The notes beneath the pieces are model-generated. The model was not told where the DNA came from, did no database searches, and was given only the letters and a program-made list of their open reading frames with translations. DNA of 52,278 nt, taken from assembly GCA_902806095.1 (NCBI GenBank), contig CADCVF010000010.1, forward strand, positions 1 to 52,278. Direction: 5' to 3'. Within the stretch, counting starts at the first letter, position 1. Each line of letters starts with the position of its first letter. Source of the stretch: an uncultured Rubrobacteraceae bacterium (GTDB taxonomy: Bacteria > Actinomycetota > Rubrobacteria > Rubrobacterales > Rubrobacteraceae). The translations under genes were made by a program, and so were the position numbers. Shown here piece by piece: positions 1 through 52,278 of the stretch.

Positions 1-457
1 CGGTCTCTCCCGCCTGCGGCGAACGGGCCTTCGGGGCGACGTTTACAGGCTCAGGGAAGACATTACCGTCTACGATGACTCCTACAACGCATCCCCGGCC
101 GCCGTCGCCGCCGTACTCAAGTACGGTGCGGATCAGGCACGTAGACAAGGTAGACGGCTCGTCGTCGTGCTCGGCGGCATGTTCGAGCTCGGGCCCTGCG
201 CCCGCGCGTACCATAGGGAGGCGGGTGAACTGGCGGCCAGAGTCGGCGTCGATCTGCTCGTATGCGTCGGCGACGAGGCCCGCTGGTATGCAGAGACCTT
301 CCCTGGCAGGACACTCTTCTACTCGAACGCAGAGAGCGCCGCCGATGCCCTGCCGGGAGAGCTGCAGGGCGGAGACTACCTGATCATCAAGGGTTCACGC
401 GGGGTTGGGCTCGACACCCTGACCCGCAAGTTGAGAGAGAGTCTAGCTCTTGTTTAG
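1..457 (+). CDS. murF: UDP-N-acetylmuramoyl-tripeptide--D-alanyl-D-alanine ligase, C-terminal part (MurF)
   Basis: The gene enters from the left edge; the frame is open from base 2 and gives about 151 C-terminal residues. The early stretch VYDDSYNASPAAVAAVL matches the conserved DDSYNANP segment at the start of the Mur ligase C-terminal domain, which is followed by the usual VVLGGMFELG. MurF adds D-Ala-D-Ala to the UDP-MurNAc tripeptide in the cytoplasm and makes the substrate of the next gene's product. The stop at 455-457 overlaps the mraY start by 8 nt, so the two are translationally coupled. The ATP-binding domain is outside the window. Confidence 0.93.
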   Translation, partial: GLSRLRRTGLRGDVYRLREDITVYDDSYNASPAAVAAVLKYGADQARRQGRRLVVVLGGMFELGPCARAYHREAGELAARVGVDLLVCVGDEARWYAETFPGRTLFYSNAESAADALPGELQGGDYLIIKGSRGVGLDTLTRKLRESLALV

Positions 458-1445
458 CGTCGTACTCGCGGCTGCTGTGGCGTTTCTGGTAACGGTGTTG
501 CTCGGCTCGAAGTTCATCGAGTTCTTGCAGTCGCGGAAGTTCGGGCAGTTCGTCCGCGAGGAGGGGCCCCAGACGCACCTGATCAAAGCTGGCACCCCGA
601 CCATGGGTGGGATCGTAATGCTCATGGGCCTTCTAGGGGCGCTCTTGGTGGTGGCGCGGCCCAACGTGGCCACGCTGACGACGCTCTTGCTCGTCGCTGT
701 CGTGGCTGGCATAGGCCTCTACGACGACTGGCAGAAGATCTCCAAAAAGCGCCCTGAGGGCTTGAGCGCCCGCTACAAGTTCCTTCTGTTGACCCTTGCA
801 GCGGTGCTGGCGGACATCCTGGCTGTGCGCTACGTAGGCGTTACCCAGACCGTGCTCGTGCCTTACTTCGACCGCAGCCTGGTCTTGGGGCCTGGCGTCG
901 TGGGGATCGCGCTCTTCAGCGTGTTCTTGCTGCTGGTGATCGCGGGCACGACCAACGCCGTAAACCTGACAGATGGCCTCGACGGACTCGCCGCAGGGGC
1001 GGGGGCCATAGCCCTGCTCGCCTACACGGCCATCGCGTTCCTCGAGCGCCAGTACGACGTCGCGGTGATCTGCGGCGCGATGGTTGGCGCGATCGTCGGG
1101 TTCCTCTGGTACAACTCCCACCCGGCCGACATCTTTATGGGGGATACAGGGTCGCTCGCGATAGGAGGCGTCCTCGCGGCAGCGGCGGTGCTCACCAAGA
1201 CGGAGCTACTCCTGCCCATCGTGGGCGGACTGTTCGTCGTCGAGGCTCTCTCCGTCATCCTCCAGGTCCTGATCTTCAAGCTCACGGGACGAAGGGTGTT
1301 CAAGATCGCCCCGATCCACCATCACTTCGAGTTTCTGGGCTGGGATGAGAACAAGGTCGTGGTCCGCTTCTGGATCGCCCAGGCCGCCTTCTCCTCTGTG
1401 GGGTTCTTCCTCTACTACATCTTCCTCTACAACACGGTAGGGTGA
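450..1445 (+). CDS. mraY: Phospho-N-acetylmuramoyl-pentapeptide transferase (MraY)
   Basis: 331 residues, TTG start inside the murF end. MraY moves phospho-MurNAc-pentapeptide from UDP to undecaprenyl phosphate, forming lipid I at the inner face of the membrane. Visible signatures are GTPTMGG (about 48-54), YDDW (about 91-94), NAVNLTDGLDGLAAG with the catalytic Asp residues, and the C-terminal PIHHHFE. About ten hydrophobic segments alternate with short loops, as expected for the family. The length is a little below the usual 350-360. It sits in the canonical murF-mraY-murD order. Confidence 0.97.
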   Translation: MFSVVLAAAVAFLVTVLLGSKFIEFLQSRKFGQFVREEGPQTHLIKAGTPTMGGIVMLMGLLGALLVVARPNVATLTTLLLVAVVAGIGLYDDWQKISKKRPEGLSARYKFLLLTLAAVLADILAVRYVGVTQTVLVPYFDRSLVLGPGVVGIALFSVFLLLVIAGTTNAVNLTDGLDGLAAGAGAIALLAYTAIAFLERQYDVAVICGAMVGAIVGFLWYNSHPADIFMGDTGSLAIGGVLAAAAVLTKTELLLPIVGGLFVVEALSVILQVLIFKLTGRRVFKIAPIHHHFEFLGWDENKVVVRFWIAQAAFSSVGFFLYYIFLYNTVG

Positions 1446-1449
1446 GCCC

Positions 1450-2769
1450 GTGACGACCCTGGTATACGGGCTCGGAGAGTCGGGCGTAGCGGCCACGCGG
1501 GCGCTCACAAAGAGAGGCGAAAGAGTCCTCGTGGCCGATGGTAGCGACGACGAACGGCTGCGAGACACTCTAGCCGCTCTCGACGTACCCGGCGTCCTCG
1601 AGGCCGGCCCTGACGTACTGGACGGGATAGACAGGATGATAGCGAGCCCTGGCGTCAGCCCCCGTAACCCGGTGCTGCGGGCCGCCGGGGCGCGGGGCAT
1701 CCCGATCGTATCCGAGGTTGGGCTCGGACTGGAGCTGCTCGGGGAGGACGCGCGCGTGGCGGCCGTCACCGGCACAAACGGAAAGACCACCGTCGTCGAC
1801 ATGCTCCACCACATGCTCGAGGCTTCCAGCGTGCAGCACGCCGTCGCTGGCAACTCCTGGAGAACCCTTACGGGGTGCCTGGAGGAGGCGTGTACCGCCA
1901 GGCTGCTCGTCCTCGAAATCTCTTCCTTCCAGCTTCACTATCTCCAGAACCCCGGCTTCGAGGTCGCCGCGCTCCTCAATGTTAGGCCGGATCACCTGAA
2001 CTGGCACGAATCGTTCGAGGAGTATATTGACGATAAGCTCCGTATCTTCGACCGACAGCGGGCGGAGGACCTGGCTCTCGCGAGCGCAGGGGATCCCATA
2101 GGCCGTGCTGCCATCGACACCTCCGGGGCAGAGGCCCTCGTCGTGGGTGAAGGCGACACGGCGCTGCGCAACGGGCGCCTACTGCTCCGCGGCTCCCATC
2201 TGGCTGACGTGAACGAGTTGCGCTTCGCAGGGACGCACAATCACGAAAACGCGCTCTTCGCGGCGGCCGCTGCACAAAGGCTGGGCGCGGAGCTCGGGGA
2301 TATCAGGGAGGCGCTGCTTGGATACGAGTCGAGGCCGCACCGCATGCGAGTCGCACTAATGAGGTCGGGCGTGACCTACGTGGATGATTCCAAGGCCACC
2401 AACCCGGCGGCGGTCGCCGCGGCCCTCGCCAGCCTCGACGTGCCCGTGGTACTCATCCTCGGCGGTTCGGAGAAAGGCACGGACTTCTCGGAGATACTGC
2501 CGGGCCTGGGCGTGTGCCGGGCGGTCGTGTGCCAGGGTGAGGCAGGACCGCGCATCGCCGCCTACCTCGAAGCTGGGGGCTTCCAAGACGTAGTCCACAG
2601 GACTCCCGACCTGAAGAAAGCCGTCGAAAGAGCCACAGAGATCGCCAGGCCAGGTGACGTCGTCCTGCTCTCGCCCGGTTGCGCGAGCTTCGACCAGTTC
2701 CCCGGATACGCAGAGAGGGGAGACGCGTTCATCGAGTTCGCCGGACATCATAGGAAAGTAGGACGATGA
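1450..2769 (+). CDS. murD: UDP-N-acetylmuramoyl-L-alanine--D-glutamate ligase (MurD)
   Basis: 439 residues, GTG start 4 nt after mraY. MurD adds D-glutamate to UDP-MurNAc-L-Ala using ATP. A Rossmann-like N-terminus (VYGLGESG) is followed by the P-loop GTNGKTT at about 108-114, NVRPDHLNWH in the central domain and the C-terminal-domain motif YVDDSKATNPAA. The end reads LLSPGCASFDQF, a MurD hallmark. The stop overlaps ftsW by 4 nt (ATGA). Confidence 0.97.
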   Translation: MTTLVYGLGESGVAATRALTKRGERVLVADGSDDERLRDTLAALDVPGVLEAGPDVLDGIDRMIASPGVSPRNPVLRAAGARGIPIVSEVGLGLELLGEDARVAAVTGTNGKTTVVDMLHHMLEASSVQHAVAGNSWRTLTGCLEEACTARLLVLEISSFQLHYLQNPGFEVAALLNVRPDHLNWHESFEEYIDDKLRIFDRQRAEDLALASAGDPIGRAAIDTSGAEALVVGEGDTALRNGRLLLRGSHLADVNELRFAGTHNHENALFAAAAAQRLGAELGDIREALLGYESRPHRMRVALMRSGVTYVDDSKATNPAAVAAALASLDVPVVLILGGSEKGTDFSEILPGLGVCRAVVCQGEAGPRIAAYLEAGGFQDVVHRTPDLKKAVERATEIARPGDVVLLSPGCASFDQFPGYAERGDAFIEFAGHHRKVGR

Positions 2770-3914
2770 GTAGCCTGAGGTCCAACCTGTTTCTCGTGGC
2801 GCTCGGCCTCTCCATGTTGGGTCTCGTAATGGTCTATTCGGCTACGTACAGTGAGGTTGGAACCGACTTTCTCTTCCAACGCATCGGGCACATGGTACTC
2901 GGCGTCGCCGCCTTCTTTGTGGCCAGCCGGGTCAGGTATACAGCGTGGCGCAGGTATGCCCCTGCCCTGTACCTGATCGTTCTGGTAGGCCTCGTCCTCG
3001 TCCTCATACCTGGTATCGGAACCCAGATAAACGGCGCCAGGAGGTGGCTCGACCTCGGCCCCATGAGCATCCAGCCCGCGGAGTTCGCGAAGCTCGCCGC
3101 CATCCTGGTCTTGGGCTGCGCGGTCGCGCGTCTGCCTCATGGTTCGGGGCTTCCTGTCAAGCCCCTCGCTGCCGTCGGGGTGCTCTTCATCCTGGTCCTC
3201 GTCGAACCGGATTTCGGCACCTCCGTGGTCCTGCTCTCGGGCGTGGCAGGGACAGTGTGGGCCTCCGAGCTGAGGACGAGGGATCTGGTGCTGTCTGGGC
3301 TTGTTGGGTTTGTGGCGGTAACGGGGATGATGGTGCTCGAGCCCTATCGCCGGGAGCGGTTCCTGACGTTCCTCGATCCCTGGGCCGCAGCGGACGGCTC
3401 TGGCTACCAGGTTGTCCAGTCCATGGTGGCCATAAAGGCTGGGGGATTCTTCGGTTCGGGGGCGGGGGCGGCCGGACAGGGACCATACGTCCCCGAGCTG
3501 GGCACGGATATGATCTTCGCCCTGATAGGTGAGGAACTTGGTCTGATCGGGATGGTCGTCGTGATCGCCGCCTTCGGTTTTATCGCGCTGGCCGGGCTGA
3601 AGATAGCCATGAACGCCCCTTCGGTGATGGCGCGGTGCGTGGCCGCAGGCCTGACTACGATGCTCATCGCCCAGACCACCTTCAACATCGGAGCAGCCAT
3701 GGTGGTTCTCCCGCTCGCAGGGATGACCCTCCCTTTCGTGAGCTACGGTGGTTCGAGTCTGCTGGTATGCTTCGCCGCCGTGGGCATCCTCTACAGGATA
3801 TCGGAGGACAGTGAACGAGCCAGGGAGATCAAACCCCCCAAGAAGACCGCGGATCTTGATCGCAGGAGGCGGCACGGGGGGACACGCTATCCCCGCGCTG
3901 TGCGTGGCGGCTGA
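2766..3914 (+). CDS. ftsW: Septal lipid II polymerase FtsW (SEDS family)
   Basis: 382 residues with about ten transmembrane segments. SEDS proteins polymerise lipid II; FtsW acts at the division septum with a class B penicillin-binding protein. Family signs are NGARRWLDLG, the large extracellular loop rich in GSGAGAAGQG and VPELGTDMIFALIGEELG, and PFVSYGGSSLL near the C-terminus. RodA is the alternative, but the mur-cluster location favours FtsW. The last 35 residues are a basic cytoplasmic tail (for example LDRRRRHGG) that is read out of frame over the murG start: the overlap is 104 nt, which is unusual. Confidence 0.92.
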   Translation: MSSLRSNLFLVALGLSMLGLVMVYSATYSEVGTDFLFQRIGHMVLGVAAFFVASRVRYTAWRRYAPALYLIVLVGLVLVLIPGIGTQINGARRWLDLGPMSIQPAEFAKLAAILVLGCAVARLPHGSGLPVKPLAAVGVLFILVLVEPDFGTSVVLLSGVAGTVWASELRTRDLVLSGLVGFVAVTGMMVLEPYRRERFLTFLDPWAAADGSGYQVVQSMVAIKAGGFFGSGAGAAGQGPYVPELGTDMIFALIGEELGLIGMVVVIAAFGFIALAGLKIAMNAPSVMARCVAAGLTTMLIAQTTFNIGAAMVVLPLAGMTLPFVSYGGSSLLVCFAAVGILYRISEDSERAREIKPPKKTADLDRRRRHGGTRYPRAVRGG

Positions 3915-4908
3915 TTTGAGGGAGAGGGAAGCGATAGTCGAGTTCGTGGGATCAAGCTCGGGCATAGAAATGACCCTCGTCCCGCAAGAGGGCTATACCC
4001 TGCACGCCCTGCCCCTGAGAGGCCTCGCCGGAAGCCCGCTGGCCCGGGCCCGCGCGGGCCTCCTCTCTCTCAAGGCAACGATACGCTGTACACGCATAAT
4101 ACAACGACTGCGGCCCTGGGCCGTTCTCGGCGTCGGAGGTTACGCGAGCGCGCCGGCGGTGATCGCGGCCCGGACCCTCGGCGTGCCTACGTTTCTACAC
4201 GAGCAGAACTCTGTCCCTGGGCGGGTCAACCGCCTGGCCAGTCGCTTTACCACACAGACGCTGGCCACGTTCCCTGATGCCACACAGCGGCTCGGGAACG
4301 CCGTGTGGGTCGGTATGCCGACAAGGACGAAGATCTTCGAGGCTACGCGGGATGAGGCGTTACGGGTTCTCGGTCTGGAGCCGCCGGTCGTCCTCATCTT
4401 CGGCGGGAGCGGGGGTGCGCTCAAACTCAACCTCGCAGCGGTGGAGGCGTTCGGTGGCCCGACGCCGTATACGGTCGTCCAGATCTCTGGCCGCAGAGAT
4501 TTCTCGCGGCTCTCGACGGACAACCCGAGGCACAAGATCCTGGAGTTCGTCGACGATATCTGGCGGTACCTGGCCGCCGCCGCCTTGGTCGTTAGCAGGG
4601 CCGGCGCGGGCTCCCTGTTCGACATTGCGGCCGCCGGAAAGGCGGCGATCCTCGTCCCCTTCCCCTTCGCGACGGATGACCACCAGCTCGAGAACGCCAG
4701 GTACTTTACCGAAAGAGGGGCCGCGGAGTTGATGCTCGACGCCGAGGTCGATGCCCGTGCACTGCGCGACCGCGTCGAAGATTTGTTGGCCGACGATGCA
4801 CGGCGGGAGGAGCTTGCGAGTCGCATGGGCGCGCTCGCTACGCCTGGTGCGGCAGGTGAAGTAGCCCGGCGATTGCTGCGTGCCGGAGAAAAGGAGCGGG
4901 GCGCATGA
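3811..4908 (+). CDS. murG: UDP-GlcNAc:lipid I N-acetylglucosaminyltransferase (MurG)
   Basis: 365 residues when started at GTG 3811. The frame stays open up to 3748, but the first 21 residues from there resemble nothing in MurG. GTG 3811 has GGAGG upstream (3803-3807) and gives the normal family length. MurG adds GlcNAc to lipid I to make lipid II. The glycosyltransferase B fold is marked by GGGTGGH (19-25), GVGGYAS (107-113), HEQN (130-133) and FGGSGGA. The first third of the N-terminal domain, including the glycine loop, is encoded inside the ftsW 3' end in another frame. Confidence 0.93.
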   Translation: MNEPGRSNPPRRPRILIAGGGTGGHAIPALCVAADLREREAIVEFVGSSSGIEMTLVPQEGYTLHALPLRGLAGSPLARARAGLLSLKATIRCTRIIQRLRPWAVLGVGGYASAPAVIAARTLGVPTFLHEQNSVPGRVNRLASRFTTQTLATFPDATQRLGNAVWVGMPTRTKIFEATRDEALRVLGLEPPVVLIFGGSGGALKLNLAAVEAFGGPTPYTVVQISGRRDFSRLSTDNPRHKILEFVDDIWRYLAAAALVVSRAGAGSLFDIAAAGKAAILVPFPFATDDHQLENARYFTERGAAELMLDAEVDARALRDRVEDLLADDARREELASRMGALATPGAAGEVARRLLRAGEKERGA

Positions 4909-6269
4909 ACATACACATGATCGGCATCGGCGGGGCAGGAATGAGCGGTATAGCCGAGGTCCTGGCTAGAAGGGGCCACAATGTCACGGGCTCGGATCTC
5001 AAGGAATCTCCATATACCCGCAGGCTGCGCGAGGCGGGCATCACGGTCTACATCGGACACGCCCCGGATCAGGTAGGGAACGCGGACCAGGTGGTGATCT
5101 CGACGGCCATACCAAAGACGAACCCAGAGCTTCTGCAAGCCAGGCGGAGGTCCATCCCCGTCATACCGCGCGCCGCAGCCCTTGCCCGGATCCTCGAGGG
5201 TAGCCGAAGCGTCGCCGTAGCGGGAACCCACGGTAAGACGACGACGACGAGCATGACGGCGCACGTCCTCGAGGCTCTGGGCGAGAACCCGACGGCCTTG
5301 GTGGGCGGCGAACTGAACGACATCGGTAGCAACGTCGCCTTCGGAGGGTCCGACCTCGTCGTGGCCGAGGCAGACGAGAGCGACCGTTCCTTCCTCTACC
5401 TCAGGCCACAGGCCGCCGTGGTCACGAACATCGAGTTCGACCACCCGGACTTCTACTCGTCTCTCGACGATGTCCTGGAGACCTTCGAGCAATTCGTCCG
5501 CTCTCTGCCCGAGGACGGCTGCCTGGTCGTCTGCGCGGATGACCCTTCCTGCCTCCAGGTGGCCGCCGAGGCTCCATGCCCCGTAACTACCTACGGCATC
5601 GGCTCCGGAGACCTCAGGGCCGACATTGTGAGCCCGAGCAGCTACGTGCTGTTCGAGAGCGGCGACAGACGCGGCGTGGTCGAACTGGGCGTCTACGGGC
5701 GCCACAACGTGCTCAACTCCCTGGCGGCAGCAGGAGTTGCCCACTGGCTCGGCCACCAGGCTTACGAGGCGGCCAGCACCCTCCATGACTTCGGGGGCGT
5801 GCGCCGCCGCTTGCAGGAAAAAGGAGAGCAGGCGGAGGTGCGTGTCGTCGACGACTACGCCCACCATCCGACCGAGCTCTCGGCCACACTCGCTGCCGCT
5901 CGTTCCACCATGCCGCGGGATGGAAGGGTGATCGCCGTCTTCCAGCCGCACCGTTACTCGCGTACCCGCGCGCTCTACAGGGAGTTCGGCGCCTCGTTCT
6001 CCTCGGCCGACGCCGTGCTCGTCACCGAGGTCTACGGCGCCGGCGAGATGCCCCAACCAGGCGTCAACGGCAAGCTTATAGTCGACGCGATTTGCGAGAC
6101 GCGGGGCCACCCCGAGGTCTACTACATACCCCAGCAAGACGCCATACCAGCGATGCTGCAAAACGTAGCCAGAAGGGGGGACCTCGTGCTCACCCTCGGC
6201 GCAGGTGACATCTCGAAGGCCGGTGAAGACCTGCTCGCGATACTGGAGGATCGAGGATCCCGACCCTGA
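4905..6269 (+). CDS. murC: UDP-N-acetylmuramate--L-alanine ligase (MurC)
   Basis: 454 residues, ATG start overlapping murG by 4 nt. MurC adds the first amino acid, L-Ala, to UDP-MurNAc. The N-terminal glycine loop (IGIGGAGMSG) binds the UDP sugar, the P-loop GTHGKTTT is at about 107-114, and DDYAHHPTE and FQPHRYSRT mark the C-terminal domain. The stop TGA (6267-6269) overlaps the proposed CTG start of ftsQ. Confidence 0.97.
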   Translation: MNIHMIGIGGAGMSGIAEVLARRGHNVTGSDLKESPYTRRLREAGITVYIGHAPDQVGNADQVVISTAIPKTNPELLQARRRSIPVIPRAAALARILEGSRSVAVAGTHGKTTTTSMTAHVLEALGENPTALVGGELNDIGSNVAFGGSDLVVAEADESDRSFLYLRPQAAVVTNIEFDHPDFYSSLDDVLETFEQFVRSLPEDGCLVVCADDPSCLQVAAEAPCPVTTYGIGSGDLRADIVSPSSYVLFESGDRRGVVELGVYGRHNVLNSLAAAGVAHWLGHQAYEAASTLHDFGGVRRRLQEKGEQAEVRVVDDYAHHPTELSATLAAARSTMPRDGRVIAVFQPHRYSRTRALYREFGASFSSADAVLVTEVYGAGEMPQPGVNGKLIVDAICETRGHPEVYYIPQQDAIPAMLQNVARRGDLVLTLGAGDISKAGEDLLAILEDRGSRP

Positions 6270-6934
6270 TCAGACCTCTGCGCGCCATCCTGCTCTCGGC
6301 GGCCACAGCCGCCGCTACTACCCTCATCCTCGCCCTTATTACCTACCTGGCTTTCCCCGTTACCGGCGTCAGGGTGGAAGGCGCCCGTATGTACCCCGAA
6401 TCCGAAGCCAGCGAGGCTATACCAGACCACGCCAGCCTGCTCACCCTCAGCGAAGAGCCGGTGAAACGCAACCTGGAGTCTCATCCTTGGGTTCAGGGTG
6501 TAGAGGTGAACGAGAACTGGAACTCCGGTATAGTTACGGTTCAGGTTGAGGAGCGTAGGCCTGTGATGGATGCGGAGGTTGACGGGCGGAGGCTCGTTCT
6601 CTCGGCTGACGGCGAGGAGCTTCCGGGGCCAGGGGGAGCGGCTCTCGAGAGGGTGGAGTTGGATCGCGACCAGGTAGGGGAGATCTTGGTGTTCGCGAGG
6701 ACGTTGCACAGGAGCGGGTTGACACTGGAGTCTGTCGACGGGGCTGGTGCCGGAGGCATCGAGGCCACGGTCGAAGGCCGTGAGGTCATCTTCTCTGGGA
6801 AAGTCGATGAAAGTCAGGTCATGGCCTTGAAACACATCATGCCAGAGCATCCTGACGCCAGGGTCTTCGACCTGCGTTCGCCGGAGAGGGTCGTCGTCGC
6901 CCCGCACGAAACGCGCAGCGAGTCAAGGGGCTAG
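6266..6934 (+). CDS. ftsQ: Cell division protein FtsQ (POTRA domain), apparent CTG start
   Basis: FtsQ is a single-pass membrane protein that scaffolds the divisome outside the membrane. The POTRA domain is clear: FPVTGVRVEGARMYPESE, LLTLSEEPVKRNLESHPWVQ and VQVEERRPV. The first ATG/GTG/TTG in frame (GTG 6374) would remove the membrane anchor and cut into POTRA. The frame runs open from 6227 and encodes a hydrophobic segment (about residues 7-30: ILLSAATAAATTLILALITY) before POTRA. No standard start precedes it; CTG 6266 fits best, overlapping the murC stop as CTGA with GAGG at 6253-6256. This gives 222 residues. ATC 6257, behind GGAGGA, is the alternative. Confidence 0.8.
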   Translation: MIRPLRAILLSAATAAATTLILALITYLAFPVTGVRVEGARMYPESEASEAIPDHASLLTLSEEPVKRNLESHPWVQGVEVNENWNSGIVTVQVEERRPVMDAEVDGRRLVLSADGEELPGPGGAALERVELDRDQVGEILVFARTLHRSGLTLESVDGAGAGGIEATVEGREVIFSGKVDESQVMALKHIMPEHPDARVFDLRSPERVVVAPHETRSESRG

Positions 6935-6940
6935 CCGGCC

Positions 6941-8143
6941 GTGACGCAGAAGCTAGTCTACGGTATAGACGTCGGCACCACCAAGGTAGTTGCGATCGCC
7001 GGCCGGGTGGACCCTCGAAGGGGCTGGGTCGAGGTCCTATCCATGGGGGAGGCGCCGAGTTACGGTCTAAAGAGGGGCGTCGTGGTTGACCGCAAGGCCG
7101 CCGCCGATTCGGTCGCAGAAGCGATGGAAGCCTGCGGCGTTCGCGGCGGTAGGGTGACCGTCGGCATCGCGGGTAGCCACATCTCGTCTTTCAACACGGA
7201 GGTCACCCTCCTGAACCGCAGCAGGAACCTGATGGTCACCGACCGGTTCGTCGGCAGGCTCGAACAGGAGGCCAGGCAGCTCGAGCTGCACGAGGACGAG
7301 CGGGTGATACACGTCGTCCCTCGGGGCTACATCCTCGACGGGTCAGAGGGTGTCAAGAACCCCGCAGGCCTCGCCGCCCGCAAAGTGACCCTGCGCGCGC
7401 ACGTTGTGAGCGGGGCGGTCTCCAGCATCCAGAACCTCCTGCGCGCCGTCGAGGACTGCGGCGTCAAGGTTTCCAGGATCGTGCTCGAACCACTGGCATC
7501 GGCCGAAGCCTGCCTGCTCGACGCAGACCGCGAATCCGGCGTCGTCCTCCTCGATGTGGGCGGCGGCACCACCGATATCGCGACCTTCTACAGGGGGGCT
7601 CTCACGCATACGGATGTCATCCCCATCGGTGGTGAGAGCTTCACATCCGACGTCGCCTACGGTCTCAAGATCCCGCAACACGATGCCGAGGAACTCAAGC
7701 TCCACTACGGTACAGTCCTCTCCAGCGCCGTCGACCCCGTGGCCGCCGTCAAGCTCGACGACCGCCACTACAACGCCAGCTTTATAAGCCAAATCCTCGA
7801 GTACCGCGCCCGTGAAGTGCTCGACTACGTGCGCGACTCGCTCGATCAGACCCTGGTGAGGGAACTGGCCCCAGGCGGCGTTGCCCTAACCGGAGGCGGC
7901 TCCTTGCTCGACGGGATGACAGGGCTCGCAGAAGAAGTCCTCGGTATGCGCGCAAAGATCGTAAGCCCTCGCCGAGTCAGAGGCGAGGTTCAACCTGTAC
8001 AGAAACCTCAGTATGCAACGGCGGTGGGTCTGTTATACTTCTCGGCCAGAAACGATGACCCTAGACCAAAGGGTAAAGGTGCAGGGACGATTAGTTTTGG
8101 TAGCATAGTGGAGGCGGTCAAGGGCTGGTTCCGGGCGAAGTAG
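6941..8143 (+). CDS. ftsA: Cell division protein FtsA (actin-like FtsZ anchor)
   Basis: 400 residues, GTG start 6 nt after ftsQ. FtsA tethers FtsZ filaments to the membrane and recruits later divisome proteins. It begins with the actin-fold phosphate loop YGIDVGTTKVVAIAG, has a second phosphate motif LLDVGGGTTDIATF and the adenosine motif ALTGGGSLLDGM. The C-terminus (SIVEAVKGWFRAK) is an amphipathic membrane-targeting helix. FtsA is absent from many actinomycetes such as mycobacteria and Streptomyces, so its presence suggests an early branch. A promoter-like element lies inside its 3' end. Confidence 0.96.
   Translation: MTQKLVYGIDVGTTKVVAIAGRVDPRRGWVEVLSMGEAPSYGLKRGVVVDRKAAADSVAEAMEACGVRGGRVTVGIAGSHISSFNTEVTLLNRSRNLMVTDRFVGRLEQEARQLELHEDERVIHVVPRGYILDGSEGVKNPAGLAARKVTLRAHVVSGAVSSIQNLLRAVEDCGVKVSRIVLEPLASAEACLLDADRESGVVLLDVGGGTTDIATFYRGALTHTDVIPIGGESFTSDVAYGLKIPQHDAEELKLHYGTVLSSAVDPVAAVKLDDRHYNASFISQILEYRAREVLDYVRDSLDQTLVRELAPGGVALTGGGSLLDGMTGLAEEVLGMRAKIVSPRRVRGEVQPVQKPQYATAVGLLYFSARNDDPRPKGKGAGTISFGSIVEAVKGWFRAK
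8031..8039 (+). promoter_or_regulatory. Candidate extended -10 promoter for ftsZ inside ftsA
   Basis: TGTTATACT lies about 150 nt before the ftsZ start: an extended -10 (TGn then TATACT) with no good -35. It uses a rare TTA leucine codon in a GC-rich gene. The following 70 nt are richer in A and T than the rest of ftsA. ftsZ commonly has promoters within ftsA, so this would allow extra FtsZ synthesis. Based on sequence pattern only. Confidence 0.4.
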
Positions 8144-8144
8144 A

Positions 8145-8157
8145 CCGGGGGCCCCGG
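8145..8157 (+). other. Short GC hairpin between ftsA and ftsZ
   Basis: CCGGGGGCCCCGG forms a 5-bp stem with a 3-nt loop just after the ftsA stop and upstream of the ftsZ ribosome site (GGAGGG at about 8171). No T-run follows, so it is not a classical terminator. It may only stabilise or separate the two messages. Confidence 0.35.
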
Positions 8158-8185
8158 ATAACGTGTGATGGAGGGTTAGAGAGGC

Positions 8186-9253
8186 ATGTTGGACGCGGCG
8201 ACTAATTATCTGGCGGTCATAAAGGTTGTCGGCATTGGCGGGGGGGGCACCAACGCCGTGAACCGCATGATCAACTCCGGCTTGCAGGGGGTTGAGTTCA
8301 TTGCGGTAAACACGGATGCTCAGGCTCTCCAGATGTGTGATGCTGACCAGAAGATCCACATAGGAGAGAAGATCACGCGCGGCCTCGGCGCCGGCGCCGA
8401 CCCGAAGATCGGGATGGAGGCCGCTGAGGAGAACAAGGCGGAGATCGAGGAGGCGATGCGCGGCGCCGACATGGTCTTCGTCACCGCTGGCAAGGGTGGC
8501 GGTACGGGCACGGGTGCTGCACCTGTCGTCGCCAAGATAGCAAGGGATTCCGGAGCGCTAACGGTCGGGGTCATCACTCGGCCATTCGCCTTCGAGGGCC
8601 GCAGGCGTGCGACGTATGCAGAGGAGGGCATCAAGCGCCTCAAGGAGAACGTCGACTCCCTCATCATCATCCCCAACGACAGGCTTTTGCAGGTCGCCGA
8701 GAAGCGGACGACCATGATGGACGCGTTCAAGATGGCGGATGATATCCTGAGGAAGGGTGTTCAGGGCATCACCGACCTCATCACCGTACCTGGCCTCATC
8801 AACCTCGACTTCGCCGACGTGCGCACGATCATGCACGACTCAGGTTCAGCCCTGATGGGCATCGGTGAATCGAGCAGCGAGACGAGGGGCACTGAGGCAG
8901 CAAAGACGGCGATCTCGAGCCCGCTGCTGGAGGCCAGCATCGACGGGGCGACGGGGATCATACTGAATATCACGGGCGGCCCCGACCTCGGACTCTTCGA
9001 GGTCAACGAGGCGGCGGAGATCGTCCACAACGCGGCGCACCAGGACGCGAACCTGATCTTCGGCGCCGTTATCGACGAGAACAACGGTGATAGGGTGAGC
9101 GTGACCGTGATAGCCACGGGCTTCGACCAGCGCCTCGCCAACCAGCGCAGGATCGAGCGTCCCGCCGCCGAGTCGCAGCAACAGGAGGAGCCTGTCGCCT
9201 CGCAGGAGTCCGGAGACGTCCTGGACATACCGGCCTTCCTAAGGCGCAGGTAG
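8186..9253 (+). CDS. ftsZ: Cell division GTPase FtsZ
   Basis: 355 residues, ATG start. FtsZ polymerises with GTP into the division ring. The nucleotide site is shown by [13 protein letters not shown] (about 16-28), the tubulin signature [12 protein letters not shown] (about 102-113) and [11 protein letters not shown]. The C-terminal peptide [13 protein letters not shown] is the conserved tail that binds FtsA and SepF, both encoded nearby. The linker between the GTPase core and this tail is only about 20-25 residues, so the protein is shorter than many actinobacterial FtsZs. Confidence 0.98.
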
Positions 9254-9267
9254 GCCCACGCCGGGGC

Positions 9268-10029
9268 GTGCGCAGGGCCGATACCCAGACCGAATACGGC
9301 GCCCCCTCCGCGGTCTACACCGCGAGAGGGGGCGCCGTCTACGTCGCGCCGCAAGGGGCGCCGGAAGGAGCCGGAATCTACTTCTTCACCCGTCTCGGCG
9401 GCGTCTCAGAACCCCCCTACGACTCGCTCAACGTCTCCAAGAAGGTCGGTGACTCCATAGGCGCGGTCGATGAGAACCTCTCCCTGATCAGGAAGGCGAT
9501 GGATCTCAGGCCGGCGGCGTGGATCCGCCAGGTAGCGGGGGACAGCGTGGTACGCGTCTCTGAGCCGGGCTTCGCCGGTGAGGCCGACGCGCTCGTAACC
9601 TCCGCGCCGGACCTCTGCCTCTCTGTGGCCGTGGCCGACTGCGTCCCCGTCGCGCTCGTCAGCGAGCTCGAGGTCGGGATGGTCCACTCGGGCTGGCGTG
9701 GCACCCTTGCGGGCGTCTCGGGGAAGGCGGCCCATAGGCTCGGGGGGTCCCGTATTCGCGCCTATATCGGGCCTTCCATCCGGCGCTGTTGCTACGAGGT
9801 GTCGGAGGAGCTCGCAGCGACGTTCGCGACGGAGTTCGGGGACGAAGTGGTCACTGGCCGCAAACTTTCTTTGCAACAGGCCATAGGGCTGGATCTCGAA
9901 AGGGCCGGGGTCGAGGTCAACGACCTGGGGCTCTGCAGCGGTTGCAGACCGGATCTGTTCTACTCCCATCGCAAGCAGGGGCCGCTCACAGGACGAAACC
10001 TCGCGTCGGTCGTAATAGGGCCCCGATGA
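9268..10029 (+). CDS. pgeF: Purine nucleoside phosphorylase/laccase-domain protein (YfiH/PgeF family)
   Basis: 253 residues from GTG 9268. Members of this family cleave purine nucleosides and have been proposed to edit peptidoglycan precursors; they are commonly linked to ftsZ. Conserved metal-site regions are visible: FFTRLGGVS, ADCVPVALVS, VHSGWRGTLAG, and the C-terminal CSGCRPDLFYSHRK with GRNLASVV. The first 25 residues are poorly conserved and coincide with a long DNA hairpin, so the exact start is uncertain; there is no strong ribosome site before 9268. The stop overlaps the next start (ATGA). Confidence 0.85.
   Translation: MRRADTQTEYGAPSAVYTARGGAVYVAPQGAPEGAGIYFFTRLGGVSEPPYDSLNVSKKVGDSIGAVDENLSLIRKAMDLRPAAWIRQVAGDSVVRVSEPGFAGEADALVTSAPDLCLSVAVADCVPVALVSELEVGMVHSGWRGTLAGVSGKAAHRLGGSRIRAYIGPSIRRCCYEVSEELAATFATEFGDEVVTGRKLSLQQAIGLDLERAGVEVNDLGLCSGCRPDLFYSHRKQGPLTGRNLASVVIGPR
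9298..9336 (+). other. Long inverted repeat just downstream of ftsZ
   Basis: GGCGCCCCCTC plus CGCGGT (9298-9314) pairs with ACCGCG plus GAGGGGGCGCC (9319-9336), with a CTAC loop and one bulged A at 9325. This is a 17-bp, almost all-GC stem. It lies 45 nt after the ftsZ stop and inside the first codons of pgeF. No T-tract follows. It could pause polymerase, protect the ftsZ message or hinder pgeF translation. Confidence 0.6.
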
Positions 10030-10754
10030 GCGTCCGCGTTACAGGAACGAAGATCCGGGAGCGCCTCGCTGTCGTACGCGAGAACATAGACAGGGCATTG
10101 GAGAGGAGCGGGCGGACTGAGGAGCAGGTCAGCGTCCTCGTCGCGACCAAGTACTACGCTCCGGAGCAGCTCACCGCACTCGCCGAGGCGGGCGCAGGTC
10201 TCGTCGGCGAGAACCGGGCCGAGGATCTTCTCGAGAAGCAGGAGCTTTTCGGCGACCGCTTCGATTGGCACTTTATCGGCCACCTCCAGAGACGCAAGGC
10301 GAAGGTTGTCGTTCCAAGGGTGACCTTGGTGCACTCCGTAGATTCGGTGCGCCTGATCGAGGAGCTCGGAAAAAGGGCCAAGGAGGCCGGAACCGACATC
10401 CTCATCCAGGTAAACGTGGCAGACGAAGCGTCTAAGTACGGCGTCCGTGAAGAGGAGCTCGAGGATCTCCTCGGGGCCGCGGCGGAGACAAAGGGGAGGG
10501 TCAGAGCGAGAGGGTTCATGACGCTTGCCCCAATGGTCGAAGACCCCGAGGAAGTACGCCACGTCTTCGCGAAACTTCGTACGATCCGTGATAGGCTACG
10601 GAAAAGTTGGAGTCCGCACTTCGATCTCTCAGAACTCTCCATGGGCATGAGTGGTGATTATGAGGTAGCGGTCGAAGAGGGAGCGACCGTGGTTAGGATC
10701 GGGCGGATGCTAATAGAGGAGGATGGGCCCGTAAGGAGGCAGGATGGCAGTTAG
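10026..10754 (+). CDS. yggS: PLP-binding protein, YggS/PLPBP family
   Basis: 242 residues from ATG 10026, which overlaps the pgeF stop; the frame is open further upstream but the family N-terminus begins here. YggS proteins bind pyridoxal phosphate in an alanine-racemase-like barrel and keep vitamin B6 and amino acid pools in balance, without known catalysis. The PLP lysine lies in VLVATKYY, followed by LVGENRAEDLLEK, WHFIGHLQRRK, LSMGMSGDYEVAVEEGAT and the phosphate-binding RIGR. It is a constant neighbour of sepF and proC in Gram-positive division clusters. Confidence 0.94.
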   Translation: MSVRVTGTKIRERLAVVRENIDRALERSGRTEEQVSVLVATKYYAPEQLTALAEAGAGLVGENRAEDLLEKQELFGDRFDWHFIGHLQRRKAKVVVPRVTLVHSVDSVRLIEELGKRAKEAGTDILIQVNVADEASKYGVREEELEDLLGAAAETKGRVRARGFMTLAPMVEDPEEVRHVFAKLRTIRDRLRKSWSPHFDLSELSMGMSGDYEVAVEEGATVVRIGRMLIEEDGPVRRQDGS

Positions 10755-11322
10755 AGACCGTCTGGACCGGATCGCGGCCTGGTTCGGATTCGGTGTCGAT
10801 GACGAGGAATATTATGAGGACGAAGAGGAAGAAGAGCGCCGTTACGCCGGCGAAGCTTACGCGGGCGGGGCGCGCGGCGGCACGGAACCGGGACCGACCG
10901 TGAGGCGCCTCGGCAGGGCCGAACGCTCTTCGGCCTTCGGTACTTCGCTTGGGGATCTATTCGGTAGTGAAGCTCCTGGGAGGGGAGAGCGCTACGGTGG
11001 CCAGAACCCGCCGGCGCACCTTCGTCCGGTCCCCGATCAGCGCACTACCCGCGTAAGCGTCCTCGAGCCCTCCAGCTTCAACGACGCCCAGAACCTCGCC
11101 GACCGCTTCAAGCGCCAGCAGCCCGTCATCCTGAACCTCCAGAACGTCGACGGCGACCTGAGTCGCAGGATGGTGGACTTCTGCTCGGGCCTGACCTACG
11201 CACTCGACGGCAACATTCAGTCGGTTGCCAACAGAGTCTTCCTGCTAACGCCGCGCGACGTCGAGGTGAGCGCGGAGGAGCGCAAGCGCATCGCCGAGCG
11301 GGCGTTCTTCAACCAGCTCTAA
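10744..11322 (+). CDS. sepF: Cell division protein SepF
   Basis: 192 residues, ATG start overlapping yggS by 11 nt. SepF bundles FtsZ filaments and anchors them to the membrane. The N-terminal amphipathic helix (roughly RLDRIAAWFGFGV) is followed by an acidic, tyrosine-rich linker and then the conserved DUF552 domain: PSSFNDAQNLADRFKRQQP, VILNLQNVDGDLSRRMVDF, GLTYALDGNIQSV, FLLTPRDVEV. With FtsA also encoded here, the cell has two membrane tethers for FtsZ. Confidence 0.96.
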   Translation: MAVRDRLDRIAAWFGFGVDDEEYYEDEEEEERRYAGEAYAGGARGGTEPGPTVRRLGRAERSSAFGTSLGDLFGSEAPGRGERYGGQNPPAHLRPVPDQRTTRVSVLEPSSFNDAQNLADRFKRQQPVILNLQNVDGDLSRRMVDFCSGLTYALDGNIQSVANRVFLLTPRDVEVSAEERKRIAERAFFNQL

Positions 11323-11340
11323 GAGCCTTCCGGGAGGACT

Positions 11341-12126
11341 TTGAAGAAGGTCGGGATAATTGGGGCGGGTAAGATCGGGGGCTCGCTCCTCCTCAGGCTC
11401 GCTGAGTCGGGCGGGTTCGACCTCGGCGTAAGCGACATTCATCCCGAGCAGCTAAGGCCGTACAAACAAGCCGGCGTCCGCACGACCTCATCGAATCAGG
11501 AGCTCGCCGAGACCAGCGACCTCATCATCGCCGCCGTCAAGCCCTGGGACGTGGCTGGGGTGATGGAGGAGATCTCACCCTCTTTCAGAGACGATAGCAA
11601 GGCCGTCACGAGCGTCGCCGCCGGCGTCTCCATCGCTCGTATCTCAGAGAGCCTGCCGCGGGGGACGGCGATCTTGCGCGTGATGCCGAACGTGTGCGCT
11701 TCGGTGGGACTCGGCTCTGCCGTGGTCACGGCGAACGAGGCCGGCCGCGCGGCGCTGCCGACGGTCATGGACATCTTCCGCCACGTAGGGGAGGTGCTCG
11801 AATTGCCGGAACGTCTCTTCGACGCGGCGACGGCCCTGCACGGCTCGGGACCGGCGTACGTCGCGCTCTTCGCGGACGCCTTGATCCAGGCCGGCGTGAG
11901 GGAGGGCATACCGCGTGACGTCGCACGCAGGCTCGTAATCGGTACCATAGGAGGGACGGCGGTGCTGTTGAAGGAGCGGAGCGCCCACCAGGTGAGGGAC
12001 GAGGTGATGACGCCGGGCGGCACGACGGCGGCGGCGTTCGTCGCGATGGAGAAGGCAGGGTTCGTGGCAGCGGTCTACGACGGGGTCGAGGCGGCGACCG
12101 AGCAGGCGCGGGGACTCGGCGGATGA
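11341..12126 (+). CDS. proC: Pyrroline-5-carboxylate reductase
   Basis: 261 residues, TTG start preceded by GGGAGG. It reduces pyrroline-5-carboxylate to proline with NAD(P)H. The N-terminal Rossmann motif is VGIIGAGKIGGSLL, LHGSGPAYVALF lies in the middle, and the signature MTPGGTTAAAFVAME is near the C-terminus. The position between sepF and yggT is conserved in many Gram-positive genomes although no functional link to division is known. Confidence 0.96.
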   Translation: MKKVGIIGAGKIGGSLLLRLAESGGFDLGVSDIHPEQLRPYKQAGVRTTSSNQELAETSDLIIAAVKPWDVAGVMEEISPSFRDDSKAVTSVAAGVSIARISESLPRGTAILRVMPNVCASVGLGSAVVTANEAGRAALPTVMDIFRHVGEVLELPERLFDAATALHGSGPAYVALFADALIQAGVREGIPRDVARRLVIGTIGGTAVLLKERSAHQVRDEVMTPGGTTAAAFVAMEKAGFVAAVYDGVEAATEQARGLGG

Positions 12127-12464
12127 TGGTGGCCCTGCTGCAGCAGTTCGGGTTCAGCGTGGCGGCGCTTCTATCGGGGGTGGTAACGTATACTTACTAC
12201 ATACTCTTCGGATTCATCATCGCCTCGATCCTCTTCTCCTGGTTCCCCGGCTACCCTTCGAGCAGCTTCATGCAGGCCGTCTTCGACGCGGTCAAGGCCG
12301 TGACCAACCCCATCCTCTGGCCCATAAGGAGCCGCGTGCCGATGCTGCAGCTCGGCGGGTTCGGGATAGACCTCTCGCCGATCATCGCGATCTTCGGGCT
12401 CCTCATCGCAAGGACCTTGCTACTACTCATCATCGGAAACTTCATACAACCTGTTACGGGGTGA
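12123..12464 (+). CDS. yggT: YggT family membrane protein
   Basis: 113 residues, start overlapping proC by 4 nt (an adjacent ATG at 12126 is equally possible). Two hydrophobic blocks (about 10-40 and 80-110) flank the family segment LFSWFPGYPSSSFMQAVFDAVKAVTNPILWPIR. YggT proteins are small membrane proteins of unclear role, sometimes linked to osmotic stress or plastid division. The operon context with sepF and divIVA suggests a part in division-site organisation, which is inference. Confidence 0.9.
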   Translation: MMVALLQQFGFSVAALLSGVVTYTYYILFGFIIASILFSWFPGYPSSSFMQAVFDAVKAVTNPILWPIRSRVPMLQLGGFGIDLSPIIAIFGLLIARTLLLLIIGNFIQPVTG

Positions 12465-12470
12465 TCTGAG

Positions 12471-13517
12471 ATGCCTATACGACCCATCGATGTAAGGCGT
12501 AAAGAGTTCAAGAGTAGCTTCCGTGGCTACGATCCAAACCAGGTCGATGATTTCCTCGACGCCGTGGCCGACGAGTTCGAGCGCAACTACACCGAGAACC
12601 AGAGGATGCGCGAGGAGGTGTCGAGCCTTCGCGACCGGCTGCAGCAGTTCGAGGACCTGGAAGGTTCGATCCGGGCCGCCCTCGTCCACGCCGAGCAAGC
12701 GTCCAACGATCTCCGCAGGGCCGCGACCCAGGAGGCGGAAGGCATCAAGCAGAGCGCCCAGAGGGAGGCTGACTTCACCATCAGAGAGGCTCAGAGCCGC
12801 TCTCATCAGATGCTCGCCGACTCCTCATCGCGCGTAGAACGCGTAAGGACCTCCTACGAGGCGCTTCAGGAAGCGAAGAGGAGCTTCGTGAACGACTTCC
12901 GCCACCTCCTGAAGAGCGTCACGGAGACGATGGAGAACATGGAGGTAGCCTCGGCCAGGGAGATCGAAGCATCCCTGCGCGAGCGCCTCGATACTGAGTC
13001 CATCGCCGTCGTCCGCGAAGCCGCCAGGGAAGAGGCCAGGGCCACGGAAATGGCGATGTCCGCGGAAGAGGCGATGGTCACGGAAGAGGCGATGGCCGCA
13101 GCGGAGGGTGAGAGGGAGCCGGTGCCCCAAGACTTGGATGACACACTCTCGGGGCTCGCGGTCGTCGAACCTACGGAAGGGGAACCCGACCTGCAGGAAA
13201 GTGGTCCGGTGGAGGATGAGCAGCCGACCGAGGTGATTCGGGCGGAAGGGAGTGGACCCATCGCCGCCGAAGAGCCTCAGGCCGAAGATCTCGAGGTCGC
13301 GGAGCCTGAGGTGGAGCCGTCCATGGCACAGGAGGAGAGGGCCGAGGCTTCCGTGGAGCCTCCCGTGTCCGAGCCTGAGGCGGCGGACGAAGTGGAGCGG
13401 GAGGAGCCTTCGCTGGCCGAGGAGAGCAGCTCGCAAGAGTTCTTCGACAGAGAACAGGGCGAGCACCCCGATAGCCGCATTTTCAGGGCCAGCCGCTTTC
13501 TGCGCCGGCGTGAGTAA
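12471..13517 (+). CDS. divIVA: DivIVA/Wag31-like polar scaffold protein
   Basis: 348 residues. The N-terminal membrane-binding DivIVA domain is clear (RPIDVRRKEFKSSFRGYDP, then QVDDFLDAVADEFERNY), followed by a coiled coil to about residue 180. The last 150 residues are acidic and low in complexity, with EEAM-type repeats and many Glu/Pro, ending in a basic FRASRFLRRRE. DivIVA marks curved membrane at poles and septa and in actinomycetes organises tip growth. The order sepF-proC-yggT-divIVA is canonical. The acidic tail is longer than in Bacillus DivIVA (about 165 residues). Confidence 0.95.
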   Translation: MPIRPIDVRRKEFKSSFRGYDPNQVDDFLDAVADEFERNYTENQRMREEVSSLRDRLQQFEDLEGSIRAALVHAEQASNDLRRAATQEAEGIKQSAQREADFTIREAQSRSHQMLADSSSRVERVRTSYEALQEAKRSFVNDFRHLLKSVTETMENMEVASAREIEASLRERLDTESIAVVREAAREEARATEMAMSAEEAMVTEEAMAAAEGEREPVPQDLDDTLSGLAVVEPTEGEPDLQESGPVEDEQPTEVIRAEGSGPIAAEEPQAEDLEVAEPEVEPSMAQEERAEASVEPPVSEPEAADEVEREEPSLAEESSSQEFFDREQGEHPDSRIFRASRFLRRRE

Positions 13518-13540
13518 GACCCTCTACCTACCGTAGCAGG

Positions 13541-14434
13541 GTGCCGCTCAGGAGCTTCACAGTGGTCCCCGCCGAGACAGGAGAGCGCCTCGACAGGCTG
13601 GCCGCCCGGCGGCTAGGGACGAGCAGAAGCCTCGTTCAGCGGCTTATCGAGCGGAACCTACTGCTCGTCGACGGTAAAGTAGCCTCTCGTTCCTACAAGG
13701 TCAGAGACGGGCAAAGCGTCGAAGCTCAGGTTCCGGAGGAGGGGCTCTCGCCTGAAGAGATTGCCGTCCCAGTAGTCTTCGAGGACGAGTACATACTGGT
13801 CGTAGACAAGCCTGCGGGGCTCGTCGTGCACCCCGGCGCTGGCAACCCGTCGGGTACGCTCGTGAACGCACTCCTGGACAGGGGCATATCTGGAGGGGAA
13901 GACCCATCGAGGCCAGGCATCGTTCATCGTCTCGACCGCGACACATCGGGCCTGATGGTGCTCGCGAAAGGCGAGCCTGCATACTCCAGGCTTATCAGGA
14001 TGATGTCGGCCAGGCGCGTGGGCCGCGTCTACAGGGCGATCGTGGAGGGGAATGGGTTGCCCCGGACGGGGACGATCGACGCCCCCGTCGGCCGTGACCC
14101 CGACAATCCCACCCTCATGACCGCGGGCGTAGGGAAGCCGGCCGTCACGCACTTCGAGGTGCTCGCTGATGCCGCAGGGCATTCGATGCTCGGCGTGCGC
14201 CTCGAGACAGGGAGAACACACCAGATCAGGGTCCATCTCTCGGCCATCGGCCATCCCGTGTACGCTGACCCGCTCTACGGCAACCCGGTACCCGGCCATC
14301 GTCTCTGGCTGCACGCCGAACGACTCTCCTTCGAGCACCCTGTGGGCGCTGAGACGCTACTGTTCCACTCTGATGTCCCCGAGGATTTGCGGGACTCCGC
14401 CATCGGGGTTGACGGCTCCCTCGCCCTCTGGTAG
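13541..14434 (+). CDS. rluD: 23S rRNA pseudouridine synthase, RluD family
   Basis: 297 residues, GTG start. An N-terminal S4 RNA-binding domain (about 13-75: ERLDRLAARRLGTSRSLVQRL) is followed by the pseudouridine synthase core with the catalytic Asp in HRLDRDTSGLMVLAK, and later RLETGRTHQIRVH. RluD-type enzymes modify uridines in helix 69 of 23S rRNA; the exact target cannot be read from sequence. In many actinomycetes lspA lies between divIVA and this gene; it is missing here. Confidence 0.92.
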   Translation: MPLRSFTVVPAETGERLDRLAARRLGTSRSLVQRLIERNLLLVDGKVASRSYKVRDGQSVEAQVPEEGLSPEEIAVPVVFEDEYILVVDKPAGLVVHPGAGNPSGTLVNALLDRGISGGEDPSRPGIVHRLDRDTSGLMVLAKGEPAYSRLIRMMSARRVGRVYRAIVEGNGLPRTGTIDAPVGRDPDNPTLMTAGVGKPAVTHFEVLADAAGHSMLGVRLETGRTHQIRVHLSAIGHPVYADPLYGNPVPGHRLWLHAERLSFEHPVGAETLLFHSDVPEDLRDSAIGVDGSLALW

Positions 14435-14437
14435 CTT
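14409..14437 (+). promoter_or_regulatory. Weak candidate promoter for the pyr operon
   Basis: TTGACG (14409-14414) and TAGCTT (14432-14437) are 17 nt apart at the end of rluD. Transcription would begin near 14444 and include the PyrR hairpin. The -10 matches only three of six consensus positions, so confidence is low. TTGACC at 14436 has no partner -10. Confidence 0.3.
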
Positions 14438-14453
14438 GACCTTCAGCATACCG

Positions 14454-14488
14454 ATCCTTTAACGGCGTCCCGTGAGACGCGAAGGAGG
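14454..14488 (+). promoter_or_regulatory. PyrR-binding leader overlapping the pyrR ribosome site
   Basis: ATCCTTTAACG is followed by a hairpin GCGTC-CCGTGA-GACGC (14465-14480) and directly by GAAGGAGG, the ribosome site of pyrR. The loop and flanks (TCCCGTGAGAC) resemble the PyrR-binding loop of actinobacterial pyr leaders. No terminator hairpin is present, so PyrR with UMP probably represses translation by holding this hairpin next to the ribosome site rather than by attenuation. Confidence 0.7.
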
Positions 14489-14493
14489 CAGGC

Positions 14494-15048
14494 TTGAGCC
14501 GAACGAGCGTCTACGAGCACGCGCACTCCAAAGTGCTCACCCCCGACGGCCTGAACCGTTCTCTACGCCGCATCTCGCACGAGATACTCGAGCGCAACGC
14601 CTCGTGCCTCGACAGACTCGCGCTCGTCGGGGTGCTCTCGCGCGGGGTCCCCCTGGCGCAAAGGATCTCCGCGAACGTCCGTCAGTTCGAGGGCCTGGAT
14701 CTCCCCGTCGGCTCCCTTGACATTACGCTCCATCGCGACGATCTGGAACAAGAGGCCCCTGAGGTACGAGGTAGCAGCGTGCCGTTCGACGTTACCGGCA
14801 AGACGGTCGTCCTCGTAGACGACGTTCTCTACACGGGTAGGACGGCGCGCGCCGCGATGGACGCGCTTCTCGAGCTTGGGAGGCCGGCCGCCATTCGGTT
14901 GGCGATCCTGGTCGACCGCGGCCACAGAGAGTTGCCGATCCGGGCCGATCACGTCGGTAAGAACGTGCCTACCGCCAGCGGCGAAAGGGTGCTTGTCAAC
15001 CTGGAGGAGACCGATGGGGAGGACGGGGTGATCGTCGTTGGAGACTAG
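14494..15048 (+). CDS. pyrR: Bifunctional pyr operon regulator/uracil phosphoribosyltransferase PyrR
   Basis: 184 residues, TTG start 5 nt after GGAGG. PyrR binds pyr mRNA when UMP is high, and many members also make UMP from uracil and PRPP. The PRPP-binding loop [21 protein letters not shown] is plain, with [14 protein letters not shown] near the N-terminus and [19 protein letters not shown] near the end. As first gene of the operon with its own leader target, it would autoregulate the genes up to pyrD. Confidence 0.96.
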
Positions 15049-15955
15049 AAGCTTTCTTACCCTCGAAGATGCTAGCCGCGAGGACCTTAGGGAGGTGCTC
15101 GACCTGGCACGCGCGTTCGCGGAGGGTCGATTCGTGGACTCGCTGGAGAACAAGACCGTTTGCCTGGCCTTCTTCGAGGCATCGACGAGGACGGCGGTCT
15201 CCTTCGAGCTCGCCGCGAGGCGTTCTGGGGCGCATGTGATCTCACTCTCCGAGAAGGGTTCTGCCATCGCCAAGGGCGAGTCGCTCATCGACACCGTCGT
15301 CACCCTCGACCGCCTCGGGGTGGATGCGATCGTGCTGCGGCACCAGGCCGCGGGAGCAGCGGCCCTCGCTTCCCGCCACACCTCGGCGCCCGTGATCAAC
15401 GCTGGCGACGGCTGCGGCCAGCACCCGACACAGGCCCTCCTCGACCTCTACGCCCTGTCCGACGCGATGGGCGGCTTCGAAGGGCTCCAGGGACGCCGCG
15501 TCGCCGTCGTCGGCGACGTGCTGCACAGCAGGGTGGCCCGCAGCGTCATACCAGGCTTTTTGCAGGCCGGGATGGAGGTGGCCCTCGTGGCCCCCCTGAC
15601 GCTCTTGCCTCCGGATGCAGAGTCCCTCGGCCTGCCCGTGCTCTCCTCCGTGGACGAGGCTCTCGAGTGGGGCGCGGACGTTCTCTACATGCTGCGGCTA
15701 CAGAGGGAGAGGATGGCCGGTGCGCTAATACCCTCCGTCGCCGAGTACGCCAGGTTCTACGGTGTGTCCCGGCGCCATCTAGAGAGCGGCGCACTCGCCA
15801 TGCACCCGGGCCCCGTCAACAGGGGAGTCGAGATCTCCGGCGACGTCGTCCTCGACGCCTCGTCCCTGATCCCCGACCAGGTCGCCGCCGGTGTCTGTGT
15901 CCGTTCGGCCGTCCTCGCCCTCTCGACAGGCGCGGCCCACAGGGTCGCCGCGTGA
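15038..15955 (+). CDS. pyrB: Aspartate carbamoyltransferase catalytic subunit
   Basis: 305 residues, TTG start 15038 within the pyrR end; an in-frame stop at 15029 excludes an earlier start. It joins carbamoyl phosphate and aspartate, the first committed pyrimidine step. Carbamoyl phosphate contacts are in [20 protein letters not shown], followed by [23 protein letters not shown] and the C-terminal [11 protein letters not shown]. No regulatory pyrI is nearby, as expected for this class. The stop overlaps pyrC. Confidence 0.96.
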
Positions 15956-17262
15956 TGTTACAGGACAATAACTCTGCGGAACTGGTCATACGTCAAGCTC
16001 ACGTGCTCGATCCTGCCACCGGACTCGACGGGACCATGGACGTACGCCTATCATCAGGCCGTGTTGCGGAGATCGGCCAGGAACTGCGCGGGCCACGCGA
16101 ACTCGACGCCGTAGGCCTGCACCTGTTCCCCGGTTTCGTAGACGTCCACGCCCACTGGCGCACGCCCGGACGTGAAGACGAGGAGGATATACAGAGCGGC
16201 TCGGCCGCCGCAGCCGCCGGCGGCTTTACGAGCGTCGTCATGATGCCGAACACCGATCCCATCGTAGACCGCCCCGTCGTCGTCAGCGGTCTCGTCCGCC
16301 GCGTGGAGCAGGAGTCGAGGGTACGTGCGCACGTCGCGGCCGCCCTCCACGTCGGGCTCGCTGGCGAGAGGCTGACGGAGATGCGCCTACTAAAGCAAGC
16401 GGGAGCGTTTTGCGTCTCCGATGACGGGCTCGGGACGGCCTCGGCGGGCGTCCTCAGGAACGGCATGCTCTACGCCCGCTCGGCGGGGCTGCCTGTGATC
16501 CTGCACTGCGAAGACCCCACCCTCGCCACTGGCGTCGTGCACGACGGGGTGGCCGCCTCACTAGCAGGGCTCCCTGGCTCCCCGGCCAGCGCGGAGGACG
16601 CCGCGACGGCGACGGCCCTTATCCTCGCCGCTGAGACGGGGGCGAAAGTGCACATAACCCACGTCTCCACGGCCCTCTCGGCCGCCCTCGTCGGCTTCTT
16701 CGAGGACAGGGCGGACGTTACCGCCGACACGACCCCCCACCACCTCACGCTGACAGAAGATCTGGTCTCGACGCTCGAAGGTCTCTACCGCGTCAACCCG
16801 CCGCTTAGGCCAGACGGCGACCGCGGCGGCGTCGAGAGGGCCCTGCGAGAAGGGGTCCTCGACTTCGTCGCCACGGACCACGCCCCCCACGCTTCGGAAG
16901 AGAAGGAGTTACCTATCGAGGAGGCCGCGCCAGGGTTCCTCGGCCACGAGACGGCCTTGGCCGCGCTCTACACCGACCTTGTCCTCGATGGTAGGCTCTC
17001 ACTGGCTCGTCTGGTAGAGGCGATGAGCTGCGCCCCTGGCCAGTGGGTCGGCACCGGAGGCAGCCTGGCCGTCGGTGCGGCGGCGGATCTTGCGCTCGTC
17101 GACCTCTCGGAGGAGTGGACGGTAGGGAGGAGCACGCTCATCAGCCGCTCCTCCAACTCCCCTTATCTCGGGCGGACGCTGACGGGCAGGGTAGTTGCTA
17201 CCATAGTTGGCGGCGAGCCGGTACACGACAGGACTGGAGCAAGATTTGGAATACGTGCGTAG
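15955..17262 (+). CDS. pyrC: Dihydroorotase (class I)
   Basis: 435 residues from ATG 15955, overlapping the pyrB stop by 1 nt (GTG 15952 is also in frame). It cyclises carbamoyl aspartate to dihydroorotate. The metal motif is [10 protein letters not shown] (63-72), with MPNTDP, the helix [19 protein letters not shown] and ATDHAPH carrying the catalytic Asp. The more usual RE/DPG after the HxH motif is RTPG here, a mild variation. The end overlaps the carA start. Confidence 0.94.
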
Positions 17263-18352
17263 CAGGGCGACGCTGGCTCTCGAGGACGGTGCAGCATTCG
17301 AGGGTTGGACCTTCGCCGGTGAAGGTGAGGTCGCCGGCGAGGTGGTCTTCACCACGAGCATGGTCGGCTATCAGGAGACGATTACGGATCCTTCTTACAG
17401 GGGTCAGATCCTGCTCTTCACCTACCCGCTCATTGGGAATTACGGCGTGATCCCCGGCGACGACGAATCTCAGAAGGTCCAGGCGGCGGCCGTCCTCGTC
17501 CGCGAATACACGCCCCACCCGAGCAACTGGGCGAGCGAACGTTCCCTGGCAGACCTGCTCGACGAAGACGGCGTCCTCGGCGTCGAGGGTATGGACACCC
17601 GCGCCCTTACGCGGCACATCAGGGACAGGGGCGCGATGCGCGGAGTGATCTCGACCTTAGAGTCAGACCGTAACGTCCTTCGCGAGAGGGCGAAAGGCCA
17701 CCCTTCGATGGTCGGACTAGACCTCGCCTCGACAAGCTCGGAGCTTACTGAGCCCACGCTGCTTCCCGCCTTCGGAGAGGAACGCTGCCGCGTCGCCGCC
17801 ATCGATTACGGGGTGAAGGGTTCGATCTACCGAGAGCTCCGTAGCCGCGGGACCACTGTCCTCGCCATGCCTGGCTCCACCAGCTCCGAGGAGATATTCG
17901 CCTCCGAGCCCGACGGCCTCTTCCTTTCCAACGGCCCCGGAGACCCGGCTGCCCTCGGCGAAGCGGTCGACGCTTTGCGTCCGCTGCTGGGCGAAGTCCC
18001 GACCTTCGGGATCTGCCTCGGACACCAGCTCCTCGGGCTCGCCCTGGGTTGCAAGACCTACAAGATGCCCTTCGGCCACCACGGCGCGAACCATCCTGTC
18101 AGGAACCTCGAGACGGGACGCATCGAGATAACGAGCCAGAACCACGGCTTCGCCGTAAGCGAGGATTCACTCCCTGACGGTGTCGAGCTGACCCACCGCA
18201 ACCTCTATGACGGCACCGTCGAAGGCATCGCGAGCAAGGGACAGAGAGCCTGGAGCGTACAGTACCATCCAGAGTCGAGCCCTGGCCCGAGGGATTCGGG
18301 CTACCTCTTCGAGGAGTTTGTGCAGACTATCTCAGAGAAGGCGCGGGCCTAG
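17246..18352 (+). CDS. carA: Carbamoyl-phosphate synthase small (glutaminase) subunit
   Basis: 368 residues from TTG 17246, chosen because GGAG (17236-17239) lies 6 nt upstream and the family N-terminus ([15 protein letters not shown]) begins at once; GTG 17255 is the alternative. CarA hydrolyses glutamine and passes ammonia to CarB. Evidence is [17 protein letters not shown], the nucleophile Cys in [22 protein letters not shown] and YHPESSPGP. It overlaps the end of pyrC by 17 nt and lies 1 nt before carB. Confidence 0.95.
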
Positions 18353-18353
18353 C

Positions 18354-21300
18354 GTGCCGCGGCGCGACGACATCTCGAGTGTCTTGATCATCGGCTCTGG
18401 TCCGATCGTGATCGGGCAGGCCGCGGAGTTCGACTACTCTGGTACCCAGGCCTGCCGCGCCCTGCGCGACGAGGGCTACCGGGTGATCCTCGTGAACTCC
18501 AATCCGGCGACCATAATGACCGACCCCGAGGTCGCGGACGCGACATACGTCGAGCCCCTGACGGTCGAAACCTGCACCGAGATACTGCGCCGCGAGCGCC
18601 CCGACGCCCTGCTCCCCACCCTGGGAGGCCAGACCGCCCTCAACCTCGCCGTCGAGCTCTATGAGGCAGGCGTCCTCGACGAACTCGATGTAGAGCTTCT
18701 CGGTGCCTCCATCCCTTCGATCCGCAAGGCCGAGGACCGCAGGCTCTTCTCGGAGGCCATGCGCCGTATCGGCCTGAATACACCCCCGAGCCGCACGGTC
18801 CGCAGCCTCACCGAGGCCGAAGAGCTCGCAGCGGAGATCGGGTTCCCCCTCATCATCCGCCCTAGCTTTACCCTCGGCGGCAAGGGTGGGGCAACGGCCA
18901 CAGACCACCGCGAGCTCCGCCGCGCCGTCTTCGAAGGCCTCGACGCGAGTCCCGTAGGCAGCGCCCTCGTCGAAAAGAGCGTCGCGGGCTGGAAGGAGTT
19001 CGAGCTCGAGGTTATGCGCGACCTCGCCGACAACGTCGTCGTGATCTGCTCCATAGAGAACGTCGACCCCATGGGCGTCCATACTGGCGACTCCATTACC
19101 GTGGCCCCAGCCCAAACCCTCTCAGACCGCCAGTATCAGACCCTCCGTTCCGCATCTTTACGCATAATACGGGAGATTGGGGTCTCCACGGGGGGATCGA
19201 ACATCCAGTTTGCGGTCGACCCCGAGAGTGACGAGTACTACGTGATCGAGATGAACCCGAGGGTGAGCCGCTCGAGCGCGTTGGCTAGCAAGGCGACGGG
19301 GTTTCCGATCGCGAAGATAGCGGCCAAGCTGGCTGTCGGGTACTCGCTCGATGAGATCCCAAACGACATAACCCGCGCGACCCCGGCCTCTTTCGAGCCT
19401 GCGCTCGACTACGTGGTGACCAAGGTACCCCGCTTCGCTTTCGAGAAGTTTCCGGGCGCAACGCCTACTCTCACGACCAGGATGCACTCGGTAGGCGAGG
19501 TAATGGCGATAGGGAGGACGTTTACGGAGAGCCTGATGAAGGCCCTGGCTTCGCTCGAGGTGGACGCCCAGGACGTCCATGCCGGCCTCGACGAGCCGAG
19601 CCCTTACCGCGTCTTCGCCATCTTCGACGCCCTGCGCGCTGGCATGGACATACCGGAGATCTCGGGTCGTACCTCCATAGACCCGTTCTTTATCGCTTCC
19701 ATAGCCAGGATCGTGGCTGCGGAAGGGTCCGTCTCCGAGCCGTTCGGTGTCGAGGACCTGCGCGAGCTGAAGAGGATAGGATTGACCGACGAGACCATCG
19801 CCACGGCGTCTGGGACTTCGGTGGAGGTGGTGCGGGGCGTAAGGCGGGCCCTCGGTGTCTCGCCGACCTACAAGTCCGTCGATACCTGCGCCGGTGAGTT
19901 CCCTGCCCGCACGCCCTACTACTACTCGACCTACGAGGAGGAGGACGAGGTCAGGCGTGAGGAGAACGCCTCCGTGGTCGTACTCGGCAGCGGCCCCAAC
20001 CGCATCGGCCAGGGCATAGAGTTCGACTACGCCTGCGTCCACGCCAGTTACGCCCTCGAGGAGAGCGGCTACGACGCGGTAATGGTCAACTCCAACCCCG
20101 AGACCGTCTCGACCGACTACGACACCTCCACGCGACTGTACTTCGAGCCGCTCACGGCGGAGCACGTGCTAGAGGTCATAAGACGCGAGCAACCAGAAGG
20201 TGTGATCCTGCAGTTCGGGGGCCAGAGTCCCCTGAAGCTCGCCCACGAGCTTCAAGAGGCGGGGGCGCATGTCCTCGGCACCTCCCCCGACGCCATAGAC
20301 CTAGCCGAAGACCGCTCCAGGTTCGGACGGCTCCTCGCTGAGCTCGGCATCCCACACCCGAGATTCGGGACGGCATCGACGGCCGAGGAGGCAAGGGAGG
20401 TGGCGCGCGAGCTCGGATATCCGGTCGTCGTGCGGCCTTCGTACGTCCTCGGCGGGCGCAGGATGGAGATCGTCTACAACGATGATGACCTCGACCTCTA
20501 CATTAGGACCAGTGCGGGAGCAGGACCTGGGCACCCGACCCTGATCGACAAGTTTATGGAGGACTACACCGAGGTCGACGTGGACGCCGTCTCGGACGGC
20601 AAAGACGTTTACGTCGGCGGGATCATGGAGCATGTGGAGGAGGCCGGTGTACATTCAGGCGACTCATCCTGCGTGACGCCCCCGATCACGATCCACCGGG
20701 CTTTATTGCAGAGGATCGAAGACTACACGAGGCGGCTGGCGCTCTCCGTCGGCGTCGTCGGGCTTATGAACGTGCAGTTCGTCGTGAGGGGCGACGACGT
20801 GCTCGTGATCGAGTGCAACCCTCGTGCCTCGCGTACCGTGCCTTTCATCTCTAAAGCGACGGGTGTGCCGCTGGCCAAGATAGCGACCAGGGTCCTCCTC
20901 GGGGAGAAGCTCGGGGACATGCGGCTGAGTGCTTCGACCAACGGGCACTTCTCTGTCAAGGCGCCAGTCTTCCCGTTCGACAGGTTCGCTGACGTCGATC
21001 CGCTGCTCGGTCCCGAGATGCGCTCTACGGGGGAGGCGATGGGGATAGACCGCACATTCGGCGGCGCCTTCGCGAAGGCGCTAGCGGCGGCGGGGCAGGA
21101 GCTTCCCGTCTCCGGGCGGGTCTACATCTCCGTCTCCAACAGGGAGAAGCGGGCCGTCGTGCTCATAGCCAGGGCATTCGCCGACCTGGGGTTCGAGATC
21201 TCCGCCAGCGAGGGCACGGCCGAGGTGCTCAAGAACAACGGGCTGCCGGTCATGATCGTGCCCAAGATAGGGGAGCTCGGCGAGGACGTGTTGGGCCTCA

Positions 21301-21518
21301 TAGAAGCAGGTGGGGTCGACCTGATCGTAAATACCCCCTGGGGTCGCGGGCCGCGTACCGACGGGTACCTGATCCGGCGCCGGGCCCTCATGCACGGCGT
21401 CCCATGTATCACCACCCTCGCAGGGGCCGCGGCCGCCGTACAGGGTATAGAGGCAAGGGTCCGTGGCGGCACGAGACGCGTGAACTCGCTCCAGGGCCTC
21501 TACGCGGCGAGAGCATGA
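18354..21518 (+). CDS. carB: Carbamoyl-phosphate synthase large subunit
   Basis: 1054 residues from GTG 18354; the open frame continues upstream but only over carA. It makes carbamoyl phosphate from bicarbonate, ammonia and two ATP. The protein is an internal duplication of ATP-grasp units: [22 protein letters not shown] near the N-terminus is echoed by [23 protein letters not shown] around residue 545. The C-terminal domain (from about 930: [21 protein letters not shown]) is the allosteric MGS-like domain. Its stop overlaps pyrK. Confidence 0.97.
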
Positions 21519-22249
21519 AGTTCTACAAAGTAAAGGTCGAAGAGCGTGAGGTGCTTGGCTCCTACACCCTGCTCCGCTACCGCTGGCCCGATAGACCCGT
21601 AGAACCGGGGCAGTTCGTGATGGCGAGGGCCGCCGGCTACCCCGAGACCCTCGACCCCTTCCTCGCCCGCCCCTTCTCCTTCTACGACTACGACGGCGAA
21701 ATGGCGAGCCTCCTCTTCGAGGTGCGGGGCCGTGGTACTGCGCTCCTGGATCTCACACTGACCATAGAAGTAACAGCCCCTCTCGGAAAAGGTTTCCACA
21801 TCGATCCAGGCCTGGGACGGGCCGCCCTTCTCGGAGGCGGCATCGGCGTCGCACCACTCAAAATCCTCGGCCGCCGGCTGGACACCGCGGGCGTTCCCCA
21901 CGACGTCTTCCTCGGGTTCGCCGACGCAAGGTCGGCGGTCGTCGCCCAGGAGTTCCAAGGAGCAGCGGTGGCGACGATGGACGGCTCGGCGGGAAACCAC
22001 GGGACCGTGCTCGACGCCGCAGGCCCCCTCGAGGACTACGGGGCGATCTACTCCTGCGGGCCAAACCCCATGCTGGCAGCGGTCAAGCTCGCGGCAGGGG
22101 AGAACAGCCTCTGCCAGCTCTCCGTGGAGGAGAGGATGGGGTGCGGGAACGGCTCGTGCAACGGGTGTGTGGTCCCCGTGCGCGGAGGCGGCTACATAAG
22201 GTCGTGCCTCGAGGGACCCGTCTTCCCTGCGGAGGTTCTGGCGTGGTAG
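21515..22249 (+). CDS. pyrK: Dihydroorotate dehydrogenase B, electron transfer subunit
   Basis: 244 residues from ATG 21515, overlapping the carB stop (ATGA). PyrK carries FAD and a [2Fe-2S] cluster and moves electrons from the PyrD FMN to NAD+. The FAD region is seen in [10 protein letters not shown], the NAD-binding turn in [14 protein letters not shown], and the cluster cysteines in [15 protein letters not shown] plus RSCLEGPVF. Its presence tells that the following PyrD is class 1B, using NAD+ rather than quinone. Confidence 0.95.
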
Positions 22250-23175
22250 TGCGCGAGCAGAAGTCCAGAGTCGACCTCGCCGTCGAGCTATGCGGACTGA
22301 CGCTAAGGACCCCCCTGATCCCAGCATCGGGAACACTCTCCAAGGAAGCCCTAGACGAAGTCGAAGGCGTCTACGGGGCGATGCTCCCAAAGACTACGAC
22401 CCCTGCTGCAAGGGCCGGCAATCCACCCCCCCGCGTCGCCGAGACACCTGCGGGGATGGTCAACTCTATCGGACTTCAGAACCCTGGTGTCGAGAGCTTC
22501 TTGCAGGATCTCGACGCGTTCGACCTCGGAGTCCCTATCCTCGTCTCCGTGGCCGGCGATACCGTCGCCGAGTTCGCTTGGCTCTGCGAGATCCTCGCCG
22601 GCGACGCTCGTATCTCCGCCGTCGAGCTGAACCTCTCGTGCCCCAATGTGGAGTGTGGTGGCCTGGCCTTCTGCGCCGGACCCGCCTCCGTCGAGGAGGT
22701 GGTCGCGGCCTGCCGCTCCGCCGTTCCCGGCAAACCCATTCTCGCCAAGCTCACCAATGAGGGTGTCGTCGAGAACGCCCGGGCCGCCGAGTCAGCAGGC
22801 GCTGACGCGCTCACCGTCATAAACACCCTCCCTGCGCTCACCGTAGATGCCCGTGCCCGCAAGGTGCTAGTAAAAGGCGGCCTCTCCGGACCCGCGATAA
22901 AGCCCGTCGCACTCAGGGCCGTATACGACGTATCAGGCGTGGTGAACGTGCCTGTGATAGGGAGCGGGGGGGTAGTGAGTGGGACCGACGTGGCCGAGTT
23001 CATGCTCGCGGGCGCGACGGCGGTCCAGGTGGGCACAGCGAGCTTCATCAGGGACCCGCAAGAGATCCTCGACGAGTTCACGTCCTACCTGAAAGATAAC
23101 AGCCTGAGCGCCGCCGGGCTGACCGGAGCCTTACGCGGCGTTCGCCCTGTGCTGACAGGGGGTGAAGACATTTAG
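22243..23175 (+). CDS. pyrD: Dihydroorotate dehydrogenase B, catalytic subunit
   Basis: 310 residues from GTG 22243, set by GGAGG at 22231-22235 with 7-nt spacing; GTG 22249 is also possible. It oxidises dihydroorotate to orotate with FMN. Conserved parts are LIPASGTLSKEA, MVNSIGLQNPGVE, the active-site loop ELNLSCPNVECGG with the catalytic Cys, AKLTNEG and VPVIGSGGVVSG. It is the last gene of the operon: pyrF and pyrE are not found here or elsewhere in the window. Confidence 0.95.
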   Translation: MVVREQKSRVDLAVELCGLTLRTPLIPASGTLSKEALDEVEGVYGAMLPKTTTPAARAGNPPPRVAETPAGMVNSIGLQNPGVESFLQDLDAFDLGVPILVSVAGDTVAEFAWLCEILAGDARISAVELNLSCPNVECGGLAFCAGPASVEEVVAACRSAVPGKPILAKLTNEGVVENARAAESAGADALTVINTLPALTVDARARKVLVKGGLSGPAIKPVALRAVYDVSGVVNVPVIGSGGVVSGTDVAEFMLAGATAVQVGTASFIRDPQEILDEFTSYLKDNSLSAAGLTGALRGVRPVLTGGEDI

Positions 23176-23273
23176 CGAGAGGGGACGCAGGGTAGTCCCC
23201 GGCTTCGTCCTGTGCCATCCGGCCCCCGCACCTTTCCCGTCACGACTATGGGCATGATGGCTATCTTTTCAAG

Positions 23274-23289
23274 GCGGGGCATCGCCCGC
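23274..23289 (+). other. GC hairpin downstream of pyrD
   Basis: GCGGGGCATCGCCCGC can form a short GC stem about 100 nt after pyrD. No T-run follows, so it is only a possible factor-dependent end point for the pyr operon. Confidence 0.25.
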
Positions 23290-23372
23290 TGGTTGTGGTC
23301 TGTTCCCGGTGCAGTTCTGAGATCTGCACCTGATGCCTTGAGCCGTGGTCTGCGAAGCAAACTGTCATCTAG

Positions 23373-23401
23373 TTGTCTCCGCGGTGGCCCGCTGCGATAC
23401 T
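23373..23401 (+). promoter_or_regulatory. Promoter producing a probably leaderless TPR mRNA
   Basis: TTGTCT (23373-23378), a 17-nt spacer ending in TGC, and GATACT (23396-23401) form a good housekeeping promoter with extended -10. The expected start of transcription, about 7-9 nt downstream, coincides with the ATG at 23410, and no ribosome site precedes that ATG. Confidence 0.55.
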
Positions 23402-23409
23402 GCCTGGCT

Positions 23410-23901
23410 ATGCACGAGAGGATCGAAGAAGCCGCCCGGCTGATGGCCGGTGGGGAGCAGGACCGGGTGGAGCGTGTGCTCCTGGGAATGCTCGAGGAGC
23501 GCCCCGACAACGCGCGGGCGAACTACCTCATGGCCTCCGTGTGCGATCAGCGTGGTCAGGAGCGCCGGGCCGTGCCCTTCTACCGGCGCGCCCTGGCGGC
23601 GCCCAAAGAACTCTCTGATGAGGACCTCACTGGCGCCTACCTCGGCCTCGGCAGCACCTACCGGGTGCTCGGAGAGTACGAGGAATCCCGCCGCGTGTTA
23701 CGGGAAGGCAACAAGTGCTTCCCGGCCGACCGCGCGTTGAGCACCTTCCTCGCCCTTACCCTGTATAACCTCGGCGAGCACCCCGAGGCGACCTCGACCC
23801 TGCTCAAGAACCTGGTGGAAACCACCGGCGACTCAAACATCCGGCACTACGGGCGTGCGCTCGCTTTCTACGCGAACCGGTTGGACGAGACTTTCGAGTA
23901 G
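23410..23901 (+). CDS. Tetratricopeptide repeat protein
   Basis: 163 residues from ATG 23410. The frame is open from 23212, but the upstream 66 residues are of low complexity and the promoter lies within that stretch. Helical TPR-type pairs fill the protein: RIEEAARLMAGGEQDRVERVLLGML, ARANYLMASVCDQRGQERRAV, TGAYLGLGSTYRVLGEYEESRRVL, ALSTFLALTLYNLGEHPEATS. It resembles the small single-domain TPR_5 proteins common in actinomycetes. TPRs bind partner proteins; no catalytic site is seen and the partner is unknown. It follows the pyr operon but has its own promoter. Confidence 0.75.
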   Translation: MHERIEEAARLMAGGEQDRVERVLLGMLEERPDNARANYLMASVCDQRGQERRAVPFYRRALAAPKELSDEDLTGAYLGLGSTYRVLGEYEESRRVLREGNKCFPADRALSTFLALTLYNLGEHPEATSTLLKNLVETTGDSNIRHYGRALAFYANRLDETFE

Positions 23902-24239
23902 AGACCGGCAGGGCCTCTTCGCCCCCACCCGTGCTACGTCTTTCGAAACGCCGCCAGTTTAGGTTCCGCGACCCTTTCGGGCGAACCTTCCGGTCGACGG
24001 CCGATTCAGTCGCGCAAGAAGCCCGGCGGCTGGGAGGTGGAAGAACGGCCGCCAGGCTATGTGCCCCGGAAGCGATGAGAGAACCGCAGTACATAGCAGA
24101 CAGACGGCGGGCGCCTCGGGGACCGAGAATAGGGTACACGCTCGTCCCCGCACCCGTGTTAAACGGGGATAAAACCGGGATTAAGGATAGGTAAAACGCG
24201 AAGCTACCAAAGAGGATGCCCTGGCCGGAACGGATAAGC
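23902..24239. other. 338-bp spacer with no supported gene
   Basis: No convincing coding sequence: an 87-codon plus-strand frame at 23931-24194 has Arg-rich composition and no recognisable domain. A small hairpin CCCGT-GTTAA-ACGGG lies at 24153-24167. A loose 11-bp periodicity of GGGATAAAA-like words follows to about 24196. The segment separates the plus-strand TPR gene from the minus-strand efflux gene, so it may hold both 3' ends. Confidence 0.4.
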
Positions 24240-25670
24240 TTAAGGTTCGGTTACGTTGGCCGAGGATCTCGCCGTCTCACGCGATCCGGGGCGCATGAAG
24301 ACGACCACGAGCGTCAGGGCCAGCACGGCGAATGCTATGGCAGACCAGAGCCCCCAACGGAGGCCGCCGAGGAGAGCATTGGCGCCTGAGGCCGCGGTCG
24401 CAGCGGTGATCACGGCCGCAACGACGGCCCACCCGAGGGCGTTGCCGAGCTCCGTGGTGGTGCTCAAGACCCCCGAGGCGAGACCCTGCTCATCATCCCC
24501 GACGCCCTCCGTTGCGGCGATGGTCAGGGGGACGCTCGCGGTCACGAAGCCGGCCTCTGCAACCGCCATCCCGAGGAGCACGGCCGGCAGCGCGTCTTCA
24601 TGTGCCATGCGCGACGCTACCAGCACCAACCCGGCCCCCGAGATGCCAAACCCCCAGGCAGCCGTCCGCCCGGCCCCAAGCCGCGTCGTGAGCCGTCCGG
24701 CAACGGGCGAGGCGACGACGGACGCAACCGTCATCGGGATGAAGAGGAGCCCGGCCTCGAGCGGCGTGCGGCCCAGGGCGTCCTGGAAGTAGAGCGTCAG
24801 CACGTAGAGCTGGGCGGCGCCGATCATAGATTTCAGGACGACCGCTGCGTTCGGGACGGCCACGGCGCGCCGACGCAAGATCGGGAGCGGCACCAGCGGC
24901 GCCGACGCTCGGCGCTCGGCGGCCACAAACAGGCCAAGGAGGACGGCTCCAAGCCCCGCCGTGCCGAGCGTGGCGGGAGAGGCCCATCCGTTCTTCGGCG
25001 CCTCCGAGACCGCGTAGATCAGGGAGGCGAGTCCGAGGGTGGCCGTCGCCGCACCGGCGAGGTCCATCGTACGCGGGGCTGCATCGTCCTTGCTCTCTTG
25101 GATCGCGACCGGAGCTAGCGCAAGCACCGCCAACGCCACTGGCACGTTCACGAACAACACCCACCGCCAACCCAAAAACTCCGTTACCACACCCCCGAGC
25201 ACCATTCCGGAGACGAACCCAACCCCGGCCATCGCCCCGTAGACGCCTATGGCGCGGTTTCGCTCCTCACCCTCGGCGAAGGTGGCCGCCACAAGCGCGA
25301 GCGAGGCCGGTACGAGCGCAGCCCCGCCAACCCCCTGCAAGAGCCGCGCACCCACCAGCACCCAGGGTGCCCACGCCAGCCCCCCCAGAAGCGAGGCGCC
25401 ACCGAACACGGCGAGCCCGGCCATGAACAGGCGCCTCCGCCCGTAAAGGTCGCCGACGCGGCCCATGAGCAGCAGGAGTCCGCCAAAGGAGAGCGCGTAA
25501 CCAGTGAGGACCCACTGCGCGTCGCCCCCCGAGAAACCAAGCTCCCTACGCACCGACGGCAGCGCGATGGCGACGATCGTGAGGTCAAGGACAGCCACAA
25601 ACGACGCGCTACACAGCAACACCAGCGCGAACGTCTTCCTCCCTGCGCTCCCGCCACCTTCCAACACCAT
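24240..25670 (-). CDS. DHA2-type (EmrB/QacA) MFS drug efflux transporter
   Basis: 476 residues, ATG start with GGAGGAG just upstream on the minus strand. About 14 transmembrane segments are expected. MFS motif A is GRVGDLYGRRRLF after the second segment; the first segment has the DHA2 motif LDLTIVAIALPSVRREL; ARLLQGVGGAALVPASLALV is motif B-like, and GPxxGG-like motif C reads MVLGGVVTEFLGWRWVLFVNVP. Such pumps use the proton gradient to export drugs or dyes; the substrate cannot be told. It is divergent from a CGNR regulator with shared repeats between them, the classic layout of a locally controlled pump. Confidence 0.92.
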   Translation of the reverse strand: MVLEGGGSAGRKTFALVLLCSASFVAVLDLTIVAIALPSVRRELGFSGGDAQWVLTGYALSFGGLLLLMGRVGDLYGRRRLFMAGLAVFGGASLLGGLAWAPWVLVGARLLQGVGGAALVPASLALVAATFAEGEERNRAIGVYGAMAGVGFVSGMVLGGVVTEFLGWRWVLFVNVPVALAVLALAPVAIQESKDDAAPRTMDLAGAATATLGLASLIYAVSEAPKNGWASPATLGTAGLGAVLLGLFVAAERRASAPLVPLPILRRRAVAVPNAAVVLKSMIGAAQLYVLTLYFQDALGRTPLEAGLLFIPMTVASVVASPVAGRLTTRLGAGRTAAWGFGISGAGLVLVASRMAHEDALPAVLLGMAVAEAGFVTASVPLTIAATEGVGDDEQGLASGVLSTTTELGNALGWAVVAAVITAATAASGANALLGGLRWGLWSAIAFAVLALTLVVVFMRPGSRETARSSANVTEP

Positions 25671-25714
25671 GCTCTCCTCCTACGCCCGTATTTCAGCCAA
25701 CACTGTCAATCAAC

Positions 25715-25768
25715 TATACCGGTGTCGTACTTTCTTTAAACCGCCTTTCGCTTACAATGGTGTCGGAC
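25715..25768. promoter_or_regulatory. Operator-like repeats and promoter in the efflux/CGNR divergon
   Basis: Two direct repeats of GGTGTCGkAC (25721-25730 and 25759-25768), each preceded by TA at the same distance, are 38 bp apart. The second directly follows TACAAT (25753-25758), a strong -10 for the plus-strand regulator gene with no good -35. On the minus strand TATAGT (25712-25717) is a candidate -10 for the pump, next to the first repeat. A repressor or activator bound here could control both genes. Confidence 0.5.
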
Positions 25769-25787
25769 TGTATTGAGGAGGCATAGG

Positions 25788-26387
25788 GTGGACCAGCGGA
25801 TACCGGCAGGCGAGGTTCCGGATGAGGTGAGGCTCGTAAACGAGTTCCTCAACACGCTTGATTTGGAGACATTCGGCGAGCACGCTGGGAAGCCGGACGA
25901 GGAGAGAGAAGGGTTGAGAAGTCCCGAGAGGCTCGAGGCCTGGCTCGTCGGGCGGGGGCTCCTCGGTCGGGGAGAGAGTGTGGGGGAGTGGGATCTCGAC
26001 CTCGCCGTAAAGGTGCGAGACGCCTTGCGTTCGGCCGCTTCCTCCAACTCGAGCTTGGCTCGAGGGCGGTCGGAAGCAGTTGGAGTGAGCTTCGACGAGT
26101 TGCCGCTCGTGCTCCGCATCGGCGAGGCCTCCAAGCCCGAGCTCGCAAGCCGCGAGGGAGGGGTGAAGGGAGCGCTAGGCAGGATCCTCGCCGACGTTGC
26201 CGTCGCTGCCTCGAAGGGGACGTGGGCGCGGATGAAGATCTGTGCCGCTGAGGACTGCCGGTGGGCTTACTACGACCACTCCAAGAGCCGCACAGGCAGG
26301 TGGTGCGCCATGCAGACGTGCGGTAACAGGCACAAGACCAGGAGGTACCGGCGGAAGAGGCGCAATAGCGTCGGGCAGGGACGTTAG
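25788..26387 (+). CDS. CGNR zinc-finger transcriptional regulator (ABATE domain)
   Basis: 199 residues from GTG 25788, which has GAGGAGG 6 nt upstream; TTG 25773 is in frame but has no ribosome site. The N-terminal part (VRLVNEFLNTLDLE, RSPERLEAWLVGRGLL) matches the ABATE domain, a predicted ligand-binding module. The C-terminus is a CGNR zinc finger: KICAAEDCRWAYYDHSK, then RWCAMQTCGNRHKTRRYR, with four cysteines and the CGNR signature. Such proteins are thought to be stress-responsive DNA-binding regulators. The divergent efflux pump is the likely target. Confidence 0.9.
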   Translation: MDQRIPAGEVPDEVRLVNEFLNTLDLETFGEHAGKPDEEREGLRSPERLEAWLVGRGLLGRGESVGEWDLDLAVKVRDALRSAASSNSSLARGRSEAVGVSFDELPLVLRIGEASKPELASREGGVKGALGRILADVAVAASKGTWARMKICAAEDCRWAYYDHSKSRTGRWCAMQTCGNRHKTRRYRRKRRNSVGQGR

Positions 26388-26465
26388 GCCGGGCCCGCGT
26401 TCCTTGACAGCGTGGGTCCCTACCCAGACGTTGTAGCAGGCGCTGGCCCGAGTGCGTCCTGGCGA

Positions 26466-26474
26466 TGATATACT
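26466..26474 (+). promoter_or_regulatory. Extended -10 promoter for mihF, leaderless mRNA likely
   Basis: TGATATACT provides TGn plus TATACT. Transcription should start near 26481-26482, at the TTG/ATG starts of mihF, with no room for a ribosome site. A -35 at the right distance is weak; TTGACA at 26404-26409 is too far away to serve and is followed by a small hairpin (26413-26426). Confidence 0.5.
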
Positions 26475-26483
26475 GACCTGTTG

Positions 26484-26807
26484 ATGTTGAGGCGGGCACC
26501 AGAACGGACGGCCGACGAACGCAGGAACGCGCTCGAGGAGGCCAATCGGGTACGCTTCGCGAGGGCCGCGACCAAGCGTGACCTCAAGAGCGGACGGTTG
26601 GGGATCTACGATCTGCTCATGGATCCTTCCGAAGAGCTGAGGGGCGCCAAGGTCGAAGAGATGCTCCTCGCGGTCAAAGGAATGGGCCGCGTCAAGGTCA
26701 CGCGGGTCTTGAGGGAGGCGGGCATAAGCAGGTCAAAGACCCTTGTAGGACTGACACACGGGCAGAGGGACCGATTGATCAAGGCTCTAGGGTGCGAGGA
26801 AGTCTGA
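26484..26807 (+). CDS. mihF: Actinobacterial integration host factor (mIHF)
   Basis: 107 residues from ATG 26484 (TTG 26481 is adjacent and in frame). mIHF is a small nucleoid protein with a helix-two-turn-helix DNA-binding fold, unrelated to enterobacterial IHF. Family sequence is visible: ALEEANRVRFARAATKRDL, then KSGRLGIYDLLMD, and the H2TH-like AVKGMGRVKVTRVLREAGI. The gene before gmk is its standard actinobacterial place. Known members compact DNA and affect replication and phage integration. The stop overlaps the gmk start. Confidence 0.93.
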   Translation: MLRRAPERTADERRNALEEANRVRFARAATKRDLKSGRLGIYDLLMDPSEELRGAKVEEMLLAVKGMGRVKVTRVLREAGISRSKTLVGLTHGQRDRLIKALGCEEV

Positions 26808-27373
26808 TCGTCGTCTCCGGTCCCTCCGGAGCGGGAAAGTCGACGCTCATCAAGGCTTCTCTGGAGGCTGTACCCGAGCTCGCTTACTCCGTCTCGGCGA
26901 CGACGCGGAGGCCGCGGCCGGGCGAAGTAGATGGTAGGGATTACATCTTCCTCTCGCGCAAGGAGTTCGAGCACTGGATCGAGGATGGCCGCTTTCTGGA
27001 GTGGGCCGAATACTCTGGTAACCTCTACGGGACGCCGGAGCAGAAGGTAGAGGAGTTTCTAAACGAGGGAAAGTCCGTAATCCTCGAGTTGGAGCTCCAG
27101 GGTGCGAGGCAGGTCCAACTAAAGCGTCCTGATGCCGTGATGGTCTTCGTCCGCGCCCCTTCGCTGGAGGAGACCCGCCGCAGGCTCGCGGGAAGGGCTA
27201 CCGAGACGGAAGAGGCCCTGGAGAGCCGGCTCGCCACCGCCGTAGGGGAGGTCGCGGCCAGGGACGAGTTCGACCACGAAGTCATAAACGAGGACCGCGA
27301 GCGGGCCAGCAGGGATATGATCGAGAAAATGGAGTCGATAGTAAGTGGAGGAAGAGATGCTGCACGACCTTAA
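26792..27373 (+). CDS. gmk: Guanylate kinase
   Basis: 193 residues, GTG start overlapping mihF by 16 nt. It phosphorylates GMP to GDP with ATP. The P-loop GPSGAGKST is at about 10-18, followed by SVSATTRRPRPGEVDGRDYIFLS, which binds GMP, and EFLEWAEYSGNLYGTP-like FLEWAEYSGNLYGTPEQ. Length and motif order are normal. The end overlaps rpoZ. Confidence 0.97.
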   Translation: MRGSLIVVSGPSGAGKSTLIKASLEAVPELAYSVSATTRRPRPGEVDGRDYIFLSRKEFEHWIEDGRFLEWAEYSGNLYGTPEQKVEEFLNEGKSVILELELQGARQVQLKRPDAVMVFVRAPSLEETRRRLAGRATETEEALESRLATAVGEVAARDEFDHEVINEDRERASRDMIEKMESIVSGGRDAARP

Positions 27374-27713
27374 AGTAGACGAGCTTCTTGGCAAGGTTGA
27401 TTCCCGCTATGGGCTCGCTGTGGCGAGCGCCAAGAGGGCGCGCCAGATCAACGAGTACACCTCGACCCTCGGCCTCAACGATGCCCTCGGCATCCCTGGC
27501 CCGCAGGTCCACACCCGTTCGCAACACCCGCTGACTATAGCCATCGAGGAGTTGCGCCAGGACAAGCTCGACGTCTCCTTCAGGCAGCCGCCAGAGCAAG
27601 TGGAGGAACAAGTCGGGGCCGCGGATGCCGATGACTTCATCAGCCCGCCAGCCGGCGCCCCCCAGGAGACGGACATCGACTCCGGCGCCACGGGCGACGA
27701 AGGCGCGGCCTGA
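27357..27713 (+). CDS. rpoZ: RNA polymerase omega subunit
   Basis: 118 residues from ATG 27357, which has GGAGG at 27347-27351 with 5-nt spacing; GTG 27345 is in frame but would include that site. Omega helps fold and hold the beta' subunit. The conserved part is DELLGKVDSRYGLAVASAKRARQIN, then HPLTIAIEELRQDKL. The C-terminal 35 residues are acidic and variable. gmk-rpoZ-coaBC is a classic bacterial order. Confidence 0.93.
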   Translation: MLHDLKVDELLGKVDSRYGLAVASAKRARQINEYTSTLGLNDALGIPGPQVHTRSQHPLTIAIEELRQDKLDVSFRQPPEQVEEQVGAADADDFISPPAGAPQETDIDSGATGDEGAA

Positions 27714-27737
27714 GCCAGGGGCGCAAGCCTTAAAGCC

Positions 27738-28808
27738 TTGATCCTGATCTCCGTCGGAGCTTCTCCAGGGGCGCTGGCGATCCCCACTGTGGCCGCAGAG
27801 ATAGCCGCGTCAGGAACCAGGGTTGAGGTCATCCTCGGCCAGAGAGCCCGTCGGTTCGTCGGCCCTGCAGCCTTCCATGACGTAGCCCTGGTAGACGAAC
27901 CCTCGGAAACGCCCGAGGCCGTGCTCTTCGCCCCGGCACCCGCGGATACCCTGGCCAGGCTCGCCCGTGGGCTCGATGACAGCCTCTCCGCGAGCACTGT
28001 CGCCGCCCCTGATCTCGACGCCGGCACGGCAAGCCACCCCGCCGTGCGCGAGAACCTCGCACTCCTTCGGGAAGATGGCCGTCGCATCATCGAAAGGCAT
28101 GATGGTGGCATGGCCACAGCCGCAGAGATAGTCGCAACGGTGCTAGGTAGTCTCGGCGGCCCGATGGACGGGCTACGACTGCTCGTGACCGCTGGCGGCA
28201 CGAGGGAGCCCATAGACAGCGTGCGTTTTATCGGGAACCGCTCCTCCGGAAAGATGGGCCTCGCCGTTGCCAGCGAAGCTTTGCGGCTGGGAGCGAGGGT
28301 GACAGTGGTGGCCGCCAACGTAGAAAGGGCTGAGCCTGGGACCTGGCACCATCAGGTGGAGACCGTGGAGGAACTGAGGGAAGCGGTCCTACAACTGGCC
28401 GCTGAAGCCGACGCACTCGTCATGGCCGCAGCAGTCTCCGACTTCACCCCGGCCACGAAGGTGAGTGAGAAGATCCGGCGCTCCGCAGGGACGACGAGCC
28501 TGGAGCTAGCCCCGACGGCCGACATACTCGGAGCCGTCAGGGAGCGGTATCCCGACCTCTTTGTGGTAGGATTCGCGGCGACGCACGGGGACCCCGTGGC
28601 CGACGCCCGCGAGAAGCTCGCAAGCAAGGGGACGGACCTCGTGGTTGGTAACGATATCTCCAGAGAAGGCTTGGGATTCGGAGCCGCCGACAACGAGGTC
28701 TACATCGTCGGCCGCGAGAAGGAGCGTTTCGTCCCCATGGCCTCCAAAGAAGAGGTCGCCCGCGTCATCCTGGACAGTATGATCGTGGAGATGGACGAGG
28801 AGAGATAG
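27738..28808 (+). CDS. coaBC: CoaBC: phosphopantothenoylcysteine synthetase with a degenerate decarboxylase half
   Basis: 356 residues; the family is usually about 400. The C-terminal CoaB half (from about 150) looks intact: [66 protein letters not shown]. The N-terminal CoaC flavin domain keeps its outline ([30 protein letters not shown]), but the segment carrying the catalytic His (HIELA type) is shortened and lacks it. The PxMNxxMW motif reads [12 protein letters not shown], and the Cys loop (ELACGxxGxGRM) reads [11 protein letters not shown]. So CoaB activity is likely and CoaC activity doubtful. Both act in CoA synthesis. The start codon is TTG 27738. Confidence 0.82.
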
Positions 28809-28810
28809 AG

Positions 28811-30046
28811 ATGGTGGAGAAAGCGGCGGGCCCGACCACCTGGAACGCGGCGGACGACCAGAAACTGAGAGCCTCCCACCTCTTTACCTCAGAGTCGGTC
28901 ACTGAGGGCCACCCCGACAAGATTGCGGACCAGATCTCCGACACCATTCTCGACGCGGCGCTCGCTGACGATCCGATGAGCAGGGTGGCCTGCGAGACAC
29001 TCGTGACCACTGGTCTCGTAGTGGTTGCCGGCGAGATAACAACTTCGACCTACGTAGACATCCCCACCCTCGTGCGTGAGAAGGTCTCGAACATAGGTTA
29101 CACGAGGGCCAAGTTCGGCTTCGACGCCGAGACCTGTGGTGTGATCGTCTCCATAGACCCGCAGTCTGCAGATATCGCCCAGGGGGTGGACAGGGCGCTC
29201 GAGGTAAGAGACAGCGAGGCCATCGACGAGATAGGAGCGGGCGACCAGGGGATGATGTTCGGCTACGCCTGCGAGGAGACGGATGAGTTGATGCCGCTCC
29301 CGATCACACTGGCCCACGCCCTGACCCGTCGTCTCTCCGAAGTACGCAAGAGCGGACTACTCGACTATCTGAGGCCTGACGGCAAGAGCCAGGTTACCGT
29401 GCGCTACGAAGGCGATAGGCCGGTCGGGATCGAGAAGATCCTGATCTCCGCCCAGCACCGCGACGGGGTGGAGTCCCGCATGAGGGACGATCTCCTGGAG
29501 ACGGTCATCCGCCCCGTGATGCCGGACGAGTTCTTCGACCCTGGCGAGGCGGAGATCATGGTCAACCCCACGGGCAGGTTCGTTACAGGAGGACCGCAGG
29601 GCGATACGGGCCTCACTGGGCGCAAGATCATCGTCGATACCTACGGGGGTTCGGCCCCGCACGGCGGGGGCGCTTTCTCGGGCAAGGACCCGACAAAAGT
29701 CGACCGCTCAGCCTCCTACGCGGTAAGGTGGGTCGCGAAGAACCTCGTGGCGGCGGGACTCGCAGGCCGGTGCCTGGTCCAGGTGGCTTACGCGATCGGC
29801 GTCGCCCATCCCGTGAGCGTGATGGTGGAGACGTTCGGTACCGCGAGGACCGACCCGGCGACCCTGGGTGCGCTGGTGCAGGAACATTTCGACCTCAGGC
29901 CCGGCGCCATCATCCGCGACCTGAAGCTGCGGAACCCCATCTTCGCGCGGACCGCAGCATACGGCCACTTCGGACGCAGCGAACCAGGGTTCACCTGGGA
30001 GGAGACCTCGCTGGCAGATGACCTCCGCCGCGCCGCCGGCTTCTAA
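28811..30046 (+). CDS. metK: S-adenosylmethionine synthetase
   Basis: 411 residues, ATG 2 nt after coaBC. It makes SAM from methionine and ATP. Signatures are [21 protein letters not shown], the hexapeptide [16 protein letters not shown], the phosphate loop [17 protein letters not shown] and a normal C-terminal HFGR. In related genomes priA follows directly; here 5.6 kb of accessory DNA separates them. Confidence 0.98.
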
Positions 30047-30184
30047 CTGATAAGAAGATCCGGCCAGGCGACCTCGGGCGCCATCCTAATACCGTACGCA
30101 GCACGAGTAAGCCCGCTAGTACAAGTTTTGAAGGCGAAGGTGGCTTGGGCCAAGGAGGGCGTAACGGTATGCTTCTACGAGCTT

Positions 30185-30442
30185 CGTCTGAGAGGTTGCG
30201 ACGAAGACCATTTCGCGACTCGCCGCGTCTGCCGGACGACGATCCCAGTCTCCTTAGACGCCCTCCACCGAGAAGGCGGCGCCCGACAGCGATCGACCCA
30301 GCTCCGCCCGGGTGCGGAACCTCAGCTCGGTGTGCGACACCAGCTCTTCGCCGAACCTCGCCAAGAGGTAGTGAATCCCGGAGGTAAGCAAGGAAACGGG
30401 GATCGCCCCGAAAACGTGCCGCCCCTTGGCCCGCGCCCTTCA
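30185..30442 (-). pseudogene. Remnant of a class I SAM-dependent methyltransferase
   Basis: Reading the minus strand leftwards from a stop at 30440-30442, the frame encodes a stretch ending LVSHTELRFRTRAELGRSLSGAAFSVEGV, then TAA (30254-30256), then continues in the same frame as GDWDRRPADAASREMVFVA. The combined text matches the usual C-terminus of small class I methyltransferases (TLRFR-type strand, AGFxVEEVYGDWD, REMVFVA), with a stop in place of the expected Tyr codon (TAA for TAC/TAT). The N-terminal SAM-binding half is missing. So the gene is both truncated and interrupted. Family assignment is from memory of the pattern. Confidence 0.6.
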
Positions 30443-30467
30443 ACTCCGGTGTCTCGGCGGCTACAAT
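30439..30467 (+). promoter_or_regulatory. Candidate promoter of the ATPase/LuxR regulator
   Basis: TACAAT (30462-30467) is a near-consensus -10, 34 nt before the ATG. The hexamer 17 nt upstream, TTCAAC, is only a half match to a -35. Confidence 0.4.
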
Positions 30468-30500
30468 TGATGCGAGCAGCGGAAGAGTAGGGAGCGCCCC

Positions 30501-32864
30501 ATGCCAGACACGCCACGACCGGCGCCCGAGGGTACCGCGGGAGACCCGGTCGTAGAGCGCCCGAACAACCTGCCGATCGCGCTCTCGAGCTTCGTGGGGC
30601 GGGGGCGGGAGATCTCGGAGGTCGAGGCCCTGCTCGCGGGCAACCGCCTGCTGACGCTCACCGGCCCAGGAGGCTCGGGCAAGACGCGCCTGGCCCTAAG
30701 GGTGGCATCAAGGGTGCTCGAAGGCTTTGAGGACGGGGCGTGGCTGGTGGAGCTCGCCCCGCTATCTGATCCCGGGCTCGTGATCCGGGCCGTGGCATTC
30801 GTCCTGGGGGTCAGGGAGGGTCCGGGCGGCTCGCTCCTCGAGGTGCTCTCCGACCACCTTCGGTCCAGGCGCCTGCTCCTCGTGCTGGACAACTGCGAGC
30901 ACCTTGTAGGCGCCTCGGCCTCCCTCGCCGAAGCCCTGCTAAGGCGCTGCCGGAACCTCTCGGTCCTTGCGACTAGCCGCGAGGCGTTGGGCGTGACCGG
31001 GGAGGCCGTCTTCGCCGTGCCCCCGCTCGCGCTGCCCGACCCACGCCGCCCGCCGGCTGTAGAGGGCCTCCCCGAGTATGAGGCGGCGAGGCTCTTCGTC
31101 GAGCGCGCCAGGGCGGTAAACCACGGGTTGTCGCTCACGGAGGAGAACGCCTCGGCCGTGGCGCAGGTGTGCTACCGTCTCGACGGGATGCCCTTGGCCA
31201 TAGAGCTCGCCGCCGCGAGGGCGAAGGCGCTCTCGATCGAGCAGATCTCTTCGCGCCTCGACGACGCCTTCCGGCTGCTTAAGGGGGGCGCCAGCCGCAC
31301 GGCCATGGCCCGCCAGAGGACCCTGAGGGCGACCATGGACTGGAGCTATGGCCTGCTCACGGAAGAGGAACGTGCCCTGCTCAGGCGCCTCTCGGTGTTC
31401 GCCGGCGGGTTCACGCTGGAGGCCGCCGAGGCGGTCGGGGCGGGGGGAGGCATCGAGGAGGCGGGGGTGCTGGACTTGCTCGCCTCGCTGGTCGACAAGT
31501 CGCTCGTGCCGCTCGAGGACCGAGGAGGAGGGGCGCGCTACAGGCTGCTCGAGACGGTCCGCCAGTACGCGTCCGAGAAGCTCGGGGCCGAGGCGGAGGA
31601 GAAGGGGGCCGGCGGGCGTCACGCCCGGTACTACCTGGCTTTGGCCGAAGAGGCCGAGCCGGAGCTCAAGGGCGAGCGCCAGGAGGAGTGGCTGGAGCGA
31701 CTTGAAGGGGACAATGACAACCTGCGTGCTGCCATGAGGTTCCTGCTCGATGCGGACGAGGTGGATACTTCCTTGCGCCTCGCCTGGGCGCTGTGGCTTT
31801 TCTGGTGGTACCGCAGCCACCACGAGGAGGGGCGTCACTACGCTGACGAGGTGCTCACCAAGGGTTACTCCCTCTCCGTAGGTCAGCGAGCCAAGGTGGC
31901 CTGGATCAGGGGCGTCACCTCCTACGGGCGCGAGAGCGCCGAAGAAGCGGCACAGCTGTGCCAGGAGAGCGTCAACCTGTTCCGCGAGGCGGGGGACCAA
32001 ACCAACCTGGCGCTCACGCTTATGGGTGCGAGCGTCACGTGGCTGCAGTGCGGCTATCCCGAGCGCTCGAGCGCGCTCCTGGAGGAGGCCACCGCGCTCC
32101 ACCGCGCCCTCGGGGACCCGTGGGGTATCAGCGTGGCGGTGGCGCACTTCGGGATGGTCTACCTCAAGCGGGGCGTCCGCGAGCGTGCCCTGCCGCTCCT
32201 GGAGGAGGCGCGGGCCATCTCGGGGGAGATACGCAACGGCATAGCCGGGCACATGGCGGCCTACAACCTGGCGCTCTCGGCCGGGGCCGCTGGCGAGCAC
32301 GGGCAGGCGGTCGAGCTGCACGCCGAGGGGCTGGGTTTCGCCATGGAGGTCGGAGACGTGGCGAACGCGGCCTACTCCCTGGAGGGACTGGCCCAGGTGG
32401 CCGGGGCACGGGGCGAGCCGGAACGGGGGGCGAGGCTCTTCGGCGCCTCCGAGGCTCTGCTGGAGACCGTCGGGGCCCCGCGCTACGTCCACGCCCAGGA
32501 CGAAGCCTCCTACGAACGCGCCGTCGAAGAACTGCGCTTGCGCCTGGGCGAGGAGGCCTTCGAGGCAGCGTGGGACCAAGGGCGGGAGATGTCCCTGGAG
32601 AGGGCAGTAGAGTACGGCCTCGAAGAGCCAGAGTCGGACGAAGCAGCCGAGGAAGCCCCTACCTCCTACCCCGCGGGCCTGAGCGCCCGCGAGGCAGAGA
32701 TCCTGGGGCTCGTGGCTAAAGGGCTGACCAACGCCCGGATAGCCGAGGAGCTCTACGTGAGCCCGCGCACCGTCAACTGGCACCTCACCTCCGCCTACCG
32801 CAAGATAGGCTCCCACTCCCGCGCTGAGGCCGCCCGCTTCGCCCTAGTGCACGGCCTCTCTTGA
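30501..32864 (+). CDS. Large ATPase-TPR-LuxR transcriptional regulator
   Basis: 787 residues, ATG start. Domain order: NB-ARC/AAA-like ATPase (about 25-330) with FVGRGREISEVEALL, Walker A GPGGSGKT (55-62), Walker B LLLVLDNCEH (about 125-134), LATSREALGVTGE and GMPLAIELAAARA; then a winged-helix-like block ending LLETVRQYASEKL; TPR-like helices (about 380-650); and a LuxR/GerE helix-turn-helix (727-787: LSAREAEILGLVAKGLTNARIAEELYVSPRTVNWHL in part). This STAND-type plan suggests an ATP-gated, signal-sensing DNA-binding activator; the signal is unknown. Such regulators are numerous in Rubrobacter-like genomes. The downstream repeats and the SnoaL and beta-helix genes are plausible targets. Confidence 0.92.
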   Translation: MPDTPRPAPEGTAGDPVVERPNNLPIALSSFVGRGREISEVEALLAGNRLLTLTGPGGSGKTRLALRVASRVLEGFEDGAWLVELAPLSDPGLVIRAVAFVLGVREGPGGSLLEVLSDHLRSRRLLLVLDNCEHLVGASASLAEALLRRCRNLSVLATSREALGVTGEAVFAVPPLALPDPRRPPAVEGLPEYEAARLFVERARAVNHGLSLTEENASAVAQVCYRLDGMPLAIELAAARAKALSIEQISSRLDDAFRLLKGGASRTAMARQRTLRATMDWSYGLLTEEERALLRRLSVFAGGFTLEAAEAVGAGGGIEEAGVLDLLASLVDKSLVPLEDRGGGARYRLLETVRQYASEKLGAEAEEKGAGGRHARYYLALAEEAEPELKGERQEEWLERLEGDNDNLRAAMRFLLDADEVDTSLRLAWALWLFWWYRSHHEEGRHYADEVLTKGYSLSVGQRAKVAWIRGVTSYGRESAEEAAQLCQESVNLFREAGDQTNLALTLMGASVTWLQCGYPERSSALLEEATALHRALGDPWGISVAVAHFGMVYLKRGVRERALPLLEEARAISGEIRNGIAGHMAAYNLALSAGAAGEHGQAVELHAEGLGFAMEVGDVANAAYSLEGLAQVAGARGEPERGARLFGASEALLETVGAPRYVHAQDEASYERAVEELRLRLGEEAFEAAWDQGREMSLERAVEYGLEEPESDEAAEEAPTSYPAGLSAREAEILGLVAKGLTNARIAEELYVSPRTVNWHLTSAYRKIGSHSRAEAARFALVHGLS

Positions 32865-32964
32865 GCTTTCCCTGATCGCGCACCGATCCCGCCTTGACCC
32901 GCGCCCCTAGGCGGGCGATCCCCACCCGCTCGTCTTAGCTCGGGGGCGTCCATTTCTCCGTACG

Positions 32965-33027
32965 TCGGGCGCTTGCCTATATGCCTCGGGCACTTACCTG
33001 TGTGCGTTGGGCACTTACCGGGTCGCC
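32965..33027. repeat. Three tandem 21-bp direct repeats (iteron-like)
   Basis: Units at 32965-32985, 32986-33006 and 33007-33027 share the core TYGGGCRCTTRCC at the same place in each 21-bp period, and neighbouring units match at 15-16 of 21 positions. A 21-bp period is two helical turns, so a protein would bind all three on one face of the DNA. They lie 100-165 bp after the LuxR-type gene and about 140-200 bp before the SnoaL-like gene. Confidence 0.75.
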
Positions 33028-33051
33028 TTACGCCCCACCCCCTGGCAAACA

Positions 33052-33077
33052 GGTACCCCTAACCGGTACTTCTAACG
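33052..33077. repeat. Two tandem 13-bp repeats GGTACyyCTAACs
   Basis: GGTACCCCTAACC (33052-33064) is followed without gap by GGTACTTCTAACG (33065-33077), 10 of 13 positions equal. A looser third copy (GGTGTAGGCCC) may begin at 33077. The family is distinct from the 21-bp units just upstream. Confidence 0.55.
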
Positions 33078-33099
33078 GTGTAGGCCCTCCTGGGGCGCC

Positions 33100-33121
33100 C
33101 TAGGCTTGTTCTAGGCAACAA
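33100..33121. repeat. Two tandem 11-bp repeats starting CTAGGC
   Basis: CTAGGCTTGTT (33100-33110) and CTAGGCAACAA (33111-33121) are adjacent. The second halves TTGTT and AACAA are reverse complements of each other, so the pair also contains an inverted element. They sit 43-64 nt before the SnoaL-like start, where a promoter is expected, although no clear -10 is seen. Confidence 0.5.
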
Positions 33122-33163
33122 AGATGGTCCAAGCGAACGGCACAGAAAGGAGGAACGAGACCG

Positions 33164-33574
33164 GTGATAGAGGAGCAGAGCGCCGAAGGAGGGTTGGACT
33201 TCGGGTCTTTGCGAAAGGCCATTGAGGGCAAAGACCCCGAGGCCCTCTTAGGCTTCTACTCAGAGGACGCGGAGCTCCGCATAGTTAATGCGCCCCTTCC
33301 CGGTGTCCCGGCCTTCGAGCTTGAGGGGCGCTCGCAGATCGAGAGGTACCTGCACGCCGTCTGCGAGCAGGAGATGGACTGCCTCATCGAGGGTGAGGCC
33401 GTCATGGGCGAGGGGAGCATCTCCTTCTCTAGCACGTGCGAGTACCCGGACGGGAGCAGGATCCTCGTGAGGACGACCCTTGTGGTAGCGGGGGGCGTGA
33501 TCGTGGGGCATCTAGACGTGGTGGGGGGCGCCCCTAGCGAGGACGCGAAGGGGGGTGAGCGCCGAGGTCTTTAG
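33164..33574 (+). CDS. SnoaL/NTF2-like small protein
   Basis: 136 residues, GTG start with AAAGGAGG 11 nt upstream. The sequence has the cone-fold pattern of SnoaL/NTF2-like proteins: helices (FGSLRKAIEGKDPEALLGFYSEDAELRI), then strands (EGRSQIERYLHAVCEQ, SFSSTCEYPDGSRILVRTTLVV, VIVGHLDVVGG). These proteins may be ligand-binding or cyclase/isomerase-like; no catalytic residue can be assigned. No signal peptide is seen. It stands between the repeat-rich region and the secreted beta-helix gene and is probably co-transcribed with the latter. Confidence 0.8.
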   Translation: MIEEQSAEGGLDFGSLRKAIEGKDPEALLGFYSEDAELRIVNAPLPGVPAFELEGRSQIERYLHAVCEQEMDCLIEGEAVMGEGSISFSSTCEYPDGSRILVRTTLVVAGGVIVGHLDVVGGAPSEDAKGGERRGL

Positions 33575-33649
33575 AGAGCACGAGAGCAAGAGCAAGCGGA
33601 ATCAAGCGGCACGGACACGAGAAGGCCAAACGGAAAGAGGAAAGGGAAG

Positions 33650-35227
33650 ATGACCCTAAAGACGACCATAGAGCAACGGATAGGGATCACGCAGAGGACC
33701 AAGGCGCTGGCCGCTGGGCTTCTGGTGGCGGGGATGATGGCCTCAGGCATGATGGCCGCGGCACCCGCCCAAGGCGCCACGACCTTCACGGTCAACTCCA
33801 CCGCCGACGCCCCGGACGCCTCCCTCGCCGGCACGGCTTGCGACACCGACGTGTTCACGAACGGCGACCAGTGCACCTTGAGGGCCGCCATCCAGCAGGC
33901 CAACGCCACCGCAGGGGCCGACCTAATAAACTTCGCCATCCCGGGCACGGGGGTGAAGACCATCAACGTGGGTGCCACTGGCTTGGGTGCGCTGCCCGCG
34001 ATAACCGAGCAGCTGACCATCGACGGCTACACCCAGCCCGGATCATCCCCCAACACCCGGGCGACCGGCAACAACGCCGTCCTCAAGATAGAGCTCAACG
34101 GGGCTAGCGCGCCCGATGGCAGCGGGCTCGAGATCGCCAGCTCCTCAAACAGCGTGATCAAGGGCCTTGTGATCAACCGTTTCGGAATCGATGGTATCGA
34201 GATACATGGTAGCTCGACGGCCAACCGCGTAGAGGGCAACTTCATAGGTACCGACCCCACCGGCACCATAGACCGGGGCAACGGCTTCGACGCCGTGGGC
34301 ATCTTCAGCGGCCCCTCCGGGAACTTGGTGGGTGGCACCACGCCCGCCTCGCGCAACGTCCTCTCGGGCAACGGCGATACCGGCCTCTTCGTCTCCAACA
34401 CGAGCAACAACCGCGCGCAGGGTAACTACGTGGGTACCGACAAGAGCGGCACCAAGGACCTCGGCAACGAGGACGGCGGCGTCGTCATCACCGCCAGCGC
34501 GGCGGACAACGTCATCGGGGGTACGACCGCCGGTGCGCGCAACCTCATCAGCGGCAACGATGGCAACGGCATCCTCATAAAGGTCAGCAGCGCCTTCAAC
34601 GAGGTGATTGGCAACCGCATAGGCACCACCGCAAGCGGCACCGGCGCCCTGGGCAATAGCGCCACCGGCGTGGCCTTCGACGGCGCTTCCAACAACCTGA
34701 TCGGGGACGGCAGCTCGGCAGGGGCGAATACCATAGCCTTCAACGGCCAAGACGGGGTCGCGATCATCGGCGGCTCCATCCTAGAGAGGATCTCGCGCAA
34801 CTCGATCTTCTCGAACGCCGAGCTGGGCATAGACCTCGCTGGCGGCGTCGAGGACGCTCAGGGCAACACAGCAAACGACCCCGGCGACGTGGACTCCGGC
34901 CCAAACGGCCTGCAGAACAAGCCCGTCCTCTCCTCCGCCAAGACCGTCTCGGGCAAGACCACCATCACCGGCAAGCTCGACAGCCTCCCTAATGAGTTCT
35001 ACAAGGTCGCGCTCTACTCCAACCCTTCCGGCAACGAGGGCAAGAAGTTCATAGGCCAGAAGATCGTCACCACCGACGCCTCTGGCAACGCCTCCTTCAC
35101 CTTCTCCCCGGCCGCAGCGGTCTCGGCGGGGCAGACGGTCACCGCCACGGCGCAGACCGCAGCCCTGGAGGCCACAGCCGTGGGCACCTCGGAGTTCTCT
35201 GCACCGAAGAAGGTGGCCTCTTCGTAG
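33650..35227 (+). CDS. Secreted CSLREA-domain parallel beta-helix protein
   Basis: 525 residues. A long signal peptide (residues 1-43: basic start, hydrophobic LAAGLLVAGMMASGMMAAAPAQ-like core, cleavage near AQGA) directs export. Residues 45-85 form a CSLREA domain (FTVNSTADAPDASLAGTAC and CTLRAAIQQANA). From about 160 to 400 right-handed beta-helix coils repeat NxxxGNxIGTDxxGTxxLGN and NxIGGTTxxxRNLISGN. The C-terminal 100 residues look like a beta-sandwich (KPVLSSAKTVSGKTTITGKL onwards). No LPxTG or transmembrane anchor is present, so it is probably released or held by wall contact. Polysaccharide binding or lyase action is possible but unproven. Confidence 0.88.
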   Translation: MTLKTTIEQRIGITQRTKALAAGLLVAGMMASGMMAAAPAQGATTFTVNSTADAPDASLAGTACDTDVFTNGDQCTLRAAIQQANATAGADLINFAIPGTGVKTINVGATGLGALPAITEQLTIDGYTQPGSSPNTRATGNNAVLKIELNGASAPDGSGLEIASSSNSVIKGLVINRFGIDGIEIHGSSTANRVEGNFIGTDPTGTIDRGNGFDAVGIFSGPSGNLVGGTTPASRNVLSGNGDTGLFVSNTSNNRAQGNYVGTDKSGTKDLGNEDGGVVITASAADNVIGGTTAGARNLISGNDGNGILIKVSSAFNEVIGNRIGTTASGTGALGNSATGVAFDGASNNLIGDGSSAGANTIAFNGQDGVAIIGGSILERISRNSIFSNAELGIDLAGGVEDAQGNTANDPGDVDSGPNGLQNKPVLSSAKTVSGKTTITGKLDSLPNEFYKVALYSNPSGNEGKKFIGQKIVTTDASGNASFTFSPAAAVSAGQTVTATAQTAALEATAVGTSEFSAPKKVASS

Positions 35228-35609
35228 AGGAAGTACCCCTTAGGACGGGCTCTCAAAGAGCGGATCACATTGGGTCGGGGCTCCTAGCAGCTCCGGCCCT
35301 CCTTCTTGCCCTTATTCACCGAACGCCCTAGTAGGGCCTACTCCGACGACCATATCAAACATCCTGCGTAGCCAAGGTCCGATCCGGGGACTAGCGACCT
35401 CCCACGCTCTCGTAGAGCATAGAAGTCAACCGTACATCTGATGACGCTGAATAGGTATGCACTGCTCGGAATTCATCCCCGCGTGCGCCATCGGGAGGAA
35501 CTGGGCAGGGCTAGAGATAGGCTCGGAGCCTTGAGACAGGGTACCCAAAATCTCGTAGACTCGTACACTGAGATGGCCCGAAAGGTCTGGAGGTGCTGCC
35601 GTCGGAGAC
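35228..35609. other. 382-bp spacer before priA without a supported gene
   Basis: A 63-codon plus-strand frame at 35441-35632 and a minus-strand frame at 35426-35611 have no family character. A small hairpin GCTCT-CAA-AGAGC (35249-35261) follows the beta-helix gene but lacks a T-run. At 35325-35342 two overlapping inverted repeats (GCCCTAGTAGGGC and AGTAGG-G-CCTACT) could form only one at a time. Codon-like composition is weaker than in the flanks, suggesting old non-coding or decayed DNA. Confidence 0.4.
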
Positions 35610-37916
35610 ATGCTACCGCATTTGCAAGATAGTCAATCTGACGATTATGATTCGCCCGGACGTGACGCTCCTGGCGAACATGATGCTCATACCAGACCCA
35701 AAGAGTCGTACGCGAGAGTTAGCCTCCTCATTCCCACGCACGCCCTACCTCCCCTGAGTTACAGGATACCGGAGCGCCTCCTCGCGAGGGTTCGGGTCGG
35801 AACAGCAGTCGTCGCGCCGCTCTCGGGAAGGCACCGCCTCGGCGTGGTACTCGGCACCGAGAACAAGGGCGACCGCGCCCGCGAAGAGGTGCTCTCTGTT
35901 GTCCCGGATCTCTCGCTGCGACCCGAACTCGTGGAGGTCTGCCGCCGGCTCTGTGAGAACTCCGTCGTGCCGTTGCCGGTTGTGTTGAGAGCCGCCCTGC
36001 CGCCGGGCGTCGAAACGGGACGCTACCGCGTGATAGAGCCTTCTCCGGGCTGGCCCTGGGAGATCGATGCTACCGTTACGCGCGTTGTCCTCGAGCGTGC
36101 CCTCGGGCCAGATGGCCTGCGTGCGGCGGAGGCGGAAGGGCGCATCGTGCTCGCCCCAGCAGCGCCGCAACCGGCGACGGTGGAATGGGCCGTGATCCGT
36201 GCCGCCGCAGAACCTGACCTGGCCCGGGCCCCCCGCCAGCGCGACCTGTTCGTGACCTTGAAGGAACACGGGGGCGAGATAATGACCTCCACTCTTCTCT
36301 CGGAGACCGGCGCGAGCCGGGGCTCCCTGCGCGAACTCGTCCGCAGGGGCGCAGCAAGGCTCGTGCGCCGTCAGGAGTCTCCTCCCTTGCAGGCTACCCT
36401 GGGCCACCATGCCGTCCAAGAAGGGGCCGCCCATTTCTCACGGACCGCGCGACGCGCCGTGAAAAGCGGCGGCCCCTTCTTGTGGAGGACGAAAGGGCGA
36501 GAGGAGGACGCCGCGGTCGTCGCCATAGTAACGGCGACGCTGGAAGCAGGGAGGCAGGCCCTCGTGCTGGCCCCGGAGGTAGGGTTGGTAGAGCGGCTGG
36601 TGGATCTCCTGCGCCGGGCGCTCGAGGAGGGACACACGGTCGCCCCCTACCACAGCGGCCTGGGCCGTGGCAGGATCGCCGTCCACGAGGCCGGACGCAA
36701 GGGAAACGTCGACGTCGTCGTCGGGACCAGGACGGCGGCCCTGCTCGGGCTTGCGCGTCCTGGCTCGATCTGCGTCGTCGACGAACCGAACGGCGCGCAC
36801 AGGGCCGAGCCGGGTCACGAAGGTCTTCCCGTGCACGTCCGGGACGTGGCGCTGGAGCGCGCCCGCCTGCAACGGGCGGCGGTATTCTTCCTCTCGCCTT
36901 GTCCTTCGCTCAGGATATACGCCCCCGAAGTTCGCCGGCGAGAGCGCATACGCGAGCTACCCGCTGGCCGTGCCTGGCCGTGGCCGGCGGTTCGGATCGT
37001 AGACATGCGCGGTTCTGGCGCGGCGTTCAGCTCCACCCTGGAGAGGGCCTGCCGCAGGTGTATGGAAGGAGGGGGAAAGACAGGCGTCGTCCTCAAGCGA
37101 CTCGGTTATGCGACCGCGGTCGCCTGCAGCCGCTGCGGGACGATGAAGATCTGCCCGAACTGCGACCTGCCCCTCGTCTCGCACGGACGGGACGGGCCCC
37201 TGGCCTGCACCCGTTGCGGATACCGGGAGGAGCCGGGCCCATGCGCGAAGTGCGGTTCGACCCGTCTACGTCACACAGGCCTCGGTGTGGAGCGGGCGCG
37301 CGCCGAACTCTCGGACCTCCTCGGAACGCGGGTGGGCCTCATCACCGCCGAAGAACGAGACCACACTGACGCTCCCGTCGTGGTCGGAACCGTTCCTCGG
37401 ATCCTGGATGGCGAGTGGGACGCGGTGATCCTCCCCGACGCCGACGCGTTTCTCGCGGGAAGCGGCACCGATGTTGGAGAGAGATCCTTCAGGTTGTTCT
37501 ACGGCGCGGCGGCGGTGGCCAGAAAGCTACTCCTTGTCCAGACCCACGTCCCCGAGCACTACGCGCTGCGCGCGGGGGTCAGTGGTGACTACGAGGCGTT
37601 CGCGGCCGCAGAGCTCCCAAGGCTCCGCGAGCTCGGCTACCCACCGTTCGCCCATGCCGCCTCCCTGACCTTCGAGGGCTCCGAAGCGGCGCTCTTGGGT
37701 GCGGTAGAATCCCATCTGCGGCCTGCCCTCGATGCCGGGGTCGAGATGTCTGGCCCGTTTGTACTAGGGCGCACCGGAGAGACCACCGCGTGGCGGGTCT
37801 TGCTCAGGGCCAAGAGACGGCCAGCCGTGGCCCGCGCTGCGACCGTGGCCGCAAAGATATCGGCCCGCACCCGCGGGCTCGAAGTTCGAATTGACGTGGA
37901 TCCCGAGGAGGTGTAA
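35610..37916 (+). CDS. priA: Primosomal protein PriA, actinobacterial helicase-less type
   Basis: 768 residues from ATG 35610 (TTG 35622 also in frame; ribosome site weak). PriA restarts stalled replication forks. The N-terminal DNA-binding domain begins SLLIPTHALPPLSYRIPERLL. Zinc-binding cysteines are kept (CSRCGTMKICPNC, CTRCGYREEPGPCAKCG), as is YEAFAAAELPRLRELGYPPF near the C-terminus. The helicase motifs are lost: Walker A is replaced by LWRTKGREEDAA, the DEEH box reads VVDEPNGAH and motif III reads FLSPCPSL. This agrees with the known actinobacterial PriA class, which is thought to have a structural role only. Confidence 0.92.
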   Translation: MLPHLQDSQSDDYDSPGRDAPGEHDAHTRPKESYARVSLLIPTHALPPLSYRIPERLLARVRVGTAVVAPLSGRHRLGVVLGTENKGDRAREEVLSVVPDLSLRPELVEVCRRLCENSVVPLPVVLRAALPPGVETGRYRVIEPSPGWPWEIDATVTRVVLERALGPDGLRAAEAEGRIVLAPAAPQPATVEWAVIRAAAEPDLARAPRQRDLFVTLKEHGGEIMTSTLLSETGASRGSLRELVRRGAARLVRRQESPPLQATLGHHAVQEGAAHFSRTARRAVKSGGPFLWRTKGREEDAAVVAIVTATLEAGRQALVLAPEVGLVERLVDLLRRALEEGHTVAPYHSGLGRGRIAVHEAGRKGNVDVVVGTRTAALLGLARPGSICVVDEPNGAHRAEPGHEGLPVHVRDVALERARLQRAAVFFLSPCPSLRIYAPEVRRRERIRELPAGRAWPWPAVRIVDMRGSGAAFSSTLERACRRCMEGGGKTGVVLKRLGYATAVACSRCGTMKICPNCDLPLVSHGRDGPLACTRCGYREEPGPCAKCGSTRLRHTGLGVERARAELSDLLGTRVGLITAEERDHTDAPVVVGTVPRILDGEWDAVILPDADAFLAGSGTDVGERSFRLFYGAAAVARKLLLVQTHVPEHYALRAGVSGDYEAFAAAELPRLRELGYPPFAHAASLTFEGSEAALLGAVESHLRPALDAGVEMSGPFVLGRTGETTAWRVLLRAKRRPAVARAATVAAKISARTRGLEVRIDVDPEEV

Positions 37917-37922
37917 CAAAAG

Positions 37923-38420
37923 TTGGCACTCGACATCAGGAGGTTCGGAGATCCCGTGCTCAAGACCCGCGCCGCGCCGGTCGAGAGCTTCGACGATTCT
38001 TTGAATCGCCTCACGCAGGACATGCTGGCAACAATGCGCGACAACGAAGGGGTTGGTCTTGCGGCCAACCAGGTAGGACGCCTCAAGCGGGTGTTCGTGG
38101 CCGCTATCGAAGATGAGGAGTACGTTATCGTCAACCCCGTTCTCACCGACTGGTCGGAAACGACGGAGAGCGTGCCTGAGGGATGCCTCTCGATACCTGG
38201 GATCCTGGTCGACGTCGAGCGTCCCACGGGCGTAACCGTCTCCGGCCAGGACCTCTCGGGCACGCCACTCCAAATCAGGGCTTCCGACCTGCTCGCAAGG
38301 GTCCTGCAACACGAGGTCGACCATCTCGATGGAGTCCTGATCCTCGACCGCACGGATAGGCCATCGCGTAAGGCCGCCATGCGCCAGTGGCGGGAGCGAC
38401 TGCTCGCCCAGCAAGGCTGA
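37923..38420 (+). CDS. def: Peptide deformylase
   Basis: 165 residues, TTG start 6 nt after priA, with GAGGAGG in the priA end as ribosome site. It removes the formyl group from new proteins. The three metal and active-site motifs are complete: GVGLAANQ (43-50), EGCLS (86-90) and HEVDH (130-134). It pairs functionally with fmt, the next gene. Confidence 0.96.
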   Translation: MALDIRRFGDPVLKTRAAPVESFDDSLNRLTQDMLATMRDNEGVGLAANQVGRLKRVFVAAIEDEEYVIVNPVLTDWSETTESVPEGCLSIPGILVDVERPTGVTVSGQDLSGTPLQIRASDLLARVLQHEVDHLDGVLILDRTDRPSRKAAMRQWRERLLAQQG

Positions 38421-38428
38421 GGCCCACC

Positions 38429-39346
38429 TTGAAGATAGCCTTCGCTGGTACCCCTGGCTTCGCGGCGACCGTGCTTGAGGGCCTGATCTCCTCGCCTCAC
38501 GATGTGGGGCTCGTGATCTCGCAGCCGGATCCCAGGAAGGGCAGGGGACGCAAGAGGGCGAAAACCCCCGTCGCCGATCTCGCCAACTCCAACGACATTC
38601 CTCTTCGTCAACCGGCCAGGATCTCCGAAGTCAACGACGAACTGCGCCAGTTCGACGCCCTCGTCGTCGCCGCCTACGGCCAGATCCTTCGTCCCGATAC
38701 CCTCCACGCCGCCACACAGGGCGCCTACAACGTCCACGCCTCACTACTGCCAAAATACCGCGGCGCAGCCCCCGTCGAACGCGCTATTATGAACGGGGAG
38801 ACAGTGACCGGCGTAACCATCATCCGTATGGACGAAGGCCTCGATACAGGCCCGATGGCACTCAAACACCCCGTCGGCATACTACCCGAAATGAACGCGG
38901 GTGAACTCACAGACCTCCTGGCCCATACTGGAGCTAAAGCTATAGTAGAAGGTTTGGGTCATCTCCAGACGAATACCCTCACCCTCATCGAACAAGACAG
39001 TTGTTATGCTACTTATGCGTCTAAGGTTTCTGAAGAGGATAAGACCATAAGATGGGGAATGGGGGTTCGCGAGGTGCACGACCTGATCCGGGCCCTGGCT
39101 CCCCACGTAGGGGCGAGGGCGTTCCATCCCAACGTCGACGGACCGGTCAAAATCTGGCGCTCCGCGATACTGGACACAGAAGGCGCGCCCGCCGAGATCG
39201 GACGCGTCGAAGCCGAAAATGGGCGAATTGCGGTGTATTGTGGGAGAGGACGCCTCGAGGTGCTGGAACTCCAGATACCCGGCGGCCGGCGACTCCCGGC
39301 GCGTGATTTCCTTCTCGGTAACTCCCTCGTAGGTGCGTTTGGCTAG
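38429..39346 (+). CDS. fmt: Methionyl-tRNA formyltransferase
   Basis: 305 residues from TTG 38429, with GAGG 6 nt upstream; an in-frame ATG at 38387 would add 14 unrelated residues over def. It formylates initiator Met-tRNA using 10-formyl-tetrahydrofolate. Signs are KIAFAGTPGFAATVL, YNVHASLLPKYRGAAPVERAI with the catalytic Asn-His region and DEGLDTGPM. The C-terminal OB-fold-like domain begins near RWGMGVREVHDLIRALAP. A stretch at about 38930-39060 uses A/T-ending codons unlike the rest of the gene. Confidence 0.95.
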   Translation: MKIAFAGTPGFAATVLEGLISSPHDVGLVISQPDPRKGRGRKRAKTPVADLANSNDIPLRQPARISEVNDELRQFDALVVAAYGQILRPDTLHAATQGAYNVHASLLPKYRGAAPVERAIMNGETVTGVTIIRMDEGLDTGPMALKHPVGILPEMNAGELTDLLAHTGAKAIVEGLGHLQTNTLTLIEQDSCYATYASKVSEEDKTIRWGMGVREVHDLIRALAPHVGARAFHPNVDGPVKIWRSAILDTEGAPAEIGRVEAENGRIAVYCGRGRLEVLELQIPGGRRLPARDFLLGNSLVGAFG

Positions 39347-39427
39347 CCGCGCACCCATGCACAATACGAGGGTCGCTTCGGGCGAGCGCGTGATGTGGGC
39401 ATAGGAGCAACATGCCAGCAACGGTGC

Positions 39428-39456
39428 TAAACTTCCTGGGGTGCCCGGAGTATTCT
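39428..39456 (+). promoter_or_regulatory. Weak promoter candidates before the NeuD-like gene
   Basis: TGCTAAACT (extended -10, TAAACT at 39428-39433) and TATTCT (39451-39456) both lie in the 186-bp gap after fmt. Neither has a good -35. The start of a new transcription unit is plausible here. Confidence 0.25.
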
Positions 39457-39532
39457 CTGTAGGAGGGAGTGGGAGATAAGAGAGCCCGAAACCACTACCA
39501 GCGTACCTGAACCTGAAGTTGAGGTACAGCGT

Positions 39533-40138
39533 ATGGCGCTCGACGAAGAGATGAGAGTCGCCATAGTAGGGGCTGGCGGCTACGGGAGGGTCGCGCTAGA
39601 TGTTCTATTGGCGGGTGGGTTGGGAGATCGCGTGCTCGGGTTCTACGACGACGCCCACGCTGCGATCTCGGAGAGGGTGAGAGGGTATCCTGTGCTTGGG
39701 GATGTCGAGATGCTCAAGAGCATGCTCTCGGTCGAGCCTGTACACGTTGTCGTGGCGATCACGGACAACACCGCCAGGTTGCGGGTTGCCAACTCTTTGA
39801 GGGGCCTTGGAGGACAGTTCTTCACGGCCGTACACCCCCTCGCATACGTCTCTGGCGTCGCCACGATAGAGGGCGGTTGCGTCGTCGCTGCGGGCGTGGC
39901 CGTGCATCCCGATACGGCCGTGGGCAGCCATTGTTTTTTGGGATCCGGCTCCGTAGTGGACAGGGACGCGGAGGTGGGGGCTGGGAGCTGGATCTCCGCT
40001 GGCGCGGTCGTAGGTTCAGGGGCCCGAGTCGGGGCAAGAGCGGTCCTCGGTCCCAACTCCAGCGTCGGACGCAAAGCCTCTGTGGGAGCCGACGCTGAGG
40101 TGGGAGCACTCAGGCACATCGCCAGGGAAGGCGCTTGA
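39533..40138 (+). CDS. NeuD/PglD-family sugar O-acyltransferase
   Basis: 201 residues, ATG start with TTGAGG 8 nt upstream (ATG 39551 is a shorter option). A Rossmann-like N-terminal domain (MRVAIVGAGGYGRVALDVLL, FYDDAHAA) precedes a left-handed beta-helix of hexapeptide repeats (from about 110: AYVSGVATIEGGCVVAAGVAVHPD and onward). The pattern is that of NeuD/PglD acetyltransferases, which transfer acetyl groups from acetyl-CoA to sialic acid or amino sugars. No other sugar-modifying gene is nearby. Closeness to the pilus genes would fit modification of pilin glycans, which is speculation. Confidence 0.85.
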   Translation: MALDEEMRVAIVGAGGYGRVALDVLLAGGLGDRVLGFYDDAHAAISERVRGYPVLGDVEMLKSMLSVEPVHVVVAITDNTARLRVANSLRGLGGQFFTAVHPLAYVSGVATIEGGCVVAAGVAVHPDTAVGSHCFLGSGSVVDRDAEVGAGSWISAGAVVGSGARVGARAVLGPNSSVGRKASVGADAEVGALRHIAREGA

Positions 40139-40223
40139 TCGCACTGGCCGTCCACACAGTTTCCCTTCGGCGGTACAGAGCACAGATTTTCGCGCTTTCT
40201 CGGTCTACTCGGGAGTCGTCGTA

Positions 40224-41345
40224 ATGGCGCGGTTGCCAGGCTTCGGGGGGTCGAGAACCGTCGGCCTCGACATAGACCGCGGGTCGATCAAGGCCGTCCA
40301 GGTCACCGGCGCCGGCGGCGGGTACACCCTGCAGCATGTCGGCTATCACAGGCTTCCTCCTGGGACGATTCTCGATGGAGAGGTCGCCGACCACGACCTC
40401 CTGGCCGCCGAGATCAGGGAGTTCTGGGATTCGCATTCGTTCAGCGGCAAGGCCGTCACCCTCGGTGTCTCCAACCAGAAGGTAGTGGTCAGGCTCCTGG
40501 ATTTTCCGCGCATGGGGCAAGCTGACCTGCAGGGCGCCATAAGCTTTGAGGCGCAGGACCACATACCGATGCCGCTCGATGAGGCCGTTTTGGACTACGT
40601 CGTGCTCGGGCCCAGGGAGGAGCGCTCCGATCTCGACCGCGTTCTGGTGGTCGCCGCCCAGAGGGAGATGATCTCACGTTACACATCGGCGGTTCGGACC
40701 GGTGGCCTTCGGCCGGCCGGCGTGGATGTCAAGGCACTCTCGCTGACGCGCTCTACCCTCCCTGATCCTTTTTTCGGCGATGAAGGAGCCATACTCCTCC
40801 TCGACGTCGGGGCGGAGATCACCAATCTCGTGGTGGCGGATCGGGGCAATCCCGTCCTTACCCGCTTTGTGCCAGTCGGCTTCGTCGACTTCGTGGCCGC
40901 GGTGGTGGAGCTCGCCGACCTTCCTGAGGATGAAGCCGAGAGATTGGCGCTCGATCCGCGGGTCAGGTTGGGTTCCGGGCAGGACGAGGCCAAGGAGACG
41001 GAGGCAGAACCCGAGGAAGGTAGTTTCGACCCGGCGCTCGTCTACGACGTGAGACGCGGGCTCGAAGGCGCCGCCCAGACCCTCGCCGACGAGGTGCAGC
41101 GTTCCATCGAACACCACCGCTCCCAGGAAGCCGCCCGCGAGGTCTCCAGGGTCCTTCTCTCTGGCGAGGCGGCTTTGATCCCCAACTTGAACGGGTATCT
41201 CGGGGAACTACTGGACGTCCCGACAAGCCGCGGAAACCCAGTAGAGAAGCTCTCGGGCAACCGCTCCAACATCTCCGACGAGCAGTTGAGGGCGATGGAG
41301 CCCGTACTCGCGGTCGCGTTCGGCCTTGCGATGGAGGAAGAATGA
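40224..41345 (+). CDS. pilM: Type IV pilus assembly protein PilM (actin-like)
   Basis: 373 residues, ATG start. PilM is a cytoplasmic actin-fold protein that binds the N-terminal tail of PilN and helps align the pilus motor. Motifs are VGLDIDRGSIKAVQV, VSNQKVVVRLLDFPRM, AISFEAQDHIPMPLDEAVLDYVVLG, ILLLDVGAEITNLVV and VLLSGEAALIPNLNGYL. An acidic insert lies near residue 260 (about QDEAKETEAEPEEGS). It leads the operon pilM-pilN-pilO and overlaps pilN by 4 nt. Confidence 0.93.
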   Translation: MARLPGFGGSRTVGLDIDRGSIKAVQVTGAGGGYTLQHVGYHRLPPGTILDGEVADHDLLAAEIREFWDSHSFSGKAVTLGVSNQKVVVRLLDFPRMGQADLQGAISFEAQDHIPMPLDEAVLDYVVLGPREERSDLDRVLVVAAQREMISRYTSAVRTGGLRPAGVDVKALSLTRSTLPDPFFGDEGAILLLDVGAEITNLVVADRGNPVLTRFVPVGFVDFVAAVVELADLPEDEAERLALDPRVRLGSGQDEAKETEAEPEEGSFDPALVYDVRRGLEGAAQTLADEVQRSIEHHRSQEAAREVSRVLLSGEAALIPNLNGYLGELLDVPTSRGNPVEKLSGNRSNISDEQLRAMEPVLAVAFGLAMEEE

Positions 41346-42109
41346 GGCAAATAAACCTCCTTCCTACCGACGAGCGGGGTCGCCCCGGAGACAGGTTACG
41401 CCGCGGGGTCCTCGGTATTCTGCTTATCGTGGGCGCCTTCGTAGTGATCCTGATGGTTGGCATCTACCTGGTGCTCCTTCTGAGGCTGAACGATCTGGAA
41501 GACCAGGTCGCAGAGTTGGACGCCGAGATCGCTCAGCAGAACGCGCATCTGGCCGAGTTGAGCCCTTACAGGGATCTCAAGGCGCGCCTCGAAGACAAGA
41601 AGCCGGTCGCCGACGGCATCTTTCGCAGCCGTTTCGCCTGGGATCAATTCTTTCAGGGCCTCGCCTTCGTTGTGCCCGAGACCACGGCCCTCGATACCCT
41701 AACCGCCGAGGCCGCCCCGGTTGACTTCGACGCGCCTGTCGAGGAGCCGCTCGACCCACCTGGTACGGTCACGTTTACGGGCATCGCGTTGCCCCGCTAC
41801 GAAAACGTGGCAGACTTCGTCGTGCGCATGGACAACCTCCAGTATCTAGCCAACGCGGATCTCGACAGGGCAGCGCGGAGGACGTTCGAACAGCCGGCAG
41901 TGGGCCAGGTCGTGAGCTTCGAAGTCGCCTCGGAGCTGGTCACGATCGTCGGTGAAAACGGCACGGAAGTAAAGCTCGAGGGTGGATCGCAGGATGAACT
42001 CGCTGGCAAGAGGGGTTCGCTGCATACTAGCGAAGTCGCCAGCACGAAAAGTCTCAAAGGGGCGGCCAGCGAGCAGTCCGCCACGCGTAAGGGACACGGG
42101 AGCAGATGA
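41342..42109 (+). CDS. pilN: Type IV pilus assembly protein PilN
   Basis: 255 residues, start overlapping pilM. It begins with the PilM-binding motif RQINLLPTDER, then has one membrane segment (about 23-48: GVLGILLIVGAFVVILMVGIY), a coiled coil (LNDLEDQVAELDAEIAQQNAHLAEL) and a ferredoxin-like periplasm-side domain. PilN and PilO form dimers that link the cytoplasmic PilM to the outside. The C-terminal 50 residues are Ser/Lys-rich and variable. It overlaps pilO by 4 nt. Confidence 0.9.
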   Translation: MRQINLLPTDERGRPGDRLRRGVLGILLIVGAFVVILMVGIYLVLLLRLNDLEDQVAELDAEIAQQNAHLAELSPYRDLKARLEDKKPVADGIFRSRFAWDQFFQGLAFVVPETTALDTLTAEAAPVDFDAPVEEPLDPPGTVTFTGIALPRYENVADFVVRMDNLQYLANADLDRAARRTFEQPAVGQVVSFEVASELVTIVGENGTEVKLEGGSQDELAGKRGSLHTSEVASTKSLKGAASEQSATRKGHGSR

Positions 42110-42816
42110 GTCGCAACGACCGTAACGTGCTCATCCTCGGGTTGCTGGGAATAGTTATTATCGTCGTCGGCTTCTACTTTCTCCTTCTGAGTCCGCTTCT
42201 TGGAAGGCTCAACGATCGGGCCGAGGAACGCAAGGACAAACAGGCCCAGCTCGAACAGCTGCAGCAGCAGGTGAACGAGCTCGAGGAAGTCAGGCGCAAT
42301 TCCCCGGAGATCGAACGCCAGCTCCTCGAACTCAGCAAGAGGGTCCCGACGCAGCCGCAGATTCCTACGTTCGTCGTCCAGGTCGAAGAGATCGCAGGCG
42401 CCTCCGGCGTGACCCAGCTCGTGGTCGAACCGGGAGATGCTGCCGCGCCGGCCGGTGGTGGCGACTACCAAACCATACCCGTTACAATGCAATTCAATGG
42501 GACCTACGATGAGATGCAGGACTTTCTGTTGAGGACGCGTAACCTCGCCAGGCTGGTGACGGTTACCGACGTTAGTTACTGTCGCGAGCCCGAACCCATA
42601 GATGACGAGCACTCGTGTCCCGTAACGCCGCCCGAGGAGCAACCGGAGGAGAGCACGACGGCGGACACATCCGTGGAGGCGCCCCTGTTGGTGGAGATAC
42701 AAGCTGATGTCTACTTCCAGCCTCAGGGCGTGCCTTCCGGGGCCGAGACTACTGCCCCGACCCCATCGGAGTCGACTACTCCGGCAGAGCCCGCCCAGGA
42801 ATCCACTGGTGGCTAG
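42106..42816 (+). CDS. pilO: Type IV pilus assembly protein PilO
   Basis: 236 residues. One membrane segment (about 8-30: VLILGLLGIVIIVVGFYFLLL), a coiled coil (ERKDKQAQLEQLQQQVNELEE) and a ferredoxin-like domain (VEEIAGASGVTQLVVEP, IPVTMQFNGTYDEMQDFLLRTRNLARLV) match PilO. The C-terminal 60 residues are Thr/Pro/Glu-rich and seem disordered. It partners PilN in the pilus alignment complex. Confidence 0.9.
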   Translation: MSRNDRNVLILGLLGIVIIVVGFYFLLLSPLLGRLNDRAEERKDKQAQLEQLQQQVNELEEVRRNSPEIERQLLELSKRVPTQPQIPTFVVQVEEIAGASGVTQLVVEPGDAAAPAGGGDYQTIPVTMQFNGTYDEMQDFLLRTRNLARLVTVTDVSYCREPEPIDDEHSCPVTPPEEQPEESTTADTSVEAPLLVEIQADVYFQPQGVPSGAETTAPTPSESTTPAEPAQESTGG

Positions 42817-43465
42817 CTTGCGGTCGGTCGGACGTCGCGCGGCCGATTTCGGAGGAGCAGTGGTCGATACGTTCCTGCGTGACAACAGGTTACTGCCGCC
42901 GATTCTGGCCTTGCTCGCATTGTTCGTCTTCGCCTGGATCCTGGCAGGCTTGTTCATCGGCGGCACCGATGACCAGAAGCCTGTCGCGCACAGGTCCGAG
43001 TTCGCCCAGGCTGACGGCGCCGCGAGTCCGGATCCCGCCGCCCCCGAGGTAGATAACCCCAACGTCGATTCCTACGCGGCCTACCGGAGTAAGGACCCGT
43101 TCAGACGGATCCTCGTCTTCTCTCGGACAACCCCTGAGGGGACGGCCCCGGTGCCCGCGGAAGAGACTACTACGGGCGGAGGGAGGACGAGGGACGGCGG
43201 TAATAGGCAGGCCGCCGATTCGGACAGAGACGGCCTGCCCGATCGCAAGGAGGCAATCTTCGGCCAAGAGCCGAGCATCCCCGACACGGACGGCGACGGT
43301 ATCCCTGACGGCCTCGACGACTCTGACGGCGACGGAATACCAGACGGGGTAGAGGGCGGCGGAAACGACAGGGCAGGTGGAAGCGGGGGAGGGCGCGGCG
43401 CAGGCGGCCAACCGGGACGGGGTGGCGGTCTGCTAGACAGCGGCGGAACACTCTCCCCGCCGTAG
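42809..43465 (+). CDS. PilP-like membrane protein with calcium-binding (thrombospondin type 3-like) repeats
   Basis: 218 residues from GTG 42809, inside the pilO end; TTG 42818 is the alternative. After a short cytoplasmic part there is one membrane segment (about 30-52: LLPPILALLALFVFAWILAGLFI). The sequence YRSKDPFRRILVF resembles the RDPF segment of PilP, and the position after pilO is that of pilP. The rest is unlike PilP: three calcium-loop repeats (DSDRDGLPD, DTDGDGIPD, DSDGDGIPD) and a Gly-rich tail. I infer a divergent or functional PilP analogue whose fold may depend on calcium. The PilP link rests on one motif and on context. Confidence 0.6.
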   Translation: MASLRSVGRRAADFGGAVVDTFLRDNRLLPPILALLALFVFAWILAGLFIGGTDDQKPVAHRSEFAQADGAASPDPAAPEVDNPNVDSYAAYRSKDPFRRILVFSRTTPEGTAPVPAEETTTGGGRTRDGGNRQAADSDRDGLPDRKEAIFGQEPSIPDTDGDGIPDGLDDSDGDGIPDGVEGGGNDRAGGSGGGRGAGGQPGRGGGLLDSGGTLSPP

Positions 43466-43473
43466 AGCACTTC

Positions 43474-43600
43474 AGCATTTCAGCTTGTCTTGGTCCACCC
43501 TCGATTCCCGTAACCAGGTATGTAGCGAAGGTGCAGCCTCCCGCAAACCGTGGCTACAAGCCACAGGCATCAAGCTTCGGCGAAAACAAGCTGAAATGCT
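43474..43600. other. 127-nt inverted-repeat element able to fold into a branched structure
   Basis: AGCATTTCAGCTTGT (43474-43488) and its exact reverse complement ACAAGCTGAAATGCT (43586-43600) bracket 97 nt. Inside, GTGGCT-ACA-AGCCAC (43550-43564) is a perfect hairpin; CGAAG (43526-43530) can pair with CTTCG (43575-43579) around it; CTTGGT (43489-43494) can pair with ACCAGG (43513-43518). A ten-base palindrome ATGCTAGCAT (43597-43606) overlaps the right end. It lies between the pilus operon and aroC, 49 nt before the aroC start. It could be a structured RNA leader or a miniature mobile element; no target-site duplication is evident. Confidence 0.65.
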
Positions 43601-43649
43601 AGCATATTAGCTACAGGAACTTGTCGATCTCGAAGGTTCGGAGGCGTTT

Positions 43650-44813
43650 GTGAGGTTCGGTTTTTCGACGGCGGGAGAGTCCCACGGCCCCGCCGAGGTC
43701 GCCCTGGTGCACGGAGTCCCTGCGGGTCTCGGACTCCTCGCCGGGGATGTGAACAGGGACCTCTCGCGCAGGCAGAAAGGCTACGGGCGGGGTGGGCGCC
43801 AGAAGATCGAGAGAGACGAGGTCGAGTTTCTCGGCGGTGTGCGCCACGGATATACCCTGGGCTCGCCCGTAGCCATGCTCATCCGCAACAGGGACTACGC
43901 CAACTGGGAGCATCGCATGACCCCAGACCCTGTCGAGGACCCACCGCAAAAGATCACACTCCCAAGGCCCGGTCACGCCGACCTCGCAGGGATGCAGAAG
44001 TACGACTTCGATGACCTCCGAAACGTCCTGGAACGCTCCAGTGCCCGCGAGACGACGGCCAGGGTCGCGGCAGGTGGAGTCGCAAGAAAGTTCCTGTCGG
44101 AGTTCGGGGTCGAGATAAGCAGTGCGGTCTACAGGATCGGCGACGCCGCCTATCCCAAGCAAAACGCCGCGTTCGACGCCGCCTTCTCAGACGAGTCCGA
44201 GGTACGCTGCCCCGACCCCGATGTCTCGGAGAGGATGAAGGCCGAGATCGATGCCGCCCGCTACGCCCGCGACGCCCTCGGGGGCGAGTTCGTCGTCGTC
44301 GCCAAGGGGTGCCCGCCAGGGCTCGGTTCCTACGTCGACTGGCGCGACAAACTCGACGCGAGGCTCGCCGCAGCCATGATGTCGATCAACGCGATCAAAG
44401 GCGTCGAATTCGGGATGGGCTTCGACCTCGCGGCCCGCAGATCCAGCGAGGTGCAAGACGAGATACTCTCGGAAGACGGACGCCTCGCCCGCGCCAGCAA
44501 TCGCCTCGGGGGACTCGAAGGCGGGATGACCAACGGGGAGCCGGTCGTCGTCTCAGCGGCCATGAAGCCGATCTCCACGATAGCGAAAGCCCTCCGTACG
44601 GTCGACCTCGCCACGGGAGAACCCACACGCGCCTTCAAGGAGCGGGCCGACTCCTGCGCGGTGCCTGCCGCGGCTGTGATAGGGGAGTCCATGGCAGCGA
44701 TCGTGCTCGCGGAAGCGTTCCTCGATAAATTCGGTATGGACAACTTGACCGATATTCGCGCCGCATACAATGCTTACACTGATCGCGTCGCAAGCACAGG
44801 GAAGAGAATCTGA
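43650..44813 (+). CDS. aroC: Chorismate synthase
   Basis: 387 residues, GTG start with GGAGG upstream. It converts EPSP to chorismate with reduced FMN. Signatures are FSTAGESHGPAEVA at the N-terminus, RQKGYGRGGRQKIERDEVEFLGG-type phosphate loop, RPGHADLAGMQKYDFDD, RSSARETTARVAAGGVARKFL and the C-terminal FKERADSCAVPAAAVIGE. It heads the run aroC-aroK-aroB-aroQ that supplies aromatic amino acid precursors. Confidence 0.97.
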   Translation: MRFGFSTAGESHGPAEVALVHGVPAGLGLLAGDVNRDLSRRQKGYGRGGRQKIERDEVEFLGGVRHGYTLGSPVAMLIRNRDYANWEHRMTPDPVEDPPQKITLPRPGHADLAGMQKYDFDDLRNVLERSSARETTARVAAGGVARKFLSEFGVEISSAVYRIGDAAYPKQNAAFDAAFSDESEVRCPDPDVSERMKAEIDAARYARDALGGEFVVVAKGCPPGLGSYVDWRDKLDARLAAAMMSINAIKGVEFGMGFDLAARRSSEVQDEILSEDGRLARASNRLGGLEGGMTNGEPVVVSAAMKPISTIAKALRTVDLATGEPTRAFKERADSCAVPAAAVIGESMAAIVLAEAFLDKFGMDNLTDIRAAYNAYTDRVASTGKRI

Positions 44814-44816
44814 AAC

Positions 44817-45320
44817 TTGGAAGGAACCTTGGCCATCGTCGGGTACATGGGCAGCGGTAAGACCACCCTTGGCCGCCTGCTCGCCAGCGCCCTGAGCCTC
44901 GAGTTCGTGGACCTCGACCGTGCCATCGTAAAGAGCGCAGGAGAGGGTATACCGGAGATCTTCGCCGGGTGCGGCGAGAAGCATTTCAGGGACCTGGAGC
45001 ACAAGGCGTTGCTCGATGCCCTCTGCGGCGGGACGTCGAGTGTCGTCGCCTGCGGGGGTGGTATCGTGGTCCGCCCGGATAACAGGGCGCTCCTGCGCAA
45101 CGTGACGACGGTCTTCTTGAGCGAAGATACGGATGTTCTCTTCGAGAGGACCCGTGGGCCAGGCCGCCCGTTGCGGGCGTCGAGCCGCGAGGAGTTCGGG
45201 CGGCGCTACGCAGAACGCTTCCCCTACTACAGGGAGGTCGCAGACATCGAGGTTGATGTCGACGGACGCCCGCCGCCGAAGGTGGCCGAGGAGGTTCTGG
45301 GGTGCCTTTCGAGACCGTAG
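44817..45320 (+). CDS. aroK: Shikimate kinase
   Basis: 167 residues, TTG start 3 nt after aroC. It phosphorylates shikimate. The P-loop GYMGSGKTTLG is at about 9-19, with EFVDLDRAI (Asp binding shikimate), FRDLEHKALLDAL and the CGGGIVV loop; GPGRPLR is the lid region. The length is normal for a single-domain kinase. It overlaps aroB by 19 nt. Confidence 0.96.
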   Translation: MEGTLAIVGYMGSGKTTLGRLLASALSLEFVDLDRAIVKSAGEGIPEIFAGCGEKHFRDLEHKALLDALCGGTSSVVACGGGIVVRPDNRALLRNVTTVFLSEDTDVLFERTRGPGRPLRASSREEFGRRYAERFPYYREVADIEVDVDGRPPPKVAEEVLGCLSRP

Positions 45321-46387
45321 AAGTCCCCGCCATCCGTCCTTACCCTGTCGTCGTCGGCCCAGGCCTCGACCTCGGTGGGATCGTTTCGGATACCATAGAA
45401 CCCGGCCCTTGTGCGATCTTCACCGACTCGATGGTGGGACCGCTGCATGCGGCGCGGGTGCAGGGTGCCTTGGAAGGAGCCGGCTGGACCGTCTTAGGGA
45501 CGATCGAGGTCCCATCCGGCGAATCGTCCAAGAGCATTGAGGCTTACGCGGACGCCCTCGGGCGCCTCGCCCGCCTCGGGCTGACCCGCGAAGGCACCAT
45601 CTTCGCCCTTGGTGGAGGGGTGGTCGGGGACCTTGGTGGCTTCGTGGCTGGAACCTATTTGCGGGGTGTAGACCTCGTCATGCTGCCAACGTCCTTCCTC
45701 GCGATGGTCGACAGCGCGGTCGGAGGCAAGGTCGGTATAGACCTCCCCGAAGGCAAGAACCTCGTTGGGGCATTCGTCAGGCCTCGGCTGGTGGCCGCAG
45801 ACCTTGATTGGCTCGCCACGCTGCCGGAGCGTGAGATCTCCAACGGCCTCGCCGAGACGATCAAGATGGGTCTCCTCTCGGGTGCAGACTTCTTCGACGA
45901 CCTCGGCCTGATCGGAGCGGCCCGCGCAGGCGACCTCGACGCGCTGCTGACGCTCGTCCTCGACTCCGTAAGCTTCAAGGCCATGGTGGTCGCCGAAGAC
46001 GAGCTCGAAGGCGGGCTGCGCGCGATCCTGAACTACGGCCACACCGTAGGCCACGCCTTGGAAGCCGCCGCAGACTACAATCTGCAGCACGGCCAGGCCG
46101 TTGCGGTCGGAATGCTCGTCGCCGCAAGCCTCTCCCGAGAGCGCTTCGACCGCGATCTGACCGACGTGCACGAAGACCTTCTCGATGCCGCCGGTTTGCC
46201 CCATCGTGTGCCCGGAGTCCCGCTCGAGCGGGCGCTCCTGGCGATGGGTAGGGACAAGAAACGCTCCGCCGCAGACGGGTCCGCCTGGCACAGGTTCGTG
46301 CTACTCGAAGAAATTGGTAAACCCGTAAGGAATGTGCCTGTGAGTGGCGAAGAAGTCAGCGAGGCGATCGGGGCGAGAGTTGAGTAA
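45302..46387 (+). CDS. aroB: 3-dehydroquinate synthase
   Basis: 361 residues, GTG start. It cyclises DAHP to 3-dehydroquinate with NAD+ and a divalent metal. Motifs are the NAD loop ALGGGVVGDLGGFVAGTYLRGV, PTSFLAMVDSAVGGKVGIDLPEGKN, ISNGLAETIKMGLL and the metal ligand region LNYGHTVGHALE with HGQAVAVGM. The end overlaps aroQ by 8 nt. Confidence 0.96.
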   Translation: MPFETVEVPAIRPYPVVVGPGLDLGGIVSDTIEPGPCAIFTDSMVGPLHAARVQGALEGAGWTVLGTIEVPSGESSKSIEAYADALGRLARLGLTREGTIFALGGGVVGDLGGFVAGTYLRGVDLVMLPTSFLAMVDSAVGGKVGIDLPEGKNLVGAFVRPRLVAADLDWLATLPEREISNGLAETIKMGLLSGADFFDDLGLIGAARAGDLDALLTLVLDSVSFKAMVVAEDELEGGLRAILNYGHTVGHALEAAADYNLQHGQAVAVGMLVAASLSRERFDRDLTDVHEDLLDAAGLPHRVPGVPLERALLAMGRDKKRSAADGSAWHRFVLLEEIGKPVRNVPVSGEEVSEAIGARVE

Positions 46388-46817
46388 GATATTCGTCCTC
46401 AACGGCGTTAACCTCGGCACCCTCGGCACCCGGCGTCCCGAAGTCTACGGAACCATGACCCTCGACGACATAGAGAGGCTCGTCAAGGACGCGTTTCCAG
46501 GAGTGGACCTGGAGTTCAGGCAGACCGACTTCGAAGGCGAGATGGTCGCTTTCATCAGGGAAGCGGCGGGTTATGATGGGCTCGTCATAAACGCCGGTGC
46601 CTGGACCCACTACTCTTACGCTTTGCACGACGCTCTGGAATCCCTGGATGTACCAAGAGTGGAGGTTCATCTGTCCAATGTCCACAGGAGAGAAGATTGG
46701 CGTCGGGTATCGGTGATCTCTCCTGCTGTAGACGCGGCGATCGCTGGCATGGGAGCCCACGGATACATCGCGGCCGTCCGCTACATCCTCTACAGAGACG
46801 CCGACAGGCGGCCCTGA
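46380..46817 (+). CDS. aroQ: 3-dehydroquinate dehydratase, type II
   Basis: 145 residues from TTG 46380, where the family begins (SKIFVLNGVNLGTLG); the frame is open to 46344 but only over aroB. It dehydrates 3-dehydroquinate. Active-site parts are RRPEVYG (Arg and Tyr), INAGAWTHYSYALHDAL, EVHLSNVHRRE with the catalytic His, and SVISPA. The familiar GPNLN reads NGVNLG here. Confidence 0.93.
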   Translation: MSKIFVLNGVNLGTLGTRRPEVYGTMTLDDIERLVKDAFPGVDLEFRQTDFEGEMVAFIREAAGYDGLVINAGAWTHYSYALHDALESLDVPRVEVHLSNVHRREDWRRVSVISPAVDAAIAGMGAHGYIAAVRYILYRDADRRP

Positions 46818-46880
46818 TCACGGGCCTCCATCGCCACTAGAGGTTAACTTCCGGCGCTACTAACCTGGTGTTGTGCCAGG

Positions 46881-46908
46881 CTGAAACGCAAAGAAACTGT
46901 GCGATAAT
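46881..46908 (+). promoter_or_regulatory. Promoter of the efp-nusB transcription unit
   Basis: CTGAAA (46881-46886), a 16-nt spacer and GATAAT (46903-46908) preceded by TGC give an extended -10 promoter about 78 nt before efp. A small hairpin CCTGG-TGTTGTG-CCAGG (46864-46880) lies just upstream and may mark the end of the aro unit. Confidence 0.5.
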
Positions 46909-46985
46909 AGCGCGGTGTCTGCGCCGGGTTTACGCCGCGCGGGACCGCTGCGGAGATCGGGCGCCGTGAAGGGGAGCTTTCGAGC

Positions 46986-47543
46986 ATGATATCAACCAAC
47001 CAGTTCAGGAACGGCACGGCCATCAGGGTCGATGGCAAGCGGTTCACGATCCTGTTTTTCCAGCACGTCAAGCCTGGCAAGGGCGGTGCGTTCGTGAGGA
47101 CACGGCTCAGGAACATAGACAGCGGGGCCGTGGTCGAGAAGACTTTCCGGGCGGGGGAGAAGCTCGAGAACGTGAGGACCGAGTCGCGGCCGATGACGTA
47201 CCTATACGGGGATGGAGACCTGCTCTACTTTATGGACACGGATACCTACGATCAGGTGCCCGTGCCCGCCCAGGTCGTCGGCGAGGCGGCAGGGTACATA
47301 GTCGAGGGAGGCACCGTCACCGTGCTTTCGGCCGACGGTGAGGTCGTCAGCGTAGAGCCTCCGGCGCACGTTGACCTCGCGGTATCTGAGACAGACCCTG
47401 GGCTCAAGGGCGATACGGCGACGGGGGGGACCAAGCCGGCCACCCTCGAGACGGGGGTCGTCGTGCAGGTGCCGCTCTTTATAAACGTCGGCGACCAGGT
47501 AAGGGTGGACACGCGTTCCAACGAGTACCTGATGAGGGTTTGA
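46986..47543 (+). CDS. efp: Translation elongation factor P
   Basis: 185 residues, ATG start. EF-P relieves ribosomes stalled at proline runs. The KOW-like domain I has [18 protein letters not shown] with the lysine at the tip of the loop; the following OB domains contain [25 protein letters not shown] and the C-terminal [23 protein letters not shown] signature. No modification enzyme gene (epmA, ymfI) is seen in the window. Transcription appears to start at the promoter just upstream. Confidence 0.97.
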
Positions 47544-47553
47544 GGGAGGGTCC

Positions 47554-47973
47554 TTGAGCCGTCGGACGGCCCGCAAACAGGCGTTCTTGAACCTGTACCA
47601 GAGCGACGTAAACAACAGTCCTCTGGGCCCGACCATGGAGCGCTGGCGGGAGTACAGGGGGGATCTCCGGGAGTATGCGGTCAGGCTCGTGCGCGGTGTC
47701 GAGGGGGAGCAGGAACAGCTCGACGCGATGCTCTCCGAAGTCTCGGTAGGGTGGCCCGTGCACCGCATGAGTGCGGTGGACCGTTCGATCCTGCGCCTCG
47801 CACTCTACGAGATGCTCTACGTCGAGGACGTTCCCCCCGAAGTCGCGGTAAACGAGGCCGTCGAGCTAGCTAGAGGGTTCTCCGGCGACGAAGCGCCGGC
47901 CTTCGTGGGGGGAGTTTTGCGGGGCGCAGAGCTTAGGGCGCAGGGCAAGGTGGGCCATGGCGGGCGGGGTTAG
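47554..47973 (+). CDS. nusB: Transcription antitermination factor NusB
   Basis: 139 residues, TTG start with GGGAGGG upstream. NusB with NusE binds boxA RNA and supports rRNA transcription. The all-helical family pattern is present: RRTARKQAFLNLYQSDV, VRGVEGEQEQLDAMLSEV, MSAVDRSILRLALYEMLY, PPEVAVNEAVELARGFSGDEAPAFVGGVL. efp-nusB is a standard Gram-positive pair. It overlaps the next gene by 17 nt. Confidence 0.95.
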   Translation: MSRRTARKQAFLNLYQSDVNNSPLGPTMERWREYRGDLREYAVRLVRGVEGEQEQLDAMLSEVSVGWPVHRMSAVDRSILRLALYEMLYVEDVPPEVAVNEAVELARGFSGDEAPAFVGGVLRGAELRAQGKVGHGGRG

Positions 47974-48865
47974 CAGTACGCACAGCCAGGCCAGGTGGGA
48001 AGCGCACAGGCGCGCTTTCGAGGAGTATCTGCAAGGACTCAGGTTCACAGAGGAGGCGCAGCTCAGAGGACTCGAAGAGGCAATGAGGTACTCCATGCTC
48101 GCCGGCGGCAAGCGCGTGCGGCCCGCGCTGTGCATGGAGGTGGCCTGGATCTTCGGGGCCGAGCCCGCTCAGGTGCTCCCTTCCGCCGCGGCCATCGAGC
48201 TCATCCACACTTACTCGCTTATCCACGACGACCTTCCCGCCATGGACGATGATGACTACAGGAGGGGAAGGCCGACGGCCCACAAGGAATTCGGCGAGGC
48301 GATGGCCATACTCGCAGGCGACGCCTTCTTCGGCGAGGCACTGACCCTGATCACCGTCCACCAGAAAGGTAGCTGCGAGGAGATCATCGAGGTCGTGCGG
48401 GAGCTCGCCGGCTCCACGGGGGTCAACGGGATGGTCGGGGGACAGGTCATGGACATGGACCAGACGGGCCGCGCCGGGGCGACCGAGCCCGAGACGCTGT
48501 ACATGATCCACAAATACAAAACGGGCGCCCTGATCAAATCCTCAGCCCGTATCGGGGCGATACTGGCCGGCGCAACCGGCGAGGAACAGACCGCCGTCTC
48601 CGAGTATGCCTCGGAGCTCGGCCTCTGCTTCCAGATAGTCGACGACGTACTCAACGCCACATCCACCCGCGAGGAACTCGGCAAGAGCGCCGGTTCCGAC
48701 GCAGAGCAGGGCAAGGCCACGTTCGTCGGCGTCTTCGGCCTCGAAGGTGCCGCGAGGGAGGCCGACGGGGCCGCGAAAAGGGCCTTCGCGGCCCTCTCGA
48801 AGGTCGACGGAGATACTTCCGGCCTGCAGGAACTGGCGTATTTCGTGCGCCACAGGGAGAGCTAG
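47957..48865 (+). CDS. ispA: Polyprenyl synthetase, farnesyl diphosphate synthase type (IspA-like)
   Basis: 302 residues. It condenses isopentenyl diphosphate with allylic diphosphates. GGKRVRP (50-56) and the first Asp-rich motif DDLPAMDDDD (91-100) have the four-residue insert and preceding YSLIH of bacterial farnesyl diphosphate synthases. The second Asp-rich motif reads QIVDDVLN (about 226-233): its third Asp is Asn, which is not usual. Product length therefore is inferred as C15 but C20 is possible. xseA/xseB and dxs, frequent neighbours, are absent. Confidence 0.88.
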   Translation: MAGGVSSTHSQARWEAHRRAFEEYLQGLRFTEEAQLRGLEEAMRYSMLAGGKRVRPALCMEVAWIFGAEPAQVLPSAAAIELIHTYSLIHDDLPAMDDDDYRRGRPTAHKEFGEAMAILAGDAFFGEALTLITVHQKGSCEEIIEVVRELAGSTGVNGMVGGQVMDMDQTGRAGATEPETLYMIHKYKTGALIKSSARIGAILAGATGEEQTAVSEYASELGLCFQIVDDVLNATSTREELGKSAGSDAEQGKATFVGVFGLEGAAREADGAAKRAFAALSKVDGDTSGLQELAYFVRHRES

Positions 48866-48874
48866 CCCTCAGGC

Positions 48875-49678
48875 ATGGAGATCAGCCCAAAGGGGAGCCG
48901 CCAGCGGTTGGACGCCTTGCTCGTCGAGCGGGGCCTCGCCGAGAGCAGGGGGAGGGCGCAGGGGCTGATCCTCTCCGGCAGTGTGCGCGTGGGGGATAGG
49001 GTAGTGACCAAGGCAGGCTCGCGCATCTCCGCCGAAGAACCCCTCTACGTCGACCGGAACGAACGCTTCGTCTCGCGTGGCGGTGAGAAACTCGACGCCG
49101 CCATCGACGCATTCGGCGTGCGGGTGGAGGGACGGTCCTGCCTCGATGCCGGAGCATCGACGGGTGGTTTTACCGACGCACTCCTGCAACGAGGAGCCGA
49201 GAGGGTGCTCGCGGTCGACGTCGGCTACGGCCAGTTCGACTGGGCGCTGCGAAATGATCCGCGCGTCACCCTTCTGGAGCGGACCAACGTGCGCAGGTTG
49301 ACCGGAGAGGATCTGATGTTCGACCCTGACCTTCTGGTGGCCGACCTCTCGTTCATCTCCCTCACGGTCGCGCTCGAAGGTCTATTCTCCACTATACCGG
49401 CGCTGCTGGAGGCGATCGTGCTCGTCAAACCTCAGTTCGAGGCGGGGCCCGAGGCCGTAGGGCGCGGAGGCCTCGTAAGGGACAGGGAGGTACATGCCGC
49501 CGTGATCCTGACCGTTGCCGAGTACTTCGGTTCCCTCGGCTTCGGGGCAATCGGTGTGACGCGGGGTGCCGTAGCAGGAAGGAAGTCGGGGAACGTAGAG
49601 TACCCTTTGCACCTGCTCAGGGGAGAGGAGCCGACCCTGCATGAGGAGCGCATCAGCGAGGTGGTCGGACGTGAGTGA
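48875..49678 (+). CDS. tlyA: TlyA family rRNA (cytidine-2'-O)-methyltransferase
   Basis: 267 residues, ATG start. An N-terminal S4 RNA-binding domain (about 9-65: RLDALLVERGLAESRGRAQGL) is followed by an FtsJ-like methyltransferase: RGGEKLDAAI, SAM loop DAGASTGGFTDALLQRGA, VADLSFISL, VLVKPQFEAG and GNVEYPLHL supply the K-D-K-E catalytic set. TlyA methylates 16S and in some species 23S rRNA at the subunit interface, and its activity affects capreomycin sensitivity. The order tlyA-nadK-recN is conserved. Confidence 0.95.
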   Translation: MEISPKGSRQRLDALLVERGLAESRGRAQGLILSGSVRVGDRVVTKAGSRISAEEPLYVDRNERFVSRGGEKLDAAIDAFGVRVEGRSCLDAGASTGGFTDALLQRGAERVLAVDVGYGQFDWALRNDPRVTLLERTNVRRLTGEDLMFDPDLLVADLSFISLTVALEGLFSTIPALLEAIVLVKPQFEAGPEAVGRGGLVRDREVHAAVILTVAEYFGSLGFGAIGVTRGAVAGRKSGNVEYPLHLLRGEEPTLHEERISEVVGRE

Positions 49679-50480
49679 CACCATAAACGCCGCCGAGATT
49701 CGACGCGTAGGCATCGTCGCCAATCCTAGGGTGAGCGACGGTTACGTCGACAGGCTGGTGGCCGTCCTCCAGAAGAACGGGGTCGAGATCTCGGAGGTCA
49801 GGGACGACGACCAGCCTGACGGAGCCACGGACATAGACCTCGTCTTCGTGCTCGGTGGCGACGGGACGATGCTTAGGGCGTCGAGGATGTACCCTGGGCA
49901 GGTGCTGCTCGGAGTGAACCTCGGCCAGGTCGGCTTCATGTCAGGCATGATCCCAGAAGAGCTAGAGACCGGCGTCGAGAAGGTTCTCGGTGACGGGTTC
50001 GAAGTCCAGGAGTACAGGATGCTCGATGTGCGTGTGGGTGACGAGGAGCCTGGTCTCGCGGCCAACGACGCCGTGCTGATCAAGAAGCGGCCGCACCAGC
50101 TCATCTCCGTCGACGTCTCCATCGGCGGGGAGGAGCTGTTCGCCTTTCGCTGCGACGGCTTTATAGCGGCGACCCCCCTGGGCTCGACGGCCTACGCCCT
50201 CTCTGCCGGCGGCCCGATCATCTCGGGCGACGCTGGTTGCTATGTGCTCGTCCCCATAGCGCCGCACGCGCTGGTCAGCAGGCCCCTCGTGCTTGGGGAG
50301 GATCAGGTCGCCGAGCTCGAGCTCGCCGGGCGGGAGGCGCTGCTCTCGCTGGACGGGGCCGGCCCGCGTGAGATCCCCGCCGGCGGAAGGGTGGAGATCA
50401 GACTCTCGGGCGAGAGCGTCAGAATAGGCCGTACCGAAGACTGGAGCTGGTGGCGAGCGGTTAGGAGGACGTTCCTTTAG
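49671..50480 (+). CDS. nadK: NAD kinase
   Basis: 269 residues from GTG 49671, overlapping the tlyA stop by 8 nt; ATG 49641 is in frame but would start deep in tlyA. It phosphorylates NAD+ to NADP+. The family loop GGDGTMLRASR is at 62-72, followed by GVNLGQVGFMS, NDAVLIKK and TPLGSTAYALSAGGPII. The stop shares a base with the recN start. Confidence 0.95.
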   Translation: MSDTINAAEIRRVGIVANPRVSDGYVDRLVAVLQKNGVEISEVRDDDQPDGATDIDLVFVLGGDGTMLRASRMYPGQVLLGVNLGQVGFMSGMIPEELETGVEKVLGDGFEVQEYRMLDVRVGDEEPGLAANDAVLIKKRPHQLISVDVSIGGEELFAFRCDGFIAATPLGSTAYALSAGGPIISGDAGCYVLVPIAPHALVSRPLVLGEDQVAELELAGREALLSLDGAGPREIPAGGRVEIRLSGESVRIGRTEDWSWWRAVRRTFL

Positions 50481-52159
50481 TGCTAACGGAGCTCTCGGTC
50501 GAGAACGTGGCCCTGATCGAAGAGGCCACCCTTGGGCTCTCTCCCGGGCTCAACGTGATCACCGGCGAGACAGGGGCTGGCAAGACGCTTCTCGCCACCG
50601 CCCTTCAGATGGTGCTTGGTGGCCGGGCCCGCTCCGAGACGGTCCGCTCGGGCGCCAACAGGGCGACCGTCGAAGGTACCTTCGTCCTGCCTGAAGAGAC
50701 AGGATCTCGAATACTCACCGAAGCTCTCGGCGACCTCGCCGAGGAGGTGGATGAGGAAGACGGCCTCGTCCTAAGGCGGACGCTGACCGGGGAGGGCCGC
50801 TCCCGTTGCTACGTGGGTGGTGTCTCGGTCCCCGTAAAGGCGCTCGCCTCTCTCGGGAGGAGGCTGGTCTCTTACCACAGCCAGCGCGAACAGACGCGCC
50901 TGACCGAGCCTGCCGAGCAACTCGCGATCCTCGACGACTTCCTGGACTTCTCGGCCACCGAAGCGAGGCACGGGCATGAACAGGGCTGGCGCGCGGTGGA
51001 GAGGGACCGCAAGGAACTTCGGGAGATTAGGGCGACCTCGGAGGCGCGAGTGCTGGAGGTGGACTTCCTCCGCTACCAGGTAGCTGAACTCGAGGCTGCA
51101 GCCTACGATCCCAAGGAGCTCTCCGACCTCTCCCGCGAACGCGATCGTCTCAGGAACATCACGGGCCTACTCCAGGCCACGGCCGCTGCGAGCGCGGCCA
51201 TCTCATCCGAAGAAGGCCAGGGGGCCATAGACGCGCTGGCCCGCGCAACCTCCGAGCTAGAGGTCGCCTCGGGATACGACGAGAGCCTGGGCGGGCTCTT
51301 GGGGCGCCTGGGCGGGCTCTCGGCGGAGCTGGAGGACGTTCTCTACGAGCTGAGGTCCTACGTGGACGAACTCGAGGCTGACCCGAACCGCCTGGAGACC
51401 GTCGAGGACCGGCTCGCGGCCATGCGGGCCCTGGAGCGCAAGTACGGGGACGTCGAAGGATACCTCCAGACATCGCGCGAACGCCTCGCGCGCCTCGAGA
51501 ATCTGGATGAGGAGACCGCCGAGCTGGAGGCGAGGCTCGCGGAAGGCGAGCAGCGTCTCGGAATAATGGCGGCCGCCTTACGCTCGGGCAGGGAGGCGGC
51601 TGCCGAGCGTTTGGCTACAAAGGTGCAGGAGAACCTCGGGGACCTCAACCTCGGGAAGACGACCTTTCGCGTCGAGCTCGTTCCCACAGAGCCTGGCCCG
51701 TCAGGCACGGAGGGGGTTGAGTTCATGATCCAACCAAACCCCGGAGAGCCCGAGCTGCCAGTACGGCGCTACGCATCGGGCGGCGAGCTCTCCAGGATAA
51801 TGCTGGCCATAAGGCTCGCCCAGGAGATCGTCGAGCCCGGTGCGACGTACGTCTTCGACGAGGTCGACGCCGGTATAGGCGGCGAGACGGCAACGGCGGT
51901 AGGGGCGAAGCTGAGGGAACTCGGCGACCGTAACCAGGTCCTGACAATCACGCACCTGCCCCAGATAGCCTCAGAGGCAGGCGCGCACGTCGTCGTCGAG
52001 AAAGTAGAGTCAGCAGGACGGACGATCACCCGCATAGAGATCATCGAAGGCGAGGAGCGCCGCAGGGAGCTCGCCAGGATGCTTTCGGGGAGGATCGACG
52101 AAGCCTCCCTGGCCCACGCCTCCGAACTCCTGGTCGGAGGGAGACCGTCCTCGACGTGA
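50480..52159 (+). CDS. recN: DNA repair protein RecN
   Basis: 559 residues, GTG start overlapping the nadK stop by 1 nt. RecN is an SMC-like ATPase that gathers broken DNA ends for recombination. It begins LSVENVALIEEATLGLSPGLNVITGE, with the P-loop GETGAGKT at 29-36; SYHSQREQTRL is a RecN-specific segment. A two-part coiled coil occupies about 150-370. The ABC signature YASGGELSRIMLAIRLA, Walker B YVFDEVDAGIGG and the switch ITHLPQIAS follow. The length is normal and the gene appears complete. Confidence 0.96.
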   Translation: MLTELSVENVALIEEATLGLSPGLNVITGETGAGKTLLATALQMVLGGRARSETVRSGANRATVEGTFVLPEETGSRILTEALGDLAEEVDEEDGLVLRRTLTGEGRSRCYVGGVSVPVKALASLGRRLVSYHSQREQTRLTEPAEQLAILDDFLDFSATEARHGHEQGWRAVERDRKELREIRATSEARVLEVDFLRYQVAELEAAAYDPKELSDLSRERDRLRNITGLLQATAAASAAISSEEGQGAIDALARATSELEVASGYDESLGGLLGRLGGLSAELEDVLYELRSYVDELEADPNRLETVEDRLAAMRALERKYGDVEGYLQTSRERLARLENLDEETAELEARLAEGEQRLGIMAAALRSGREAAAERLATKVQENLGDLNLGKTTFRVELVPTEPGPSGTEGVEFMIQPNPGEPELPVRRYASGGELSRIMLAIRLAQEIVEPGATYVFDEVDAGIGGETATAVGAKLRELGDRNQVLTITHLPQIASEAGAHVVVEKVESAGRTITRIEIIEGEERRRELARMLSGRIDEASLAHASELLVGGRPSST

Positions 52160-52278
52160 AGACCAGCGAGATGACGACCGCGACGCAGTAAGCGAGATAA
52201 GACCCTGCTCCGATCGCTCCCAGCAGTGAAGGGGAAAGATCGAAAGCCTCGCGCATCTGCGGCAGGAAGAGACAGTAA
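52160..52278 (-). pseudogene. N-terminal fragment of an MFS transporter, cut off at recN
   Basis: On the minus strand, entering from the right edge, the frame reads YCLFLPQMREAFDLSPSLLG then AIGAGSYLAYCVAVVISLVF, which has the character of the first loop and second membrane segment of MFS proteins. Near the recN stop this character ends, and the frame runs on to 52041 as Arg-rich antisense text. So the 3' part of the gene (some 350 codons) is missing. The true start, if any, is outside the window. The alternative is chance coding in the spacer, which I think less likely given the hydrophobic pattern. Confidence 0.5.

Follow-up and report, generated by a model that had tools for sequence, protein, structure and literature searches.

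The intergenic region between the pilus genes and aroC

The window (the whole stretch of 52,278 nucleotides from an uncultured Rubrobacteraceae bacterium that was analysed) contains a type IV pilus operon and, downstream of it, an aroC-aroK-aroB-aroQ run. The first gene of this run encodes the chorismate synthase AroC (43650..44813, plus strand; PF01264, E 2e-116) and is followed by SKI, DHQ_synthase, and DHquinase_II domains, matching aroK-aroB-aroQ. On the other side, PilM_2, PilN, and PilO domains were found in the genes preceding a small gene (42707..43465, plus strand), which is the last of the pilM-pilN-pilO run. The C-terminus of its product (..SGGTLSPP*) is kept in relatives, and its true start is probably located downstream of 42707. 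The pilus gene and aroC are co-directional.

An element of ~139 bp without a transposase gene is found between these two genes (43463..43601 including both flanking TA dinucleotides, no strand assigned). It reads TA-GAGCAYTTCAGC on the left and GCTGAAATGC-TA on the right, and its boundaries were derived from other copies with known empty sites. The left flanking TA is formed by the first two bases of the TAG stop codon of the upstream gene. The copy begins with TAGAGC inside this stop codon and ends with ..GAAATGC-TA, with TA on both sides, and beyond TAGAGC its outer arms consist of octamer words and not of an intact TIR.

Immediately 3' of the element lies CATATTAGC (43603-43611), which is what the window retains of GGTTTATATTAG, a sequence that 8 of 16 family relatives carry ~50-55 nt ahead of the start of aroC and that a few others have as a variant. 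CATATT (43603..43608, plus strand) is the remnant of the conserved promoter-like motif TATATTAGC upstream of aroC. TATATTAG was considered as a general promoter motif and rejected, being too rare in the genome sample. A consensus scan gave no intrinsic terminator or sigma-70 promoter, and there is no T-tract terminator at the locus. Judged from conservation, the element probably occupies the interval from the pilus gene's stop codon to a putative -10 box, and hence lies upstream of the aroC transcription start. The comparison with relatives, with the conserved -10-like motif 3' of the element, thus argues against the placement in the 5' leader of aroC that the initial annotation had inferred. 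The element is also not conserved at the orthologous site, as all 16 family relatives lack it upstream of aroC. Since the intergenic sequence at this place is unrelated in G002, the closest relative having the region, and the contig of G008 begins inside aroC, the window copy is left without a clean empty site.

Inverted repeat and predicted fold

The 15-bp inverted repeat on which the initial annotation was built is confirmed, its arms (43474-43488 and 43586-43600) being perfectly complementary; the chance expectation for a 15-bp inverted repeat within 130 nt is ~0.006 in the window. The 6-bp hairpin GTGGCT/AGCCAC (43550-43555 and 43559-43564) is likewise perfect, and the CGAAG/CTTCG pair is present at 43526-43530 and 43575-43579. 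The CTTGGT/ACCAGG pair (43489-43494 and 43513-43518) is complementary but requires one G-T wobble. No match to Rfam was obtained at the gathering score or at E 10, in agreement with the earlier statement that no known riboswitch or T-box is recognizable.

Folding of 43466-43649, which had been proposed for both strands, yielded z-scores of -4.0 (plus strand) and -4.5 (minus strand), and none of 200 dinucleotide-preserving shuffles was as stable on either strand. Good folding on both strands is expected of an imperfect palindrome, and a good z-score by itself does not point to an RNA gene. The minimum-energy RNA fold of the plus strand does not use all of the arms named in the initial annotation. 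The two-arm RNA fold proposed there found no support among the copies: 0 internal-arm pairs show double changes, which is no better than shuffles, and this fold is therefore private to the window copy.

Dispersed copies, TA target sites, and octamer arrays

The host genome (G000; 3.83 Mb in 85 contigs) contains 12 partial matches to the region. Allowing one mismatch, the arm GCATTTCAGCTTGT occurs 152 times in this genome and its reversed control 3 times; the triple-octamer pattern TCAGCNNNTCAGCNNNTCAGC has 198 matches (reversed control, 0). A pattern search of 60 relatives gave 51 matches in the host genome itself, 49 in G008, 27 in G006, and 10 each in G002 and G032, with few or none in the rest of the family and none in the other families searched; the related contigs named are from Rubrobacteraceae. 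A covariance model of the core (R1), searched against 41 genomes, gave 40 hits in the host genome, 24 in its closest relative (G008), 10 in G006, 3 in G014, and one each in three further genomes, and had no match in most other genera.

Intact copies are three-hairpin elements. They run from TA-RAGCRGTTTGCA through hairpin A (AGCGGTTTGCAGAGAGGC / GCCTCCTACAAACYGC), the linker GGCTACAGGCTTCRGGCATCAGG, a middle hairpin (TTTCAGC / GCTGAAA around GAAAACAA), the trinucleotide TGC, and hairpin B (TTGCAAAGGGG / CCCCTTTGCAA, spanning TTGCAAAGNGG..CCNCTTTGCAA in the complete layout) to CTTGCTC-TA. In an alignment of 10 copies (A1), from four rows of which octamer expansions of 8 or 16 bp had been excised beforehand, 83.7% of the cells are paired, compared with 35-43% in slid controls. 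Nine pairs are changed on both sides versus 4.1 +/- 1.5 in shuffles (0/500 reach 9), and the intact copies elsewhere thus carry compensatory changes in their three-hairpin structure. A second family of iterated words, consisting of CAGGNNN heptamers facing NNNCCTG with palindromes of its own, resembles the linker of the MITE core (L142:3511-3661, L113:2418-2538, L185:1425-1460).

In the window copy, the left arm (43465..43488, plus strand) is composed of the TCAGC-octamer words GAGCACT-TCAGCATT-TCAGCTTG-T, which are recovered by the triple-octamer pattern and include the left arm of the 15-bp repeat. A decayed hairpin A (43511..43556, plus strand; 5' strand ~43511-43531, 3' strand ~43538-43556) keeps 9 of 13 family pairs in alignment A1, and the adjoining linker (43557..43573, plus strand) matches the family's ACAGGCTTCRGGCATCAGG words by nhmmer and in the alignment of 10 copies. 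The middle hairpin TTCGGC / GCTGAA around GAAAACAA (43574..43597, plus strand) keeps 6 of 7 family pairs, one as G-T, and none of the family pairs of hairpin B is retained. The right arm ACAAGCTGAAATGCT (43586..43600, plus strand) is the most conserved stretch of the core family, AAGCTGAAATGC being near-invariant across the 10 aligned copies, and pairs with the left octamer arm. As the octamer words GCATTTCAGCTT and AAGCTGAAATGC of the core are reverse complements of each other, the two ends pair as a 15-bp inverted repeat.

The core family is inserted into TA with duplication of the TA, as seen at the empty sites of other copies. G008 is ~91% identical to the host genome in nucleotides and has an empty site, CCTGTTACC-TA-AGTCCCTGG (..GTTACC-TA-AGTCCC..), where the host genome is filled, CCTGTTGCC-TA-AAGCGG...CTTGCTC-TA-AGTCCCTGG (left flank ..GTTGCC). 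In a second pair of these genomes, the empty site CTC-TA-AGAGGCG faces the filled site CTC-TA-AGGTC...CTTC-TA-GGAGGCG; a third pair is similar, with the left TA mutated to GA. The reverse case, with G008 filled and the host genome empty, was found at GGCC-TA-CAATC. At some sites the duplication may comprise CTA, as C precedes TA on both sides. Duplication of a TA target is a hallmark of Tc1/mariner-IS630 transposition (ISY100, PMC2170065).

Ends matching those of the MITE (TARAGC..TTGCA) are present on two IS630 elements in relatives, although the TIR match between MITE and IS extends over only ~14 bp. One is a 1013-bp element in G032 (L296:180-1192; ends TAGAGCGGTTTTCA / TAGAGCAGCTTGCA) and the other a 1003-bp element in G002 (L291:1031-2033; ends TAGAGCACCTTGCA / TAAAGCGGCTGTCA). 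Each has two overlapping frames that encode HTH_Tnp_IS630 and DDE_3. As a control, 844 kb of the host genome contained 16 TARAGC pairs with equal spacing, and none of these was as similar. A cognate transposase with these ends was not found in the host genome among 11 PF13358 hits, some of which are located at contig ends or have no recognizable TIR; those IS630 copies of the host genome that have recognizable ends were rejected as parents, since these ends differ (e.g., ATACCG..). The cognate enzyme of the host genome may either have been lost or be unrecognized. A 2.9-kb stretch that adjoins one MITE copy and is missing in G008 was rejected as an autonomous element because it contains ordinary genes.

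Several further sequences were noted alongside these elements. An IS630 copy of G008 (L298, G008:C313, 571-1952) contains an internal stop; its ends may be TAGAGCATTGCGG / TAGAGCATCGCGG, and it may represent a third parent type nearer to the TAGAGCAT array ends. In G002, a TA-flanked simple palindrome (L286:530-554; TAGAACGGTTTTGCGGAAG..CTTCCGCAAAACC..CTTTA) occupies exactly the site of a composite array in the host genome (L199:18235-18379) and is a possible minimal form of the element. An insertion of ~1.06 kb inside a protein gene of G008 (L166:1991-3062), missing in the host genome (L221:17824-17836), has an intein-like start (..CFDEETEILTDEGW..) and an intein-like end (..FVRRNGKPHFSGNC..).

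The octamer words of the left arm belong to TCAGC-octamer arrays, which were analysed in an 844-kb sample of stretches of the host genome. This sample contains 86 array loci (~100 per Mb), 85 of which are intergenic even though 83% of the sample is coding, with genes called by a simple codon-usage script and not by full annotation. TCAGC precedes GCTGA in each of the 41 arrays that contain both orientations; the search pattern preset some of the octamer words, which biases word frequencies and leaves polarity unbiased. Convergent gene pairs are enriched around the arrays (29 of 81 array loci versus 93 of 479 intergenic regions; Fisher p between 0.00016 and 0.002, according to which background is taken). 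Neighboring arrays have no partner gene in common, and ordinary unrelated genes are found there. At one array locus (L200:3014-3442, G000:C42), an SRP RNA-like sequence (GGATAAGATGGGCTGGCACC) adjoins the arrays.

The array spacers are either exactly 3 nt long (246 cases) or consist of hairpin modules of 17-22 or 24-28 nt. In the largest length classes of these modules, the stems vary among copies and are complementary within each copy (within versus between copies 0.917 versus 0.674 and 0.702 versus 0.620, each 0/2000 permutations); in length classes with few members this signal is weaker or null. At most of the orthologous sites compared, the modules and arrays of the host genome and G008 are unlike. 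Palindromes of TCAGCNNN octamers were also observed in several Anaerolineae MAGs (loci L104-L181, Chloroflexota), and similar words in an Okeania contig (L131); L113 is a further locus of this set. The Anaerolineae arrays use identical octamer words with the same polarity in 15 of 15 mixed arrays, and modules of 17-28 nt are rare or absent in the Anaerolineae and Okeania arrays. No report of Rubrobacter or Chloroflexi repeats of this kind was found in open-access papers.

Interpretation and comparison with known repeat systems

In our judgment, the element is quite probably a degenerate copy of a non-autonomous, TA-targeting MITE of the Tc1/mariner-IS630 class, which has merged with a TCAGC-octamer palindromic array and is inserted between the type IV pilus operon and aroC. 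The initial annotation had offered a miniature inverted-repeat element, a cis-regulatory RNA, and a small RNA. The first of these is supported by the dispersed copies, the absence at the orthologous site, the TA duplications, and the matching IS630 ends, whereas the cis-regulatory RNA is not; the element may also be a small RNA.

As the empty sites show, the core family moves or has moved as a TA-targeting MITE whose insertion duplicates the TA; an IS630-family DDE transposase recognizing the ends would mobilize it in trans. Before an insertion of this kind, the aroC site would have read about ..CCG-TA-GCATATTAGC... The window copy would then have retained portions of hairpin A and the middle hairpin but not hairpin B, with octamer words at its left, and the facing octamer arms would create the 15-bp repeat. 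The octamer arrays may grow by slippage or template switching on hairpins, or through a separate enzyme. An effect on aroC, if any, might be exerted through the bases placed upstream of the -10 box or, alternatively, through a hairpin formed in transcripts that read through from the pilus operon.

The relation between arrays and MITEs allows for another reading, in which the octamer arrays are a separate repeat class (units of TCAGCNNN, hairpin modules, a fixed polarity from TCAGC to GCTGA) that spreads and grows by its own process, e.g., slippage or template switching at hairpins or another enzyme, and the window element is mainly an array with MITE sequence caught inside. The exact 3-nt spacers, the uniform polarity and intergenic location, the stems that differ across copies yet remain complementary inside each copy, the Anaerolineae arrays with the same words and polarity but without hairpin modules, and the arrays that differ between the host genome and G008 at most shared sites all speak for it. 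Nevertheless, arrays and MITEs largely occur in the same genomes (with the exception of G002, which has few arrays and no model hit), arrays often share the TAGAGC end with MITEs, and the core itself contains octamer words, which precludes a clean separation; we consider this reading possible but unlikely. It is somewhat more doubtful still that the octamer palindromes are a distinct, unrecognized class of structured intergenic repeats in Rubrobacteraceae, Anaerolineae, and at least one cyanobacterium, which would have a strict 8-bp grammar, a fixed polarity, and their own spreading mechanism, in which hairpin modules with interchangeable stems also take part, and would not simply be MITE debris.

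The enrichment of array loci between convergent genes would be compatible with a selected intrinsic or bidirectional terminator between operons. This is very unlikely, as a T-tract terminator is lacking, the gene pair is co-directional, the site is not conserved, and convergent enrichment has also been reported for the small mobile repeats RUP and BOX (PMC3049150). A new, riboswitch-like cis-regulatory RNA in the aroC leader could account for the good predicted fold and the location ahead of the aro genes, but is highly improbable in view of the 16 family relatives lacking it upstream of aroC, the many dispersed copies, the internal arms without compensatory change, the position upstream of the conserved -10-like motif, and the absence of an Rfam match. 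We give equally little credence to a REP/BIME-type repeat moved by a REP-associated tyrosine (Y1) transposase: the repeats are dispersed, intergenic, and palindromic, and Y1 transposases occur only in the host genome and G008 among the family members searched, but these Y1 genes adjoin TnpB in ordinary IS200/IS605 elements that the repeats do not flank, arrays are present in G006 and G002 without Y1, and core insertion duplicates TA.

With the degenerate MITE copy as the preferred reading, a mobile repeat replaces the candidate regulatory RNA at the aroC locus, and the value of the window copy is mainly that of a glimpse of a large, fast-changing, modular repeat family. This repeat system is dense (~100 loci per Mb), turns over between species at ~91% nucleotide identity, and combines MITEs that duplicate TA, IS630 elements as candidate parents, and an octamer grammar in two phyla. 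Two questions thereby become testable, namely what moves the repeats and how short iterated words have spread among distant bacteria.

Among known systems, ISY100 and the IS630 family of the Tc1/mariner superfamily (PMC2170065) also duplicate a TA target, as seen here at the MITE empty sites, and the candidate parent elements likewise encode a DDE transposase; in contrast, the window element lacks a transposase gene and any movement must occur in trans. The Repeat Unit of Pneumococcus (RUP) is 107 bp long with a TIR similar to IS630-Spn1 (PMC3049150). Like the family described here, RUP is a short, non-coding, dispersed repeat with target-site duplication and IS630-like ends that is over-represented between convergent genes and nested with other small repeats (PMC3049150). 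The window family differs in its high-GC actinobacterial host, its three-hairpin body, the TCAGC-octamer arrays and hairpin modules it carries or borders, and ends for which matching IS630 copies were found in relatives and not in the same genome, and we claim no sequence relation to RUP. The BOX elements of streptococci, built as boxA-boxB(n)-boxC (PMC3049150), share the modular body, variable unit number, strong secondary structure, and intergenic location, but instead of boxB the units in this family are words of 8 bp and hairpins of 17-28 nt, always with TCAGC..GCTGA polarity. Finally, the TAACTGA heptamer repeats of Beggiatoaceae, Cyanobacteria, and Bacteroidetes, for which horizontal transfer without a known mechanism has been proposed (PMC4679880), resemble the octamer arrays as short words iterated intergenically with a patchy distribution in distant phyla. 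They are, however, direct repeats that in the best-studied genome are mostly found just upstream of start codons (PMC4679880), whereas the octamer arrays are palindromic, contain hairpin modules, and are biased toward convergent genes.
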